DNA of 64,000 nt, from assembly GCF_013403925.1 (NCBI RefSeq), contig NZ_JABFDJ010000005.1, forward strand, positions 248,001 to 312,000. Reading direction: 5' to 3'. The DNA comes from Winogradskyella wichelsiae (GTDB lineage: Bacteria; Bacteroidota; Bacteroidia; Flavobacteriales; Flavobacteriaceae). Numbering within the stretch: the stretch's first letter is position 1; the number at the start of each line of letters is the position of its first letter. Both the position numbers and the translations under genes were made by a program. Positions 1 to 64,000 of this stretch are shown here, one piece after another. The notes below the pieces were generated by a model. The model had not been told where the DNA came from. It worked only from the letters and a program-made list of their open reading frames with translations, and did not search any database.

Positions 1-735
1 ACGCGTGTAGCGATTCTCGTAAGTAATACTTTTAGAATGACGAATACTTTTTTGTTTCCAATCTAAAGTGATTGGTTGCGATGTATTAAAGACTCCACTT
101 AAACCTTGAGATTTAATTGAAAAGTCAATCATATAATCATTAGGCTTCAACTCATAACGGTATTCTAAAAACGAAGATTCCGATATTTTTAGTTTCATAG
201 AAACTATAGTATTCTCACCATTTTTAGTAATCGTTGGTTCAAAAGGAAAATCTTGTGTATTTAAAGTTCTGTTATCTGATGTCCCAAAGGTGATATTAAA
301 TGCGCTATTCTGATCTTTTACCATATAAACAGGTACAGAATCATAGTCTACAAAATTTCTTAATTTAACCTCTGCAAGATGGCCCCCTTTATTATTGAAT
401 TTTAATTCAAATACATCTGTAGTTACAGTTGTTTGCTTTTCTGACGCTGATGGTAAGTTTAAGGCATATGCAAAAGCACCCACTTTATTTTGAAGTGCTA
501 CTTTTTGAGTCGAATCTAAAACTTGTGAATTATTAGAATAATCACTTGAAGTCGTTATTAAGGTATCATTTTGCTTACTTTGATTATTTTCAGCTTCCCC
601 TTTTTCTTGCTCTGCTTTTTCCTGTGCTGCAAGTTCTTCTGGAGTGGGTTGGTTTTGATACATTATAAATAATAATATACCAAAAATGAGTACGAAACCT
701 ATAATAGATTTTACGTCGAATTTCTTTTCTTCCAT
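1..735 (-). CDS. yidC: membrane protein insertase YidC, N-terminal part (runs off left edge)
   Basis: Inserts and folds inner-membrane proteins, with or after the Sec translocon. Only the first 245 codons are present; the reading frame is open to base 1. The start is the ATG at 733-735. It begins MEEKKFDVKS, then one hydrophobic helix (about residues 10-26, IIGFVLIFGILLFIMY), then a charged Q/E/K-rich linker, then the start of the periplasmic beta-sandwich domain (for example FELKFNNKGGHLAEVKLRNF), as in Gram-negative YidC. The catalytic-groove helices lie outside the window. It lies 135 bases downstream of pyrG on the same strand, with a hairpin between them. The assignment rests on the N-terminal architecture and the P1-domain sequence. 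Confidence 0.9.
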   Translation of the reverse strand, partial: MEEKKFDVKSIIGFVLIFGILLFIMYQNQPTPEELAAQEKAEQEKGEAENNQSKQNDTLITTSSDYSNNSQVLDSTQKVALQNKVGAFAYALNLPSASEKQTTVTTDVFELKFNNKGGHLAEVKLRNFVDYDSVPVYMVKDQNSAFNITFGTSDNRTLNTQDFPFEPTITKNGENTIVSMKLKISESSFLEYRYELKPNDYMIDFSIKSQGLSGVFNTSQPITLDWKQKSIRHSKSITYENRYTR

Positions 736-817
736 TTATTTTTAATTTTCGACCACTGTCAGCATTATTTTACTGAAATTCATTCAGAATATAGCTTAAG
801 AGGTCTTATAAAGTAAC

Positions 818-846
818 AATTGGATAACTCAAATAGTTATCCAATT
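818..846 (-). terminator. 12-bp hairpin between pyrG and yidC
   Basis: Perfect inverted repeat AATTGGATAACT (818-829) and AGTTATCCAATT (835-846) with a 5-base loop. It lies 24 bases after the pyrG stop. The T-run is weak on the minus strand, so termination is likely but not certain. Confidence 0.55.
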
Positions 847-870
847 TTTAGTATGCGACAAAGTGACACA

Positions 871-2789
<1,919 letters not shown>

Positions 2790-3017
2790 TTACTTATTAA
2801 AATCTCTACGAATGGTATAAATCAATTCTTCTAAGCCATTAATTTTAATTTCACACATTTGTGCCATCATCCGTCCTAGCTTACCTTCTGGAAAGCCTTT
2901 TTGTTGGTACCAAATATAATAAGGTTCAGGAATGTCGATTAAGTATTGGTTTTTATACTTACCGAAAGGCATTTTATAATGTGCTAATTCAATTAAAACT
3001 GTTCCGTCTAATTCCAT
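2790..3017 (-). CDS. DUF3820 family small protein
   Basis: 75-residue soluble protein of unknown function. The hallmark is MPFGKYKNQYLIDIPEPYY (about residues 16-34), followed by WYQQKGFPEGKLG, which is the DUF3820 pattern. The same fold-like pattern (FGKHKGKRVLDVL ... GWLLNADFP) forms the C-terminal end of the exonuclease at 40596-41372, so this may be a free-standing version of an exonuclease-associated module. No signal peptide or membrane helix. It is 74 bases upstream of the DUF922 gene on the same strand, with no evidence of shared function. Confidence 0.8.
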   Translation of the reverse strand: MELDGTVLIELAHYKMPFGKYKNQYLIDIPEPYYIWYQQKGFPEGKLGRMMAQMCEIKINGLEELIYTIRRDFNK

Positions 3018-3091
3018 TATGATTGCAGCTCTAAATCGTTATAAAAAAGATTAAAATTTTAAATATACTTCATACAAACTATCCTTGAAAT

Positions 3092-3631
3092 CTATGACGA
3101 TTTAAATTCCTTAAGCTTGTTTAACTCTTTCTGAATGTTAGTTTCCCATTCCTTTTGTTTTTCAAGATTCATGGAATGTCTAGTCTCTAAATCGTAACGT
3201 TTTTGCTCTTCATTTAAAGCTTTATTGACTGATGCATGTAGTTTTTTCATTTGAGATTTCACCTTTTGATTCACCTTTAATGCCAATAGTTGTTGCCTAA
3301 ACTGACGTGCATAAAGTTCTGTTATATCAAAGTGTAATTGCTCATGACCTAAAATATGCGCAGTTCCTTTTTTCTTTAAATACCATGATTTAGTTGGATA
3401 AAATTGCGCATAAACTGTTGTTGAAAAATCAACAATTTTATTTCCTGAAGTTTTAACAGCAAAGCCAAATGTAATACCAGATGCTGTTAATGCCACCTCA
3501 TCATTATTAGCATCTGGCTTTGCTTTAAAATCAGACCAGCTAAGTTTAACGGATTCATTCCACGTCAAAGATTCGTCTGTAGCGTTGCTTCCTGTTAAAA
3601 GGAAGCATAATAAAAAGATTAGTGTTTTCAC
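3092..3631 (-). CDS. DUF922 family exported protein (possible Zn-dependent protease)
   Basis: 179 residues with an N-terminal signal peptide (MKTLIFLLCFLLTGSNA), so exported to the periplasm or outer membrane. The middle carries HILGHEQLHFDITELYARQF (about residues 92-111), containing HEQLH, an HExxH-type motif. That motif is why DUF922 proteins are suspected metalloproteases; activity is not established. The C-terminal third is lysine/glutamate-rich and predicted helical. The start codon is GTG (3629-3631), chosen because it puts the signal peptide exactly at the N-terminus. It is downstream of the LysM protein gene on the same strand, 70 bases away. Confidence 0.8.
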   Translation of the reverse strand: MKTLIFLLCFLLTGSNATDESLTWNESVKLSWSDFKAKPDANNDEVALTASGITFGFAVKTSGNKIVDFSTTVYAQFYPTKSWYLKKKGTAHILGHEQLHFDITELYARQFRQQLLALKVNQKVKSQMKKLHASVNKALNEEQKRYDLETRHSMNLEKQKEWETNIQKELNKLKEFKSS

Positions 3632-3701
3632 TATTTACTATTCAATTGCAAAATTAACATCAGTGGTCTTATAAACGATTAAGCTGCCAAGCCATTTTAT
3701 A

Positions 3702-5612
3702 TTATTTTGCTTCTATAATTCTAAGGTTATCAAACTTTACAATATAAACCGCTTGATTTACATAACCACCAAACAAAGCTTTATTGTATCTAAACTTGTT
3801 CTCTACATATTCTGTTTCTACAGTATCTAAAGATGCATCGTATAAATTTTCTGCAGATGCTAAACGCATTAATAAATCTAAAGTAATATCAAAACCACGT
3901 GCAACATATTTACTTGGTGTTACACCGTATTCTTTTTCATATCTCTCAACAAAACCATTCGATTTCGTTTCATCAAAATCTTTATGTACAGATGCGTAAT
4001 GAAACTTAAGATTTGATAAATTATTATTATCAACATCCTTACCTTCAAAGGCTTTACCTTTATCGAGCGTTGTAAGTACAATTTCTATCTTCTTATCTAC
4101 AAATCCATTTAGCATACTGATAACACTTGTAGAAAACGAATAATTATCTGTTTCTAAAAACACAATTGTTTTTCCTGTAGAGAATACATTTTTTAAATCT
4201 GTATGGTACACAAAAAAGGCATCTTTAGATCTATTCTTTTTATCGTATCTAGAAAAAATAAGTTTAGAGTTCGGAAACATTTCCTGTAAAGCTTTACTAC
4301 TTTCTCTATGCTCATGATCTGAAATAATAACAACTTTAGATTTTAAACTATCTGCTTTTACAAAATCTATCATCGCTTTGCGCATCAGTTTTTCTTCTGG
4401 TATGGTTTGAAACACATTACTAAAAACTTCTGTTGGTTTATTCATCGCTGCAATAACAGGTACATTATCTCCTTTTAATGTCATAGCAACACGGCTAAAA
4501 CTTTCATCTTGCATCGGACCAATAATAGCATCGTAATCTGAAAAATCATTTTCTGCCAATATTTTACTTGTTTCTGCAATATGATATCTTGTATCAAAAA
4601 CTTTTAAATCTGTAGAAATCCCAAGCTGCTTTGCAGAATCTAAAGCCATAATTACCCCCACATGAAAATCTAAAACCGTAGATAATAATCTATTATCTTT
4701 CATCATCTCTTTCGTTCTCGATACAGCATCTACATCAACTCTATCAAGGCGGTAAGGCATCATTAAAGCTATTTTTTTAGTTTTAAAATTATTTAACCTC
4801 CCTTTTAAGTTTGTAGTTTCTACAGTATCTAATGCACTTAACGTATCTACAGTTCCTGGTACTTTTAAAACCATCCCTGCTTTTAAGCCCGTTTCTTTCA
4901 ATTCAGGATTTAGTGTTTCAAGTTGTTCTTGGGTTAAATCTAATTTCACCTTTAATCTGTAAAAGCCTTCTTTAGGTAATACTTCATAATACCCAAAAGT
5001 TGCTTCAACCTCCTTTTCTTCTTGATCGTGAATATTTGGAACATTCAACTCGTCACCAGGTTGAATTGTTTCTTTCATGTTAGGATTTAAAGCTTCTAAA
5101 TCTGCAACAGAAATACCAAATTTATAGGCAATACGCCATTTGCCCTCCTTAGCCTGAACTGTGTATTTTTTTACTGTATTATTTAAAGTTTGCTTAGACG
5201 TCACCGTTTTATAACGCGGAATTCTAAGCTTATCCCCTTTTTTAAGATTTTCAGAATACAAAAAACGATTCGCCTTTTTCAGCTCTTCCTCAGAGACGCT
5301 ATATTCCTTAGACAAGCCATATAATGTTTCTTTTCTTTTAACCCTGTGCGTTTTATAGCCTGTAAGCTCCTTACTTGCCTCTTCAATTGGAGCATTCTTA
5401 ATTTTAGAATTGGGAATAATTAAAACCGAGTTTGTTTGAAACTTACGTTGTGCATCTGGATTTAATGCATAAATATCAAAAGGCGTTACTAAATAAGCCT
5501 TAGCAATACTCTCTATCGTTTCTCCTGATTTTACAGTATGCTCAATATATTTTTCTTGCGCACTGAGACCTATTGAAAATGCAATTAATAGAACGGCTAA
5601 AATATTTTTCAT
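3702..5612 (-). CDS. LysM-repeat protein with periplasmic-binding-protein-like domain
   Basis: 636 residues. A signal peptide (MKNILAVLLIAFSIGLSAQ) is followed by four LysM-like modules at about residues 24-68, 87-133, 149-193 and 207-253, each with a closing IPN/IPR/VPN/VP; the fourth is the most divergent. Residues about 275-636 resemble a type I periplasmic binding fold (KKIALMMPYRLD ... YDAIIGPMQDESF ... VVIISDHEH). LysM modules bind peptidoglycan, so this is probably a cell-wall-anchored periplasmic or outer-membrane protein; the ligand of the binding domain is unknown. It follows guaA on the same strand. A 10-bp hairpin (5628-5654) sits 15 bases before the ATG. Confidence 0.85.
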   Translation of the reverse strand: MKNILAVLLIAFSIGLSAQEKYIEHTVKSGETIESIAKAYLVTPFDIYALNPDAQRKFQTNSVLIIPNSKIKNAPIEEASKELTGYKTHRVKRKETLYGLSKEYSVSEEELKKANRFLYSENLKKGDKLRIPRYKTVTSKQTLNNTVKKYTVQAKEGKWRIAYKFGISVADLEALNPNMKETIQPGDELNVPNIHDQEEKEVEATFGYYEVLPKEGFYRLKVKLDLTQEQLETLNPELKETGLKAGMVLKVPGTVDTLSALDTVETTNLKGRLNNFKTKKIALMMPYRLDRVDVDAVSRTKEMMKDNRLLSTVLDFHVGVIMALDSAKQLGISTDLKVFDTRYHIAETSKILAENDFSDYDAIIGPMQDESFSRVAMTLKGDNVPVIAAMNKPTEVFSNVFQTIPEEKLMRKAMIDFVKADSLKSKVVIISDHEHRESSKALQEMFPNSKLIFSRYDKKNRSKDAFFVYHTDLKNVFSTGKTIVFLETDNYSFSTSVISMLNGFVDKKIEIVLTTLDKGKAFEGKDVDNNNLSNLKFHYASVHKDFDETKSNGFVERYEKEYGVTPSKYVARGFDITLDLLMRLASAENLYDASLDTVETEYVENKFRYNKALFGGYVNQAVYIVKFDNLRIIEAK

Positions 5613-5627
5613 AAAATCGTATTTATA

Positions 5628-5654
5628 CCTACAAGGTCTTATAAACCTTGTAGG
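5628..5654. repeat. 10-bp hairpin between guaA and the LysM gene
   Basis: Perfect arms CCTACAAGGT (5628-5637) and ACCTTGTAGG (5645-5654) with a 7-base loop. On the minus strand it lies after guaA and only 15 bases before the LysM-gene start. It could be the guaA terminator, a 5'-UTR structure, or a copy of a dispersed flavobacterial hairpin. The T-run is on the plus strand, which argues against a simple minus-strand terminator. Confidence 0.5.
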
Positions 5655-5706
5655 ATTTTTATATTAAGTCTAATATAATTTACTGCTACTAAAAATTATT
5701 GAATGA

Positions 5707-7242
5707 TTATTCCCACTCAATAGTCGCTGGTGGCTTAGAACTGATATCATATACCACTCTATTTACACCTTTTACTTTATTGATAATTTCATTTGATGTT
5801 TTCTGTAAAAACTCGTACGGTAAATTCACCCAATCAGCCGTCATCCCATCTGTACTTTCTACTGCTCTTAAAGCGACACATTTTTCATATGTACGCTCAT
5901 CTCCCATTACACCAACACTATTAACGGGCAATAACATTGCTCCTGCTTGCCATACTTTGTCATACAAATTCCAAGTACGTAGGTTATTAATAAATATTGC
6001 ATCAACCTCTTGTAATATACGCACTTTTTCTTCTGTTAGATCCCCAAGAATACGAATTGCTAATCCTGGTCCAGGAAAAGGATGACGCCCAAGTAAGTGC
6101 TTATCCATATTCATAGAAGCACCGACACGTCTCACCTCATCTTTAAACAAAGCTTTAAGCGGCTCTACCACTTTTAGTTTCATAAAATCTGGTAATCCAC
6201 CTACATTATGATGACTTTTTATCGTTGCACTTGGTCCACCTGTTGCTGAAACACTTTCTATTACATCAGGGTAAATTGTACCTTGTGCTAACCACTTTAC
6301 ATCTTGAATTAAATGCGCTTCATCATCAAAAACTTCAATGAACACCCTACCAATAGCTTTTCTTTTGAGCTCCGGATCACTTAGTCCTTTTAAGGCATCC
6401 AAAAAGCGTGCCGAAGCATCAACTCCTTTAACATTAAGTCCCATGCCTTCGTATTGTTTTAATACATCTACGAATTCATTCTTTCTTAATAATCCATTAT
6501 TTACAAAAATACAATAGAGGTTTTCTCCTATTGCTTTATGCAATAACATAGCTGCTACTGAAGAGTCTACACCTCCAGATAAACCAAGAACCACTTTATC
6601 GTTTCCTAATTGTTCCTTAAGTCCATCAACGGTTTCTTCAACAAAAGATTGTGGAGTCCAGTCTTGTTCAACTTTTGCAATCTTAACTAAAAAGTTATTT
6701 AAAAGTTGATATCCGTCTGTGGAATGGTAAACTTCTGGGTGAAACTGAATTGCATAGGTATCTTCACCTTCAATTTTGTATGCTGCATTTTCTACATCTC
6801 CCGTACTAGCCAATAAAACACCACCTGTAGGTAACTGTTTTATCGTATCACTATGGCTCATCCAAACTTGACTGCCTTCATGTATATTTTCGAAGAACGC
6901 TTCATCCGTTTTAATAAAACTTAAGTTCGCTCTTCCGTACTCTCTTGTATTAGATTCAGCCACTTGCCCACCAGAAAAATGAGCTAAATATTGCGCACCA
7001 TAACACACAGCAAGCATTGGTTTTTTTCCTCTGATACCTTCCAATTCTGGATGAAGCACAGCTTCTCCTCTCACGGAATTTGGGCTACCAGATAAAATAA
7101 CAGCTTTAAAGCTATCTGAATCTGTAGGGATTTTGTTGAATGGGTGAATTTCGCAGTAGATATTTAATTCTCTAACGCGACGCGCAATAAGTTGTGTGTA
7201 TTGCGATCCGAAATCTAGTATTAGGACTTTGTTGTGTTGCAT
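5707..7242 (-). CDS. guaA: GMP synthase (glutamine-hydrolysing)
   Basis: Converts XMP to GMP using glutamine and ATP. 511 residues. The N-terminal class I amidotransferase starts [20 protein letters not shown]; the nucleophile is C80 in MLAVCYGAQ and the HPE motif is in QFHPEVYHS. The ATP-pyrophosphatase loop is [14 protein letters not shown] (about residues 220-233). The C-terminus PPATIEWE is the classic GuaA dimerisation-domain end. I use the ATG at 7240-7242; a TTG two codons upstream also keeps the frame open but is unlikely. It is followed by the LysM gene on the same strand. Confidence 0.98.
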
Positions 7243-7449
7243 GCGCAAAAATAAGGATTGATTTTGAAATTTTCGATTTAGGAATTACATAAAATTTCAA
7301 AAAATATTAAATCACTAAAAAACAAGACTTTAAATAATTTATTTTCCATTAAAACAATAACTATTTAACACTATAAATGCAGTTACAAATAAATATTTAC
7401 TTAGATTTATCTGTCAATTATTCTTACAACGCTTTTATTCTTAAAAACA

Positions 7450-7490
7450 CTAAAGCGATTATTAGTTAATTGCACTAATAATCGCTTTAG
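7450..7490 (-). terminator. 17-bp hairpin after the PLP decarboxylase gene
   Basis: Perfect arms CTAAAGCGATTATTAGT (7450-7466) and ACTAATAATCGCTTTAG (7474-7490) with a 7-base loop. On the minus strand it is followed by TGTTTTT and lies 20 bases after the stop of the decarboxylase gene, so it is a good rho-independent terminator for the bshC-decarboxylase pair. Confidence 0.8.
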
Positions 7491-7510
7491 AAAAAACAAT
7501 TCTAAAAATG

Positions 7511-8881
7511 TTATTCCATTGTTTCTAAAATCATCTGAATATCTTTTTCTGTGGTATCTGGATTGATAAAGCAAAAACGTGAACACGTTTCGTAAGTATC
7601 CCCATTTTTCCACTTGGTTGGCGTTACTAAAGCGAATCCTTTTTCATGGTTTTCGTAGGTCCAATGTGTATAGTCTTCCGGTTCCCATCCTATTCTACGA
7701 TATAAAACACAAGATAAACTTGGTTCTCTCACCAATTCTAAATCAGGATGCGCTTCGATTAAGCGTCCTGCTATTTGTGCCAATTCTAAACCTCGTTCTA
7801 CCGCTTCTTTATAACGGTCTGTTCCGTGCGTTGCTAAAGAAAACCACAAAGGCAACCCTCTAACACGTCTGGTTAATTGAATTTGATAATCCGTTGGATT
7901 AAATCCGTGAGCACCTTCATCTTTAAAAATCTCTAAATATGAGCCTTGTTGTGAATGGGCGTTTTTAGCCAACTCCATGTTTTTGTAGAGTACAGCGCCA
8001 CAATCGTAAGGTGAAAACATCCATTTATGCGGATCTATAGTAATGCTATCCGCTCTTTCTATACCTTTAAATAAGTGTCGTACAGAATCAGCAACTAAAG
8101 CCCCACCTCCATAGGCTGCATCGACATGAAACCATAAATTTTGGTCTTCACATACTTCTGCTATACTCGATAGATCATCAATAATACCTGCATTTGTTGT
8201 TCCGCCAGTTCCTACAACAGCAAATAAACATTTACGCTGATGCGTTGTTAAACTAGCTATTTTTTCTTTTAATGCTTCTCCTGTTAAATGCTCTTCAGAA
8301 TCTACTAAAACGATATCTACATCTGCCACTTTTGCCATTGCTTTTACAGAAGAATGCGCTCCCATAGATGTAATGATCAACCCTTTTTCATTCTCAAAAT
8401 CAGGGTTTTCTCTCCAGTGTTCTCTTGCGGTAACAATCGCTGATAAATTAGCTGCTGTTCCACCACTTGTGAAGACTCCAAAAGCTCCTTCGGGCATGCC
8501 TGTTAAAGAAACCATCCAGCTCATAGCTTCGTTTTCACAAAAGATACCTCCGGCACCCTCCATCCAATAAGCCCCGTGTATGCTTGATGCTGCTGTTATT
8601 AAATCGAACATAATGGCTGCTTTCGAAGGTGCAGCTGGCACAAAAGCTAAATTCCTTGGATGATCTACAGGTACATTTGCCTTTGACAAATGCTCTTTCC
8701 ATAAATTAAAAGCATATTCTCCACCAACTCCTTTTTCAGTTACAGTATCTCCTACTAAAGCTTTTAATTCTTCGTATTTTTTTGGTTTCCCTATTTGATG
8801 TTCTGTGGCTGAAACTCTTCCTATGACATATTTCATGACATCTAAAGTCATTTCAATCAAATCAATATCAATATGATGCAT
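7511..8881 (-). CDS. pyridoxal-phosphate-dependent group II decarboxylase
   Basis: 456-residue fold-type I PLP enzyme of the aromatic-amino-acid/glutamate/diaminobutyrate decarboxylase group. Visible motifs are FTSGGTAANLSAI (138-150, phosphate-binding loop), HVDAAYGGG (252-260, Asp contacting the PLP ring nitrogen), and the Schiff-base lysine K286 in TIDPHKWMFSPYDCG. The substrate cannot be told from sequence alone; diaminobutyrate, aromatic amino acids or aspartate are candidates. It starts 3 bases after the bshC stop on the same strand, so the two are almost certainly co-transcribed. A strong terminator follows. Confidence 0.88.
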   Translation of the reverse strand: MHHIDIDLIEMTLDVMKYVIGRVSATEHQIGKPKKYEELKALVGDTVTEKGVGGEYAFNLWKEHLSKANVPVDHPRNLAFVPAAPSKAAIMFDLITAASSIHGAYWMEGAGGIFCENEAMSWMVSLTGMPEGAFGVFTSGGTAANLSAIVTAREHWRENPDFENEKGLIITSMGAHSSVKAMAKVADVDIVLVDSEEHLTGEALKEKIASLTTHQRKCLFAVVGTGGTTNAGIIDDLSSIAEVCEDQNLWFHVDAAYGGGALVADSVRHLFKGIERADSITIDPHKWMFSPYDCGAVLYKNMELAKNAHSQQGSYLEIFKDEGAHGFNPTDYQIQLTRRVRGLPLWFSLATHGTDRYKEAVERGLELAQIAGRLIEAHPDLELVREPSLSCVLYRRIGWEPEDYTHWTYENHEKGFALVTPTKWKNGDTYETCSRFCFINPDTTEKDIQMILETME

Positions 8882-8884
8882 TAA

Positions 8885-10483
8885 TTATTTTAAATTTAAT
8901 ATTAAAAATTCGCCTTTCAATGGCTCTAAGGTTTTGGTTAATTCAGTAATTAACTGGTCGCCATACTCTAAATACAATTCTGAAAAATTAGTGTTTCGTT
9001 CTTGTAAACTTTGACCAGGAAATAATTGATCTTGCAATTCAGTACAACGTTCAATCTGATCTGCAAGTTTTCTTTTTTGAGCTTTCAATAAACGCTTTTC
9101 AAGATGTTTTAAACCCTTTATTTGTTTTACTTCTTGAGATTTTACTGCACCTAAAAACGATTTATCCGTTTGTTCTGCTAAATCAAAAAGGTGTTTAAAT
9201 TGTGATTCTAACTGTTGTCTCTGTTCAGAAAAATCGATATCAATATTAGAAATTTTTCTAACACGTTTATTTATGAACGAGTGACGATCTAAAAATAAAT
9301 CTTTATTTTGAATCTCTAAATTTTGAAGTTTTAAGGTCTGTTTTTCTGACTTCACTAAAGCAGAATTCCTTAATAATAACATCGGAAATATAACATTCTG
9401 AGCCTCAAAATTAGATTTTAATTGCAACCAATAAATCATTTCTCCACCGCCACCAATATAACATAGGTTTGGTAAGATTACTTCTTGATATAAGGGGCGC
9501 ATGATTACGTTTGGAGAAAAACGCTCTGGGAATTCATTAAGGTGATTTAGCAGTTCGCTTTGACTCCATGATATTTCTGATTCTAAAACAGAAAATACAC
9601 CGTCTTTTTCTACAATGCGTTCTCTCAATTCATCTTTAATATAGAATAGATTAATTTCTCTTGGATTCACTTGAATCGTCAATTCTAAATCTTCCAATTT
9701 TTTATTCGTCTCGGAAACGTTCTTAAAAGCTGTTTGCTCTAATAATTCCGACTTCATCTGCGGAATAAACAAACGTTTTAAATCTTTATCATCAGCATCT
9801 AAAATTACCAATCCTTGGTCGCTAAATAATTCGTTTGCTAAATACCGTGTCGCATCTGCTAAATTATCGTGATTAAGATACGCTTCTTTAAACCATGTTT
9901 TTAATTGCTCTGCATTTTTTCCTGTTCCAAATTCTGAAGAAATGACATCAAAAACATCTTCTAAACCTTTTGTATTAAAATGACCAACAGCTCCGGTTTG
10001 CCCAGAGTTCCATTGTATTTTTTTACCTTTAAAGTTGAAGTAATTGATTTCTTCAAAATCGTGATCTTCAGAAGCCATCCAATATATAGGAACAAAGTTA
10101 TATTTTGGGTAGGTTGCTTTTAATTGCTTCGTAAGGTTAATGGTTGAAATTATCTTGTACAGAAAATAAAGTGGTCCTGTAAATAAATTTAACTGATGTC
10201 CTGTAGTAATTGTAAAGGTGTTTTCAGTCTTTAAGCTTTCAATATTTTCAGCAGTTAATTCTGATGTTTTAAGCTTTTTATATTGTTTTTTTAAGCTTTC
10301 AACTAAAACAGTTCTTGACTGCGCTTTAACTGATAATTGCTTTTCTTCAATCTGAGCTTCAAAATTCTCTAGTTTCGGAAAACGATGATAAAAGTCTTTT
10401 AATTCAGGTTTCTGATCTAAATAGTCACATATAAAGTCTGAAAAATAATGGGTTTCCCTAAACGGAATACAGTCGGTTGGCAT
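8885..10483 (-). CDS. bshC: bacillithiol biosynthesis cysteine-adding enzyme BshC
   Basis: 532 residues. BshC adds cysteine to GlcN-malate in the last step of making bacillithiol, the low-molecular-weight thiol used instead of glutathione in Firmicutes and many Bacteroidota. The N-terminal CIPFRETHYFSDFICDYL, the GHQLNLFTGPLYFLYKI segment (about residue 96), PIYWMASEDHDFEEINYF, a long central coiled coil (about 385-480) and the C-terminal LEYGDQLITELTKTLEPLKG fit the family. The start is the ATG at 10481-10483. It is first gene of a pair with the PLP decarboxylase. bshA and bshB are not in this window. Confidence 0.93.
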   Translation of the reverse strand: MPTDCIPFRETHYFSDFICDYLDQKPELKDFYHRFPKLENFEAQIEEKQLSVKAQSRTVLVESLKKQYKKLKTSELTAENIESLKTENTFTITTGHQLNLFTGPLYFLYKIISTINLTKQLKATYPKYNFVPIYWMASEDHDFEEINYFNFKGKKIQWNSGQTGAVGHFNTKGLEDVFDVISSEFGTGKNAEQLKTWFKEAYLNHDNLADATRYLANELFSDQGLVILDADDKDLKRLFIPQMKSELLEQTAFKNVSETNKKLEDLELTIQVNPREINLFYIKDELRERIVEKDGVFSVLESEISWSQSELLNHLNEFPERFSPNVIMRPLYQEVILPNLCYIGGGGEMIYWLQLKSNFEAQNVIFPMLLLRNSALVKSEKQTLKLQNLEIQNKDLFLDRHSFINKRVRKISNIDIDFSEQRQQLESQFKHLFDLAEQTDKSFLGAVKSQEVKQIKGLKHLEKRLLKAQKRKLADQIERCTELQDQLFPGQSLQERNTNFSELYLEYGDQLITELTKTLEPLKGEFLILNLK

Positions 10484-10597
10484 ACAAATTATTTATTAGG
10501 GCATAAATATACTGCTCTTCTATTTTTTAACTGCTAATTTTTAGTTAATTCAGCTGAGCAATGTATATTTACTAGCTTCTAATTAAATATATGTTCA

Positions 10598-13078
10598 ATG
10601 CAAAAATTTGTTACTACACTTATTGTAATTTTTAGCTTGCAAGCTACACTAATTGCACAAAAACTAGAATCACCAAGTGCGTTTTTAGGCTATGATATTG
10701 GCACACAATTTAGTCGAAATCATCAAGTTATTGATTATTTTAAATCCGTTGCCGAAGCACTTCCAAATGCAATAAAACTAGAACAATATGGTTTAACAAA
10801 TGAGCGAAGAGGTTTGTATTTAGCTTATGTTTCTAGTGAAGAAAACATTAAAAACTTAGAAACTATCCGTGAAAATAATTTAAAAAACACGGGTTTATTA
10901 GTAGGAACACCAACAGAAACAGATATTGCTATCGTTTGGTTAAGTTATAATGTACACGGTAATGAAGCTTCGAGTTCTGAAGCGGCAATGCAAACCTTAT
11001 ACAAGTTACTCTCTGAGCATAAAGATTTATTAAAAAATACGGTTGTTATTATTGATCCTTCGGTCAACCCTGATGGTCGTGATCGTTATGTAAACTGGTA
11101 TAACGAAACAGCAAATCAGCCTTACAATATTGATGCACAAGGAAGCGAGCATAACGAACCTTGGCCTGGCGGACGACCAAATCACTACCTTTTTGATTTA
11201 AATAGAGACTGGGTTTGGGCCACACAAGTAGAAACACAACAACGTTTAGAGGTTTATAATAGATGGATGCCGCATGTACATGTCGATTTTCATGAGCAAG
11301 GCATTAATGAACCTTATTACTTTGCACCTGCCGCAGAACCTTTTCATGAAATTATTACCGATTGGCAACGTGATTTTCAAACTGAAATAGGACAAAATCA
11401 TGCTAAATATTTTGATAAAGAAGGTTGGTTATTTTTCACAAGAGAACGTTTCGATTTATTTTACCCTAGTTACGGTGACACCTACCCAACATATATGGGA
11501 GCGATGGGAATGACTTACGAACAAGGGGGACATGGACGTGCTGGCTTAGGAATTCTGAATGATGAAGGTCACGTTTTAACTTTAGTAGAACGTTTAACGC
11601 ACCATACCACAACAGGGATTTCAACGATTGAAATGGCTTCAAAAAATGCTAAAAAACTGAATACTGAGTTTGGTAAATTCTTTAATAATTCTGATTTAAA
11701 ATATAAGAGTTACGTTGTTAAAGGAAATGCAGACAAATTAAATAGCCTAAAAGCACTTTTAGTTAAGCATCAAATTAGTTTCGAAAACCCTACCGTTTCT
11801 AAAGTATCGGGATATGATTACAGCACAGGGAAACAAGGAAAAATGAATGTGAACGCTGCTGCTTTAGTAGTACACAGTGATCAACCCAAAGGTAAAATGG
11901 TAAAGGTGTTGTTTGAACCAAATGCCAAACTTTCAGATTCTTTAACCTATGATATCACCGCTTGGTCATTACCTTATGCCTATGGATTAGATGCTATTGC
12001 AAGCACTTCTAAAATTCAAAGTGGGATAATTTCATCTCGAAAAGCACTTCAAGTCTTAAATGATGCTTATGGTTATGTTAGTAAATGGGATTCTATGGAT
12101 GATGCTCAGTTTTTAGCTGAATTGCTAAAAAATGATTTTAAAGTTCGGTTTACAGAAAAACCATTTACTTCAAAGGACACAAAATTTGATCGCGGTTCAT
12201 TAATCATCACAAAAGGTGACAATAAGCATATTAAAAACTTCGTTGAAAAATTAAATACTATTGCGCAAGCACAAGTACAACCATTAACGGAAATCAACTC
12301 TGGGTTTTCTCAAACAACACCAGATATTGGATCGCCAGATATTAAGTTAGTCAATAAGCAAAAAGTTGCTGTACTTTCCGGTGAAGGCACATCGTCTTTA
12401 AATTACGGTGCTATATGGCATTTCTTTGAGCAACAACTACACTATCCATTAACTTCTATAAACACAGACGATTTAGGTAAAACTAATTTAGATAAATACA
12501 ATGTATTAATCATTCCGAATGGAAATTACAGACAAGTTATCGATGAGAAGATCATGGAAAAACTAAAAGGTTGGGTACATTCTGGCGGAAAAGTTATCGC
12601 CATTGATGGTGCTTTACGAAGTTTTGCAGCTAAAGATGGTTTCAGCTTAAATTATAAAGATTCAGAAACCGACGAAAAGAAAGACAACTTAACCTCTTAT
12701 GCCGATCGCGAACGCGCATACAGTAATCATTTAATTACAGGAGCAATTTTTAATGCAAAAATAGATAATACACATCCTATGGGATTTGGTTATCCTGATC
12801 ATTATTTTACGTTAAAACAAGGACGTAGCACCTATAGCTTATTAGAAAATGGTTATAATGTCGCTTACCTAAATGATACCAAAGTATACTCTGGTTTTGC
12901 AGGTCAAAATGCTTTGAAAAACTTAGATCAAACGCTTATTTTTGGTGAAGAACCTATGGGAAGTGGTAGTTTTATTTACATGGTAGATGACACACTATTT
13001 AGAAGTTTTTGGGAAAATGGAAAACTGTTTTTTGTGAATTCTATTTTTATGGTGAATAACAATGCTTATGAATTATAA
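10598..13078 (+). CDS. exported M14-family zinc carboxypeptidase-like protein
   Basis: 826 residues. The signal peptide is MQKFVTTLIVIFSLQATLIAQ. The M14 domain is at about 45-350: zinc ligands H120 and E123 in NVHGNEASSSEA, the third histidine within MPHVHVDFHEQG (about 230-240), and a candidate catalytic glutamate in TYEQGGHGRAG (about 306). The C-terminal half contains a glutamine-amidotransferase-like Rossmann segment (VLIIPNGNYRQVI ... KLKGWVHSGGKVIAI), common in large bacteroidotal M14 proteins. Likely periplasmic or outer-membrane and involved in peptide degradation. It is followed by an M16 peptidase gene 149 bases downstream, with a repeat-like element between them. Confidence 0.9.
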   Translation: MQKFVTTLIVIFSLQATLIAQKLESPSAFLGYDIGTQFSRNHQVIDYFKSVAEALPNAIKLEQYGLTNERRGLYLAYVSSEENIKNLETIRENNLKNTGLLVGTPTETDIAIVWLSYNVHGNEASSSEAAMQTLYKLLSEHKDLLKNTVVIIDPSVNPDGRDRYVNWYNETANQPYNIDAQGSEHNEPWPGGRPNHYLFDLNRDWVWATQVETQQRLEVYNRWMPHVHVDFHEQGINEPYYFAPAAEPFHEIITDWQRDFQTEIGQNHAKYFDKEGWLFFTRERFDLFYPSYGDTYPTYMGAMGMTYEQGGHGRAGLGILNDEGHVLTLVERLTHHTTTGISTIEMASKNAKKLNTEFGKFFNNSDLKYKSYVVKGNADKLNSLKALLVKHQISFENPTVSKVSGYDYSTGKQGKMNVNAAALVVHSDQPKGKMVKVLFEPNAKLSDSLTYDITAWSLPYAYGLDAIASTSKIQSGIISSRKALQVLNDAYGYVSKWDSMDDAQFLAELLKNDFKVRFTEKPFTSKDTKFDRGSLIITKGDNKHIKNFVEKLNTIAQAQVQPLTEINSGFSQTTPDIGSPDIKLVNKQKVAVLSGEGTSSLNYGAIWHFFEQQLHYPLTSINTDDLGKTNLDKYNVLIIPNGNYRQVIDEKIMEKLKGWVHSGGKVIAIDGALRSFAAKDGFSLNYKDSETDEKKDNLTSYADRERAYSNHLITGAIFNAKIDNTHPMGFGYPDHYFTLKQGRSTYSLLENGYNVAYLNDTKVYSGFAGQNALKNLDQTLIFGEEPMGSGSFIYMVDDTLFRSFWENGKLFFVNSIFMVNNNAYEL

Positions 13079-13113
13079 ATACAGTAATTCTAATAAAATT
13101 AAAATATTTAAAA

Positions 13114-13160
13114 GTTCTCGATACGATTTTCAGAAAAAGAAAATCACTCGAACTGACAGT
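13114..13160. repeat. dispersed intergenic repeat-like element (GTCAGTTCGAGTG type)
   Basis: A ~47-base imperfect palindrome between the two peptidase genes. The core arms GATTTTC (13125-13131) and GAAAATC (13138-13144) are flanked by TCGA on both sides. Read on the minus strand it starts CTGTCAGTTCGAGTGATT. From memory this pattern recurs in intergenic DNA of many Flavobacteriaceae; only one copy is in this window. Confidence 0.6.
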
Positions 13161-13227
13161 TAAAAACAAGTATCCAATACCATAGAACTTAACACAATAT
13201 AAAAACAACACTTTAAACACATTATAT

Positions 13228-16068
13228 ATGAAACATGCTAAATCAACACTTCTAATTTTATTAATACTTTTCACCGTTTGGTCTTGTAAAGAAAACGAGG
13301 AAAAAACAGAACCACAAGTAGAACAGGAAGCACAAGAATTTAAAGTCGATTATGAAAAATTCACTTTAGATAATGGCCTACAAGTCATTCTTCATGTTGA
13401 CAAATCAGATCCTGTAGCCGCTGTAGCCTTAACAGCACATGTAGGTTCTGCACGTGAAAAAGCAGGAAGAACAGGTTTTGCTCATTTATTTGAACATTTA
13501 CTATTCTTAGAATCTGAAAATCTTGGCAAAGGTGGTTTAGACCAAATGAGTGCTCGTATTGGTGGCTCTGGTGCTAATGGATCTACAAGTAGAGATCGCA
13601 CCAATTATTTTCAAACCGTACCCAAAGATGCCTTAGAAAAAATGATTTGGGCAGAAGCAGATAAATTGGGTTATTTTATTAATACTGTAACAGACCCTGT
13701 TTTAGCAAAAGAAAAACAAGTGGTTAAAAACGAAAAACGTCAGCGTGTAGACAACCAACCTTATGGTTTTAATTCTAGCGTTATAAATAGTAATTTATAC
13801 CCTGAAGGTCATCCTTACAGTTGGGAAGTTATTGGATCTTTAGAAGATTTACAAAATGCCACTTTAGAAGATGTTAAGGAGTTTTACAAACGTTGGTATG
13901 TACCAAATAACGTCACTTTAACCATTGCAGGAGATATTGATATTGCACAAACGAAAACTTGGGTAAAAAAGTATTTTGATGAAATCCCAAAAGGTGAAGA
14001 CATCCTTGATGTAAAAAAACAACCTGTAACTTTAACAGCGACAAAACAATTATATTACGAAGATAATTTTGCGCGCTTACCAAGGTTAACAATGGCTTGG
14101 CCAGGAGTACCGGAATACGATAAGGATTCTTATGCCCTAAGTGTCCTGACAGATTATTTATCTAATGGAAAAAAAGCACCATTAAATAAAGTCTTAGTTG
14201 AAAAAGAAAAGCTTACCGATAATGTACAATTTTATCAAAACAATGCTGAAATCGCAGGACAATTAATGCTGAGCGTTACCGCTTTTAATGCTACTCATTT
14301 AGACACTGTAGCAGCAGCAATAAAAGAAGGTTTAAAAGATTTTGAAACTCATGGTATTTCTGAAGCTGACTTAAATAGAATTAAAGCAGGACAAGAAACT
14401 GATTTTTACAGAGGACTCTCTAGTGTTTTAGGCAAAGGATTTCAGTTAGCTCAATATGAAATTTTTGCAGGTGATCCTGGTTTTATTAATCAAGATGTAC
14501 AACACATTTTAGCAGTCACTCCAGAAGATGTAATGCGTGTTTATAACACTTACATTAAAGGAAAGAATTTCATCGCAACTAGTGTTGTACCAAAAGGACA
14601 AGGTAACCTAATTTTAGAAAATTCTGAATTAGCAAATATCGTTGAAGAACAAATTATAGAAGGTGCTGAAGCTACTTTTGATGCTAGTATTGCGGCAGAT
14701 TATGAAAAAACACCAAGTAGTTTTGATCGCTCTCAAGAACCTGATTATGGAGAAAGTCCGGATTTAATAATTCCTAAAGTTTGGAAACAAGATTTAGCTT
14801 CTGGAATTAAAGTTTTCGGTATCGAAAATACAGAAGTTCCTTTAGTAGAATTTGAACTTGAAATAAAAGGAGGTTTACTGTTAGAACACATCGAAAAGGT
14901 TGGAGTTTCTAATCTTATGGCTAGATTGATGAGCAAGGGTACAAAAAACAAAACACCCGAAGCTTTAGAAAATGCTATTGAAAGTTTAGGTGCTCAAGTT
15001 TATAGTTACGCTACTGAAAATAGTGTTACTATCGCCGGGACTACTCTAGCCAAACATTTTGATGCCACTATGGACTTAGTAACGGAAATGTTATTAGAAC
15101 CACGTTGGGATGAAGACGAATTTCATTTATTAAAACAAAGTACGATTAGTGGTATTCAACGTCAAAAAGCAAATCCTAATAGTATAGCCTCTCATGAATT
15201 TGCTAAGCAACTATATGGCGAAAACAATATTTTAGCTTACAATAATAATGGTACAGAAACATCTGTAAACTCTATTACCATAGCAGATTTACAAAACTTC
15301 TACTCAGAAAAGTTAACACCTCAATTGACAAACTTTCATGTGGTAGGTTCTATTTCAGAAACAGAAGTTGTTAATGCTTTACAAACCATTAATAAAAACT
15401 GGAAATCTAAAGTGGTTACTATCCCTGAATTGCCTGAAGCAAAGTTCCCAGAAACTTCTAAAGTTTATTTTTATAATGTTCCTGGTGCTAAACAATCCGT
15501 TATAAAATTTGGTTCCCCTTCATTAAAAGCTACTGACGCAGATTATTATGCCGCTTCTGTTATGAATTACCGCTTAGGAGGAGGTAGTTTCGCTTCACAA
15601 TTAACACAAGAATTAAGAGAAGGAAAAGGCTATACTTATGGTATTCGCTCTGCGTTTAGTGGAGATGCAAACAAAGGAGAATTCGCAATTAATAGTGGTG
15701 TACGTACAAACGTAACTTATGAATCGGCAGCTTTAGTAAAAGAAATTTTAGAAAATTATGGAATTAATTTTACTGAAGATGATTTAGAAATTACAAAAGG
15801 TTACACTCTAAAAAGTAATGCTCGTGCTTTTGAAACGTTAGATGCTAAATTAAGTATGCTAAGTAATATTAGTAATTTGGGTTATGCCGATGATTATGCT
15901 AAACAACGTGAAGCTATTGTAAAAGCCTTAACCGTTGCTGATGTACAAGCTTTAGTTAAAAAGTACATTACACCAAATCAAATGATTTATGTGATTGTTG
16001 GTGATGCTAAAACACAATTAAGCAAGTTGAAGGCATTAGGATTTGGTGCTGCTGTGTTGTTGAATTAA
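13228..16068 (+). CDS. M16-family (insulinase-like) peptidase, two-lobed lipoprotein
   Basis: 946 residues. The signal ends in a lipobox-like FTVWSC (C20), so the protein is probably a lipoprotein. The inverted zinc motif HxxEH is HLFEH (H86, E89, H90), with a downstream glutamate in QVVKNEKRQRVDNQP. It has two M16 halves: the N-terminal half (about 40-480) has the active site; the C-terminal half (about 510-940) includes RLGGGSFASQLTQELREGKG, the R/Y-type substrate-binding segment typical of the partner half. The family degrades peptides in a clam-shell chamber. It is downstream of the M14 gene and may be co-expressed with it. Confidence 0.92.
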   Translation: MKHAKSTLLILLILFTVWSCKENEEKTEPQVEQEAQEFKVDYEKFTLDNGLQVILHVDKSDPVAAVALTAHVGSAREKAGRTGFAHLFEHLLFLESENLGKGGLDQMSARIGGSGANGSTSRDRTNYFQTVPKDALEKMIWAEADKLGYFINTVTDPVLAKEKQVVKNEKRQRVDNQPYGFNSSVINSNLYPEGHPYSWEVIGSLEDLQNATLEDVKEFYKRWYVPNNVTLTIAGDIDIAQTKTWVKKYFDEIPKGEDILDVKKQPVTLTATKQLYYEDNFARLPRLTMAWPGVPEYDKDSYALSVLTDYLSNGKKAPLNKVLVEKEKLTDNVQFYQNNAEIAGQLMLSVTAFNATHLDTVAAAIKEGLKDFETHGISEADLNRIKAGQETDFYRGLSSVLGKGFQLAQYEIFAGDPGFINQDVQHILAVTPEDVMRVYNTYIKGKNFIATSVVPKGQGNLILENSELANIVEEQIIEGAEATFDASIAADYEKTPSSFDRSQEPDYGESPDLIIPKVWKQDLASGIKVFGIENTEVPLVEFELEIKGGLLLEHIEKVGVSNLMARLMSKGTKNKTPEALENAIESLGAQVYSYATENSVTIAGTTLAKHFDATMDLVTEMLLEPRWDEDEFHLLKQSTISGIQRQKANPNSIASHEFAKQLYGENNILAYNNNGTETSVNSITIADLQNFYSEKLTPQLTNFHVVGSISETEVVNALQTINKNWKSKVVTIPELPEAKFPETSKVYFYNVPGAKQSVIKFGSPSLKATDADYYAASVMNYRLGGGSFASQLTQELREGKGYTYGIRSAFSGDANKGEFAINSGVRTNVTYESAALVKEILENYGINFTEDDLEITKGYTLKSNARAFETLDAKLSMLSNISNLGYADDYAKQREAIVKALTVADVQALVKKYITPNQMIYVIVGDAKTQLSKLKALGFGAAVLLN

Positions 16069-16082
16069 CAGAGTAACTGTTA

Positions 16083-16126
16083 TATTTAAAGGTATTGGTG
16101 ATTTAAATTTTCAATACCTTTAAATA
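16083..16126 (+). terminator. 15-bp hairpin after the M16 gene
   Basis: Perfect arms TATTTAAAGGTATTG (16083-16097) and CAATACCTTTAAATA (16112-16126) with a 14-base loop, 14 bases after the M16 stop. There is no long T-run, but the position suits transcription termination. Confidence 0.6.
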
Positions 16127-16137
16127 TAATTATAAAA

Positions 16138-16500
16138 TTAGGAGCGTTTTCTATTAGTTTGGTCGCTAAAAATCTAAAAGCATCAAAAGCCTTTTATGAA
16201 ACTTTAGGATTTTCTATTTTTGGTGGAGATATAGACCAGAACCATCTTATTATGAAAATGAATCTTCACTTGTGGGTTTGTTTCAAGGTCTGTTTGAAAA
16301 TAATATTATCTCTTTTACCCGTGGTTAACATCAAAATGTAATAACACTTAAAACTTTTGATGATGTCCGAGACATTCAAAAAATATTTAAAAAGTAATAA
16401 CAATATATTAGAGAACGCAGCGAATGAAACGACTTTTGGCCCTGCAAGTTTGTTGTTTTAGATCCCGATAGTCACGTCATATTGGTCGATCAGCATATTT
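16138..16500 (+). pseudogene. decayed VOC/glyoxalase-family gene
   Basis: Three reading-frame pieces add up to one small VOC (glyoxalase/bleomycin-resistance fold) protein. Piece one reads [20 protein letters not shown], then [19 protein letters not shown]. About 16255 the frame shifts to [17 protein letters not shown], with an in-frame TAA after FTRG, then TLKTFDDVRDIQKIFKK. A third frame reads NETTFGPASLLF, and a further shift gives LDPDSHVILVDQHI. The expected start ATG before GAFS is TTA. At least three frameshifts and several stops make this non-functional. Confidence 0.85.
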
Positions 16501-16509
16501 CATCCAATT

Positions 16510-16890
16510 TTAAGCACTGCAAACTTCACATTGTCCGGTTAATAAAATATCGGTAGAATCTACTATATGATTTTTTATAGATGGAATTTTGATCTCAACA
16601 GATAAGCACTCCACCTTATTACATTCCGTACACTGAAAATGCGGATGCTTATCAGAATGATGACTCGCAGAACAGCCTTTACATTTAGCATACCACTTTA
16701 AACCATCTTTCCCATTAAAAGAATGGATAATTCCATCTTGCTCAAGACGATCTAAAATTCGATACACTGTTGTTTTATTCATCTTATCTTTTACAATTTC
16801 AATAAGGTTTACAACAGATTTAGCCTCTTGCTTTTCTTCAAATATTTGTAATACCGTTGTTACTGACTTTGTTTTTCTAATGATTCCCAT
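16510..16890 (-). CDS. Fur-family transcriptional regulator, probably Zur
   Basis: 126-residue metal-sensing repressor. The winged-helix DNA-binding region includes KTTVYRILDRLEQDGIIHSF (39-58). Candidate metal sites: CxxC at C70/C73, the His/Asp cluster HHSDKHPH (77-84), CTEC (C87/C90), and the C-terminal CEVC (C121/C124); the last two are the usual structural zinc site. It is divergent from the ABC/CobW/MerC/FolE operon, 84 bases apart, with an AATGCAA-N5-TTGCATT palindrome in between. Zinc rather than iron is inferred from the neighbouring CobW GTPase; the sequence alone does not prove it. Confidence 0.87.
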   Translation of the reverse strand: MGIIRKTKSVTTVLQIFEEKQEAKSVVNLIEIVKDKMNKTTVYRILDRLEQDGIIHSFNGKDGLKWYAKCKGCSASHHSDKHPHFQCTECNKVECLSVEIKIPSIKNHIVDSTDILLTGQCEVCSA

Positions 16891-16901
16891 AAAACAAAAT
16901 T

Positions 16902-16920
16902 AATGCAATTAAGTTGCATT
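16902..16920. promoter_or_regulatory. probable Zur/Fur operator (palindrome)
   Basis: Perfect inverted repeat AATGCAA (16902-16908), 5-base spacer, TTGCATT (16914-16920), in the divergent promoter region between the Fur-family gene and the ABC operon. It begins 12 bases from the regulator's start codon, so it is well placed for autorepression as well. A second TTGCATT half-site lies at 16953-16959. Confidence 0.75.
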
Positions 16921-16959
16921 TACAAATAGATTTTTCTACTTTCGCGACTGAGTTGCATT
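16914..16959 (+). promoter_or_regulatory. promoter of the ABC-CobW-MerC-FolE operon with a second operator half-site
   Basis: A -33-like TTG at 16914-16916 lies inside the right arm of the palindrome. After a 20-base spacer comes TACTTTCG (16937-16944), one mismatch from the -7 consensus TAnnTTTG. Transcription would start near 16950, just before a second TTGCATT (16953-16959). A repressor on these sites would block both the -33 box and the start. The ATG follows at 16975. Confidence 0.6.
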
Positions 16960-16974
16960 AACAATTATAATTTT

Positions 16975-17676
16975 ATGATACAGATACAAGATGTGAGTAA
17001 ATCATTTAAGGGTGATTTTGCTGTTCAAAACTTAAATTTAGAAGTTAAGAAAGGGGAAATTTTAGGTCTTTTAGGCGCTAACGGAGCAGGAAAATCTACT
17101 ACAATAAATATGTTATTAGGATTTTTAAATCCCGATTCAGGGAACGTCTATATTAATAAAATTGATACCAGTACTAATGCGCACGATACCAGAAAACTTA
17201 TAGGTTACATTCCTGAAAATGTCAACCTTTACCCCTATTTAACCGGTTTAGAGAATTTAGATTATTTCTGCAAACTTGCAGGTTTAAACTATACTAAAGA
17301 TGAGTTAGAGAATTACCTCAGCACGTGTAGTTTATCGAGTGATGCGCATCATAAAAAAGTGAGTGGTTATTCTAAGGGTATGCGTCAAAAAGTGGGTATT
17401 GCTATCGCTTATGCTAAAAAAGCAAAAGTGTATTTGTTAGACGAACCAGCTAGTGGTTTAGACCCACTTGCAAGTAACGAACTATCAACACTACTGCAAA
17501 AACTCGCCTCAGAAGGTGCTTCAATTTTAATGGCTTCTCACGATATTTTCCGTGTAAGAGAAGTTTGTAATCGCATTGGTATACTAAAGAAAGGAATTCT
17601 AGTAAAGGAGCTAAACAGCAAAGATGTAAGCGCTAACGAACTAGAAACTTTATATCTACAATTTATGCAAAATTAA
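16975..17676 (+). CDS. ABC transporter ATP-binding protein (ABC-2 type)
   Basis: 233-residue ATPase that should power the two permeases encoded next. Walker A is GANGAGKST (34-42), the signature is YSKGMRQKVG, Walker B is VYLLDEPASGLDP, and the switch histidine is in MASHDIF. Like NosF/CcmA-type exporters it has a single nucleotide-binding domain. First gene of a seven-gene same-strand run; the next gene starts 10 bases after its stop. The exported substrate is unknown. Regulation by the divergent Fur-family protein is inferred from the palindrome in the promoter. Confidence 0.93.
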   Translation: MIQIQDVSKSFKGDFAVQNLNLEVKKGEILGLLGANGAGKSTTINMLLGFLNPDSGNVYINKIDTSTNAHDTRKLIGYIPENVNLYPYLTGLENLDYFCKLAGLNYTKDELENYLSTCSLSSDAHHKKVSGYSKGMRQKVGIAIAYAKKAKVYLLDEPASGLDPLASNELSTLLQKLASEGASILMASHDIFRVREVCNRIGILKKGILVKELNSKDVSANELETLYLQFMQN

Positions 17677-17686
17677 TACTTCCATC

Positions 17687-19096
17687 ATGTTTCAAATTAT
17701 AAAAAATGAATGGCGATTTTTAGTGCGGAGCCGTATATTCTTAGGCATAACTATAGCCTTTAGTGCCATTATGTTACTTTCTATTTTTTTGGGAAATTAT
17801 CAAATAAAAAAACAAGAGCAAACCTATCAAAATGCAAAAGACCATGTTCGGCAGCAATGGGTAAGTATTGATGAAATGAATCCTCATAGTGCGGCACATT
17901 ACGGAACATATGTATTTAAACCTTCCAATTTATTAAGCAGTCTCGATGAAGGTGTAAATAGTGTAACCGGAAATGTGCTTCGGGTTGAAGGCCATGTACA
18001 GAATGAGATTATTCACTCTGAAGCATCACAAATGCAAGCCGTCTCTAGATTTGGAAAATTAAAACCGTCATTATTACTTCAATATATTGTCCCTTTACTC
18101 TTAATATTTCTAGCGTTTAACAGCGTTAGTAATGAGAAACAAAGTGGGCGACTTAAATTATTAGTCTTACAAGGCGCTAAACCTATACAACTAATTTTCG
18201 CTAAAACCCTATCCGTTTGGTTATATGGCATATTGCTATTAACTTTTATAATGACGGCTTACGCCCTGTTTAATTCGCAAAACTTAAGCACAGATATTGT
18301 AATCCGAACGGGTCTATTTTTTTCAACCTATAGCCTCTACTATTTTATTATTTGCGGGCTCACCGTTTTCTTTTCTGCACGTTGGCAAAACGCAACCGTT
18401 GCTTTGACTTCAATGTTGGGTATTTGGATTATTTGGACGATGTTTATCCCTAATATTTTAATGAGTTCTGCCGAAAAATGGCATGCGCTTCCGAGCCGAA
18501 ATGAATTTCAATCGGCAATGACCGAAGACCGTTCAAAAGGTTTAGATGGTCACAATCCTACCGACAAGCGAAGTATTGAATTAAAGGAAAAAGTACTTAA
18601 AGAATACGGTGTAGATAGTGTCTCTCAACTTCCTCTAAACTTTGATGGTATGCGAATGCAAGCCGATGAAGATTATGGCAATAGCGTTTGGGACAAGCAT
18701 TTTGGTAATAACAGAGCTATCTTAAAACAACAGAAACAAAGCTTTCAATTAGGCGGCATTGTCAATCCGTTTATTTCGCTACAAAATACAAGTATGGGCT
18801 TTATGGCTAGCGATAACTTACATCATCAAGCGTTTTTATTACAAGTAGAAAATTACAGGAGAGTCTTTATTAAAATGCTAAACGACAAGCAAATTTTCGG
18901 CGGTTCTAAAACAGGTAACTGGAGCTGGAAAGAAGACAATGCCTTTTTTAAATCTGTTCCTGATTTTGAGTACAAGCCGACTCAAATTTCAGAAGTGCTT
19001 TCAAACTATATGTTAGATATTCTTTTAATGATTTTATGGTCAATTCTTGTGATTATACTTATTGTTTATGGAACCAAAAAAATAAAAATTATATGA
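17687..19096 (+). CDS. DUF3526-type ABC-2 permease (first)
   Basis: 469 residues. One N-terminal membrane helix (about 17-33, IFLGITIAFSAIMLLSIFL) is followed by a large extracytoplasmic loop and a cluster of helices (LLLQYIVPLLLIFLAFNSV onward) ending with a C-terminal helix (LLMILWSILVIILIVYG). NEKQSGRLKLLVLQGAKP is the cytoplasmic coupling segment typical of ABC-2 permeases, and the layout fits DUF3526. It overlaps the next gene by 4 bases (ATGA), indicating translational coupling. Probably forms a heterodimeric channel with the next protein. Confidence 0.85.
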   Translation: MFQIIKNEWRFLVRSRIFLGITIAFSAIMLLSIFLGNYQIKKQEQTYQNAKDHVRQQWVSIDEMNPHSAAHYGTYVFKPSNLLSSLDEGVNSVTGNVLRVEGHVQNEIIHSEASQMQAVSRFGKLKPSLLLQYIVPLLLIFLAFNSVSNEKQSGRLKLLVLQGAKPIQLIFAKTLSVWLYGILLLTFIMTAYALFNSQNLSTDIVIRTGLFFSTYSLYYFIICGLTVFFSARWQNATVALTSMLGIWIIWTMFIPNILMSSAEKWHALPSRNEFQSAMTEDRSKGLDGHNPTDKRSIELKEKVLKEYGVDSVSQLPLNFDGMRMQADEDYGNSVWDKHFGNNRAILKQQKQSFQLGGIVNPFISLQNTSMGFMASDNLHHQAFLLQVENYRRVFIKMLNDKQIFGGSKTGNWSWKEDNAFFKSVPDFEYKPTQISEVLSNYMLDILLMILWSILVIILIVYGTKKIKII

Positions 19097-20418
19097 GAAG
19101 TTTAAAAACATTTTTATTCGAATGGAAACATTTCGTTGGAAGTCCTTTTAAAATTTTAGCTGTATTACTTTTTATCATAGCAAGTATGTATGGTTTACAT
19201 AATGGTGCCGATTTATATCATAAACAAAATGCTGAAATAGAACGAATCAATGAAGAAGTTGAAACTAAAAAAGCGACAATACTTTCTTATTTTAAAAACA
19301 ATGAAAAAGGACCGAGTGAACATCCTTGGGTTGATATTACAACTCCATTTTGGGCGATTTATAACACACCAACTTATCACTTTAAGAATCCATCACCAAC
19401 ATTAGTTTATAATATTGGACAAACCGAACAATACGGGTTTTATAAATTAATTACCACATCGAGTAGCGGTTATGATGCAGATATGACTAAGGAAATTGCT
19501 AATCCAGAACGCATACAGTCTGGCACCCTAGATTTTTCATTCGTCATCTTATTTCTATTACCACTTCTATTATTAGTCTTGCTGTACAACATAAAAGGCC
19601 AAGAATCAGAACATGGCTTTTTACCATTGATATTTGTTCAAACAGGATCAAAAAATTGGTGGCTACTATCAAGAACGGCGTTTTACACTGTTCTTCTTCT
19701 AATTGTAATATTTGGATTAATGGTTTATGGTGCGATGCTTACCAAAGTATTTGTTGCAGATACCATGTTTTGGAATCTTCTGCTTTGGGTGACGCTCTAT
19801 CTTTTCTTTTGGATAACTCTATATTTTCTAATTTTAAAATATGGAAAAAACACAGTTTCCAATACACTACAAATGGTTGGAGTCTGGCTACTATTTGCTT
19901 TCATTATTCCTGCAACCGTACAACAGTGGATTGCGATTGAAAAACCGACCAATTTAATGGTAGATCTCATTGATGTGAGTAGAGACAAAAAAAGTGAAAT
20001 TAATGCACAACCGATAGCGGTAATTGATGCCCAACTTTTTCAACTGTATCCCGCTTTAAAGGAAACTAAAGTCGCTAAAGATACCATTATTGTTCAGAAA
20101 GTGAGAGGTTATTCATCTGAAGCATTAATTAATTTAGAAATAAAAAAAGCAACTCAAAGCATCGAAGCCGATAATCGTATCAAAAATGAATTGATTTCAA
20201 AAACCTATTGGTACAATCCTATCACCTACTTTCAAAACAAACTAAATCAACTCACTCATACCGATTATAAGGACTATGAAGCGTTTAGAAATAACATTCG
20301 AAAAAGTGTAGATACGCGTATTAAAATGATGGTTTTTGATACTTGGAATGACATTACCATAGATAAAGAAAAATATTTAGAATATAATTCAACACTACCC
20401 AACAATGCATACTATTAA
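19093..20418 (+). CDS. DUF3526-type ABC-2 permease (second)
   Basis: 441 residues from the ATG at 19093 (MRSLKTFLFEWKHFVGS); an in-frame start further upstream lies inside the previous gene and is rejected. It has the same plan as the first permease: N-terminal helix (ILAVLLFIIASMYGL), large loop, then helices starting LDFSFVILFLLPLLLLVLLY, with NIKGQESEHGFLPLIFVQTG as the coupling segment. Its start overlaps the first permease stop by 4 bases, and its end overlaps the CobW gene start by 14 bases. This tight packing argues that ATPase, both permeases and CobW are made together. Confidence 0.85.
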   Translation: MRSLKTFLFEWKHFVGSPFKILAVLLFIIASMYGLHNGADLYHKQNAEIERINEEVETKKATILSYFKNNEKGPSEHPWVDITTPFWAIYNTPTYHFKNPSPTLVYNIGQTEQYGFYKLITTSSSGYDADMTKEIANPERIQSGTLDFSFVILFLLPLLLLVLLYNIKGQESEHGFLPLIFVQTGSKNWWLLSRTAFYTVLLLIVIFGLMVYGAMLTKVFVADTMFWNLLLWVTLYLFFWITLYFLILKYGKNTVSNTLQMVGVWLLFAFIIPATVQQWIAIEKPTNLMVDLIDVSRDKKSEINAQPIAVIDAQLFQLYPALKETKVAKDTIIVQKVRGYSSEALINLEIKKATQSIEADNRIKNELISKTYWYNPITYFQNKLNQLTHTDYKDYEAFRNNIRKSVDTRIKMMVFDTWNDITIDKEKYLEYNSTLPNNAYY

Positions 20419-21631
20419 AAAACTACCCGTTACGGTATTGAGCGGCTTTTTAGGAGCTGGCAAAACCACCCTATTAAATCATATTTTACACAATAAGGCA
20501 GGTTTAAAAGTTGCCGTAATTGTAAACGATATGAGTGAGATAAATGTAGATGCTAATTTGGTTAGCAGCGAAAACGTACTATCTAGAACCGAAGAAACAC
20601 TCGTTGAAATGAGTAATGGCTGTATCTGCTGCACGTTGCGTGAAGATCTAATGATTGAAGTAGAGCGTCTGGCTAAAGAAAACCGTTTTGATTACTTGCT
20701 TATTGAAAGTACAGGCATTAGCGAACCTGTACCTGTAGCGCAAACCTTTTCATTTGTAGATGAAGAAAATGGTATAGACCTTTCCCGTTTTAGCTATGTT
20801 GACACGATGGTTACAGTTGTAGATGCCTTTAACTTTTTTCAGAATTTCGGAAGTCCTGAAACCTTAGCACAACAGAAACTTTCAGATATTGAAGGCGATT
20901 TTAGAACCATCGTCAACCTACTCACGGACCAAATTGAATTCTGTAATGTTATCGTATTAAATAAAACCGATTTGGTTTCTAAATCGCATCTCGGACTTCT
21001 AAAAGCGACCATATGTCGTTTGAATCCATCTGCAAAAATTATTGAAGCTAGTTTTAGCCAAATAGATCCTAAGGAAATTCTAAAAACAGGATTATTCAAT
21101 TTTGAAGACGCAGAACAAAATGCCGGATGGATTGAAGAATTAAAAAAAGATAAACACACGCCTGAAACTGAAGAATACGGCATTGGCTCTTTTGTTTTTA
21201 GAACTAAAAAGCCCTTTCATCCAGAACGGTTTTGGAATTATGCACAACACGAATTCCCGCAAAATATACTACGAAGTAAAGGCTTATTTTGGATCGCCTC
21301 GAGACCCGAACAAGCCCTAATTTGGGGACAAGCAGGAGGATCCTTGCGAGCTGACAATGCTGGTGTATGGTGGAGCAGCATGAGTTTTCAACAACGCATT
21401 GAGCAAATGGCATTTGTAGAAAACCAGCACACCATTGAAGCTGATTGGCATACCATATTTGGCGATCGAAAAAATGAAATTGTCTTTATTGGTCAGCATT
21501 TAGATGAACAATTAATCAGAAATCAGTTAGAAAGTTGTCTGCTTACGGTATCAGAACTCGAATCAATGGCATGGCAGAACGGATTTCAGGATAATTGGCC
21601 AGTCGAAAGCGTTTATCCTTTGGGAGAATAA
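20405..21631 (+). CDS. CobW/ZNG-family GTP-binding metallochaperone
   Basis: 408-residue G3E-family GTPase. The P-loop is GFLGAGKTT (14-22). The metal-binding CxCC motif is NGCICCTLRED (C73, C75, C76). LLIESTGISEP and VLNKTDL complete the GTPase core. The C-terminal CobW_C domain runs from about 260 (SFVFRTKKPFHPERFWNY). Zinc-linked members load metal into client enzymes under scarcity and are often repressed by Zur. The GTG-free ATG start at 20405 overlaps the preceding permease gene by 14 bases. A possible client, zinc-dependent FolE, is encoded two genes downstream. Confidence 0.92.
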   Translation: MHTIKKLPVTVLSGFLGAGKTTLLNHILHNKAGLKVAVIVNDMSEINVDANLVSSENVLSRTEETLVEMSNGCICCTLREDLMIEVERLAKENRFDYLLIESTGISEPVPVAQTFSFVDEENGIDLSRFSYVDTMVTVVDAFNFFQNFGSPETLAQQKLSDIEGDFRTIVNLLTDQIEFCNVIVLNKTDLVSKSHLGLLKATICRLNPSAKIIEASFSQIDPKEILKTGLFNFEDAEQNAGWIEELKKDKHTPETEEYGIGSFVFRTKKPFHPERFWNYAQHEFPQNILRSKGLFWIASRPEQALIWGQAGGSLRADNAGVWWSSMSFQQRIEQMAFVENQHTIEADWHTIFGDRKNEIVFIGQHLDEQLIRNQLESCLLTVSELESMAWQNGFQDNWPVESVYPLGE

Positions 21632-21673
21632 GTATAACTAAAAACGCTAAAATTTAGAGAAATCATAACTAAA

Positions 21674-22018
21674 ATGACTCATTCAAAAAAGATATATTGG
21701 GCATATAAATTAGGTGCTATTAGTGCTTTTCTCTGCATAGTTCACTGTCTTACTGTACTTATATTGCTTACACTCGGCATCGGCTTTATAAGCAATCCGA
21801 TTATAGCCTATCTCTTAATTACTATTGCGTTTGTTTCAATTTATAAAACCACTAATGGCCGCTTTTTAGAACCAATTAGCATTTTTTTATGGTTAGCTTT
21901 TATAGGGTTCTCTATTTCAATGCAATTAGAAGCTGAAGTTTTTGAATATACTATGTTTCTTTTTTCAACATTCATTATTCTCGGTCATTTTTATAATATG
22001 ACATATTGCCGTAAATAA
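21674..22018 (+). CDS. MerC-domain membrane protein
   Basis: 114 residues with about four membrane helices. The N-terminal LGAISAFLCIVHCLTVLI carries the C21-x-x-H-C25 arrangement seen in MerC-like proteins, which carry or bind thiophilic metals. NMTYCRK at the end adds another cysteine. There is no MerA, MerR or MerP nearby, so mercury resistance is unlikely; transport or sensing of zinc or another soft metal is more plausible from the context. It is 42 bases after the CobW stop and 14 bases before folE. Confidence 0.8.
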   Translation: MTHSKKIYWAYKLGAISAFLCIVHCLTVLILLTLGIGFISNPIIAYLLITIAFVSIYKTTNGRFLEPISIFLWLAFIGFSISMQLEAEVFEYTMFLFSTFIILGHFYNMTYCRK

Positions 22019-22032
22019 TAACATCCAATAAT

Positions 22033-22623
22033 ATGAATAATTTTTTAAATATGAGAGATAAAGAACAAATTGAAATTATAGGAGACAATCATTTTAAAAT
22101 GATCATGCATGAGATGGGATTAGATTTAACCGATGATAGTTTGTCTGGCACACCATATCGTTTTGCAAAAATGTATGTAAAAGAGCTATTTTATGGATTA
22201 AACCCAATAAATAAACCGAAACTTTCAACCTTTAAAAATAAGTACGGTTATAAAAAAATGCTTGTGGAACAAAATATCACCATTGATTCTGCCTGCGAAC
22301 ATCACTTCCTTCCAATAATAGGACATGCTCATGTCGCATATATCCCTAAAGATAAAGTTATTGGACTATCTAAAATAAATCGTTTAGTTGATTATTATGC
22401 ACGTCGCCCGCAGGTTCAAGAACGATTAGTTCTTCAAATTTTAAATGATCTACAAGATGTTTTAGACACCAAGGATGTTATTGTTTCAGTAACAGCAAAA
22501 CACCTTTGTGTTTCCACAAGAGGAATAAAAGACCAGAGTAGTTTTACGACCACTTTAGAATACGGAGGTTGTTTTTCCGAAACTGCAATCCGAAACGAAT
22601 TTTTAAATATTATATCACATTAA
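22033..22623 (+). CDS. folE: GTP cyclohydrolase I (FolE type)
   Basis: Converts GTP to 7,8-dihydroneopterin triphosphate, the entry to folate and pterins. 196 residues. The zinc ligands of the classic zinc-dependent enzyme are present: C88 and H91 in SACEHHFLP, and C159 in KHLCVSTRG. So this is not the zinc-independent FolE2 usually found in Zur regulons. Its place after CobW suggests it may be a paralogue kept supplied with metal by the chaperone. An alternative start at MRDKEQIE (22051) is possible. Confidence 0.92.
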   Translation: MNNFLNMRDKEQIEIIGDNHFKMIMHEMGLDLTDDSLSGTPYRFAKMYVKELFYGLNPINKPKLSTFKNKYGYKKMLVEQNITIDSACEHHFLPIIGHAHVAYIPKDKVIGLSKINRLVDYYARRPQVQERLVLQILNDLQDVLDTKDVIVSVTAKHLCVSTRGIKDQSSFTTTLEYGGCFSETAIRNEFLNIISH

Positions 22624-22633
22624 AAAATTAGCC

Positions 22634-23644
22634 ATGGAAAAATTATCAAGGCGAACATTTATTAAACAAAGTAGTTTTACGCTAACAGCTTTAGCGTTGC
22701 CTTTTCCTTTAATCTCACTTTCAAAATTAGATACTATGACAGCTAAAAATGCATTTGAAATAATTATCATTGGAGGAAGCTATTCAGGGCTTTCCGCAGG
22801 AATGACCTTAGGTAGAGCCTTGCGACATATATTAATAATAGATAGTGGCAACCCCTGCAACCGTCAGACACCACATTCTCATAATTTTATTACACAAGAC
22901 GGCAAAACACCAAAAGAAATAGCAACAAGTGCCAAAGAACAAGTGGAACAATACTCTTCTGTAAAATTCCATGATGGATTTGCTATACGTGCTGTAAAAA
23001 CACCCAATGGATTTGAAATCACAACTCAAAACAACGTTAAATTTATAACAGAAAAGCTCATTTTTGCCACTGGTGTAAAGGACATAATGCCTGATATAAA
23101 AGGATTTTCAGAATGTTGGGGCATATCTATAATACATTGCCCATACTGTCATGGTTATGAAGTAAAGAATGAAGAAACAGGTATTTTAGCTAATGGTGAT
23201 ATTGCATTTCACTATGCGCAACTCATCAGTAATTGGACAAAAAAGCTCACCATATTTACTAATGGAAAATCGACTTTAACACAAGAGCAAATTGCTAAAA
23301 TTAAGACCCATAACATTCCTATTATTGAAAAAGAAATTACAGCTTTAAATCACAAAAACGGCCATCTAAAAAACATCATTTTTGCTGACCATTCTACCTT
23401 TCAACTTAAAGCCATTTACGCAAGACCAGCATTTGTACAGCATAGCGACATCCCAAAACAATTGGGCTGCGAATTAACAGAACAGGGCCTTATAAAAGTA
23501 GATATGTTTCAAAAAACAACCGTAGAAAACATTTTTGCTTGTGGTGATAATTCAAGTCCGTTCCGAGCGGTATCGCATGCTGTTGCCTCAGGAACTACCG
23601 CTGGAGCACTTCTTAATAATGAAATGACTGAAGTAGAATTTTAA
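22634..23644 (+). CDS. Tat-signal thioredoxin-reductase-like FAD oxidoreductase
   Basis: 336 residues. A twin-arginine motif SRRTFIK (5-11) and hydrophobic stretch (15-30) precede a flavoprotein fold: FAD-binding IIIIGGSYSGLSAGMTLGR (43-61) and redox CPYC (C169/C172) in IIHCPYCHGYE, the disulfide-reductase class seen in thioredoxin reductases and GliT-like enzymes. The second nucleotide site is degenerate (GILANGDIAFHYAQ in place of GxGxxA). If exported, access to NAD(P)H would be limited. An internal ATG at 22736 would give a cytoplasmic form without the Tat signal. It is 10 bases after folE and the last gene of the run. Confidence 0.85.
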   Translation: MEKLSRRTFIKQSSFTLTALALPFPLISLSKLDTMTAKNAFEIIIIGGSYSGLSAGMTLGRALRHILIIDSGNPCNRQTPHSHNFITQDGKTPKEIATSAKEQVEQYSSVKFHDGFAIRAVKTPNGFEITTQNNVKFITEKLIFATGVKDIMPDIKGFSECWGISIIHCPYCHGYEVKNEETGILANGDIAFHYAQLISNWTKKLTIFTNGKSTLTQEQIAKIKTHNIPIIEKEITALNHKNGHLKNIIFADHSTFQLKAIYARPAFVQHSDIPKQLGCELTEQGLIKVDMFQKTTVENIFACGDNSSPFRAVSHAVASGTTAGALLNNEMTEVEF

Positions 23645-23672
23645 ACTTAACAACATGTTTTATATATTATAA

Positions 23673-23698
23673 ATTATTGGTGCAAAAATGCCAATAAT
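23673..23698 (+). terminator. hairpin at the end of the seven-gene operon
   Basis: Arms ATTATTGG (23673-23680) and CCAATAAT (23691-23698), 28 bases after the flavoprotein stop. No strong T-run; probable operon end. Confidence 0.5.
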
Positions 23699-23797
23699 AG
23701 TATCGTTAAATAACTACCATTATAATTTTCAACCCACTTGTTTTTGAATCTAAAAAAACATTATTTTTAATTAAGGAAACACTTAATATAAAAGTAT

Positions 23798-24388
23798 ATG
23801 ATTCACCCAAAAACAGAGTTAAAATTTATAAGCCAAGAGATTGGTTATGGAGTTGTTGCCACTGAATTTATACCAGCAGGCACCATTACTTGGGCTTTAG
23901 ATCAGTTAGATCGCGAATTTACACCCGAAATGTTCAACGCCATGGATTCTATTTATAAGACGATTCTAGACACCTATTCTTATAGAAATAATAAAGGCAA
24001 CTTTGTATTATGTTGGGATAATGGACGGTTTGTTAATCATAGTTTTAATTCTAATTGCCTCACTACAGCTTACGACTTTGAAATTGCCGTTAGAGACATT
24101 CTACCCGGCGAGCAACTAACAGATGATTACGGTTATTTAAATATTTCGGAACCCTTTGAAGCTTTTGATGAAGGCACAGAAAGAAAAATAGTATTTCCTG
24201 ATGATTTGGTTAATTACCATAACATTTGGGACCTTCAAATTAAGTCTGTTTTCAATAAAATTTTAGATAACGAACAGCCTTTACAACCCTTAATAAAAAA
24301 TGATTTATGGTTAAAAATTAATCGTATCGCTAAAGGAGAGGAAGAAATGGATTCTATTTTAAAAAATTATTACTCAGAAAGAAAATAA
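23798..24388 (+). CDS. SET-domain protein (putative lysine methyltransferase)
   Basis: 196 residues. The SET hallmarks are FVNHSFNSNC (78-87; NHS at 80-82, the SAM/active-site pseudoknot) and GEQLTDDYGYL (104-114; the catalytic-tyrosine region). The N-terminal IGYGVVATEFIPAGTITWAL matches the SET-N strand pattern (G-x-G-V-x-A). SET enzymes are typical of eukaryotes but occur sporadically in bacteria; the target here is unknown. It is monocistronic and 153 bases after the metal operon, so membership of that regulon is not supported. Confidence 0.85.
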   Translation: MIHPKTELKFISQEIGYGVVATEFIPAGTITWALDQLDREFTPEMFNAMDSIYKTILDTYSYRNNKGNFVLCWDNGRFVNHSFNSNCLTTAYDFEIAVRDILPGEQLTDDYGYLNISEPFEAFDEGTERKIVFPDDLVNYHNIWDLQIKSVFNKILDNEQPLQPLIKNDLWLKINRIAKGEEEMDSILKNYYSERK

Positions 24389-24435
24389 ATGGCTCATTCA
24401 AACTATTGAAACCAGATAACAATGCTGAAGTCTCT

Positions 24436-25557
24436 TTATTCAATTTCTCTAACCAAGGACTCATGTATAAAACCCTGTACGGTATCATTCAAGCGAACAT
24501 GAAACCAACGGTCTGTTTTACCTAGAATTTTAAGTGGTCTTTTAGCGGCTATATCTTGAAGTTTTGTAGACCTCACATTGGCCCCCACTCTCAATTCATT
24601 TCTTTTAAGACGTGTTTCACCATTCAAAGCTAATGGAAGGCTTACAATCGCAATAGGATCAGGCTGTTTTACAAACGGCAAAGGATTTACAGCTCCGCCA
24701 CTTGTGTAAATCCCAAAATGCAAGTGCGGACTTGTGGTTATAGCATTTCCTGTATTTCCAACAAACCCTAAGGTATCTCCTATTTCAACACGATTGCCCC
24801 CAGAAACCGCAATACTATCCAAATGCGCATAATAAAGCGATTGACCAAAAAGTCCATCACGGAGCCATACTTGTTTACCGCCCAAGCCACGATTTCCTGT
24901 TTTTGAAATAAAGCCTTTTGTTGCGGCAACCACAGGCGTACCGCGTTTCGCAAAAATATCAATACCTTCATGTGAACGACGCCCCCCACTCCGTGTGGCT
25001 CCCCAAAAACTTTGAATCGCTTTATTATCTTTTCCACTCACTGGAAATGCTAAAGTCGGTTCAGTGAAAAGTTTTAGGCCAAAATTGCGTTGTTGTTTTC
25101 GATTTGGAAGTATTACTATTTTATATCTTCCCGTTTGGGTCACATCAAACTCTAAATAATTTAAGCTTGATGTATTCGAAAGCATTGACTTTTCTTCAAC
25201 TACCGAATCATTTTTAAATGAAAACACATCAATCGCTAGCTGCAAACTATCGGCATCACTATCCGATTCAATTTTAAAACGTTCACCGCGCTGTAAATTC
25301 AAAGTATAGGCTAAAATTTTAAAATCCGACGTATCCGATTTTGATTGCAACATTAACGGTAAATCCAATTCAAGATTATTTCGCTTGGCATTACGATAGG
25401 CTAATTCATAACGTTGAAAAATACTATCGTTATTTTTAAAATCACGTTCAAAAATTACTCGTGCAGAAGGTTTTGTGATAACATCAGCAACGTCCTGCAC
25501 TTGTTTACAAGATGCTAAAATTAAAAAAAGGAATACGAAAATAAGGTTCAATTTCAT
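24436..25557 (-). CDS. M23-family peptidase lipoprotein with C-terminal SH3-like domain
   Basis: 373 residues. Lipobox LILASC (C17). Residues about 170-300 are a LytM/M23 domain: SHEGIDIFAKRGTPVVA carries the HxxxD zinc pair and PHLHFGIY carries the HxH pair, so the site looks intact. Residues about 315-370 form an SH3-like module (RVGANVRSTKL ... VQGFIHESLV). It probably cuts peptidoglycan cross-bridges from an outer- or inner-membrane anchor. It is convergent with the SET gene; no partner such as FtsX or EnvC-like coiled coil is adjacent. Confidence 0.9.
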   Translation of the reverse strand: MKLNLIFVFLFLILASCKQVQDVADVITKPSARVIFERDFKNNDSIFQRYELAYRNAKRNNLELDLPLMLQSKSDTSDFKILAYTLNLQRGERFKIESDSDADSLQLAIDVFSFKNDSVVEEKSMLSNTSSLNYLEFDVTQTGRYKIVILPNRKQQRNFGLKLFTEPTLAFPVSGKDNKAIQSFWGATRSGGRRSHEGIDIFAKRGTPVVAATKGFISKTGNRGLGGKQVWLRDGLFGQSLYYAHLDSIAVSGGNRVEIGDTLGFVGNTGNAITTSPHLHFGIYTSGGAVNPLPFVKQPDPIAIVSLPLALNGETRLKRNELRVGANVRSTKLQDIAAKRPLKILGKTDRWFHVRLNDTVQGFIHESLVREIE

Positions 25558-25798
25558 ACTTAATAATAACCATAAATTATACCAAAAAGTGTTATAGAAA
25601 GTCTAAAATATAGTTATAAACATCACATCATTATAAGAATAAGATTAAACTTTAAAGTGTAAACTGATACCTCAGTAGTAACAGCGTTTAATTAAAGGCT
25701 GCTAATTACAGTGCTAATAATCAATGTTAACCGTATGTTATATCTCTATTTGAGTCCATTCGAATTTTAAATGAGTTAAAGAAAAACAACAAAAACTT

Positions 25799-25806
25799 TA
25801 ATTTTG
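25799..25806 (+). promoter_or_regulatory. -7 box upstream of the sorbosone-dehydrogenase-like gene
   Basis: TAATTTTG matches TAnnTTTG exactly and lies 22 bases before the ATG at 25829. No good -33 box at the usual spacing. Confidence 0.45.
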
Positions 25807-25828
25807 AACAAACCAAAAAATAACGATT

Positions 25829-27124
25829 ATGACAACAAAAAATACTCTCTTAATTATAGCTCTTATGATTTCCATGTTATCCTGTAAATCTGAAAGAGAG
25901 AAAAAAATGACCGTATCTGATGATGAAAAAGAAGCGATATCAGAAGAATCCGCAGATACAGTGCAGACCACTATAGGCGAATTGATTCTACCTAAACCCT
26001 ACACAACAGAATCTGTTAGAAAAGAAAATAGCTTAGTCGATTGGCCAGAAGGCAAAATGCCAGTAGCTCCTGAGGGATTTACGGTGACCAAATTGGCAGA
26101 CGGGTTTAAAAATCCACGATGGACCTACATCGCACCAAACGGAGATTTATTTGTTTGCGAAGCTAATACTAAAGATAGCGCAGGTCTTATTACCGTTCTA
26201 CGAGATAAAAATAATGATGGCACCATTGAACTTAGAGAAACCTTTCTAGACGATTTAAAACAACCTTTAGGAATGCTTATTATTGACAACCATTTCTATG
26301 TTGCTAATACAGATGGACTCTATAAGTACCCTTATAAAACAGGACAAACAGCTTTAGATCCTTCAAAAGGTGAAAAGATAGTGAACCTTCCTGCTGGTGG
26401 TTATAATAATCATTGGACCCGAAATATTATTACTAACAAAGCACAAGATAAAATTTATATTTCAGTAGGTTCTGCTAGTAATGTTGCAGAATACGGCATG
26501 GATGAAGAAATTCGACGTGCTAATATCTTAGAAGTCGCTTTAGACGGCACGAATGAAAAAATTTACGCGAGTGGACTTAGAAATCCTGTAGGTATGGATT
26601 GGAATCCTGTTAATGGTGAACTTTGGACCGCAGTAAATGAGCGCGATAAATTAGGAGATAACCTAGTACCAGATTATGTCACTAGCGTTAAGCAAGGCGG
26701 ATTTTACGGTTGGCCTTATGCGTATTTTGGGGCTATTGAAGATCCGAGATTAGAAGGTGAAGCACCAGACCTAGTCGCTAAAACCATAGTTCCTGATGTT
26801 TCGGTAGGTCCACATACAGCGTCATTAGGGCTAACGTTCTATGATGAAGGTAATTTTCCTGCTAAATATAAAAATGGGATTTTTGTTGGACAGCATGGTT
26901 CATGGAACCGTTCCGTACTTTCAGGATATCGTGTTGTTTTTATACCTTTTGAAAACGGAAAACCAACAGGAAAACCTCAAGATTTCTTAACTGGATTTAT
27001 AAGTGAAGATAGTGACACTGATGTTTACGGAAGACCTGTTTGTGTCGCTGTTACACCATCTGGCGACCTATTAGTTAATGATGACTCTGGTAATACTATT
27101 TGGAAAGTGAGTTACAATAATTAA
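25829..27124 (+). CDS. sorbosone dehydrogenase/PQQ-GDH-like beta-propeller lipoprotein
   Basis: 431 residues. Lipobox MLSC (C20 region) after a short signal. The body is a six-bladed propeller of the soluble glucose dehydrogenase/L-sorbosone dehydrogenase group: GFTVTKLADGFKNPRWTYIA, LGMLIIDNHFYVANTDGLY, YASGLRNPVGMDWNP, GWPYAYFG, and the late FVGQHGSWNRS. These signatures usually go with a PQQ cofactor, but many bacteroidotal members have no proven activity. It starts an apparent operon with a TonB receptor (41 bases on) and a hydrolase, suggesting uptake and periplasmic oxidation of a sugar or other small molecule. Confidence 0.87.
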   Translation: MTTKNTLLIIALMISMLSCKSEREKKMTVSDDEKEAISEESADTVQTTIGELILPKPYTTESVRKENSLVDWPEGKMPVAPEGFTVTKLADGFKNPRWTYIAPNGDLFVCEANTKDSAGLITVLRDKNNDGTIELRETFLDDLKQPLGMLIIDNHFYVANTDGLYKYPYKTGQTALDPSKGEKIVNLPAGGYNNHWTRNIITNKAQDKIYISVGSASNVAEYGMDEEIRRANILEVALDGTNEKIYASGLRNPVGMDWNPVNGELWTAVNERDKLGDNLVPDYVTSVKQGGFYGWPYAYFGAIEDPRLEGEAPDLVAKTIVPDVSVGPHTASLGLTFYDEGNFPAKYKNGIFVGQHGSWNRSVLSGYRVVFIPFENGKPTGKPQDFLTGFISEDSDTDVYGRPVCVAVTPSGDLLVNDDSGNTIWKVSYNN

Positions 27125-27165
27125 AATATCGGCATCTAAAAGAAACCAACCATTACAACTACTAC

Positions 27166-29457
27166 ATGAAATTTACACCTTTAAAACTATTGGCGGTTAT
27201 TGCTTTAACCGCCTTTATTAATCCATTATATACCCAAAACATTAGTGGTCATGTGAATGATTATTCAAACAGCCCCATATCTGATGTTGCCGTTCTCTTA
27301 GATCATAAAATCATTGCTAAAACTAATGCGGAAGGTGTTTTTTCCTTACCTAAAGCCTATCTGCTACCATTATCTGTTGAATTAAAACACCCTAATTATT
27401 ACATTAAGACCGTAACCTTAACTCAAAATAACAGTGTTTTTCAACTTTCTATTTTAGAAGACACTTTAAACCTTGAGGAAGTGACCATCTCTTCAACGTA
27501 TCAAAAAGAAAGTCAAGTTATAATTCCAACAGCGAAAATTTCGTCACAAAAATTTGCCGAGTATAGTCCCGTAGATTTGGTTTCAGCTCTAAACGAAACA
27601 CCTGGAGTTTATATTCAGAGTGGTGCCCTAAACACCAACAGAATTGTGATCAGAGGTGTGGGCTCTCGAACACTTTATGGTACTAATAAAATACGCGCGT
27701 ATTTCAACGGCATACCCATTACAAATGGTATTGGAGAAACAGCCATTGATGCTTTTGATCCTGAGGATATTGGTAGTTTAGAAATTGTAAAAGGGCCAAA
27801 AGCAACTCAATACGGCACCAATTTAGGAGGTACTTTATTACTGAATTCAACACAAGCTTCAGAAGGAGAAACCTTTATAAAGAGCAATCTTACTATTGGG
27901 AGTTTTGGACTGATTAAAAACAATGTATCTGTTGCTACTGCAAATGAAAAATTAGCCATAAACTTGAATTATGACCATTTAAAATCAGACGGGTTTCGTG
28001 ACAATAGTAATTATAATCGAAAAGCCGTTTTACTGACTTCAAATTACAAATTTAATGCTAAGAATGACATTGGAGTTTTAATCAACTTCACTGATTATTT
28101 TGCACAAATACCGAGTTCCATAGGTGAAACTGCATTTAATGAAGATCCTTCTCAAGCTGCTTTTACATGGAATGCTGCCCAAGGTTTTGAAGATAATAAA
28201 CAGGTCTTAATAGGGTTTAATTATACCCATCGCTTTTCGGATCATTTTAGTAATACAACGTCAATTTTTTACAACTATCTCGATCATTATGAACCGCGAC
28301 CTTTTAATATTCTAGACGAATACACCAATGGTTATGGTATAAGAACACTCTTTGCCAAAGATTTTAAATTCTTAAATCAAACCGCTCAACTTAGTTTTGG
28401 TGGAGAACTTTATAAAGACGACTATAATTGGAAAACCATTGAAAATCTCTACGAGAATAACGCCAACAATGGCAGTTTAGAAGGTGAACTACTTAGTGAT
28501 AATATAGAAACCAGAAATAACCTTAATGCCTTTGCTACCGTAACATTACCTTTTACAAAAAAATTAAAAGCCCAATTAGGTATTAATGTCAACACCACTA
28601 ATTACGAATTTAAAGATGACTTTAATATGGGGGAAAACAACAAAAATGCGGATCGTGATTTTGATCCCATAATTGCGCCTAATTTGAACGTCTTATACCA
28701 ATTTACATCAAACATAAACGCTTTTGCAAACATCAGTAGAGGCTTTAACTACCCTTCTATTGAAGAAACATTGACGCCTGAAGGGGTTATTAATCCAGAC
28801 CTAGGGCCTGAAACAGGTTTTAATTATGAAGTTGGTAGTGAACTATTTTTATTTAAAAGAAAACTGCGATTTCAGCTTACTGCATACTTATTAGATATTG
28901 ATAATTTATTGGTAGCAGATCGCGTTGGAGATGATCAATATATTGGTCGTAATGCTGGTAAAACAGAACATAAAGGTATTGAATTATCTGCTTCATATGC
29001 ACAGAAATTTACAAATGGATTTTTACTTTCACCTTACATTAATGCCGAAATTACAGACCATCGTTTTATAGATTTTGTTGATGACCAAAACGATTACTCA
29101 GGCCATCAATTAACTGGGATTCCTAAGGTTAAAATGAATGGAGGTCTTCAGTTAGGCTTAAAAAACTTCAACTTAAACACTAATTTTATCCATATCGGAG
29201 AGATGCCATTAAACGATGCTAACACTTTATCTTCGGATGCTTATACCGTTTTCAATACCAAATTATCTTACAAGAATTCTATTGCGAAGAACTTCGATAT
29301 TGAAATTAATATAGGTGTGAATAATTTTACAGATGAACAGTATGCATCATCGGTATTAATTAATGCCGTAGGCTTTGGCAATTCAGAACCACGTTATTAT
29401 TATCCCGGAATGCCTAGAAATTGGTTTAGTGGCATTAAGATTGCATACGCTATTTGA
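27166..29457 (+). CDS. TonB-dependent receptor
   Basis: 763 residues, outer membrane. Signal peptide (about 1-23), a carboxypeptidase-regulatory-like beta-sandwich (ISGHVNDYSNSPISDVAVLL, about 26-100), plug domain (LVSALNETPGVYIQSG ... IRGVGSRTLYGTNKIRAYFN, about 115-225), then a beta-barrel ending in GIKIAYAI. There is no SusD partner next to it, so it is not a classic Sus-type glycan system. It lies between the sorbosone-dehydrogenase-like lipoprotein and the alpha/beta hydrolase on the same strand; probably imports their substrate or product. Confidence 0.93.
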   Translation: MKFTPLKLLAVIALTAFINPLYTQNISGHVNDYSNSPISDVAVLLDHKIIAKTNAEGVFSLPKAYLLPLSVELKHPNYYIKTVTLTQNNSVFQLSILEDTLNLEEVTISSTYQKESQVIIPTAKISSQKFAEYSPVDLVSALNETPGVYIQSGALNTNRIVIRGVGSRTLYGTNKIRAYFNGIPITNGIGETAIDAFDPEDIGSLEIVKGPKATQYGTNLGGTLLLNSTQASEGETFIKSNLTIGSFGLIKNNVSVATANEKLAINLNYDHLKSDGFRDNSNYNRKAVLLTSNYKFNAKNDIGVLINFTDYFAQIPSSIGETAFNEDPSQAAFTWNAAQGFEDNKQVLIGFNYTHRFSDHFSNTTSIFYNYLDHYEPRPFNILDEYTNGYGIRTLFAKDFKFLNQTAQLSFGGELYKDDYNWKTIENLYENNANNGSLEGELLSDNIETRNNLNAFATVTLPFTKKLKAQLGINVNTTNYEFKDDFNMGENNKNADRDFDPIIAPNLNVLYQFTSNINAFANISRGFNYPSIEETLTPEGVINPDLGPETGFNYEVGSELFLFKRKLRFQLTAYLLDIDNLLVADRVGDDQYIGRNAGKTEHKGIELSASYAQKFTNGFLLSPYINAEITDHRFIDFVDDQNDYSGHQLTGIPKVKMNGGLQLGLKNFNLNTNFIHIGEMPLNDANTLSSDAYTVFNTKLSYKNSIAKNFDIEINIGVNNFTDEQYASSVLINAVGFGNSEPRYYYPGMPRNWFSGIKIAYAI

Positions 29458-29492
29458 TCTCAAAGCATGGAAACCACAATAAAAATAAAATT

Positions 29493-30494
29493 ATGAAAAA
29501 GAATTTATTAATAGGACTAACACTTTTAGTCGTCTTTCAAATTGCAAAGGCACAAACAGACAGTTTACAATGGTTAGATATTGAATTGGCAAATTACAAA
29601 TATCCATATCCTGTTTCTAAGTTAGAGTTGACCATACAAGAGCAAGAATTAAAAATGGCTTATATGGATGAAAAGCCTGATAATTATAATGGTAAAAACA
29701 TCGTGTTATTTCACGGCAAGAATTTTAATGGTGCCTATTGGAAAACGACGATTCAAGCGCTGACTAAAGAAGGGTTTCGTGTTATTGTACCCGATCAAAT
29801 TGGATTTGGAAAATCCTCTAAACCCGATCATTTTCATTATACGTTTCAGCAATTAGCACAAAACACCAAAACGTTACTAGATACTTTAAATATTGAAAAA
29901 ACAGCGATTTTAGGACATTCTATGGGAGGTATGCTCGCTACGCGCTTTGCTTTAATGTATCCAGAAACTGTTGAAAAATTTGTTTTAGAAAATCCCATTG
30001 GATTAGAAGATTGGAAATTAAAAGTGCCGTATCAACCTGTTGAATGGTGGTATAAAAACGAACTCAAAAAGTCTTCTGAAGGCATTAAAAAATACCAACT
30101 AGAAAATTATTACGACAACCAATGGAAACCTGAATATGATCAGTGGGTCAAGTTACTAGCTGGTTGGACGTTAAATTCAGATTATAAAACCATAGCTTGG
30201 AATGCGGCATTAACCTATGACATGATTTTTACACAACCTGTGGTTTACGAATTTAAAAATATTACCGCGCCAACACTTTTAATTATTGGAACCAGAGATC
30301 GAACAGCCTTGGGCAAAGGACTTGTTTCAGAAGACGTAAAAGAGACCATGGGATTGTATGATCAGTTAGGCACAGCCACTCAAAAGAAAATCCCTAATGC
30401 CAAATTAGTTGAAATAGAAAACGTTGGACATTTGCCTCACATCGAAAAGTTTGACAGTTTTATAAAACCGTTAATTGTTTTTCTAAAACAATAG
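29493..30494 (+). CDS. exported alpha/beta hydrolase
   Basis: 333 residues from the ATG at 29493, which places a signal peptide at the N-terminus (MKKNLLIGLTLLVVFQIAKA); an upstream in-frame ATG overlapping the receptor stop is rejected. Alpha/beta hydrolase marks: IVLFHGKNFNG (oxyanion region), nucleophile elbow GHSMGGM, acid in IIGTRDRTAL, catalytic histidine in VENVGHLPH. Substrate unknown: an ester, lactone or similar bond. Third gene of the putative operon; a sugar-lactone product of the dehydrogenase would fit but is speculative. Confidence 0.9.
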   Translation: MKKNLLIGLTLLVVFQIAKAQTDSLQWLDIELANYKYPYPVSKLELTIQEQELKMAYMDEKPDNYNGKNIVLFHGKNFNGAYWKTTIQALTKEGFRVIVPDQIGFGKSSKPDHFHYTFQQLAQNTKTLLDTLNIEKTAILGHSMGGMLATRFALMYPETVEKFVLENPIGLEDWKLKVPYQPVEWWYKNELKKSSEGIKKYQLENYYDNQWKPEYDQWVKLLAGWTLNSDYKTIAWNAALTYDMIFTQPVVYEFKNITAPTLLIIGTRDRTALGKGLVSEDVKETMGLYDQLGTATQKKIPNAKLVEIENVGHLPHIEKFDSFIKPLIVFLKQ

Positions 30495-30596
30495 CATTTT
30501 TTTAAATTAGGTGAATAAATAGTGTTTGAGTAGAAGAATAGCTATTATCCTAATCTTACCCTTAAAGTGAATATCTAAAATTTAATGATATAAATT

Positions 30597-31439
30597 ATGA
30601 AAAATCTAATTCTAAATGATGGTCATACCATTCCGATTATCGGTTTTGGAACTTATAAAGCTACGGAACAAGAAGGCATTGCATCTGTTAAGCATGCGCT
30701 ATTAAATGGGTATAGACTATTGGATACCGCTGCCGCTTATAATAACGAAGAAGCTGTGGGAAAAGGTATTAAAGCTAGTGGAGTTCCAAGAGAGGAAATT
30801 TTAGTGACGACTAAGTTATGGCGCGAAAATTTAGGTTATGACATGGCAAAAGAAGAATTTGAAAAATCTTTGAAGAAACTAGGCTTAGATTATATAGACT
30901 TGTATCTTATTCATTGGCCAGCAAATGCTAAGAATTATGAGAATTGGGAAAAAGCTAATGCCGAGGCTTGGAGAGCTATGGAAGAATTACAAGCCGAAGG
31001 AAAAATAAAATCTATAGGTGTCAGTAATTTTTTTGAAGAACATCTTGAAGCTTTATCTAAAACTGCTAAGGTAAAACCAGCCGTTAATCAAATAGAGTTT
31101 CATCCAGGTTACTGGCAAGAAGATTTAGTTAATTATTGCAAAAAACAACATATTGTTGTTGAATCATGGTCTCCTTTAGCAAGAGGAAAGGTTTTTGAAA
31201 ATGAAGTCTTAGAAGACATTGCAAAAGCACACAATACTACGGTTGCAAAAGTTTGCCTTCGATGGATCATTCAGCACGATGTGATTGTAATTCCGAAATC
31301 AACCACCAAAGCGCGTATTGAAGAGAATATAAATTTAGATGACTTTGAATTATCCAATGAAGAGATGAATACCATAAATGAGCTACCTGAATTTGGATTT
31401 AGCGGAGAACATCCCCTTTTTTGGCCAGACAGAATCTAA
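30597..31439 (+). CDS. aldo/keto reductase
   Basis: 280-residue NADPH-dependent TIM-barrel reductase. The catalytic tetrad is present: D43 and Y48 (LLDTAAAYNNE), K73 (VTTKLW), H106 (LIHWP). Cofactor-binding VIPKSTTKARIEENI is near residue 240. Typical length for the 2,5-diketo-gluconate-reductase-like group. It is 102 bases after the hydrolase on the same strand and could be read through from that operon, but the gap leaves room for its own promoter. Confidence 0.94.
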   Translation: MKNLILNDGHTIPIIGFGTYKATEQEGIASVKHALLNGYRLLDTAAAYNNEEAVGKGIKASGVPREEILVTTKLWRENLGYDMAKEEFEKSLKKLGLDYIDLYLIHWPANAKNYENWEKANAEAWRAMEELQAEGKIKSIGVSNFFEEHLEALSKTAKVKPAVNQIEFHPGYWQEDLVNYCKKQHIVVESWSPLARGKVFENEVLEDIAKAHNTTVAKVCLRWIIQHDVIVIPKSTTKARIEENINLDDFELSNEEMNTINELPEFGFSGEHPLFWPDRI

Positions 31440-31471
31440 ATTCTAATTACAAGCCTTTTTAAAAGCGAAAA

Positions 31472-31542
31472 CGCTGTTAGAAACAGCGCTTGCATTTTAC
31501 AAATGATGGTACAAGCTACATCACGAGAACTTGTACCATCAT
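31472..31542. terminator. two hairpins in the convergent gap before rimO
   Basis: First hairpin CGCTGTT (31472-31478)/AACAGCG (31482-31488), followed on the minus strand by a T-rich tail. Second hairpin ATGATGGTACAAG (31503-31515)/CTTGTACCATCAT (31530-31542) with a 14-base loop. They lie between the convergent aldo/keto reductase and rimO genes, so they probably end both transcripts. Confidence 0.55.
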
Positions 31543-31599
31543 AAAAAATTTAGAACACTATTATAGTAGTGATTATCGTAGTGCATAAAATAGTTATGA

Positions 31600-32901
31600 T
31601 TAAATCACTTCACCATAAAGATCAAAATCCTCTGCTTCTGTTACTTTAATCGTCGCAAATTCGCCTGTTTTTAAATAGGTTTTACTCGCATCAATTAAAA
31701 CTTCGTTATCAACATCTGGAGAATCAAATTCTGTACGACCAACAAAGTAGTTCCCTTCTTTACGGTCAATAACCACTTTAAATTCTTGACCGATTTTAGT
31801 CTGATTTAATTCCCAAGAAATCTGAGATTGAATTTCCATAATCTGGTTAACACGTTCCATTTTTACTTCTTCAGGAACATCATCTTCTAAATTATAGGCA
31901 TGTGTATTTTCTTCATGAGAATAGGTAAAACAACCTAAACGTTCAAAACGCATTTCTGAAACCCATTGTTTCAATTCTTGAAAATGTGCTTCTGTTTCTC
32001 CAGGATAACCAACAATAAGTGTTGTTCTAATGGTCATTTCAGGAACAATAGCTCTGAAGTCGTGAATCAATTTAGTCGTCTTTGCTTTTGTCGTTCCACG
32101 ACGCATCGATTTTAATAAGTCATCAGAAATATGTTGTAACGGAATATCTAAATAGTTACAAATTTTAGGTTCACGCTTCATAATGTCTAAAACATCCATC
32201 GGGAAACCTGTAGGGAATGCATAATGTAAACGAATCCACTCAATACCTTCAACTTTAACTAAGTTCTCAAGCAACTCTGCAAGATTTCTTTTCTTATAAA
32301 TATCTAATCCGTAGTATGTTAAATCTTGAGCAATAAGAATCAGTTCTTTAACACCATTTGCTGCTAACTTTTCTGCTTCAATCACTAAGTTTTCAATAGG
32401 CGTACTTTTATGCTTTCCTCTCATTAGGGGAATCGCACAAAAACTACAAGGTCTATCACAACCCTCTGCAATTTTTAAGTAAGCGTAATTCTTTGGTGTG
32501 GTCGTTAAACGTTCTCCAATTAATTCATGTTTATAATCAGCACCTAAGGCCTTTAATAAACCTGGTAATTCTGTAGTCCCAAAATACTGATCTACATTCG
32601 GTATTTCCTTCTCTAAGTCTGGCTTATAGCGTTCGCTTAAACAACCTGTAACAAAAACCTTATCGACTTCGCCATCTTCTTTTTTCTGCATGTACTCCAA
32701 AATGGTGTTCACACTTTCTTCTTTAGCATTATTGATAAATCCACACGTATTTATTACAACAACATTACCTTCTTCCTCATGTACAACTTCTTTGCCACTT
32801 GCTTTTAGTTGTCCCATCAACACTTCGCTGTCGTAAACATTTTTACTACAACCTAATGTTATAACGTTAATTTTGTTCTTTTTAATGGTTTTTGTTCTCA
32901 T
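31600..32901 (-). CDS. rimO: ribosomal protein S12 methylthiotransferase RimO
   Basis: Radical-SAM enzyme that adds a methylthio group to an aspartate of ribosomal protein S12. 433 residues. N-terminal UPF0004 domain (NVITLGCSKNVYDSEVLMGQL and the VVINTCGFI cysteine), radical-SAM CxxxCxxC in EGCDRPCSFCAIP (about 149-156), and a C-terminal TRAM domain (about 370-433). The wording GCSKN separates RimO from MiaB. A -7 box TATCTTTG (minus, 32922-32929) lies 20 bases upstream of the ATG. Confidence 0.96.
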   Translation of the reverse strand: MRTKTIKKNKINVITLGCSKNVYDSEVLMGQLKASGKEVVHEEEGNVVVINTCGFINNAKEESVNTILEYMQKKEDGEVDKVFVTGCLSERYKPDLEKEIPNVDQYFGTTELPGLLKALGADYKHELIGERLTTTPKNYAYLKIAEGCDRPCSFCAIPLMRGKHKSTPIENLVIEAEKLAANGVKELILIAQDLTYYGLDIYKKRNLAELLENLVKVEGIEWIRLHYAFPTGFPMDVLDIMKREPKICNYLDIPLQHISDDLLKSMRRGTTKAKTTKLIHDFRAIVPEMTIRTTLIVGYPGETEAHFQELKQWVSEMRFERLGCFTYSHEENTHAYNLEDDVPEEVKMERVNQIMEIQSQISWELNQTKIGQEFKVVIDRKEGNYFVGRTEFDSPDVDNEVLIDASKTYLKTGEFATIKVTEAEDFDLYGEVI

Positions 32902-32921
32902 GCTTTTTATAAATCAGTTGG

Positions 32922-32929
32922 CAAAGATA
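32922..32929 (-). promoter_or_regulatory. -7 box of rimO
   Basis: TATCTTTG on the minus strand matches TAnnTTTG exactly, 20 bases before the rimO start. Confidence 0.45.
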
Positions 32930-33011
32930 CGGAATGATTTACGATAATTACTTTCTAGCAAGCTAGATTAAACTTTTTACTCTTTTTAAAGTCCTATAAA
33001 AAATTCGATTT

Positions 33012-34082
33012 ATGAAACCCACCTATTTAATTGCACTTATTTCATTTTTTGCATTCACTTTTTCTTGCTCTACAGATGATGTTTCCCTTTCAGAAACGTC
33101 TGAAAGCTTATATTTCCCTCCTATAAACTCTGATGTATGGGAAACAACGTCTAGTGCCGAACTTGATTGGGACGATAGTCAATTAGAACCTTTATTAACT
33201 TTTTTAGAAGAAAAAAATTCTAAAGCGTTCATCATACTTCATGAAGGAAAAATAGTTGAAGAACATTATTTTGGTGATCATACAGATTCTACACCTTGGT
33301 ATTGGGCAAGTGCAGGTAAGACTCTAACAGCTGCTATTGCTGGTATTGCACAAGAAGAAGGACTAATTGACATCAATGAGAAAGTATCGGATTATTTAGG
33401 AACAGGTTGGACCACTGCGTCTCTTGAAAAAGAAAACCTTATCACTTCTAGAAACTTATTAGAAATGACGTCTGGTTTAAACGATAATTTGGGGGATGAC
33501 GTTTCTACCTCTCATCTTCATTATTTAGAAGATGCTGGAGAACGTTGGGCATATCACAATGTATATCTAAAGCTACAAGATGTCGTTTCTGCTGCAAGTC
33601 ATGATAGTTGGTCTAACTATTTTAATACAAAATTAAAAGCTAAAATAGGAATGTCTGGCGCTTGGTTACAAACCGATAACTCTAATGTTTATTGGAGTAC
33701 TGCACGAAGCATGGCTCGCTTTGGTTTATTATCTCTAGCCAACGGAAAATGGGAAACAGATCAAATAGTTCCTGAACTTTTTATGTACGATGCAACTAAC
33801 ACTTCTCAATTGATCAACGAAGCTTATGGTTATTCTTGGTGGCTAAACGGTAAATCCACTTATCATTTACCAAAAACTCAATTTGAGTTTCAAGATGAAA
33901 TAATCCCCAATGCACCTAGTGACACATTTGCTGCTTTAGGTAAAAATGATCAAAAAATATATGTCGTTCCAAGTAAAGATCTCGTTATAATTAGAATGGG
34001 CGAGGCTGCTGATGACGAAAATTTTGCGCTATCAAGTTTTGATACTGACCTATGGGAAAAAATTAATGCCTTTATTAACTAA
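33012..34082 (+). CDS. serine hydrolase lipoprotein (class C beta-lactamase/DD-peptidase fold)
   Basis: 356 residues. Lipobox FTFSC (C19). The nucleophile motif SxxK is S100-AGK103 in YWASAGKTLTAAIA, and a YxN-like motif is in WAYHNVYLKL. WLNGKSTYHLPK may supply the third motif. The fold is the beta-lactamase/esterase EstB type; such proteins act as esterases, D-peptidases or peptidoglycan hydrolases, and resistance should not be assumed. It is 67 bases upstream of the T9SS protein gene, same strand. Confidence 0.88.
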   Translation: MKPTYLIALISFFAFTFSCSTDDVSLSETSESLYFPPINSDVWETTSSAELDWDDSQLEPLLTFLEEKNSKAFIILHEGKIVEEHYFGDHTDSTPWYWASAGKTLTAAIAGIAQEEGLIDINEKVSDYLGTGWTTASLEKENLITSRNLLEMTSGLNDNLGDDVSTSHLHYLEDAGERWAYHNVYLKLQDVVSAASHDSWSNYFNTKLKAKIGMSGAWLQTDNSNVYWSTARSMARFGLLSLANGKWETDQIVPELFMYDATNTSQLINEAYGYSWWLNGKSTYHLPKTQFEFQDEIIPNAPSDTFAALGKNDQKIYVVPSKDLVIIRMGEAADDENFALSSFDTDLWEKINAFIN

Positions 34083-34149
34083 TTAAAATTAAGTACAGCA
34101 CAAGTTTTATTTAAAGAACACATCTAAAAGGTAACAACCAACCCAATAG

Positions 34150-36354
34150 ATGTCTTTAAATTCTAATACTTTGCATAGAAAATATCAATTACTACTTTTT
34201 ATATTTTTTTCTTATTCAATTCATACCTATGCGCAATTATGCGAAGGCAGTTTGGGTGATCCCGTTATTGAAATCGATTTTGGATCTGGTTCAGACCGTG
34301 GTGGTGCATTGGGATCAGACATTACCGCATTTACGTATAGTAATTCCGGTGAATTAGACGAAGGAGAATATACAATTGCTAATACAACCAGTGGTTTAAA
34401 ATCAAATGCATGGCATGTCACAAGTGATCACACAGGAGATTCAAATGGCTATATGATGGTTATTAATAGTGCTGTTTTAGCCAGTGAAGGTGTATTTTAT
34501 ACTAAATCGGTAACAGGACTTTGCTCTAATACAACCTACGAATTCTCTGCTTATTTAATGAATCTCATGAACCCATCTGTCGGAACAGATGAATACCATC
34601 CTGATGTTACTTTTAGAATTAGTGATTCTGCGGGGAACGTTTTAGGATCCTATAACACAGGGGATATCTCACAAACAACCTCGGGCATTTGGCAACAGTA
34701 TGGCTTCTTTTTCACATTAGATAATGATGAAGAGGTAATTATCACCATGCTAAACTCTGCACCAAGTGCGCATCCAGGAAATGATATTGCACTTGATGAT
34801 ATTGCTTTTAGACCTTGTGGACCTACAATTATCAATTTTATAAACGATGACCTTAACAGCGCGGTTACCATTTGCGAAGATGAATTGGTTAGCTATACAT
34901 TTCAATCTCACGTTTCTTCAGGGTATTTAAATCCACAATACCAATGGCAATACTCTGATGATCTCGGTCAAACTTGGGTTGATCTAACAGGACAAACTAC
35001 GACCAATTATCTATTTACCGACACTAGCACTCCTGGCACTTATTTATATCGACTAACTGTTGCCAACGGAACAAATATAGATTCTGCAGCATGCCGAATT
35101 ACTTCAGAAGACTTTATAGTCGTTGTTTTAGCAACACCAGAAACTTTAACAGGAGCTTCTGAGCAAGTTTTTTGCACCACTCAACAACCAACCATCAGCA
35201 CTATTGAAGTAAGCGCAACAGCTATTTGGTATAATGAAGCAACCGATGGTATTATAATTCCAAATACAACAGCTCTTATTGATGGCATTACATATTATGG
35301 AGCTCAAGCAACTGTTAACGGTTGCGAAAGTGACATAAGGCTTCCTGTATTAGTCACTATAGTATCACCAACCTTAGTTATAACGAATGTTGAAGCGAGT
35401 ATTTGTGACACTGATAACGACTATGAAGAAAATATAGATATTACCATTTATGAAGGTATTATTGTAGATTGTGAAGATTGCGTTTTTAGTTATTTTGAAA
35501 ATTTATTTGATGCTGACAATTACGATGAAGCAGGTAAAATATTAGATCCAGAAAATTACAACTGGTATCAAGATACCGTTATAGTCTATGCTAGAATAGA
35601 CTCACCAGACCAATGCTATCAAATAGCTGAAATCATCCTCTATCTAGAAGACACCCCAATAATAGGAATAGATGATTTTGTTGGTATTTGTGCTGGTTAT
35701 AATACCATAAGTATAGATGCAGGCTACGGCTTTAATAGCTACTTATGGTCCACAGGCGAAACAACACAGATTATTACTATTTCTGAAGAAAATTTAGGTC
35801 TTTATTCTGTCACCATTACTGAAGAGCATATTGATTACACTTGTTCTTCTACGAAGGAATTTGAAGTCATCTTATCCAACACAGCTGTAATTTCTCAAAT
35901 TGATATTAACGATTGGTCTGAAAATGATAATAGTATAACAATTCAACTATCGGCTGTCAGTTTAGGGGATTATGAATATTCAATAGATAATGTCAATTAC
36001 CAAAACAGTACTAAATTTACAAATCTATCCGCAGGTGAATATACTGTTTATGTTAGAGACAAAAATGGTTGTGGTATTACTGAAGAAATTATTTATTTAT
36101 TAAACTACCCAAAGTACTTTACGCCGAATGGTGATGGAAATCATGATACATGGTTTATAGAAAATACATATTCAGAACCTTCATTAACCATAAAAATATT
36201 TGATCGGTATGGAAAAATCCTTAAAATTTTAGATTACAACGCGTATTGGGATGGTACTTATAAAGGAAATATGCTACCTAATTCAGATTATTGGTTTGTA
36301 GTTACTAGAGAAAATGGCCAACGCTATACAGGTCATTTTAGTCTAAAACGGTAA
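34150..36354 (+). CDS. T9SS type B sorting-domain adhesin-like surface protein
   Basis: 734 residues. Signal peptide ending in HTYAQ (about residue 28). Residues about 35-220 form a lectin/jelly-roll-like domain (YMMVINSAVLASEGVFYTK ... LDDIAFRPCG). Ig-like modules follow, with a SprB-like repeat (YSIDNVNYQNSTKFTNLSAG ... RDKNGCG, about 614-645). The last ~80 residues (PKYFTPNGDGNHDTWFIEN ... SLTIKIFDRYGK ... GHFSLKR) are the type IX secretion, type B C-terminal signal. So the protein is secreted and attached or shed at the cell surface, possibly for adhesion or gliding. Confidence 0.93.
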   Translation: MSLNSNTLHRKYQLLLFIFFSYSIHTYAQLCEGSLGDPVIEIDFGSGSDRGGALGSDITAFTYSNSGELDEGEYTIANTTSGLKSNAWHVTSDHTGDSNGYMMVINSAVLASEGVFYTKSVTGLCSNTTYEFSAYLMNLMNPSVGTDEYHPDVTFRISDSAGNVLGSYNTGDISQTTSGIWQQYGFFFTLDNDEEVIITMLNSAPSAHPGNDIALDDIAFRPCGPTIINFINDDLNSAVTICEDELVSYTFQSHVSSGYLNPQYQWQYSDDLGQTWVDLTGQTTTNYLFTDTSTPGTYLYRLTVANGTNIDSAACRITSEDFIVVVLATPETLTGASEQVFCTTQQPTISTIEVSATAIWYNEATDGIIIPNTTALIDGITYYGAQATVNGCESDIRLPVLVTIVSPTLVITNVEASICDTDNDYEENIDITIYEGIIVDCEDCVFSYFENLFDADNYDEAGKILDPENYNWYQDTVIVYARIDSPDQCYQIAEIILYLEDTPIIGIDDFVGICAGYNTISIDAGYGFNSYLWSTGETTQIITISEENLGLYSVTITEEHIDYTCSSTKEFEVILSNTAVISQIDINDWSENDNSITIQLSAVSLGDYEYSIDNVNYQNSTKFTNLSAGEYTVYVRDKNGCGITEEIIYLLNYPKYFTPNGDGNHDTWFIENTYSEPSLTIKIFDRYGKILKILDYNAYWDGTYKGNMLPNSDYWFVVTRENGQRYTGHFSLKR

Positions 36355-36360
36355 AATAAA

Positions 36361-36394
36361 AAAGACCAATCTCAGATAAGATTGGTCTTTTTTT
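36361..36394. terminator. bidirectional terminator between the T9SS gene and ftsY
   Basis: Perfect 12-bp arms AAAGACCAATCT (36361-36372) and AGATTGGTCTTT (36379-36390), 6-base loop, T-run on the plus strand and A-run on the other side. It sits between convergent stops at 36354 and 36417. Confidence 0.92.
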
Positions 36395-36416
36395 ATGCTT
36401 ACTTAATTCTTTATAC

Positions 36417-37391
36417 TTACTTAAAGAAAGAGTCTACAAATTCATATTTATTAAAAACTTGTAGGTCTTCAATACCCTCTCCTACTCCAATATATTTTAC
36501 TGGAATTTGAAATTGATCACTAATACCAATAACCACTCCCCCTTTTGCTGTACCATCTAATTTTGTTACTGCTAAAGACGTTACTTCGGTTGCTGCTGTA
36601 AACTGTTTTGCTTGTTCAAAAGCATTTTGACCTGTAGAACCATCTAATACCAATAACACGTCGTGTGGTGAGTTTGGAACTACTTTTTGCATTACACGTT
36701 TTACTTTAGTTAACTCATTCATTAAATTAACCTTATTATGTAAACGTCCTGCTGTATCGATAATAATAACATCTGCATTTTGATTGACACCAGATTGCAA
36801 TGCATCGAAAGCAACAGAAGCAGGATCAGACCCCATTTCTTGTCTTATCATTGGTACGTCTACACGATCTGCCCAAACTTGTAGTTGATCTATTGCTGCA
36901 GCTCTAAACGTATCTGCTGCTCCAAGAACCACATTTAAACCCTTCTTTTTAAACTGATAAGCTAGCTTACCAATCGTTGTTGTTTTACCAACTCCATTAA
37001 CACCAACAACCATAAGAACATAAGGTGTTTTAGAACCATCTGCTTGTTTTGGTAATTCAGGAATTGTGTATTCTGTTTCTTCGCCTGACTTTGTTTCGGA
37101 CAATAGAGCAGCTATTTCTTCTCTTAAAATTTTATTAAGCTCTGAAGTCCCTAAATATTTGTCTTGCGCTACACGTTCTTCAATACGGGTAATCACTTTT
37201 AATGTGGTATTTACACCAACATCACTAGTTACCAAGATTTCTTCAAGATTATCTAAGACATCATCATCTACTTTAGATTTTCCTGCAACAGCTTTGTTTA
37301 GTTTGGTAAAAAAAGAAGTTTTAGATTTCTCCAATCCCTTATCTAGCGTTTCTTTTTTTTCAGAAGAGAATATTTTTTTAAAAAAACTCAT
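36417..37391 (-). CDS. ftsY: signal recognition particle receptor FtsY
   Basis: SRP-receptor GTPase that docks ribosome-SRP complexes at the membrane. 324 residues, a short FtsY without the long acidic N-terminal domain. N domain about 20-100; G domain with GVNGVGKTTTIGKLA (G1), AADTFRAAAIDQL, DTAGRLHNK, and TKLDGTAKGG. It lies downstream of the rpmB-rpmG-DUF4295 genes, but a strong minus-strand hairpin (37535-37562) separates them, so it may have its own promoter. Confidence 0.97.
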   Translation of the reverse strand: MSFFKKIFSSEKKETLDKGLEKSKTSFFTKLNKAVAGKSKVDDDVLDNLEEILVTSDVGVNTTLKVITRIEERVAQDKYLGTSELNKILREEIAALLSETKSGEETEYTIPELPKQADGSKTPYVLMVVGVNGVGKTTTIGKLAYQFKKKGLNVVLGAADTFRAAAIDQLQVWADRVDVPMIRQEMGSDPASVAFDALQSGVNQNADVIIIDTAGRLHNKVNLMNELTKVKRVMQKVVPNSPHDVLLVLDGSTGQNAFEQAKQFTAATEVTSLAVTKLDGTAKGGVVIGISDQFQIPVKYIGVGEGIEDLQVFNKYEFVDSFFK

Positions 37392-37534
37392 TGTATCGTT
37401 CTATTTAAACAACACTTAAACAGAGATAGTGATATCGCCCAAATAGTATTGTTATTCAATTTTGTAACAAACAATAATCTTGCCTATAACAATTTACTGC
37501 TAAGTTGTCAGATCTTTTCAAATATAGACATAAA

Positions 37535-37562
37535 AAAACTGCTTTCAAATGAAAGCAGTTTT
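37535..37562 (-). terminator. terminator after DUF4295 gene
   Basis: Arms AAAACTGCTTTC (37535-37546) and GAAAGCAGTTTT (37551-37562), loop AAAT; on the minus strand followed by a T-run. It ends the ribosomal-protein operon 24 bases after the DUF4295 stop. Confidence 0.9.
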
Positions 37563-37585
37563 ATAAATCTATATGTAAATAAAGA

Positions 37586-37738
37586 TTATTTTTTATTTAA
37601 AAAGTCATTGACAAATTCTGGTGCCATTACTGATTCTACAAACATGTAAGCTCCAGTTTTTGGTGATTTTACCATTTTTATCGCTTTTGTCAAACGCTTT
37701 GATCCTGTCTGTAAAGATGCTACTGATTTCTTTGCCAT
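37586..37738 (-). CDS. DUF4295 small protein
   Basis: 50 residues, MAKKSVASLQTGSKRLTKAI then KMVKSPKTGAYMFVESVM and a C-terminal NDFLNKK. Basic, soluble. Short genes of this family sit after rpmG in many Bacteroidota, and a ribosome-associated role is suspected from that context. It starts 6 bases after the rpmG stop. Fits the DUF4295 length and sequence pattern. Confidence 0.88.
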   Translation of the reverse strand: MAKKSVASLQTGSKRLTKAIKMVKSPKTGAYMFVESVMAPEFVNDFLNKK

Positions 37739-37744
37739 GGTTTC

Positions 37745-37927
37745 TTATTTTATCTCTTTATGAACTGTCATACGCTTAAGGATAGGATTAAATTTCTTAA
37801 TCTCCATACGATCTGGCGTATTCTTCTTATTTTTTGTTGTAATGTATCTTGATGTTCCTGGTTGACCAGAAGTCTTGTGCTCTGTGCACTCTAAGATCAC
37901 TTGTATTCTATTTCCTCTTTTTGCCAT
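37745..37927 (-). CDS. rpmG: 50S ribosomal protein L33
   Basis: 60 residues. [20 protein letters not shown], then [20 protein letters not shown] and [17 protein letters not shown], the standard L33 sequence. The zinc-ribbon cysteine pairs of C+ L33 are absent apart from one cysteine, so this is the C- (zinc-free) form. Second gene of the rpmB-rpmG-DUF4295 operon. Confidence 0.97.
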
Positions 37928-37957
37928 TGTAAATCGACTTAAGCGTAAAAAACGCTA

Positions 37958-38194
37958 TTATTTATAAAATCCTTTTGCTCTAGCTTCTTTCAACATTGCT
38001 TCGATACCAATTTTATTGATAGTCTTTAATGCTGACGTAGAAACTTTTAATGTTACCCACTTATCTTCTTCAGGAATATAAAAACGTTTCTTTATCAAGT
38101 TTGCATCAAACTTGCGTTTAGTTTTATTCATTGCGTGAGAAACATTGTTTCCAACCATCGCTTTCTTCCCAGTAAGTTCACAAACTCTTGACAT
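37958..38194 (-). CDS. rpmB: 50S ribosomal protein L28
   Basis: 78 residues. MSRVCELTGKKAMVGNNVSH, NKTKRKFDANLIKKRFYIPE and a C-terminal LKTINKIGIEAMLKEARAKG match bacterial L28. First gene of the small ribosomal operon; 30 bases before rpmG. Confidence 0.97.
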   Translation of the reverse strand: MSRVCELTGKKAMVGNNVSHAMNKTKRKFDANLIKKRFYIPEEDKWVTLKVSTSALKTINKIGIEAMLKEARAKGFYK

Positions 38195-38307
38195 TGTATT
38201 CTTTCTTTAGGTGTATTATTATTATGTTTATTTAAATATTCGCTATTGGATATTTTAAACAAGGGTGCAAATTTAATAAAACTTTACATTTCAGCAAATT
38301 TAAATTG

Positions 38308-39552
38308 CTACTTTTTCAAAATTTCTTTTTGAAGCATGCTAAAAGCCTTGTTTGTAGCCCTTCCAATCACGTTTTCACGATGCTTTCCAAAGTTAAAAAC
38401 TTCTGATATTACGGTGTTTTTTGTTGCAATAGCAATACAAACGGTTCCAACTTCGACATCAGAGTCGCCTTTTGATGGTCCTGCATTACCTGTTGTACTA
38501 ATTGCAAAATCACTATTAAATAAAGCTCTTACGCTTGTAGCCATAGCTTCCGCTACTTCTCTGCTCACTACAGAATGTTCATCTATAATAGTTTTTGAAA
38601 TCCCTAAAATCTTAATTTTAGACTCCGTTGCATAAGGCACAACTCCTCCTTTAAAAAAAGCTGATGAACCTGCATTTGCTGTAAAAGATTGACTTACAAA
38701 TCCTCCAGTACAACTTTCTGCCACAGCTAAGGTCTTACCCATTTCGGTCAATTGCCGACCAATTACAGCTTCAATCGATTGATCTTCTTCATAACCTACA
38801 AAAATATCATCTATCTGAGGTAATAACAAATTGACTTGTTTTTGAATTTCATCTTCTACCACAATTTTGTTATTTCCCTTTGCGGACAAGCGCAAGCGCA
38901 CACGACCTAAACTTGGCAAATAAGCTAATTTTATAAATTTTGGCAGACTGTCTTCCCAAACTCCAATACGCTCTGCTAATGCACTCTCACCTAGACCATA
39001 GGTTAGTATGGTTTTATGCATAATATAAGGAAACTTAAATTTAGCACTTAGTTCAGGAATGACTTGCTCAGTAATTAAAGCTTTCATCTCAAAAGGAACA
39101 CCTGGCAGTGACACAAACACTTTACCGTTTTTTTCAATCCACATTCCTGGTGCAGTTCCATTATGATTCATCAATACCTTAGACTTAGAAGGCACGAGTG
39201 CTTGCTGCTTATTAACCGTTAATAATGGTGATTTATGTTTTGAAAAAATCTGTTCCACATTCTCTAAAACAGCTTTATCTTCAACTAAAACATCATCAAA
39301 ATACTCACAAATAGTATGTTTCGTAATATCGTCTTTAGTTGGACCTAGTCCTCCAGTAACAATAATAATATCCGCATTTTCTTCTGCTTCCTTTAAAGCT
39401 TTAAGAATATGAGACTTATCATCTTGAACGGATGTAATCTGATAAATTGAAACTCCTATTTTATTGAATTCTTTTCCTAAAAATGCTGAATTTGTATCAA
39501 CAATTTGTCCAATTAGAATTTCATCTCCAATTGTAATTATTTCTGCTTGCAT
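38308..39552 (-). CDS. cinA: CinA-family protein (competence/damage-inducible; NMN amidohydrolase domain)
   Basis: 414 residues. The N-terminal molybdopterin-binding-like (MoCF) domain starts MQAEIITIGDEILIGQIVDT and contains VTGGLGPTKDD. The C-terminal domain has LAVAESCTGGFVSQSFTANA and STTGNAGPSKGD, the PncC-type nicotinamide-nucleotide amidase. The family recycles NMN or oxidised ADP-ribose. It ends the FAH-Hpt-cinA run; the start is 3 bases after the Hpt stop. Confidence 0.95.
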   Translation of the reverse strand: MQAEIITIGDEILIGQIVDTNSAFLGKEFNKIGVSIYQITSVQDDKSHILKALKEAEENADIIIVTGGLGPTKDDITKHTICEYFDDVLVEDKAVLENVEQIFSKHKSPLLTVNKQQALVPSKSKVLMNHNGTAPGMWIEKNGKVFVSLPGVPFEMKALITEQVIPELSAKFKFPYIMHKTILTYGLGESALAERIGVWEDSLPKFIKLAYLPSLGRVRLRLSAKGNNKIVVEDEIQKQVNLLLPQIDDIFVGYEEDQSIEAVIGRQLTEMGKTLAVAESCTGGFVSQSFTANAGSSAFFKGGVVPYATESKIKILGISKTIIDEHSVVSREVAEAMATSVRALFNSDFAISTTGNAGPSKGDSDVEVGTVCIAIATKNTVISEVFNFGKHRENVIGRATNKAFSMLQKEILKK

Positions 39553-39555
39553 TAA

Positions 39556-39897
39556 TTATAGTCCGAAATCGGCTTTAATTTCATTAGTTGCATTCTCTAC
39601 GGCTGTAAGTACAGTTTGAAGTTGTATCGTTACATCTTTATCGTTTTGTTCAAACTTTCCCCAATCTTGTACTTCGATTAGCGTATCTAAAACACCGAGC
39701 TCAAACATATCTATTGTAGGCTTCATTTTATGAGCTGCTTGATAGACATCTTTAAAATCTCTACCAGGAACACCTACTTTTAATCGTTCTGCATCTTCTG
39801 GTACTTCCTCTATAAACGCTGCTGCGATTGCTGAAACAAAATCTTCATCACCATCGGCCAATTCGCGTACACGATCTAATTTATAATGTTTTGACAT
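39556..39897 (-). CDS. stand-alone histidine phosphotransfer (Hpt) domain protein
   Basis: 113 residues, all helical. The phospho-acceptor histidine is H56 in VYQAAHKMKPTIDMF. Hpt proteins relay phosphate between the receiver domain of a hybrid kinase and a response regulator. No kinase or regulator is in the same operon, but a hybrid kinase ending in a receiver domain is encoded 1.8 kb away (41663-43891). It abuts the FAH gene directly (stop at 39898) and precedes cinA by 3 bases. Confidence 0.85.
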   Translation of the reverse strand: MSKHYKLDRVRELADGDEDFVSAIAAAFIEEVPEDAERLKVGVPGRDFKDVYQAAHKMKPTIDMFELGVLDTLIEVQDWGKFEQNDKDVTIQLQTVLTAVENATNEIKADFGL

Positions 39898-40509
39898 TTA
39901 TTTAATTTTTATTGAAAACATTTCCTCGTCTTCAAGATATCCTTTTAGTTGATCTTCTGCAAAAACTTTTGCAACACCAGCTGGTGTGCCCGTAAATATA
40001 ACATCCCCAATTTTTAAAGTGAAATATTTTGACACATATTCGATGATTTCATCAATTTTCCACAACATAAGTTCTGTATTCCCCTGTTGTACAACTGTTT
40101 CATTTTTCTTTAAGCTAAAATTAATTTTATCTATATTTTGAAACTTCGTTTTTGGTAACCATTTACCAATAACAGCAGCACCATCAAAGGCTTTAGCCTT
40201 TTCCCATGGTAAACCTTTTTCTTTTAATTGCGATTGAAGATCTCGCGCCGTAAAATCTATTCCAAGCCCAATGTCGTCATAATATTTATGTGCAAATTTT
40301 TTATCAATATGCTTCCCTACTTTATTGATTTTTACCAGAACCTCAACTTCATGATGCACTTCATCAGAAAAATCTGGTATAAAAAAAGGTTGCTTCTTTA
40401 ATAAAATCGCTGTATCTGGTTTTAAAAAAATAACAGGATCTGTTGGTTTTTCGTTTTCTAGTTCCTTGATGTGGTCTGTGTAGTTACGACCTATACAAAT
40501 TAGTTTCAT
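39898..40509 (-). CDS. fumarylacetoacetate hydrolase (FAH) family protein
   Basis: 203 residues. MKLICIGRNYTDHIKELENE, then VIFLKPDTAIL, the metal-binding VHHEVEVLVKI (glutamate pair in HEVE), GIDFTARDLQSQLKEKGLPW, and IFTGTPAGVAKV match FAHD1-like acylpyruvases/oxaloacetate decarboxylases. Mg2+-dependent. The exact substrate is not fixed by sequence. First of the three-gene FAH-Hpt-cinA run. Confidence 0.9.
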   Translation of the reverse strand: MKLICIGRNYTDHIKELENEKPTDPVIFLKPDTAILLKKQPFFIPDFSDEVHHEVEVLVKINKVGKHIDKKFAHKYYDDIGLGIDFTARDLQSQLKEKGLPWEKAKAFDGAAVIGKWLPKTKFQNIDKINFSLKKNETVVQQGNTELMLWKIDEIIEYVSKYFTLKIGDVIFTGTPAGVAKVFAEDQLKGYLEDEEMFSIKIK

Positions 40510-40516
40510 ATTTCTC

Positions 40517-40592
40517 TCATTCCTGCAACAGCAGTGACCTTATTAATTTGACATTTATTTTATATCGTAAATTTCTTCATTCGCAGAAATGA
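40517..40592. repeat. short element with terminal inverted repeats (TCATTcCTGC type)
   Basis: TCATTCCTGC (40517-40526) and GCAGAAATGA (40583-40592) form a 9-of-10 terminal inverted repeat around ~56 AT-rich bases, filling the gap between the exonuclease and FAH genes. It resembles short intergenic repeats with CATTCCTGCG-type ends. Only one copy is in this window. Confidence 0.5.
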
Positions 40593-40595
40593 CAA

Positions 40596-41372
40596 TTAAC
40601 TCAACTTATTATTAAATTGTCTTAATTTAATAGCCGTCAATACCTTTTTAGTGTAAAGTGGAAAATCGGCATTGAGTAACCAGCCAAAATAACCAGGCTC
40701 TTTATCTAAAACATCTAAGACACGTTTTCCTTTATGTTTCCCAAAAGAGAAGCATTCCTCGCCTTCTTTATTAAAGATTAAAAATCCTGCAAAATCCGCA
40801 AATTTCTTACGAGAACTAAACTCTGCTAAAAATTTAGTGTCATTCTCTAAATCTTCGTAACGATCTAATTGCGCTTTTAAGACTTCGTAAGTTGCTTTTG
40901 TATCTGCCTCTGCACTATGTGCATCTTCTAAGCTTTTATTGCAATAAAATTTATACGCTGCTACTAATGTACGTTGTTCCATTTTATGAAATATGGTTTG
41001 CACATCTACCGACTGCGTATTTTTCATATCAAAATCTACGTCTGCTCTTAACATTTCTTCCGCTAGTAATGGAATATCGAAGCGGTTAGAATTAAAACCT
41101 CCTAAATCCGAATCTTTAATCATATTATAGATTTCTTTAGATAACTCTTTAAAGGTTGGCTTGCCCACAACATCTGCATCAGAAATACCATGAATTTCCG
41201 TAACCTCAGCAGGAATTGGCATTTCTGGATTTACCACCCAAGTTTTAGCTTCTTCCTTGCCATCTGGATAAACTTTAAGGATTGAAATTTCGACAATTCT
41301 GTCTTTTGAAATGTTAATACCTGTGGTTTCTAAATCGAAAAAACAGATTGCTTTTGATAGATTGAGTTGCAT
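40596..41372 (-). CDS. 3'-5' exonuclease (DEDDh) with DUF3820/ExoX-like C-terminal module
   Basis: 258 residues. DnaQ-like exonuclease: ICFFDLETTGINISKDRIVE (10-29), ISDADVVGKPTF, GGFNSNRFDIPLLAEE and the catalytic His/Asp in EDAHSAEADTKAT. The C-terminal ~60 residues (ECFSFGKHKGKRVLDVL ... GWLLNADFPLYTKKVLTAIK) resemble the free-standing DUF3820 protein at 2790-3017. Likely acts in DNA repair or end trimming. A -7 box TATCTTTG (minus, 41390-41397) lies 17 bases upstream. Confidence 0.92.
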   Translation of the reverse strand: MQLNLSKAICFFDLETTGINISKDRIVEISILKVYPDGKEEAKTWVVNPEMPIPAEVTEIHGISDADVVGKPTFKELSKEIYNMIKDSDLGGFNSNRFDIPLLAEEMLRADVDFDMKNTQSVDVQTIFHKMEQRTLVAAYKFYCNKSLEDAHSAEADTKATYEVLKAQLDRYEDLENDTKFLAEFSSRKKFADFAGFLIFNKEGEECFSFGKHKGKRVLDVLDKEPGYFGWLLNADFPLYTKKVLTAIKLRQFNNKLS

Positions 41373-41537
41373 TTGCTATTTAATTTACGCAAAGATAATT
41401 AGATTCTTTGAAAAAGACTTCGTCGGTTTTAAAAACCTCATTAAATCACAATGTGCTGTACTCTTTTCTAAATTCTAAAAACCTTTAAATTTCTCGTATC
41501 AATAATTTCGATACTAAAATCATTAAAAAGTTTTATT

Positions 41538-41618
41538 ATGAAGAAAATCAAGCTTATAAAAACAAAAGAAGCAGTATTTATACAAAAAGGAAAGATTAAT
41601 CTCTATTTATTACTATAA
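41538..41618 (+). CDS. possible 26-residue small ORF upstream of the hybrid kinase
   Basis: ATG to TAA: MKKIKLIKTKEAVFIQKGKI then NLYLLL; strongly basic with a hydrophobic end. It lies 44 bases before the kinase start on the same strand, and TAATTTCG (one mismatch to the -7 consensus) is ~30 bases upstream. Could be a leader peptide or chance; no family recognised. Confidence 0.2.
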   Translation: MKKIKLIKTKEAVFIQKGKINLYLLL

Positions 41619-41662
41619 TATTTAGTATTTTGACCGATATTTTGACAATTCACCGATATCGC

Positions 41663-43891
41663 ATGAGATTATTTTTTATTTATTTTATCTTGATTTTCCT
41701 TAATGCAATTCATCTCTCCGCCCAAGACAGAACAACTCATTTACATAAAACAGGAGGCTCTTCTACTTCATATATTAAAGCTTATATTGACTCGGTAACC
41801 GAATCAATGATTACTGATTACTACAAAGAAGATTACAGCACGGTTATATTAAAGGCTAATGAAATTTTAAAACCAGCAAAGAATAATAATTTTCCTAATG
41901 AGGTTTTTGAGATTAATAGTTACCTCGCCAATTCTTATCATTATCTAAATGATTCAGTAAAATCCTTTGAATATGCAAGAGAAAATATAAAATTAGCAGA
42001 GAAACTAAGAACTCCTAAATCTATCATAGGTGCTCAGATAGACTTAGGAAATATCTATTTTGCCTTTAAAGCATATGATAAAGCTTTCAATGCTTTTAAC
42101 AAAGCTATTCCATTAGCTGAACAACAAGATAATAAACGCACGCTTTTTATACTTAACTATAATATCGCTGAAACCATCTTAATTCAATTAAAGGATCATA
42201 AAAGAGCAAAACCTTATATAGAAGCTGCAGAAAAAAATATTCCGAAAAGTTTTAAAATAGGATTTGCAGGACTAAATCTATTTAAAGCGAATTATGCTTT
42301 TATGGATAAAGATTACAACCTTGCCTTAAAATTATACATAGAAACTATTGATTTAGCTAAGGAAACAAATTTTAATGAAACTCTAAAAAGTGCCTACGAA
42401 GGCTACATAAAGTGTTTAGTTAAAAAAGGAGATTATAAAAAAGCCTATGAAATTTGCAAAATAACAGATAGCATATCACATACCGAACAACAAAAAGACA
42501 TAGAAAAATCGGCTAAAACATTAACCGCAAACCTAAATAACGCTAAACTAAAAGAGGTTTTAAAAAATAAAATTTTAACTGATGAGTTAATTGTTGAAAA
42601 AGCTAAATATCAACAGAAGTTTCTGGTAATTAGTATTGTTATCTCAACATTACTTTTATTCTTTATTATAAACCTTTTAAGAGTCGCCAAAAATAGACGT
42701 AAACTAAACACTCAATTAGAAGTAAAGAACCTAGAGTATCTAGAAGCAAAGCTAGAGTCTGAAAGATTAGCGAAATCCAAATCTCGTTTTCTTTCAACTA
42801 TGAGTCACGAGTTACGCACACCGCTTTATGGTATTATTGGTCTTAGCACTATACTTAACAACGATAAATCTTTAGAGTCTCATAAAACAGAATTACAATC
42901 CTTAAAATTTTCTGCAGATTACTTATTAAATCTCGTTAATGATGTACTGACCTTAAACAAAATGGATTCTCATGAAAAAAAACAAATTGAATTTAAGTCC
43001 TTTCATCTTAAAGATTTTTTAAATAACATAAAAGAATCTTTAGAATATATTACAGGGCAAACCAACAATAATTTAATAATTACTTTAGACCCTAAGGTTC
43101 CAATTTGGATTAAAGGAGATCAAACTAAGCTGTCTCAAGTTCTTATTAATCTATTAGGAAATGCCTTAAAATTCACCGATCACGGAGAGGTTCAATTAAT
43201 AGTAAGTTTTATTGAAATTAAGGACAACCGTTTAAAACTAAAATTTGAAGTTAAGGATAACGGACAGGGAATTTCTAAAGATAATCAGAAAAAAATCTTT
43301 GAAGAATTCGGACAACTTGAACATCAAAGTCATTTTCAAGGCTCTGGATTAGGACTTACTATCGTTCAAAAATTGCTTATTGACATGAACTCTGACATAC
43401 AATTAGTGAGTATTCTTGGCCAAGGTTCTAATTTCTTTTTTGAAATAACCTTAGGTACTGCAACTGAAGCGCATATTAACGATGATGCACAAGACACAAC
43501 TACTAAAGATATACTCCGTGGTAAAAAAGTCCTCGTTGTAGATGACAATACTATTAACCTATTAGTGACTAAAAAGACATTAGAGAGTCACGACATTATA
43601 GTTGAAGTTGCTACTAATGGGCAAGAAGGTCTTGATAACTCTATAGCATCTGACTATGATTTAATTTTAATGGATGTAAATATGCCCGTTATGGATGGTA
43701 TTGAGGCTACAAAACGCATCCGTGAGCTTAAAAAAAACATAATTATTATTGCTCTAACTGCAGTAACACAAAATGAACAAGATGATCGCTTTAAAGCTGC
43801 ACAGTTTAATGATTCTATTGTAAAGCCTTATAAGATTAACGAATTTCTAAAGACACTCGCTACTAACCTCATGAAAGCTAATAAGGCTTAA
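41663..43891 (+). CDS. TPR-containing hybrid sensor histidine kinase
   Basis: 742 residues from the ATG at 41663, which puts the signal-like MRLFFIYFILIFLNAIHLSA first; an upstream TTG in frame is rejected. Periplasmic TPR array about residues 60-290, membrane helix about 320-345 (FLVISIVISTLLLFFIINLL), coiled coil, HisKA with H-box MSHELRTPLYGI, HATPase (LLGNALKFTDHG, DNGQGISKD, GSGLGLTIV), and a C-terminal receiver (VLVVDDNTINLL, phospho-Asp in LILMDVNMPVMDG, IVKPYK). The TPR part probably senses a periplasmic signal. No Hpt domain of its own. Confidence 0.94.
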   Translation: MRLFFIYFILIFLNAIHLSAQDRTTHLHKTGGSSTSYIKAYIDSVTESMITDYYKEDYSTVILKANEILKPAKNNNFPNEVFEINSYLANSYHYLNDSVKSFEYARENIKLAEKLRTPKSIIGAQIDLGNIYFAFKAYDKAFNAFNKAIPLAEQQDNKRTLFILNYNIAETILIQLKDHKRAKPYIEAAEKNIPKSFKIGFAGLNLFKANYAFMDKDYNLALKLYIETIDLAKETNFNETLKSAYEGYIKCLVKKGDYKKAYEICKITDSISHTEQQKDIEKSAKTLTANLNNAKLKEVLKNKILTDELIVEKAKYQQKFLVISIVISTLLLFFIINLLRVAKNRRKLNTQLEVKNLEYLEAKLESERLAKSKSRFLSTMSHELRTPLYGIIGLSTILNNDKSLESHKTELQSLKFSADYLLNLVNDVLTLNKMDSHEKKQIEFKSFHLKDFLNNIKESLEYITGQTNNNLIITLDPKVPIWIKGDQTKLSQVLINLLGNALKFTDHGEVQLIVSFIEIKDNRLKLKFEVKDNGQGISKDNQKKIFEEFGQLEHQSHFQGSGLGLTIVQKLLIDMNSDIQLVSILGQGSNFFFEITLGTATEAHINDDAQDTTTKDILRGKKVLVVDDNTINLLVTKKTLESHDIIVEVATNGQEGLDNSIASDYDLILMDVNMPVMDGIEATKRIRELKKNIIIIALTAVTQNEQDDRFKAAQFNDSIVKPYKINEFLKTLATNLMKANKA

Positions 43892-43894
43892 AAC

Positions 43895-43926
43895 AGAAAA
43901 GCACTGTGACGTCACAGTGCTTTTCT
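43895..43926. terminator. 16-bp perfect palindromic terminator between convergent genes
   Basis: Arms AGAAAAGCACTGTGAC (43895-43910) and GTCACAGTGCTTTTCT (43911-43926), T-rich on both strands. It sits 4 bases after the kinase stop and serves the convergent PLP-enzyme gene as well. Confidence 0.9.
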
Positions 43927-43980
43927 TATTATTTAAATACTTTCTCTAGGTGTTTAAAATCACTCTTGAGGAATTTAAGA

Positions 43981-46050
43981 TTATTTCAGTAATTCAGGAT
44001 TGCTTAGAATTAATTCTATTTTTCTAATAATTACGGTAATTTGATTCATTTGACCTTCAATATTTCTAAAAAACAAGCTAATATCTCTATTTACCCAGCT
44101 TTCTGAAATAACTCTAGCGCCCAAACTAATTCTTAGAACAGCGCTTTGTAAATCATTGCCATACTTTACATTTACCGCTTGACCTATATGACACTTTTGC
44201 GCAGCAAGTCTATTGATCTCTAAAGGTGAACCTTCAAATTTATCTGATATATCTGAATTTAATAAAGCATAGAGTTTTTTTACCTCATCTACCGGTAAAG
44301 CTTTATTATTTTGAAGAATAAAAAACGGAAAGATGGTACGAATATTTCTTATTCCAAATTCTTTACTATCGTAGTTTGTTTTTACTTCATCACCATACAG
44401 TGGCTCTAAAAATGTGGCGTCGTTTATTGAATCTTCTATAAAATCACAAAACATTTCAATCCCCATATTTCTATAAAGAATTGGTGTTTTATAATATCTA
44501 TCCATTTCAACAATGGCAGCATTCCAACGCATGTATGATCCATAATTAAATCCTTCAGATAATTCCTTAGAACAAAACCACGTTATTGGCCAATCGGAAT
44601 GATTATAATATTGCGTTAATCCTATTGGTAATTTATTTTTTGACGACTGAATTAAATTACTCATACTTTCAGGTAGAATTAAAGCACCTGCATACGGAGG
44701 TCCCGTAAAGTACTTACTGCCTGTTGTAGAAACAATATATCCTTTTTCTAAATAAGCGTGTATATCTGAAGGATCTAATCTCAGCTGTGCCGCATCTACA
44801 ATTATTTGCATGGAAATATCCTCTAAAGCATCTAATTTTTTCATCATTTCCTCACTAGGTGATTGATAACCTAATTTAGAATGATCCATAACATGCAATA
44901 CAATATGTCTTCCTAACTTATTTGTCTCTGAAATCGCAGTAAAAACCTCAGTATCTAATTCTTTTTCAGATTTTAACTTCCCTTTTTCATCTCTAAAAGG
45001 AATTTTAATTAATTCAACGTCTCTAAACCCTTCTATTTTATCCCCTTTTTTAATTGGATAATTAAGTGCCGTTGTATTTTCGAAATGACAACCTTTTAAG
45101 GCTGCAGGCACTCCACTACCTGTTTCATCTGACGCGACTAAAACATGAGTAATCTCCTTATCTGTTATAATTTGAGTGATTGCAGCAACTTGCAAAGAGG
45201 CATCTGTACCTGAAGGTGAAAAAATAATCTCACAAGCATCGTTTAACTTAAATAGCGTTTTAAGATTGTTTTTTAATAATTCTGAAAACTCATTCGTGGT
45301 CTTTTTAAAGCCGTTTTTTAAGCTATTCTTAATTAATATACTTCTTACTTTATCTGTTTTATCGAAAGCAAAATTAGAAACACTTGTTGCTGTAGATGAA
45401 GCAAAAGTAAATGCCTCTGGTCTAGGGAAAGGTCTACAACCGTATTTGTTTAACAAGGCAACTTCGTCTATATTTAACCTTAAATCACCACCAGCCATTA
45501 GTAAATATTCTGTTGGTTTAGCTAAATTCGCTACAATGGGTCTCCAAGAATCTTCAAATTCTTTTTCTGAATTATCAATTTCATGAAATGCTTGTAATTC
45601 TTTATGTTTTAATAATGCTTCAGCGGTTAAATCTTCATCTTTTTTAAATAAATTGATTAAAAAATAATCAAGAGGTTCTAATTTTTCTTTATCCTCTTTA
45701 GGCAACAGCTTGTAAAATATTCGAGCTACTTCAAATGCTGCTATATCACACAAAGCAGAATCGTCTTCTTTATTGCTTAGTGCTTTGTACCAAAGTTGCC
45801 ACTCTATTCCATATCTTAAATAAACTAAAGCTAAAACAGGATTTTTTAAATACGTCGCACCAATTATAATAGCTTCATTAGGTAAAATTTTGAATACAAG
45901 CGGCTCTTTTGCAGAGGTAATAATATTTATATTGTTAAGTTTCGGAACTGTGTTAAATCTTTTTAAAACATGAACTAGATAATTCACATTATCTTTTTCA
46001 AACAAACTCGTTCTTTTATATTGATTTTCAATAATAATATTATTTGTCAT
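43981..46050 (-). CDS. large PLP-dependent fold-type I enzyme of unassigned function
   Basis: 689 residues. The fold-type I core is at about 210-620: phosphate-binding SPSGTDASLQ (278-287), ring-nitrogen aspartate in IIVDAAQLRLD (D419), Schiff-base lysine K446 in STTGSKYFTGPPYAGALILP. This resembles class V aminotransferases/Cys-desulfurase-like enzymes. The N-terminal ~200 residues are not a recognised domain and are unusual for this class. Not a decarboxylase of the type at 7511-8881. The upstream gap is 319 bases, with a perfect -7 box ~190 bases before the start. No neighbour suggests the substrate. Confidence 0.82.
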   Translation of the reverse strand: MTNNIIIENQYKRTSLFEKDNVNYLVHVLKRFNTVPKLNNINIITSAKEPLVFKILPNEAIIIGATYLKNPVLALVYLRYGIEWQLWYKALSNKEDDSALCDIAAFEVARIFYKLLPKEDKEKLEPLDYFLINLFKKDEDLTAEALLKHKELQAFHEIDNSEKEFEDSWRPIVANLAKPTEYLLMAGGDLRLNIDEVALLNKYGCRPFPRPEAFTFASSTATSVSNFAFDKTDKVRSILIKNSLKNGFKKTTNEFSELLKNNLKTLFKLNDACEIIFSPSGTDASLQVAAITQIITDKEITHVLVASDETGSGVPAALKGCHFENTTALNYPIKKGDKIEGFRDVELIKIPFRDEKGKLKSEKELDTEVFTAISETNKLGRHIVLHVMDHSKLGYQSPSEEMMKKLDALEDISMQIIVDAAQLRLDPSDIHAYLEKGYIVSTTGSKYFTGPPYAGALILPESMSNLIQSSKNKLPIGLTQYYNHSDWPITWFCSKELSEGFNYGSYMRWNAAIVEMDRYYKTPILYRNMGIEMFCDFIEDSINDATFLEPLYGDEVKTNYDSKEFGIRNIRTIFPFFILQNNKALPVDEVKKLYALLNSDISDKFEGSPLEINRLAAQKCHIGQAVNVKYGNDLQSAVLRISLGARVISESWVNRDISLFFRNIEGQMNQITVIIRKIELILSNPELLK

Positions 46051-46369
46051 ATGTATTTATTTTATAACGTACGCGTAAATGAAACGTTTTAAAGGGCGTC
46101 TTTTAAATATTAATTTCAGTAGGTAAATGCAATGTTTATTTGATGAACGTATTCTAAAATTTTGATAAAAATAGGTTTATTTTAAAAACTTAAAACTAAT
46201 ATTTTTCTTATTTATTAAATTTCTAAAACTGCACAAAAAAGAACAAAAGTAAAAAACTAGATATAATATACTAGATGGATGTTGTTTATATTTTTATTTG
46301 AAAAACTTTTACTCTTTTTATTCTGTTTTAAATTCATAAGCAATTGACAAGAACTTCTTATTTCTTCTT
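46051..46369 (-). promoter_or_regulatory. long upstream region of the PLP enzyme with -7 box
   Basis: 319 bases without a gene. On the minus strand TACTTTTG (46244-46251) matches TAnnTTTG exactly, about 190 bases before the start at 46050, implying a long leader. No clear -33 box and no recognised riboswitch; the rest is AT-rich. Confidence 0.35.
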
Positions 46370-46813
46370 TTAAATGCTCAGATTATTCGACTTTAAAAGC
46401 GTGCTATCGTTAAACTCAACTTTAAATATATTGGTCATAAATTCTGGAATTTTTTTTGGTGAACGCGTCTGAATATCTACTGAAACAACCGTAGATGTCG
46501 CTTTAACTAAGAGCACGCTTAGTTTATTCCTAATTTCAAATTCAAAATTGAAACGCACTTTTGGTAACTCTTTAATAACTGTTGTAATGGTTAGTAACTC
46601 ATCAAAATGTGCTGGTTTCTTATAATCAATATAAAATGAAATAACAGGTAATATTATATGATGACCTTCAAGCGTCACTTCGTCTAAATTCAGTTTTCTT
46701 AATAATTCATTTCGAGCTTGATGGCAGTATGCAAGATAGTTTGCGTGATAAACATATCCCATTTGATCCACCTCTCCGTAATGCGGTCTTATTTGAAATG
46801 TATCAATGATCAC
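46370..46813 (-). CDS. acyl-CoA thioesterase, 4HBT/YbgC hotdog fold
   Basis: 147 residues. The hotdog active-site segment is RPHYGEVDQMGYVYHANYLA (8-27), with the catalytic aspartate in EVDQMG and the family HANYLAY. The start is a GTG (46811-46813) overlapping the ribA stop by 11 bases, so translation is probably coupled to ribA. Hydrolyses an acyl-CoA thioester; substrate unknown. Confidence 0.88.
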   Translation of the reverse strand: MIIDTFQIRPHYGEVDQMGYVYHANYLAYCHQARNELLRKLNLDEVTLEGHHIILPVISFYIDYKKPAHFDELLTITTVIKELPKVRFNFEFEIRNKLSVLLVKATSTVVSVDIQTRSPKKIPEFMTNIFKVEFNDSTLLKSNNLSI

Positions 46814-47438
46814 AAGATTTATTTTCTATTTTATTTTCAGTGAGTTGATGGCCCATAAAATTTTCTTTGGTCTCTAAATAATACTTATTAAATGGATTTG
46901 AGGGTATTATTAATGACACTCGTTTTACAACCTTAACTCCACTCTGCTCTAATCCTATAATTTTATCGGGATTATTAGTTAACAGATCTACTTGTTTTAC
47001 ACCAATTGCTGCGAGAATTTCAACAGCAATATTATAGTCTCTTTCATCTGCAGCAAAACCCAACTTCAAATTAGCTTCAATTGTATCTAACCCTTGCTCT
47101 TGCAATTTATAAGCCTTCATTTTATTCATTAAACCTATTCCTCTTCCTTCTTGCTGCAAGTAAACAATAACACCTGTTTTATTGGCCTCAATCATCTTCA
47201 TCGCTCCAATTAATTGATCGCCACAATCACATCTTAAAGAACCAAACAAATCACCTGTAGCACAAGCAGAATGAATACGAGTTAAAACGGTATCTTCCGA
47301 AGTTAAATCTCCTTTAATAAGAGCCATATGCTCAAATCCATTTATTTTTTCTTTGAAAGGAACCAATTCAAAATGACCGTATTTTGTAGGAAGCTTAACC
47401 CTTTCCCCTTCTATAATAATTGCTTCTTTAATAGACAT
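46803..47438 (-). CDS. ribA: GTP cyclohydrolase II
   Basis: First step of riboflavin synthesis from GTP. 211 residues, stand-alone rather than fused to RibB. Zinc ligands C59, C70 and C72 in SACATGDLFGSLRCDCGDQ; catalytic YLQQEGRGIGLMNKM and AYKLQEQGLDT. Overlaps the thioesterase gene by 11 bases; 77 bases upstream lies the NifX-like gene on the same strand. Confidence 0.94.
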   Translation of the reverse strand: MSIKEAIIIEGERVKLPTKYGHFELVPFKEKINGFEHMALIKGDLTSEDTVLTRIHSACATGDLFGSLRCDCGDQLIGAMKMIEANKTGVIVYLQQEGRGIGLMNKMKAYKLQEQGLDTIEANLKLGFAADERDYNIAVEILAAIGVKQVDLLTNNPDKIIGLEQSGVKVVKRVSLIIPSNPFNKYYLETKENFMGHQLTENKIENKSCDH

Positions 47439-47515
47439 GAATTTTATTTTTATATATACTTATAGAAGACCAGTTCGTTTAACAGTCTCTATTTTAAAAA
47501 TTAACAATGCGATTT

Positions 47516-47887
47516 CTAATTTTGCAAATGATGTTGCTTTCTTCTATATCCATAACAACTTATACCATTATCTGTAATCTCGTTTGCGACAAATTGCAAA
47601 ACAACATCTGCTGAATCACCAGCACACCCTCTTATGACAGTGATACCCGCTTTATTTAATTTATTTAAAGCTTTATTTCCTATATGATCTGAAAGCATAA
47701 AAGTAACTTGTTCTTTTACTAAAGCGTTTACAATGTTAGAACAATCAGTATTTTTATTTAAATCGAATAACTGCACATCTAAAATGTCATTTGCCTTAGA
47801 GAAAATATAAATTTCGTAAACTTTAGAATCCCTAAAATAATTTTGAACTTTATTATTTTTAGTTATTGGTATGGCTATTTTTTTCAT
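47516..47887 (-). CDS. dinitrogenase FeMo-cofactor-type (NifX/NifB-like) domain protein
   Basis: 123 residues. MKKIAIPITKNNKVQNYF, then VNALVKEQVTFMLSDHIGNK and GITVIRGCAGDSADVVLQF, match the ribonuclease-H-like fold shared by NifX, NafY and the C-terminus of NifB. No nitrogenase genes are nearby, so nitrogen fixation is not implied; such proteins bind metal-sulfur clusters or related ligands elsewhere. It is 74 bases downstream of the DUF134 gene, a pairing that recurs in other genomes. Confidence 0.85.
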   Translation of the reverse strand: MKKIAIPITKNNKVQNYFRDSKVYEIYIFSKANDILDVQLFDLNKNTDCSNIVNALVKEQVTFMLSDHIGNKALNKLNKAGITVIRGCAGDSADVVLQFVANEITDNGISCYGYRRKQHHLQN

Positions 47888-47961
47888 GACCTTTTTTTTT
47901 GCTTCATTTCTATTTTTGAATCTAAATTATTTGACACTTTATATTTTAGGCTTAACATCAG

Positions 47962-48369
47962 CTATTCATTTAAATTCACTAAGTCATGCACGTCACCTGA
48001 AGAGCAATTATCAGACTTTAAATCATTATCTACTTCTACAATTAACTTGAAGCATCTTTTGCATTTATACCAATTTTCTTCAAATTCGAAATCCCCCCCT
48101 TTAATAAGAATCGATTTACCCTCTACAAAAGCTTGTCCAATTTTCTTTAAGGCACTATTATAAATTCGAGTAAGCGTCGGTCTTGAAACTTCCATCTGAT
48201 CTGCTGCTTCATCTTGTGAAAGATCATCGTAAATAACAAGTTTTACAGTTTCATATTCTTCATATTGCATAACAACATGTTCTGTTTCACAGAACCGAAT
48301 ACCAAAAGGTTTAAAACCGAGCATTTTTGGAGGATTATTAACTTTTCTCTTTTTTTTAGGGCGAGGCAT
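47962..48369 (-). CDS. DUF134 (UPF0251) DNA-binding protein
   Basis: 135 residues from the ATG at 48367-48369 (MPRPKKKRKVNNPPKMLGFK), the usual DUF134 beginning; an upstream in-frame ATG 26 codons earlier is rejected because it precedes the family start and overlaps a terminator. A sigma-70-region-4-like helix-turn-helix is at SQDEAADQMEVSRPTLTRIY. The C-terminus has C-x-x-C (YKCKRCF) and a further cysteine (DNCSSG). Likely transcriptional regulator of, or partner to, the NifX-like gene just downstream. Confidence 0.86.
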   Translation of the reverse strand: MPRPKKKRKVNNPPKMLGFKPFGIRFCETEHVVMQYEEYETVKLVIYDDLSQDEAADQMEVSRPTLTRIYNSALKKIGQAFVEGKSILIKGGDFEFEENWYKCKRCFKLIVEVDNDLKSDNCSSGDVHDLVNLNE

Positions 48370-48450
48370 CTTATAAATTTCACATAAAGGTAATGAACTT
48401 GCGTTCAAAATAAAATTTAATAGTGCTAATATTTTCGATATAAACAAAAA

Positions 48451-48478
48451 AAAAGCACAGTCCTTAAACTATGCTTTT
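48451..48478 (-). terminator. terminator after the E2 gene
   Basis: AAAAGCACAGT (48451-48461) and ACTATGCTTTT (48468-48478), one mismatch, 6-base loop, followed on the minus strand by a T-run of nine. It ends the E2 transcript 25 bases after its stop. Confidence 0.85.
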
Positions 48479-48502
48479 ATATATTTTAAAATAAAAAGGT
48501 TT

Positions 48503-49852
48503 TTAAATCTCGCGATCAGAATCCCAAGCTTCTAAATAATCTTTTACTGCTTTTACAAATTGTCCACCTAGAGCGCCATTAACAACTCTATGATCATAAG
48601 AGTGCGATAAGAACATTCTATAACGGATACCAATATAATCGCCTTCTGAAGTTTCTATAACAGCAGGCACTTTTCTAATAGCACCTAAGGCTAAAATCCC
48701 TACTTGTGGCTGATTAATAATTGGTGTTCCCATGATGCTACCAAACGTACCAACATTAGTTACGGTGTAAGTTCCGCCTTGTATATCATCTGGATTCAAC
48801 TTCCCTAAACGTGCTCTATTTGCTAGGTCATTGACACGTTTTACCATTCCTAATAAACTTAATTGATCAGCGTTTTTAATTACAGGAACTATTAAATTAC
48901 CATCTGGTAAAGCTGCCGCCATCCCAACATTTATAGCTTTCTTTTTAATGATCTTATCTCCTTCAAGAGAAATATTCATCATTGGGAATTCTTTTAAAGC
49001 CTTTGTAATAGCTTCCATAAAGATTGGCGTAAAAGTCAGGTTCTCACCTTCTCGCTTTGTAAAACCCGCTTTAACTTTCTTTCTCCAATTCCAGATATTA
49101 GTTACATCGGCTTCAATAAACGATTGCACGTGTGCAGACGTCTGTACCGAATCTACCATATATTTAGAAATGAGTTTCCCCATTCTAGACATTTCAATAA
49201 TCTCATCACCTCCGTCTGTTATAATTGACTTAGGTTCTGGCACTGCCTGTTTCGGTTTTCCTTGTGTCTGAGTTGGCTCTGGCGCTTTCTCTACAACGGT
49301 ATTAGACGTTGAAGTTACAACTGGTGAAGCACTACGTGATTCTAAATAAGATTTAATATCATTTTTAGTTACCCGAGCATCTTTACCTGTCCCTTGAATT
49401 GTATCTAATTCTACTTGAGAAATACCTTCCTTCTTTGCTATATTTTTTACTAATGGAGAATAAAAACGATCTTCTGTCGATGCCACTGGTGCAACAGATT
49501 CTCTTGCTGCAACTACAGTTTGTTCTACTTCTGCTACTTGTTTAGGCGCAGCAGTATCTTCCTTAACTTCTGGTTTTGCTTCAGTAGCTTTAACCTCTAC
49601 TGTATCTCCTCCTTCAATTTTAATCACCGCAATCACCTGTCCGACTTGTACAACATCATCAACGTTAAATAGTTTTTCAACTAAAACGCCATCTACTTCA
49701 CTCGGAACTTCACTATCTACCTTATCAGTAGCAATTTCTAAAACAGCTTCATCTGCTTCAATTGTATCTCCAACATCTTTAAGCCATGAGGTTATCGTTG
49801 CTTCTGCAACACTTTCTCCCATTTTAGGTAACTTAAGTTCAAAATTTGCCAT
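48503..49852 (-). CDS. 2-oxoacid dehydrogenase E2 (dihydrolipoamide acyltransferase, branched-chain type)
   Basis: 449 residues. Lipoyl domain with lipoylated K44 in EIATDKVDSEVPSEV; Ala/Pro/Glu-rich linker; E3-binding domain (SPLVKNIAKKEGI, about 131-170); catalytic domain from about 220. The active-site motif is DHRVVNGALGG: the usual HxxxDG aspartate is asparagine here, which I believe recurs in related bacteroidotal E2s. Likely the branched-chain 2-oxoacid (or pyruvate) complex. E1 and E3 genes are not in this window. Confidence 0.9.
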   Translation of the reverse strand: MANFELKLPKMGESVAEATITSWLKDVGDTIEADEAVLEIATDKVDSEVPSEVDGVLVEKLFNVDDVVQVGQVIAVIKIEGGDTVEVKATEAKPEVKEDTAAPKQVAEVEQTVVAARESVAPVASTEDRFYSPLVKNIAKKEGISQVELDTIQGTGKDARVTKNDIKSYLESRSASPVVTSTSNTVVEKAPEPTQTQGKPKQAVPEPKSIITDGGDEIIEMSRMGKLISKYMVDSVQTSAHVQSFIEADVTNIWNWRKKVKAGFTKREGENLTFTPIFMEAITKALKEFPMMNISLEGDKIIKKKAINVGMAAALPDGNLIVPVIKNADQLSLLGMVKRVNDLANRARLGKLNPDDIQGGTYTVTNVGTFGSIMGTPIINQPQVGILALGAIRKVPAVIETSEGDYIGIRYRMFLSHSYDHRVVNGALGGQFVKAVKDYLEAWDSDREI

Positions 49853-49942
49853 ATCTTTAATTTGTAGGTCGTTATTTGCTAATCGCGTGCAAAATTACTA
49901 AAAAAATAAGTGTTTCACTGAATTTTACTCAACAAATCTATT

Positions 49943-51043
49943 TTAAAAGTGTAATACTTCCCCTTTGTTGCTAGCGCTATCACTTCCGAGGATAAATTTA
50001 CAGTTTTTTGTAAGAAATCTAAAAACAATAGCTTCTTGTTTCGATTTTTGCTTCATATCCGCAATTACATCACTCGCATTCAATAATTTAAAATCGTAAA
50101 CAATTAAGCTGTCATTTTTAACATTCAACTGAATATTATCTTTCAATTCAATTGGTTTCGGTAATTTTTGACTCAAAATAAGATCTGAATCCATGCTATA
50201 TAGATAAGAATGATTTGGCACGACTTTAACATCTTTTGGATTTTTTCGCATTAAAAATGCCATTTTAATTCCTAACCAAACCACTGCATTGAATAACAAA
50301 TTCTGTTTAAAATGTTTTTTATAAAAAATCTGCATCGCCCCGTAAAAGCGTTTTGCGTATTTGGAATCTTTTAACGTACTCTCTCCTTTAAAATGAATCA
50401 CCGTTGTATTACCATAATAGAAATTATCATAACCTGCTTTAATCACTTTATAAGAGAGATCAATATCTTCCCCATACATAAAATAGGCCTCGTCAAAACC
50501 GCCAACAGCATCATAAACCTCTTTTTTAAGCCACATAAAAGCCCCCACTAAAATATCAACCTTTCCTGTATTATTTACATCTATGTGATTTACGTAGTAA
50601 TCGTTAGTAAGTCCTAATATTTTTTTTAGAGCTACTTTTGGTGTTGGAATATGACGTTTACTTTCTGGTAGAAAATTTCCTTGACCATCAATAAGTTGAC
50701 AACCTACAATACCAAGATTGGTCTGAGTTTCTGCAAACTTAAAAAGTTTAGTAAACGTGTCTTCTGCAACAATTGTATCTGGGTTAAGAATACAAAGATA
50801 TTCGCCTTTAGCTTGTGCTACTCCTATATTGTTTCCTTTTGAAAACCCTGAATTCTCTTTATTCTCAATAAGTTTTACAGATGGAAACAATTCCTTTACC
50901 ATCGTACAACTATGGTCTGGAGAATTATTATCTATCACAATAATTTCAGCATCAATTGACGTAATGGCCGCTTCAACACTTCTTAGACAAACCTCTAAAA
51001 AGTAGCGTACATTATAATTTAAAATGATGACAGAAAGTTTCAA
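49943..51043 (-). CDS. family 2 glycosyltransferase
   Basis: 366 residues. GT-A fold: MKLSVIILNYNVRYFLEVCL, EIIVIDNNSPDHSC, the metal-binding region YLCILNPDTIVAED, and the acceptor-side GAFMWLKKEVYDAVGGFDEA then YFMYGEDIDLSYKV with the catalytic ED. Resembles rhamnosyl/wbbL-like transferases that build cell-surface glycans. The C-terminal ~70 residues are an extra module of unknown role. It is 7 bases downstream of recR on the same strand. Confidence 0.9.
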   Translation of the reverse strand: MKLSVIILNYNVRYFLEVCLRSVEAAITSIDAEIIVIDNNSPDHSCTMVKELFPSVKLIENKENSGFSKGNNIGVAQAKGEYLCILNPDTIVAEDTFTKLFKFAETQTNLGIVGCQLIDGQGNFLPESKRHIPTPKVALKKILGLTNDYYVNHIDVNNTGKVDILVGAFMWLKKEVYDAVGGFDEAYFMYGEDIDLSYKVIKAGYDNFYYGNTTVIHFKGESTLKDSKYAKRFYGAMQIFYKKHFKQNLLFNAVVWLGIKMAFLMRKNPKDVKVVPNHSYLYSMDSDLILSQKLPKPIELKDNIQLNVKNDSLIVYDFKLLNASDVIADMKQKSKQEAIVFRFLTKNCKFILGSDSASNKGEVLHF

Positions 51044-51050
51044 GATAAGA

Positions 51051-51668
51051 TTATGATTTTAATGAAGCTTCAAATGGAACACGATCTATAATGCTTCGGC
51101 CTAGTGTAATTTCATCGGTATATTCTAATTCATTTCCAGCAGCAACACCTCTTGCAATTGTAGACGTTGTTACCTTATAATCTTGCAATTGTCTAAATAT
51201 GTAAAAGTTTGTGGTATCACCTTCCATTGTTGGACTCATTGCAAAAATTAATTCTTTTACTTTTCCTAATTTCACTTTTTCTACCAAAGATGAAATATTC
51301 AAATCTTGAGGACCAATACCATCCATTGGTGATATTTTACCTCCTAAAACATGATACAAACCTTTAAAAGAACTGGTATTCTCTACTGCCATAACATCTC
51401 TAATATCTTCTACAACACAGATTAACTCGCTATTTCTATTAGGATTTGCACAAATTTCGCACAATATTGTATCGCTTATATTATGACACGATTTACAGAA
51501 ATTAATTTCTCCTCTCACCTTCGTTAGCGCATTAGCTAATTGAAAGGTTTGATTTTCGGGTTGTCGCAACATATGCAACACTAAACGCAAGGCTGTACGC
51601 TTACCAATACCAGGCAATTGCGACATTTCATTAACTGCGTTTTCTAAGAGTTTTGATGAAAATTCCAT
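51051..51668 (-). CDS. recR: recombination protein RecR
   Basis: Works with RecO/RecF to load RecA on gaps. 205 residues. Helix-hairpin-helix [20 protein letters not shown] (18-37), C4 zinc finger [16 protein letters not shown] (58-73), Toprim domain [20 protein letters not shown]. Full length. A -7-like TACCTTCG (minus, 51674-51681) lies 5 bases upstream of the start, suggesting a very short leader. Confidence 0.97.
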
Positions 51669-51839
51669 AACCGCGAAGGTACTTAATTTTGGAGATAAAA
51701 ATAAAGGAGAACATAAATCTCTATTTTAGAGCAAATTATCTAAAAACCACTATTTTTTTCGTAATTATATTTAATTTAAAGCAGTCCTTTTTTACAAATA
51801 GATTACTTTCATAAATTATACTAAAAAAACGTTACCATT

Positions 51840-53285
51840 ATGTCTCCAACAGCAATACTCATCTTAATTGTATGTTACTTTGGTTTGCTTATTTTAATCT
51901 CTTATTTCACAGGGAAAGAAGATTCTAACGCTGCTTTTTTTAAAGCAAATAAGTCCGCACCATGGTATTTAGTAGCTTTTGGTATGATCGGTGCTTCTTT
52001 GTCTGGTGTTACATTTATCTCTGTTCCTGGTGCTATTGAAGCAAAACAATTTGGTTATTTACAAGTTGTTTTCGGGTATTTTTTTGGGTACTTAATCATC
52101 GCTTTTGTGTTATTACCACTCTATTACAAACTTAACCTTACCTCTATCTACACGTATTTAAGAGATCGTTTTGGTGTTGTGAGTTACAAAACAGGCTCTG
52201 TTGCATTCCTTATTTCTAGGACCGTTGGTGCTGCTTTTCGCTTATTTCTAGTCGCTAAAGTTTTACAACTTTTAGTTTTTGATTTATTCGATATTCCTTT
52301 TGCTTTCACCGTAATAATTACTATTGCTTTAATTTGGCTTTACACCTTTAAAGGAGGCATAAAAACAATCATTTTCACAGATACACTTCAAACTTTCTTT
52401 ATGTTGGTTTCTGTTGTAGTTACCATTGTATTTTTAGCATCTGCTTTAGATTTAAATAGTATTGGAGATGTGATTACTTACACCAAAGAAAGTAACCTGA
52501 GTAAGGTTTTCTTTTTTGAAGACGGCAATGGTCCTCAATACTTTTGGAAGAGCTTTTTATCTGGAATTTTCATTACTATTACCATGACTGGTTTAGACCA
52601 AGATATGATGCAGAAGAACTTAACTTGTCGTAATTTAAAAGATGCTCAAAAAAACATGGTCACTTTTAGTGTTGTCCTCATTTTTGTAAATATCCTTTTC
52701 TTAGTTCTTGGTTTAATGCTAACACAATATGCAGCAATCCATGGTATCACGGCATCTAAGGATGATTTATTTCCTACTATTGCTATGCTTCCAGAAATAG
52801 GTATTGTAACCTCAGCGTTCTTTTTACTTGGTTTGATTGCTGCAGCTTATTCTAGTGCAGATTCTGCTTTAACCTCCTTAACTACCTCTTTTTGTTTTGA
52901 TATTTTAGACATTGAAAACAAACCAGAAACCAAAAGAAAAGGCCTTAGAAAACGTGTCCATATCGGTTTTAGTGCTGTGCTTGTTTTGGTTATTTTGTTA
53001 TTCGATTTTATCTTTAAAGATGTCTCAGTTATCTGGGAACTCTTTAAAGCGGCAGGCTACACTTACGGACCGTTATTAGGCTTATTTGCTTTTGGTTTAA
53101 TCACCAAAATTGAAATTAAAGATAAGTTGGTCTGGATTGTTGCTATTATAGCACCTCTAATTTCTTACCTATTAAACCTTTATTCTAAAGCATTATTTAA
53201 CGGTCACGAAATCGGATTTGAAATACTAATTTACAACGGACTATTTATGTTTTTAGGTTTACTTCTTATAAAGAAGAAAGCCTAA
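51840..53285 (+). CDS. sodium:solute symporter
   Basis: 481 residues, about 13 membrane helices of the SSS family. MIGASLSGVTFISVPG is the helix-1 unwound region; GLIAAAYSSADSALTSLTTS is the helix-8/9 sodium-site segment. Substrate unknown (sugar, proline, pantothenate or acid types share the fold). Its stop overlaps the stop of the convergent CoA-binding gene by 4 bases. Confidence 0.93.
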   Translation: MSPTAILILIVCYFGLLILISYFTGKEDSNAAFFKANKSAPWYLVAFGMIGASLSGVTFISVPGAIEAKQFGYLQVVFGYFFGYLIIAFVLLPLYYKLNLTSIYTYLRDRFGVVSYKTGSVAFLISRTVGAAFRLFLVAKVLQLLVFDLFDIPFAFTVIITIALIWLYTFKGGIKTIIFTDTLQTFFMLVSVVVTIVFLASALDLNSIGDVITYTKESNLSKVFFFEDGNGPQYFWKSFLSGIFITITMTGLDQDMMQKNLTCRNLKDAQKNMVTFSVVLIFVNILFLVLGLMLTQYAAIHGITASKDDLFPTIAMLPEIGIVTSAFFLLGLIAAAYSSADSALTSLTTSFCFDILDIENKPETKRKGLRKRVHIGFSAVLVLVILLFDFIFKDVSVIWELFKAAGYTYGPLLGLFAFGLITKIEIKDKLVWIVAIIAPLISYLLNLYSKALFNGHEIGFEILIYNGLFMFLGLLLIKKKA

Positions 53286-53644
53286 TATTGCCCTGTACCC
53301 AATAAAACTAAGGTGCAAGCTTCTTCAAACTCAATATTATTCTGTTCTAAAACATTGTAAAACTCTGAGTTTTCTGTTCCAGGATTAAATATGACACGTT
53401 TAGGGTTAAGTCCTATTATGTAATCGTAATATGGTTTTTGACGTTGCGGATTTAAATATAAGGTAACAGTATCAATACCTTTATAAGGCATTAATTCTGT
53501 ATCTATTGATACGTCTTCAATATTTCCTTTTCTTAAGCCAAAAGCCTTGACTTCATGATTATAACTTCGCAACCTCTTGATTGCAATGTTAGAATAGCGC
53601 TCTTGTTTTAATGACGCTCCGATAACTAATGTTGTTTTATTCAT
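53282..53644 (-). CDS. CoA-binding domain protein (YccU-like)
   Basis: 120 residues of a Rossmann-fold CoA_binding domain: TTLVIGASLKQERYSNIAIK (4-23), VTLYLNPQRQKPYYDYI, PKRVIFNPGTENSEF. Stand-alone domain related to the N-terminus of succinyl-CoA ligase. Function unknown. Convergent with the symporter; no terminator between them. Confidence 0.88.
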   Translation of the reverse strand: MNKTTLVIGASLKQERYSNIAIKRLRSYNHEVKAFGLRKGNIEDVSIDTELMPYKGIDTVTLYLNPQRQKPYYDYIIGLNPKRVIFNPGTENSEFYNVLEQNNIEFEEACTLVLLGTGQY

Positions 53645-53751
53645 AGTGTTAAAAAAATGTTAAGAGAAAAATTTAGGGTAACATAACATAAATATAGTCG
53701 TCTTCTATTTCACAAACAACCTATTCAATCAAAAAAAATAAATCAATCAAA

Positions 53752-56196
53752 ATGAAGCATTTCTTATTAATGCTTGTAATAGCATCATCAACTATTATAA
53801 GTGCACAACCCAACTCTAATTCTGATATTAAAAACGGTTCTGTTTCAGGACGTGTTATTGATGCAGACCTCAATCAACCTTTACCTTATGTCAATATCGT
53901 TATTAAAGATATGGCGAAAAAAATAATTACAGGCGGTATTACCAGTGACGATGGTACTTTTAAAATAGAAAACATTCCAGAAGGAAAAATTATTGTATCC
54001 ATCCAATTTGTTGGTTTTAAAACCATAGACCGCACGGTTACAATCGGAAAAGGAAATTACAAACTCGAGTTAGGTGATATTAAACTTGAAGAAGAATCTA
54101 TGGGTTTAGACGAAGTTACTATTGTTGCTGATGTTTCTACTATTCAACAAAAAGTAGATAGAAAAGTGATCACCATTGGCAAAGATTTACAAACCGCTGG
54201 CGCAACGGCAAGCGAAATCATGAACAATCTACCTTCAGTAAGCGTAGATCAACAAACAGGCACTTTAAGCTTACGTGGTAACGAAAATGTCAGGGTTATG
54301 GTCGATGGGAAACTATCTAATATTCCTGCCGATCAATTATTAAAACAAATTCCTTCTTCTTCAATAAAAAGTATTGAATTAATTACAAACCCTTCAGCCA
54401 AATATAACCCTGAAGGCATGAGTGGTATTATCAATATTATACTTCATAAAAACACTAAAATTGGTTTTAATGGTAATATTAACTTTGGTTTAGCTTATGA
54501 TATTGAACCTAAATTTAATAGTTCTATTGATGCAAATTACAGAAATGGTAAGCTGAATTTTTATGGTTCTTACAGCAATAGCGTGACAAAGAATGTTAAT
54601 TATGGACAGATTGATCGTATTGACCAAGCGATTGAGCAAAACTTTGATATTTTAAACAATAATAAATCGCATTTATTTAAAGTTGGTGTTGATTACTACC
54701 TCAATGATAAGAATACAATTTCGGTGTTTACCAATCAAAACCTTTTTAACGGGTGGAGCAATGTTTATTCTAGTATTGCCTATTTAACAAATCCTAGTTT
54801 AGACGAATCTCAATATACACGTGGTGATAACGAGAATGATTCGCAGCAATATAATGTCAATTATAAACATGATTTTAATGAAGAAGGACATAGCATAGAG
54901 TTTGAAGCAGATTACAATACTTACAGTGGTCTAACAGATACAGGAAATACCTTTTACAGTTCTCAACGTCCTAACTTTCTTGAACAAACAGATACCGACA
55001 GAACAAATACAACACTTAATTTAGATTACACGAATCCTCTATCTGAATCCACAAAATTAGAATTTGGCTTACAAGCACGTTTGTTTGATACAAGTTTGTT
55101 CTACCAATCAGATGCAAGAGAAACGAACCAGAACGGAGACTACATACCAACAACGACTCGTTTTGATTACGTGAGAGATATTTATTCAGCTTATGCTACT
55201 TATGGCACAAAAAAAGAAAAGTGGAGTTACCAATTGGGCTTAAGAGCAGAAACCGTCAATGTCGATTCTGATGCGTTTAAAAAAGACTTAGCGTCTAACG
55301 AAGCATTAACGATTCCTTTTGAAAATAATTATTTTGAATTATATCCTTCAGCATTTTTTACTTATACACCTTCAGAAAAAAATTCATACCAACTAAGTTA
55401 TAGTCGACGAATTGACAGACCTGGAATTGGACAAGTAAATCCTTTACCTGAATGGAACACACCTTTAATTTCTCAATTTGGAAATCAAGAATTACGTCCT
55501 CAATTTACAAACTCGATGGAAGTAAATTATACAAGACAGCTTGAAAAAGGAAGTATTACTGGTGGCATTTTTTACAGAATTATAGAAGACGAAATTCAAC
55601 AAGCTATTTTAATTGATCGTACCGACGTTAACCGTTTAATTATGACTAACTTAAATTTTGACAACACAACAGCTTATGGTGTCGAATTGTCTTCAAGCTA
55701 CCGTCCAACAAAATGGTGGAGTATTAATGCGAGTTTTGATTTGTATTCTCAATCTCAAAAAAGTTTAGCAGAATCTTTTGATGACAATCAGAATATACTT
55801 TTAAATACCGTTGAAGTTGACAATTTAGCTTGGAGTGCAAGAGTATTTAACAACTTTAAAGTCAGTAAAAGTTTAAGTTTTTCAGCCTTTGGAATGTATA
55901 GAGGAAAAAATCAGAATATTCAATTTGAAATGAACGACATGCTTATGGTCAACCTAGGAATGCGCTATACATTTATGGAAGACAGAGCTAATTTTAGCTT
56001 GAGCTATAATGACATTTTTGATACCATGTTTGCAGAGTTTGATAGCGAGCGTCCATATACACAACACGGACAATTTAATTGGGAAAGTCAACAAATATCA
56101 GCGCGCTTATCTTACCGTTTTGGAGGAGGAAATTACAGTGCAAAATCTCGTAAACAACGCGATAGTGATGTTCAAGAAGGTGGAGGTATGTTTTAA
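53752..56196 (+). CDS. outer-membrane receptor with CarboxypepD_reg domain (OMP beta-barrel type)
   Basis: 814 residues. Signal peptide ending in IISAQ (about 20), carboxypeptidase-regulatory-like domain (GSVSGRVIDADLNQPLPYVN, about 29-115), TonB plug region (EIMNNLPSVSVDQQTGTLSL ... LITNPSAKYNPEGMSG, about 155-225), then a barrel ending with SARLSYRFGGG and a G/K-rich tail. Looks like the outer-membrane beta-barrel receptor class common in Flavobacteriaceae; ligand unknown, no SusD partner adjacent. Confidence 0.9.
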   Translation: MKHFLLMLVIASSTIISAQPNSNSDIKNGSVSGRVIDADLNQPLPYVNIVIKDMAKKIITGGITSDDGTFKIENIPEGKIIVSIQFVGFKTIDRTVTIGKGNYKLELGDIKLEEESMGLDEVTIVADVSTIQQKVDRKVITIGKDLQTAGATASEIMNNLPSVSVDQQTGTLSLRGNENVRVMVDGKLSNIPADQLLKQIPSSSIKSIELITNPSAKYNPEGMSGIINIILHKNTKIGFNGNINFGLAYDIEPKFNSSIDANYRNGKLNFYGSYSNSVTKNVNYGQIDRIDQAIEQNFDILNNNKSHLFKVGVDYYLNDKNTISVFTNQNLFNGWSNVYSSIAYLTNPSLDESQYTRGDNENDSQQYNVNYKHDFNEEGHSIEFEADYNTYSGLTDTGNTFYSSQRPNFLEQTDTDRTNTTLNLDYTNPLSESTKLEFGLQARLFDTSLFYQSDARETNQNGDYIPTTTRFDYVRDIYSAYATYGTKKEKWSYQLGLRAETVNVDSDAFKKDLASNEALTIPFENNYFELYPSAFFTYTPSEKNSYQLSYSRRIDRPGIGQVNPLPEWNTPLISQFGNQELRPQFTNSMEVNYTRQLEKGSITGGIFYRIIEDEIQQAILIDRTDVNRLIMTNLNFDNTTAYGVELSSSYRPTKWWSINASFDLYSQSQKSLAESFDDNQNILLNTVEVDNLAWSARVFNNFKVSKSLSFSAFGMYRGKNQNIQFEMNDMLMVNLGMRYTFMEDRANFSLSYNDIFDTMFAEFDSERPYTQHGQFNWESQQISARLSYRFGGGNYSAKSRKQRDSDVQEGGGMF

Positions 56197-56388
56197 ACAG
56201 TAAAACTTAAAATTAATATAACGCATAAATACCCCAAATCTACAGCTTTGGTTATTTGTTAAATGCGAGTTAAATACCCAAAGTCATGTAATAATATAGG
56301 AGTCCTGACGTCTATAGTAGTATAGTTTTTAAGTAATATATTATAAATTAATTTTTATAATAGTTTTAGTTAAGGTTGGTTAATAGCG

Positions 56389-56423
56389 AAAAAGCCCAAA
56401 CAAAATTTGTTTGGGCTTTTTTT
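56389..56423 (+). terminator. strong terminator after the outer-membrane receptor
   Basis: Arms AAAAAGCCCAAACAAA (56389-56404) and TTTGTTTGGGCTTTTT (56406-56421) followed by more T. It lies ~190 bases after the receptor stop; that gap (56197-56388) holds no recognisable gene. Confidence 0.92.
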
Positions 56424-56459
56424 ATGTTTTAAAATCAATTTAATCTAATTGACTTTCAT

Positions 56460-56640
56460 CTAATTCATTGCAAAAACAACGTAATCCATGGTATTTAAAA
56501 CATCTGAAGTGATATCTCCTTTTACCGCAATAATATAGGCTTTAGCTTCTCTTCTTTAAAATATACATCAAACGCTTTTTTTTTAATTCTTATTTTCTTG
56601 CTCTACTATTATTGTTATATGACCTTACACCTGTAACATC
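56460..56640 (-). pseudogene. decayed gene fragment downstream of the SDR gene
   Basis: On the minus strand one frame reads KAYIIAVKGDITSDVLNT then MDYVVFAMN and a TAG (56460-56462), a natural-looking protein C-terminus. Upstream, the adjacent frame reads KKAFDVYFKEE, joined only through a frameshift near 56545, and further up DVTGVRSYNNN precedes a stop. No start codon or intact frame. I do not recognise the family. It follows the sugar cluster in the same direction. Confidence 0.5.
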
Positions 56641-56670
56641 TTAAAAAAGCAATCTTAAAGCATCAAAAAA

Positions 56671-57483
56671 TTAAACTCCGCTATAGGCACTAAATCCACC
56701 ATCAATAGGAACCACAATTCCTGTTACAAATTTTGAAGCTTCCGAACATAAATAATGGATCGCTCCATTAAGTTCATCTGCATCTCCAAAACGTCCCATT
56801 GGTGTATTTCTAATAATTGTATTTCCTCTATCCGTATAACTTCCGTCTTCGTTTGTTAATAATGCTCTGTTCTGATTTCCTATAAAAAAACCAGGTGCTA
56901 CAGCATTAACACGCATGCCTTCTCCATATTTTTGAGCCAACTCAACAGACATCCATTTGGTAAAATTATCAATCGCTGCTTTTGAGGCAGAATACCCCAT
57001 AACACGTGTGATTACTCTATCTGCAGCCATAGAAGACAAGTTAATAATTGTTCCTTTCTTATTTTTAGCCATTTCTTTACCAAACACCAATGAAGGAATG
57101 ATACTACCAAATAAGTTTAGATCTATAACTTGTTTAAATTGTTCGATATCTACATCAAACACAGATTGTCCGGGGGCCACAGTAGCACCAGGCTTATTTC
57201 CACCCGCAGCATTTATTAAAGCATCTATCTTACCGTATTTTGCCATGATTTTACTAGCAGCATCTTGAAGTGATTTTTCTTCAACAACATTACAAACATA
57301 GCCTTCTACTTTGTCACTAATTTTTTTAAAATCAGCGACTGTATTATTAAGTGCCTCCGTTTTATAATGCAGTAAAATAACCGTTGCATTGTTTTCTAAT
57401 AAATATTTAGCAATTCCACCTCCAAGAACTCCGCAAGCTCCTGTTATAAGAATTGTTTTATCTTCTAAATTAAATAAATTCAT
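56671..57483 (-). CDS. SDR-family oxidoreductase (D-mannonate/fructuronate type)
   Basis: 270-residue short-chain dehydrogenase. NAD(P) loop TGACGVLGGGIAKYL (14-28), NAAGGNKPGATVAP (an insertion typical of mannonate-type SDRs), catalytic Ser/Tyr/Lys in NLSSMAAD and GYSASKAA. C-terminal FVTGIVVPIDGGFSAYSGV. Probably interconverts D-mannonate and fructuronate in uronate catabolism. Last gene of a minus-strand run with the isomerase (46 bases upstream) and the Nramp-fold transporter. Confidence 0.87.
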   Translation of the reverse strand: MNLFNLEDKTILITGACGVLGGGIAKYLLENNATVILLHYKTEALNNTVADFKKISDKVEGYVCNVVEEKSLQDAASKIMAKYGKIDALINAAGGNKPGATVAPGQSVFDVDIEQFKQVIDLNLFGSIIPSLVFGKEMAKNKKGTIINLSSMAADRVITRVMGYSASKAAIDNFTKWMSVELAQKYGEGMRVNAVAPGFFIGNQNRALLTNEDGSYTDRGNTIIRNTPMGRFGDADELNGAIHYLCSEASKFVTGIVVPIDGGFSAYSGV

Positions 57484-57529
57484 TTCTAATTTTTAATTCG
57501 TTTTTCTTTTTCTTAATCATTAATCTTTT

Positions 57530-58624
57530 CTAACTCGGAGGATAGCAAAGTAAAATTTTAGATGCCTCATGAGATCTAAAAGTAATTTCTAAAATCGCTG
57601 CTGATATAAAGATTTCATCCCCTTGTTTATAATCGTATTGTTTTCCGTTGCAATCTATGACGCCATCGCCTGAATAAATTACCGCAACGTAGAAACATCC
57701 ATTTCCTTTAATGGTATGTTCTCCATCTAAAAGCAGTTCGCTTAACCCAAAACAATTAGTATGCTTTTTATTGAATAGTGTTTTGAATGTATGTTCAGCT
57801 GACTCCTCTAAAACTTCAGGAGTTATTTTCCATTCATTTAAAGCTTCGTCAATAGTAAAAGTATCATAATGGAAACATTCTAACATTTTTTCTTCGCCTA
57901 CACCTTGATGAATTAATTCTGGACCTATTTTTAAACCTGCAGGCGTTGTTTTTTCAACACGCATCGTATAATCCGTAGGTTCTTGTACTTCCATTAAAAA
58001 ACAGCCTGCACCAATAGCATGTGGTACACCACCGTAAATCATAAAAGCATCACCTGGTTTTACCTCGATTTTATGTAAACAATCTAACATTCCTTCAATG
58101 TTTTGATTCTCAAAATGCGTTTTCCAGATCTCTTTAGTGACGTGTTTTTTAAACCCCATATAAACCACAGGTTTTTCACCATCAATTTCTCTTGTGTTTA
58201 AAACATACCAAGATTCTGTTTTACCAAATTCTGAATTAAAAACAGTTTTTGCATAGTTTTTATCTGGGTGTACTTGAACTGTTAAACGCTCCATAGAGTC
58301 TAACATTTTAATGAGCACACCTGTAGTTCCGAATTTTTCAGCAAGATCTTTACCTAAATATAAATCTAAATCAGAATTAATTAAATCCTTTAAAGGAAAA
58401 ACACCATCTTCAGTTTCTATCAGAGAAAGCCCTTCGTCTTCAGGTCTGCCATTTCCGCGCGCTGTTATTGTAGACATTATCCATTGTTCAGGCATTTGTC
58501 CATCTACTTCTGGTGTCATTTTTTTCCATCGATCAATTAAAGCTCCTCCCTCATAAGTTCTCCAAACTCTATTAGATTTTTGTTTTAAAGGTATGTGTGC
58601 ATATTTCTGTAAGTCCTCACTCAT
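57530..58624 (-). CDS. manA: class I mannose-6-phosphate isomerase
   Basis: Interconverts mannose-6-phosphate and fructose-6-phosphate. 364 residues from the ATG at 58622-58624 (MSEDLQKYAHIPLKQ); an upstream ATG 12 codons earlier is rejected because it would overlap the transporter gene end. Zinc ligands are visible in TVQVHPDKNYA (Gln and His), a glutamate in FGKTESWYVL, and the histidine of YGGVPHAIGAG. Middle gene of the Nramp-manA-SDR run, 25 bases after the transporter stop. Confidence 0.9.
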   Translation of the reverse strand: MSEDLQKYAHIPLKQKSNRVWRTYEGGALIDRWKKMTPEVDGQMPEQWIMSTITARGNGRPEDEGLSLIETEDGVFPLKDLINSDLDLYLGKDLAEKFGTTGVLIKMLDSMERLTVQVHPDKNYAKTVFNSEFGKTESWYVLNTREIDGEKPVVYMGFKKHVTKEIWKTHFENQNIEGMLDCLHKIEVKPGDAFMIYGGVPHAIGAGCFLMEVQEPTDYTMRVEKTTPAGLKIGPELIHQGVGEEKMLECFHYDTFTIDEALNEWKITPEVLEESAEHTFKTLFNKKHTNCFGLSELLLDGEHTIKGNGCFYVAVIYSGDGVIDCNGKQYDYKQGDEIFISAAILEITFRSHEASKILLCYPPS

Positions 58625-58649
58625 GGTTATTGTATTATCGCTTAAAGTA

Positions 58650-59903
58650 TTATTGTACAAAATCTATAAATCCTAAAATCGCAACATATAACATGAAACA
58701 ATTAAAAATGAATGTTGCTACTAAAGCTATATTCATCCAAAGTGAAGGTTTATGTGATTTCATTAAGTCTGATTTATTCAGTAAAATTATTAAAAACAGT
58801 GTTATTAATGGCATTACAAAAGGACTAAATGCTTGGGAAGCGATTAAGATCCATACAGGTTTCCCCCCTAAAAAAGGTACTATTAATCCAGATAATGCTA
58901 CTAAAACCACTATAACTTTAAATAGTGATCTTTTCATATTTCGTGGTGTATCTGTATAATCTGCAATTAACCAAGGAAATAAAAGTAGGTTCGGGAAAAT
59001 TGATGATAAGCCCGCACCAACAATACCTAATGTAAATAATGTTAAAGCAAAATCGCCCGCCCATGGCCCCAAAGCGGACATTAAATCTGTAGCATCATTT
59101 ACGGGTGTTCCTTTAAAATAGAGTGTTCCTGTTGCACTAATCATAATGGCTAGACTTATTAAAAAAGTCATGACCATTGCAGACATTGCATCTTTATTTT
59201 CTTTTTTTAAATCGTTTAAGCCCCATTTTTCTTCATGTACTAAAATACTACGAGATGCCAAACAAACCCCTGCCATTGTAGTCCCAACAATTCCTGCTAT
59301 GATTAAACCTGTATTATCACCTGTTGGTAAATCTGGAAAAAACTCAATGATTGATTTTCCTGACTCCTTTAAAACCATAAAACTGGTAAAAATAAAAGCG
59401 AGCGCCATAAAGCCAACCATAAGACTCATGGCTTTTATAAAATTCTCATGCTTTCCTGTCCAGAAAAGAGCAATTAATAAAGCAATAAAAAAAGTTGCAA
59501 TTACAGGCTTGTTTAAAAAGGAGATTGATGTTTTTACCGAAATCCATTCCATACAAACCTCAGCAACAACTCCCATAACTCCAATAACCGAAGAAATAAT
59601 GGATACTGCTAAAGCGGTTATAATAAATAGTGTAATAGGCTTACCAAATGTTTTTTTGAACAATAACATAAGCGTATTACCTGTAACGATGGTCAGTTTG
59701 CTAATTGAAATCAATAAAAAATAAGTAAAAAAACAGGATAACAGAAGAGCCCAAGACAAGCTTAATCCAAATTTAGCACCAGAAACCACCATTGAGGTCA
59801 CACTTCCGGTTCCGACGACATAGCCAATAATAAAAAAGGCGGGGCCAAAATCTTGAATTTTCTTTTTGAATTTAACGGCATAAGTAGGACTACTTGTACT
59901 CAT
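58650..59903 (-). CDS. Nramp-fold transporter lacking the canonical metal-binding residues
   Basis: 417 residues, about 11 membrane helices. Helix 1 aligns with Nramp (GPAF at 20-23), but the metal-binding DPGN is GTGS (31-34), so both ligands (Asp, Asn) are lost. Helix 6 aligns at GTTM (207-210), but the MPH metal motif is AGV (211-213). So it keeps the Nramp fold but not the divalent-metal site. Automatic annotation would call it a metal transporter. It is the first gene of a run with mannose-6-phosphate isomerase and a mannonate-type SDR, suggesting a sugar or sugar-acid substrate. Confidence 0.85.
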   Translation of the reverse strand: MSTSSPTYAVKFKKKIQDFGPAFFIIGYVVGTGSVTSMVVSGAKFGLSLSWALLLSCFFTYFLLISISKLTIVTGNTLMLLFKKTFGKPITLFIITALAVSIISSVIGVMGVVAEVCMEWISVKTSISFLNKPVIATFFIALLIALFWTGKHENFIKAMSLMVGFMALAFIFTSFMVLKESGKSIIEFFPDLPTGDNTGLIIAGIVGTTMAGVCLASRSILVHEEKWGLNDLKKENKDAMSAMVMTFLISLAIMISATGTLYFKGTPVNDATDLMSALGPWAGDFALTLFTLGIVGAGLSSIFPNLLLFPWLIADYTDTPRNMKRSLFKVIVVLVALSGLIVPFLGGKPVWILIASQAFSPFVMPLITLFLIILLNKSDLMKSHKPSLWMNIALVATFIFNCFMLYVAILGFIDFVQ

Positions 59904-60068
59904 AATTTTGTTGTTTGTTATATTAGTTTATAAGTTAAAAGTCATGGGAGAAGTTTCAATATATAATTGAAAAAGTAGAGTTATTCTCCCTTGTCTTTGT
60001 TAGGTTTAAGGTGTTAATATATGAAATAAGAATATAAAAGCAATTTAATATGTACTATTAAAATTAAA

Positions 60069-60098
60069 GAACCTGATCTGTTGGCACAAATCAGGTTC
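60069..60098 (-). terminator. terminator after fabH
   Basis: Arms GAACCTGAT (60069-60077) and ATCAGGTTC (60090-60098), 12-base loop, followed on the minus strand by TTTAATTTT. It separates fabH from the sugar cluster. Confidence 0.75.
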
Positions 60099-60145
60099 AT
60101 CAAAAAATTATATTTATGAAATATAGGTATAGCGAAAGTTGTCTG

Positions 60146-61156
60146 TTACCACTTGATAATCACACTTCCCCAAGTAAATCCACTACCAAAGGCTGCCAAC
60201 ACAACGGTGTCACCTGCTTTTATTTTATCTTCTTCCCATGCTTCTGTTAAAGCAATCGGAATTGAAGCTGCAGTTGTATTTCCGTATTTCTGAATATTAT
60301 TAAATATTTTATCATCACTTAATTTAAACTTACGTTGTATAAATTGTGCGATACGCAAATTAGCTTGGTGCGGAATTAGCATATCAATATCATCGACTTC
60401 TAAATTATTTTTCATTAAACCTTCCATAATCACTTCACTAAAACGAATTACTGCATTTTTAAATACAAATTGCCCATTCATGTGTGGGAAATAACTTTCG
60501 TCATTAGGATCATTATCTGCAATGATATCGCTTACCCAACGTTTCCCCATTCCTGGCGCTACTAAAACTAACTCTTCGGCATGCTCTCCTTCTGAGTGTA
60601 AATGTGTTGATAAAATTCCTTTAGAGTTATCTTCTTCTCTTGTTAATATAGCAGCACCTGCTCCATCTCCAAAAATTACTGAAACACCTCTTCCACGTGT
60701 TGTTTTATCTAAACCAAATGAATGTAACTCGCTACCAATCACTAAAATGTTTTTATACATTCCTGTCTTAATAAAGTTATCGGCTACAGACATGGCATAA
60801 ACAAAACCAGAACATTGATTACGAACATCGAGAGCACCAACTGTTTTAATACCTAAAGCATGTTGCACTTGCACACCTGGACCAGGAAAATACATATCTG
60901 GACTTAACGTTGCGAAAATGATAAAATCAATATCATCTTTATCTATACCTGCACGTTCAATAGCAACCTTGGCTGCTTTTACCCCCATAGTTGCCGTAGT
61001 ATCACCACTGCCCTTTTCTACCCAACGACGTTCTTTTATACCTGTTCGTTCTTGTATCCACTCGTCGTTAGTATCCATCATCTTAGATAAGTCATCATTA
61101 GTTACAACGTTATCTGGGACATATTTACCTAAGCCTATTATTTTTGAATTATACAT
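60146..61156 (-). CDS. fabH: 3-oxoacyl-ACP synthase III (FabH)
   Basis: Starts fatty-acid chains by condensing an acyl-CoA with malonyl-ACP; in Bacteroidota often branched-chain primers. 336 residues. Catalytic triad: C115 in DVRNQCSGFVYAM, His in LIPHQANLRIAQ, Asn in KYGNTTAASIP. The N-terminal IIGLGKYVPDNVVTNDDL is standard. Flavobacterial genomes often carry several FabH paralogues; the substrate of this one is not fixed. Upstream, two TAGCTTTG boxes (minus, about 61191-61214) lie 35-58 bases before the ATG. Confidence 0.94.
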   Translation of the reverse strand: MYNSKIIGLGKYVPDNVVTNDDLSKMMDTNDEWIQERTGIKERRWVEKGSGDTTATMGVKAAKVAIERAGIDKDDIDFIIFATLSPDMYFPGPGVQVQHALGIKTVGALDVRNQCSGFVYAMSVADNFIKTGMYKNILVIGSELHSFGLDKTTRGRGVSVIFGDGAGAAILTREEDNSKGILSTHLHSEGEHAEELVLVAPGMGKRWVSDIIADNDPNDESYFPHMNGQFVFKNAVIRFSEVIMEGLMKNNLEVDDIDMLIPHQANLRIAQFIQRKFKLSDDKIFNNIQKYGNTTAASIPIALTEAWEEDKIKAGDTVVLAAFGSGFTWGSVIIKW

Positions 61157-61391
61157 GGAATTTTAAATTTGATATTTTTTATAAAAACAAAGCTAACATT
61201 TTCAAAGCTAGAAAAGATTTAGTTGTGCTTACATTAGCTATGCACGCATAGCTTAATCTGTTTTTTTAACTAAAAGGAACTTCATGCTGTTTCAATATTA
61301 TTCTGTATGTCATCTTGTCACAAATATTTTCTTGGTATTTTATTTGACTGTAAGTTATTATTCAAATTAATAATACAAAAAACTATATATC

Positions 61392-63305
61392 ATGACAAAA
61401 GGAAGTATTAATGTATCGGTAGAGAATATCTTTCCGTTAATTAAAAAGTTCTTATACAGTGATCACGAAATCTTTTTACGTGAGCTTATTAGTAATGGTA
61501 CAGATGCCACACTAAAATTAAAACACCTTACAAGCATAGGTGAATCTAAATCTGATTACGGAAATCCAATCATTGAAGTAAAGATTGATAAGGAAGGTAA
61601 AAAACTTCACATCATTGATCAAGGTTTAGGGATGTCTGCTGAAGAAGTTGAAAAATACATTAACCAGGTCGCTTTTTCTGGTGCTGAAGAGTTCTTAGAT
61701 AAGTACAAAGATTCTGCTAAAGATTCAGGAATTATTGGACACTTTGGTCTTGGTTTTTACTCTGCTTTTATGGTAGCAGAAAAAGTTGAAATCATCACAA
61801 AATCACATACTGGTGCAGATGCAGCACATTGGACATGTGATGGGTCTCCAGAATTTACGCTAGAGCCTTCTGATAAAGCAGATAGAGGAACAGAAATTAT
61901 TCTTCACATTGCTGAAGACTCTACTGAATTTTTAGAAGACAATAGAATTAGTGAGTTATTGAATAAGTATAATAAGTTTATGCCTATTCCAATTAAATTT
62001 GGAACAAAGGAAGTAAACGATCCAGAATTTACACCAGCAACAACTACAGATGCAGAAGGTAAAGAAACTACAGAACCACACAAACAGATTACTGTAGATA
62101 ATATTATTAACAACCCTAATCCGGCTTGGACAAAACAACCAACTGAATTAGAAGCTGAAGATTACAAAGGATTCTACAGAGAATTGTACCCAATGCAATT
62201 TGAAGAGCCTCTATTTCATATCCATTTAAATGTAGATTATCCTTTTAACTTAACAGGTATCTTGTATTTCCCTAAGATGGGTAATGACATGAACATGCAG
62301 AAGGATAAGATTCAATTATACCAAAACCAAGTTTATGTAACGGATAATGTTGAAGGGATTGTACCTGAATTCTTAACCATGTTACGTGGTGTTATTGATT
62401 CTCCAGATATTCCATTAAACGTATCGCGTTCTTATTTACAAGCTGATGGTGCTGTGAAGAAAATTTCATCTTACATCACTCGTAAAGTCGCTGATAAGTT
62501 GAAATCATTATTTAACTCTAACCGTGAGGATTTTGAAGCTAAATGGGATGATATTAAACTTGTTATTGAATACGGAATGCTTTCTGAAGATAAATTCTTC
62601 GAAAAAGCAGATGCCTTTGCATTGTACCCAACCGTTGATGGTAAATATTATACCTATGAAGAGCTTTTTAACAAAACAAAAGCAACTCAAACAGATAAAG
62701 ACGGTAAGCTAGTATTGCTTTATGCTTCTAACAAAGACCAACAGCACAGTTATATTGAAGCTGCAAAAGCTAAAGGTTATGAAGTGTTAATGTTAGATTC
62801 ACCTATTGTACCTCACTTAATTCAGAAATTAGAATCTACTAAAGAAAATATTTCTTTTGCACGTGTAGATGGTGATCATATTGATAATTTAATCAAGAAA
62901 GATGAAACTACTATTTCTAAATTATCTGAAGAGCAACAAACAGAATTAGATACACTTTTAAAAGAAGTTGTACCTTCTGAAAAGTTTGCTGTACAATTAG
63001 AAGCTATGGATAGTGATGCTTCTCCATTTATTATTACACAACCAGAATTTATGCGTCGTATGAAAGAAATGCAGCAGACTGGTGGCGGTGGTGGAATGCA
63101 GATGTTTGGTAATATGCCAGAAATGTATAACCTTATCGTTAATACAAATTCTCCATTAGTTAGTGAAATTTTAGAAACTGAAACTAAAGAGAATAAAGAA
63201 CGTTTAATTACACAAAGTTTAGATTTAGCACGTTTATCTCAAGGCCTTTTAAAAGGTGAAGAGTTAACGAACTTTATTAAGCGTAGCTACGAATTATTGA
63301 AGTAA
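61392..63305 (+). CDS. htpG: molecular chaperone HtpG (bacterial Hsp90)
   Basis: 637 residues. GHKL ATPase domain: EIFLRELISNGTDATLKLKH, IIDQGLGMSAEEV, GHFGLGFYSAFMVAEK. Middle domain from about 230 (NPAWTKQPTELEAEDYKGFY, PLNVSRSYLQ), C-terminal dimerisation domain with a G-rich QQTGGGGGMQMFGNMPEMYN. Full length. Monocistronic: its terminator (63362-63389) is preceded by a dispersed-repeat-like sequence. Confidence 0.97.
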   Translation: MTKGSINVSVENIFPLIKKFLYSDHEIFLRELISNGTDATLKLKHLTSIGESKSDYGNPIIEVKIDKEGKKLHIIDQGLGMSAEEVEKYINQVAFSGAEEFLDKYKDSAKDSGIIGHFGLGFYSAFMVAEKVEIITKSHTGADAAHWTCDGSPEFTLEPSDKADRGTEIILHIAEDSTEFLEDNRISELLNKYNKFMPIPIKFGTKEVNDPEFTPATTTDAEGKETTEPHKQITVDNIINNPNPAWTKQPTELEAEDYKGFYRELYPMQFEEPLFHIHLNVDYPFNLTGILYFPKMGNDMNMQKDKIQLYQNQVYVTDNVEGIVPEFLTMLRGVIDSPDIPLNVSRSYLQADGAVKKISSYITRKVADKLKSLFNSNREDFEAKWDDIKLVIEYGMLSEDKFFEKADAFALYPTVDGKYYTYEELFNKTKATQTDKDGKLVLLYASNKDQQHSYIEAAKAKGYEVLMLDSPIVPHLIQKLESTKENISFARVDGDHIDNLIKKDETTISKLSEEQQTELDTLLKEVVPSEKFAVQLEAMDSDASPFIITQPEFMRRMKEMQQTGGGGGMQMFGNMPEMYNLIVNTNSPLVSEILETETKENKERLITQSLDLARLSQGLLKGEELTNFIKRSYELLK

Positions 63306-63318
63306 GTAATATTTGAAA

Positions 63319-63353
63319 CGTCATTGCGAAGACGCAGGACGTGGCAATCTCCT
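63319..63353. repeat. dispersed intergenic repeat-like element (CGTCATTGCGA type)
   Basis: CGTCATTGCGAAGACGCAGG then ACGTGGCAATCTCCTC, lying between the htpG stop and its terminator. Elements of the form CGTCATTGCGA...GGCAATCTC occur in intergenic DNA of many unrelated bacteria; the inverted core ATTGC/GCAAT is visible. One copy in the window. Confidence 0.6.
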
Positions 63354-63361
63354 CTATTTGA

Positions 63362-63389
63362 AACCACTTTGTTAATTCAAAGTGGTTTT
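63362..63389 (+). terminator. htpG terminator
   Basis: Arms AAACCACTTTG (63362-63372) and CAAAGTGGTTT (63379-63389), 6-base loop, followed by TTTATTTT. Confidence 0.9.
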
Positions 63390-63515
63390 TTATTTTCCAC
63401 AAACTAACTGAAAACTCTATTTTACTCATCGAAAAGAAGCGTTAGCTAAACCTTCGTTTTCTGTTTTTTAATTGATACCTAAGTTTGATGTACACTAACA
63501 TTAAAACTTTATATT

Positions 63516-64000
63516 ATGAAGAATCAATTTAACTTAGACATTAAAACACCATGTTCAGAAAACTTTAACCAATTTTCACCAACTGAGAAAGGTGGTTTTT
63601 GCAACTCATGCGAAAAAGAAGTCATAGACTTTACGCAAATGAATGCAGAAGAAATTATCGTTTTCTTTAAAAACAAGTCCTCTCAAAATACGTGTGGTCA
63701 TTTTAATAAAAATCAGTTAACCGTATACAATAAAAAACCGAAAAATAATAAGCGATTAAGTTTCTTAAGAGGCATAGGATTAGCTTGTGTAACATTCCTC
63801 GCTAGCTTTACCGCACATGCACAAGACACAACGAACACGATTGAACCAAAACAAAACACATCTGAACTTAAAGCCAATAAATTCGAAAAAAATATCATTA
63901 TAAAAGGTAATGTAACAGAGGGAGATTTACCACTTCCTGGTGCAAATGTGGTTTTACAAGGTTCGACAGTTGGCATTGCTACTGATTTTGACGGAAATTT
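63516..64000 (+). CDS. CarboxypepD_reg-like protein with cytoplasmic cysteine-rich N-terminus (runs off right edge)
   Basis: 161 codons visible, open to the end. The start is the ATG at 63516. Residues 1-75 are a soluble cysteine-rich segment: TPCSENFNQFSPTEKGGFCN, SCEKEVIDFTQM, TCGHFNK, which could bind a metal. A membrane helix follows (about 90-106, LRGIGLACVTFLASFTAHAQ), then from about residue 128 a carboxypeptidase-regulatory beta-sandwich begins (IIKGNVTEGDLPLPGANVVL). This inside-helix-outside layout recurs in Bacteroidota. Function unknown. Confidence 0.85.
   Translation, partial: MKNQFNLDIKTPCSENFNQFSPTEKGGFCNSCEKEVIDFTQMNAEEIIVFFKNKSSQNTCGHFNKNQLTVYNKKPKNNKRLSFLRGIGLACVTFLASFTAHAQDTTNTIEPKQNTSELKANKFEKNIIIKGNVTEGDLPLPGANVVLQGSTVGIATDFDGN

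Follow-up and report, generated by a model that had tools for sequence, protein, structure and literature searches.

The window analyzed here, a 64,000-nucleotide stretch of Winogradskyella wichelsiae, holds an operon of three genes on the minus strand: an ORF for an Nramp-fold transporter of 417 amino acids (58650..59903), which belongs to what we term the GTGS clade; a gene for a ManA-like protein of 364 amino acids in the type I phosphomannose isomerase (PMI) family (57530..58624), a proposed D-mannuronate isomerase; and a gene for an SDR of the D-mannonate oxidoreductase family PRK08277 (56671..57483), a proposed fructuronate reductase. As the preliminary description had it, the ManA-like gene, whose ATG was read from the sequence at 58624, begins 25 bases past the transporter stop codon, and the SDR gene begins 46 bases past the end of the ManA-like gene. 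The SDR matched NF006132 at 356.6 bits (cut-off 281). The ManA-like protein had been called a mannose-6-phosphate isomerase, and the family part of that name stands, with PF21621 and PF20511 both matched above their cut-offs, but the protein is a divergent one that scored 93.7 bits against TIGR00218, below the cut-off of 116.2 bits. In a region aligned to 1qwr, its residues Q129, H131, E149, H214 and R234 (numbered on the 376-residue ORF) are kept in 36 of 36 relatives; we take the Q, H, E and H to be the zinc site of type I PMI and the R to be the catalytic arginine. Two further ManA genes in the same genome exceed the TIGR00218 cut-off, at 159 and 153 bits.

Matches of at least 200 bits to the ManA-like protein were found in 5 of 199 genomes, namely the four that have a window-type Nramp and a fifth (G037) in which the gene adjoins another GTGS Nramp. 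The two genes do not always form an operon. In one of the four genomes, G129, the ManA-like gene and the window-type Nramp are on different contigs, the latter at a contig end, and no Nramp was present in the 19 kb fetched around the ManA-like gene (L220); at seven of 27 type-1 ManA-like loci (one counted twice, L034/L091) the ManA-like gene is on the strand opposite to Nramp (L034, L080, L082, L084, L086, L087 and L091). Winogradskyella arenosi (L074) has the same three genes between the same outer flanks as the window operon, and in W. vidalii (L078), with those flanks again, UxuA comes next after the SDR. A contiguous Nramp–ManA-like–SDR–UxuA arrangement with a window-type Nramp was found at six loci (L078, L079, L081, L083, L088 and L089). 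UxuA is absent from the window operon; its gene is on contig 22 of the genome, together with those for UxaC and an SDR. Contig 11 of that genome carries an alginate locus with SusCD, KDPG aldolase, KdgK, an SDR, an MFS carrier, a KdgF-like cupin, PL17 and PL6.

Direct reading of the transporter sequence, together with alignment to DraNramp, bore out the earlier claim that its two metal motifs are replaced. Helix 1 (FIIGYVVGTGSVTSM) has GTGS at residues 31-34 (codons 59802..59813, minus strand) in place of DPGN, and helix 6 (GTTMAGVCLASRS) has AGV at residues 211-213 (codons 59265..59273, minus strand) in place of MPH. In the local-pair alignment on which all residue mapping to DraNramp is based, the metal-site positions D56, N59, M230 and H232 correspond to G31, S34, A211 and V213, and the helix-3 residues D131 and E134 correspond to S105 and G108, such that the Asp and Glu of the proton path are also missing, while the gate residues T228 and Q378 are retained as T209 and Q357. 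A second, fixed-column alignment gave the same result for helix 1, was off by one residue in helix 3 and slipped later, and was not used. The helix-6b, inner-gate histidine H237 of DraNramp aligns with R218 (codon 59250..59252, minus strand). It is important to note that R218 is no proof of carboxylate binding, because it aligns with the inner-gate histidine and not with the central site, nor is it by itself a uronate determinant, because it is fixed also in non-uronate settings. The protein has the Nramp/LeuT fold and matched PF01566 at 175.8 bits (cut-off 29.8) over profile positions 1-354 of 357. It also scored 81.6 bits against the NCBI "Nramp family divalent metal transporter" model (cut-off 50), and the NCBI Nramp metal-transporter models matched 66 of 67 clade members at an E value of 1e-13 or better, which we estimate to be close to the 50-bit cut-off of NF037982.

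Residues were counted in 166 non-redundant Nramp proteins, of which 130 fall in the GTGS clade (80 from a motif-using scan, 49 from motif-free protein and profile searches, and the window protein). GTGS is present in all 129 clade members that are readable at helix 1 (one row is truncated), and none of the 130 has Asp31, Met211 or His213; the known acidic residues of the proton path are lost across the clade as well. An arginine at position 218 is found in 130 of 130, versus a histidine in 31 and a glutamine in 5 of the 36 other Nramp proteins. At least 547 relatives were recovered by the motif-using scan, in which the frequency of GTGS is not independent evidence because the motif is one of its two patterns. 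The motif-free protein search of 199 same-family genomes gave graded identities to the window protein, of 75-79% in three genomes, 33-39% for most of a second group and 24-29% for other Nramp proteins, and all fetched proteins of the top two groups that cover helix 1 have GTGS. Beside the window there were 38 matches of at least 176 bits, 37 of which were fetched (L034-L070); a partial match at the edge of a contig (G037:C153) was omitted, as was a 91-bit fragment (G037:C123). A profile search of 395 genomes of the phylum found at least 22 matches in at least 21 genomes at 397 bits or more (window included) and the next at 191 bits, counts that are lower bounds with at most four candidates scored per genome. 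These matches rule out a single odd protein. A decayed Nramp pseudogene is ruled out by the open and conserved frame and by at least 24 relatives in named genomes that are 68-89% identical (L074-L097). Among the matches listed, clade members occur in phyla that include Bacteroidota, Acidobacteriota, Pseudomonadota, Planctomycetota and Calditrichota.

As to phylogeny, the Nramp homologs with GTGS form a single clade. In our trees, which were quick searches with SH-aLRT support only (the second without L174, a long branch), the GTGS proteins lie on one side of a branch with support of 100, apart from canonical Nramp, PxpT-like and EleNRMT sequences, the placement of EleNRMT itself being unsure where long branches meet. 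A small group adjoins the clade as its sister (SH-aLRT 97); its members (L042:7663-8913, L048, L071, L189 and L191) have GPGS in helix 1 and YQS in helix 6, likewise without the metal motif, and their gene neighbors are one that is weakly DHDPS-like and another that has no Pfam match (L042:6588-7610).

In order to describe gene neighborhoods, classes were defined as BLAST clusters named through the Pfam matches of their representatives rather than of every gene, and the PL6, PL7, PL17, UxuA, UxaC, KdgK and KDPG aldolase clusters were designated core uronate genes, with SDR, SusCD and ManA-like genes excluded. The co-occurrence with uronate genes that had been proposed as a check was apparent: a core uronate gene was present within 10 kb at 25 of the 37 motif-unselected GTGS loci versus 1 of 21 controls, which are mostly not metal loci because 17 of the 21 have a pxpA-like neighbor. 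The controls comprised 20 other Nramp paralogs from GTGS-bearing genomes plus L188 of the window's genome, the sole DPGN/MPH protein among them. In the motif-using set (80 loci minus L101, L108 and L110, which had no match with the ORF caller) the count was 33 of 77, leaving 44 of these loci, and 12 of the 37 motif-unselected ones, with no core uronate gene. The two sets overlap, with L034/L091, L036/L095 and L037/L121 apparently being the same loci. The neighbor tally covered 134 of the 146 proteins within two genes of the 37 motif-unselected transporters (11 that were cut, below 100 or above 820 amino acids, plus one more, were left out), and its commonest Pfam matches were alginate lyase 2 (19), SDR (11), SKI kinase (11), 6-phosphogluconate dehydrogenase (10), PfkB (7) and KDPG aldolase (7), with SusC under-counted because cut or longer neighbors were excluded. 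No metal-homeostasis family was among the 25 commonest of the 87 Pfam families in these 134 neighbors, as the preliminary description would predict, although a rarer metal family may occur among the others. A fusion of a SKI-matching kinase to 6-phosphogluconate dehydrogenase lies beside GTGS Nramp genes in alginate loci (L057:10295-12184), and we read its kinase domain as gluconokinase-like.

The settings differ between subclades. They include alginate loci, KdgK/KDPG-aldolase operons, loci with NagA, NagB-like or GH20 proteins, loci with GH38/GH92 mannosidases, a UxaC–SDR–Nramp–UxuA order (L052, with its UxuA confirmed by Pfam, and L060), and clusters with CoA transferase and enoyl-CoA hydratase. 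No telling neighbor was seen at certain loci, among them the majority of those from Acidobacteriota. The SusC proteins of L035, L092, L151, L129, L152, L094, L087 and L080 are 63-80% identical to that of the alginate locus in the window's genome. One Paraglaciecola alginate locus contains two different GTGS proteins (L141:9953-11206 and 14246-15484), one beside UxuA and a ManA-like gene and the other near PL7, a GntK-like kinase and an SDR, possibly one carrier per alginate-derived monomer.

A natural gene swap was observed in Formosa. Between L092 and L151 ten flanking genes, including SusC, SusD and the ManA-like gene, are 85-98% identical, whereas the transporters between SusD and ManA-like are 37.5% identical, the same slot being filled in the two by proteins of distant GTGS subclades. 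Similarly, PL6, PL7, ManA-like, PL17 and cupin are 77-92% identical between L085 and L152 while the Nramp proteins are 37% identical; here the SusC proteins differ too (33%), and the SDR and UxuA of L152 are missing at that place in L085. In the Alteromonadaceae (Paraglaciecola/Alteromonas; L141 and L149) UxuA, Nramp and ManA-like genes occur with a mannitol-dehydrogenase-family protein, which matches the fructuronate reductase model but is below both curated cut-offs; it scores highest against the D-arabinitol dehydrogenase model. The parts thus change while the path stays, and we therefore assign the transport step of this path to the GTGS protein.

Since the residues that hold the metal are lost and the genes are set among those for algal sugar acids, the window protein is, as judged from sequence, probably a carrier of sugars or sugar acids and not of metals, as are its near relatives. 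The suggestion in the preliminary description that something other than a metal is transported, such as a hexuronate or sugar acid, is supported, as a predicted function, by the single clade and its co-occurrence with uronate genes; its substrate can be refined to D-mannuronate as the best guess, rather than mannonate or mannose. Our best explanation, held with moderate confidence, is a secondary transporter of the Nramp fold in which the metal site has been replaced by an organic-solute site and which carries D-mannuronate. Counting against it are the clade loci that have no core uronate gene, the looser ManA-like linkage in G129 and at the seven opposite-strand loci, the type-2 ManA-like loci with mannosidases, the subclades found with NagA/NagB-like or CoA-transferase genes, and the absence of UxuA from the window operon. 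Taken separately, the parts of this reading differ in strength: that the solute is organic and not a metal is very likely, that it is a uronate rather than another sugar in the window operon is fairly likely, and for D-mannuronate specifically the chances are about even. What was observed is the fold, residue loss, clade, gene order and co-occurrence, and that the genome encodes UxuA, KdgK, KDPG aldolase and alginate lyases; the substrate, the ManA-like activity, the direction of transport and the coupling ion are matters of inference.

In the proposed pathway, D-mannuronate, a saturated sugar acid left by alginate cutting, would be carried across the inner membrane by alternating access, as the fold suggests by analogy with Nramp/APC and other LeuT-fold carriers. 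The ManA-like protein, in a step that is our own proposal, would then convert D-mannuronate to D-fructuronate, the carboxylate occupying the position that the phosphate has in mannose-6-phosphate; the SDR would reduce D-fructuronate to D-mannonate; UxuA, encoded elsewhere in the genome, would dehydrate D-mannonate to KDG; and KdgK and KDPG aldolase would complete the pathway. A mannuronate isomerase activity was reportedly described long ago in Aeromonas, and our literature search, which did not cover most subscription papers, returned no match for "mannuronate isomerase". The steps from D-fructuronate through D-mannonate to KDG are those of the known UxuB/UxuA route, as given in the available text of PMC6353982.

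The ManA-like gene could also indicate an importer of D-mannose or another neutral sugar, in which case the enzyme would isomerize mannose or be a true mannose-6-phosphate isomerase, in agreement with the kept zinc and catalytic residues. Pairs of type-2 ManA-like and GTGS genes do occur near GH38/GH92 mannosidases at three of nine type-2 loci (L126, L138, with an aldose 1-epimerase, and L139), which suggests mannose use there; four of the nine have uronate genes and two have neither. At the 27 type-1 loci, however, GH38/GH92 genes of these clusters were found at none and uronate genes at 18. Given also the mannonate oxidoreductase in the window operon and the two other ManA proteins that the genome already has above the cut-off, we consider mannose unlikely as the substrate of the window protein. 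Somewhat less improbable, although still a minority reading, is import of another acid derived from alginate or glucuronan, that is, an unsaturated or keto uronate, D-glucuronate or D-mannonate. Such a substrate would suit the GTGS subclades whose loci contain alginate lyases, KdgK and KDPG aldolase and those with the UxaC–SDR–Nramp–UxuA order, but the MFS carrier of the genome's alginate locus presumably serves the unsaturated branch already, the UxaC and UxuA of this genome lie elsewhere, and the ManA-like gene would be left without a role.

A divalent cation carrier that supplies metal cofactors to the operon enzymes (Zn for the ManA-like protein, Mn or Fe for UxuA) is a further reading, for which the Nramp fold speaks. 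The missing ligands alone are not proof that metal transport was lost, because YcsG of B. subtilis, the Nramp protein of the pxp operon, was reported as a Mn importer that raises cellular Mn (PMC10448178, available text), and EleNRMT, the solved structure nearest in sequence, is a Mg2+/Mn2+ carrier, the NRMT and NRAT branches having changed metal while losing ligands according to the available text of PMC10115441. Against this, none of the clade members read has any of the metal side-chain ligands D, N and M, the arginine is fixed, the window's genome has a DPGN/MPH Nramp elsewhere (L001), and the clade is also found in loci for amino sugars or with mannosidases; we regard a retained cation function as very unlikely.

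Beyond the window, the D-mannuronate reading can be extended to a large unrecognized family of sugar and sugar-acid importers hidden within the "metal-specific" Nramp family, an idea to which we give even chances. Its subclades would serve different monomers: D-mannuronate for the window type, other alginate-derived acids, mannose at GH38/GH92 loci, N-acetylglucosamine or related amino sugars at loci with NagA/NagB-like or GH20 proteins, and, in the roughly one in ten complete E. coli genomes searched that have a member, a CoA-activated acid; the missing gene for D-mannuronate isomerase would lie in the window operon. The E. coli clade member, 38% identical to the window protein, matched 546 of the 5,426 complete genomes, and in 545 of these the match spans 80% of the query or more. 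Gene order was taken from one intact annotated copy (E. coli SK1144, L222:2335-9322), in which a LacI regulator, CoA transferase, enoyl-CoA hydratase, the GTGS Nramp and an FAD oxidoreductase (flavoprotein) lie in that order between dnaB and qorA. Some GTGS proteins of Flavobacteriaceae (L097, L098 and L109) likewise have a related CoA transferase/hydratase cluster next to them. A further copy, broken and unannotated, is on an 834-kb E. coli "plasmid" (L221, CP054241.1) that is probably a mis-labelled piece of chromosome because it carries the usual chromosomal genes tyrB, alr, dnaB and dusA. If the extended reading is true, hundreds of Nramp annotations are wrong (at least 547 relatives in the scan), one and the same scaffold has had its metal site remade to hold a sugar, and there is a new route for saturated mannuronate in marine alginate degradation; the Formosa gene swap and the E. 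coli copy make the sugar-carrier reading directly testable.

Nramp proteins are textbook metal transporters. With canonical Nramp/MntH proteins (SLC11, e.g., DraNramp) the window protein has in common the fold, length, Pfam family and both gate residues, but it lacks the equivalents of D56, N59, M230, H232, H237, D131 and E134, and the GTGS proteins form their own clade, often in carbohydrate loci. No paper assigning sugars or uronates to Nramp proteins was found in our literature search, which left most subscription papers outside its coverage, and for an organic substrate in this family there is one contested precedent, YcsG/PxpT. An "Nramp, metal-ion transporter" is drawn inside an Alteromonas alginate locus in the Figure S3 legend of PMC6431674; this protein, compared here by its label only, resembles the GTGS genes in its alginate setting and is named a metal transporter. 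The PxpT/YcsG branch is like the window protein in that an Nramp family member lies in a catabolic operon for an organic acid, and PxpT of C. glutamicum was required for growth on 5-oxoproline, with metal transport not excluded by the authors (PMC13274462, available text). Our comparison with this branch rests on pxp-linked proteins of Flavobacteriaceae rather than on the PxpT and YcsG sequences themselves. In those proteins, encoded beside pxpA-like genes (L190 and L192-L207), the metal Asp and Met are likewise missing, a pattern that fits a 5-oxoproline substrate better than a metal as far as their motifs indicate, but they have GPGT (GPGS in L206) and VPY, keep the helix-6b histidine and fall in a separate clade, whereas the window protein has neither pxpABC neighbors nor the GPGT/VPY motif. 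The best PDB sequence match to the window protein is EleNRMT (7qia), of the NRMT magnesium transporters, in which the proton-path residues are similarly replaced, as described in the available text of PMC10115441, but which keeps the helix-1 Asp (DAGG) where the window protein has G31.
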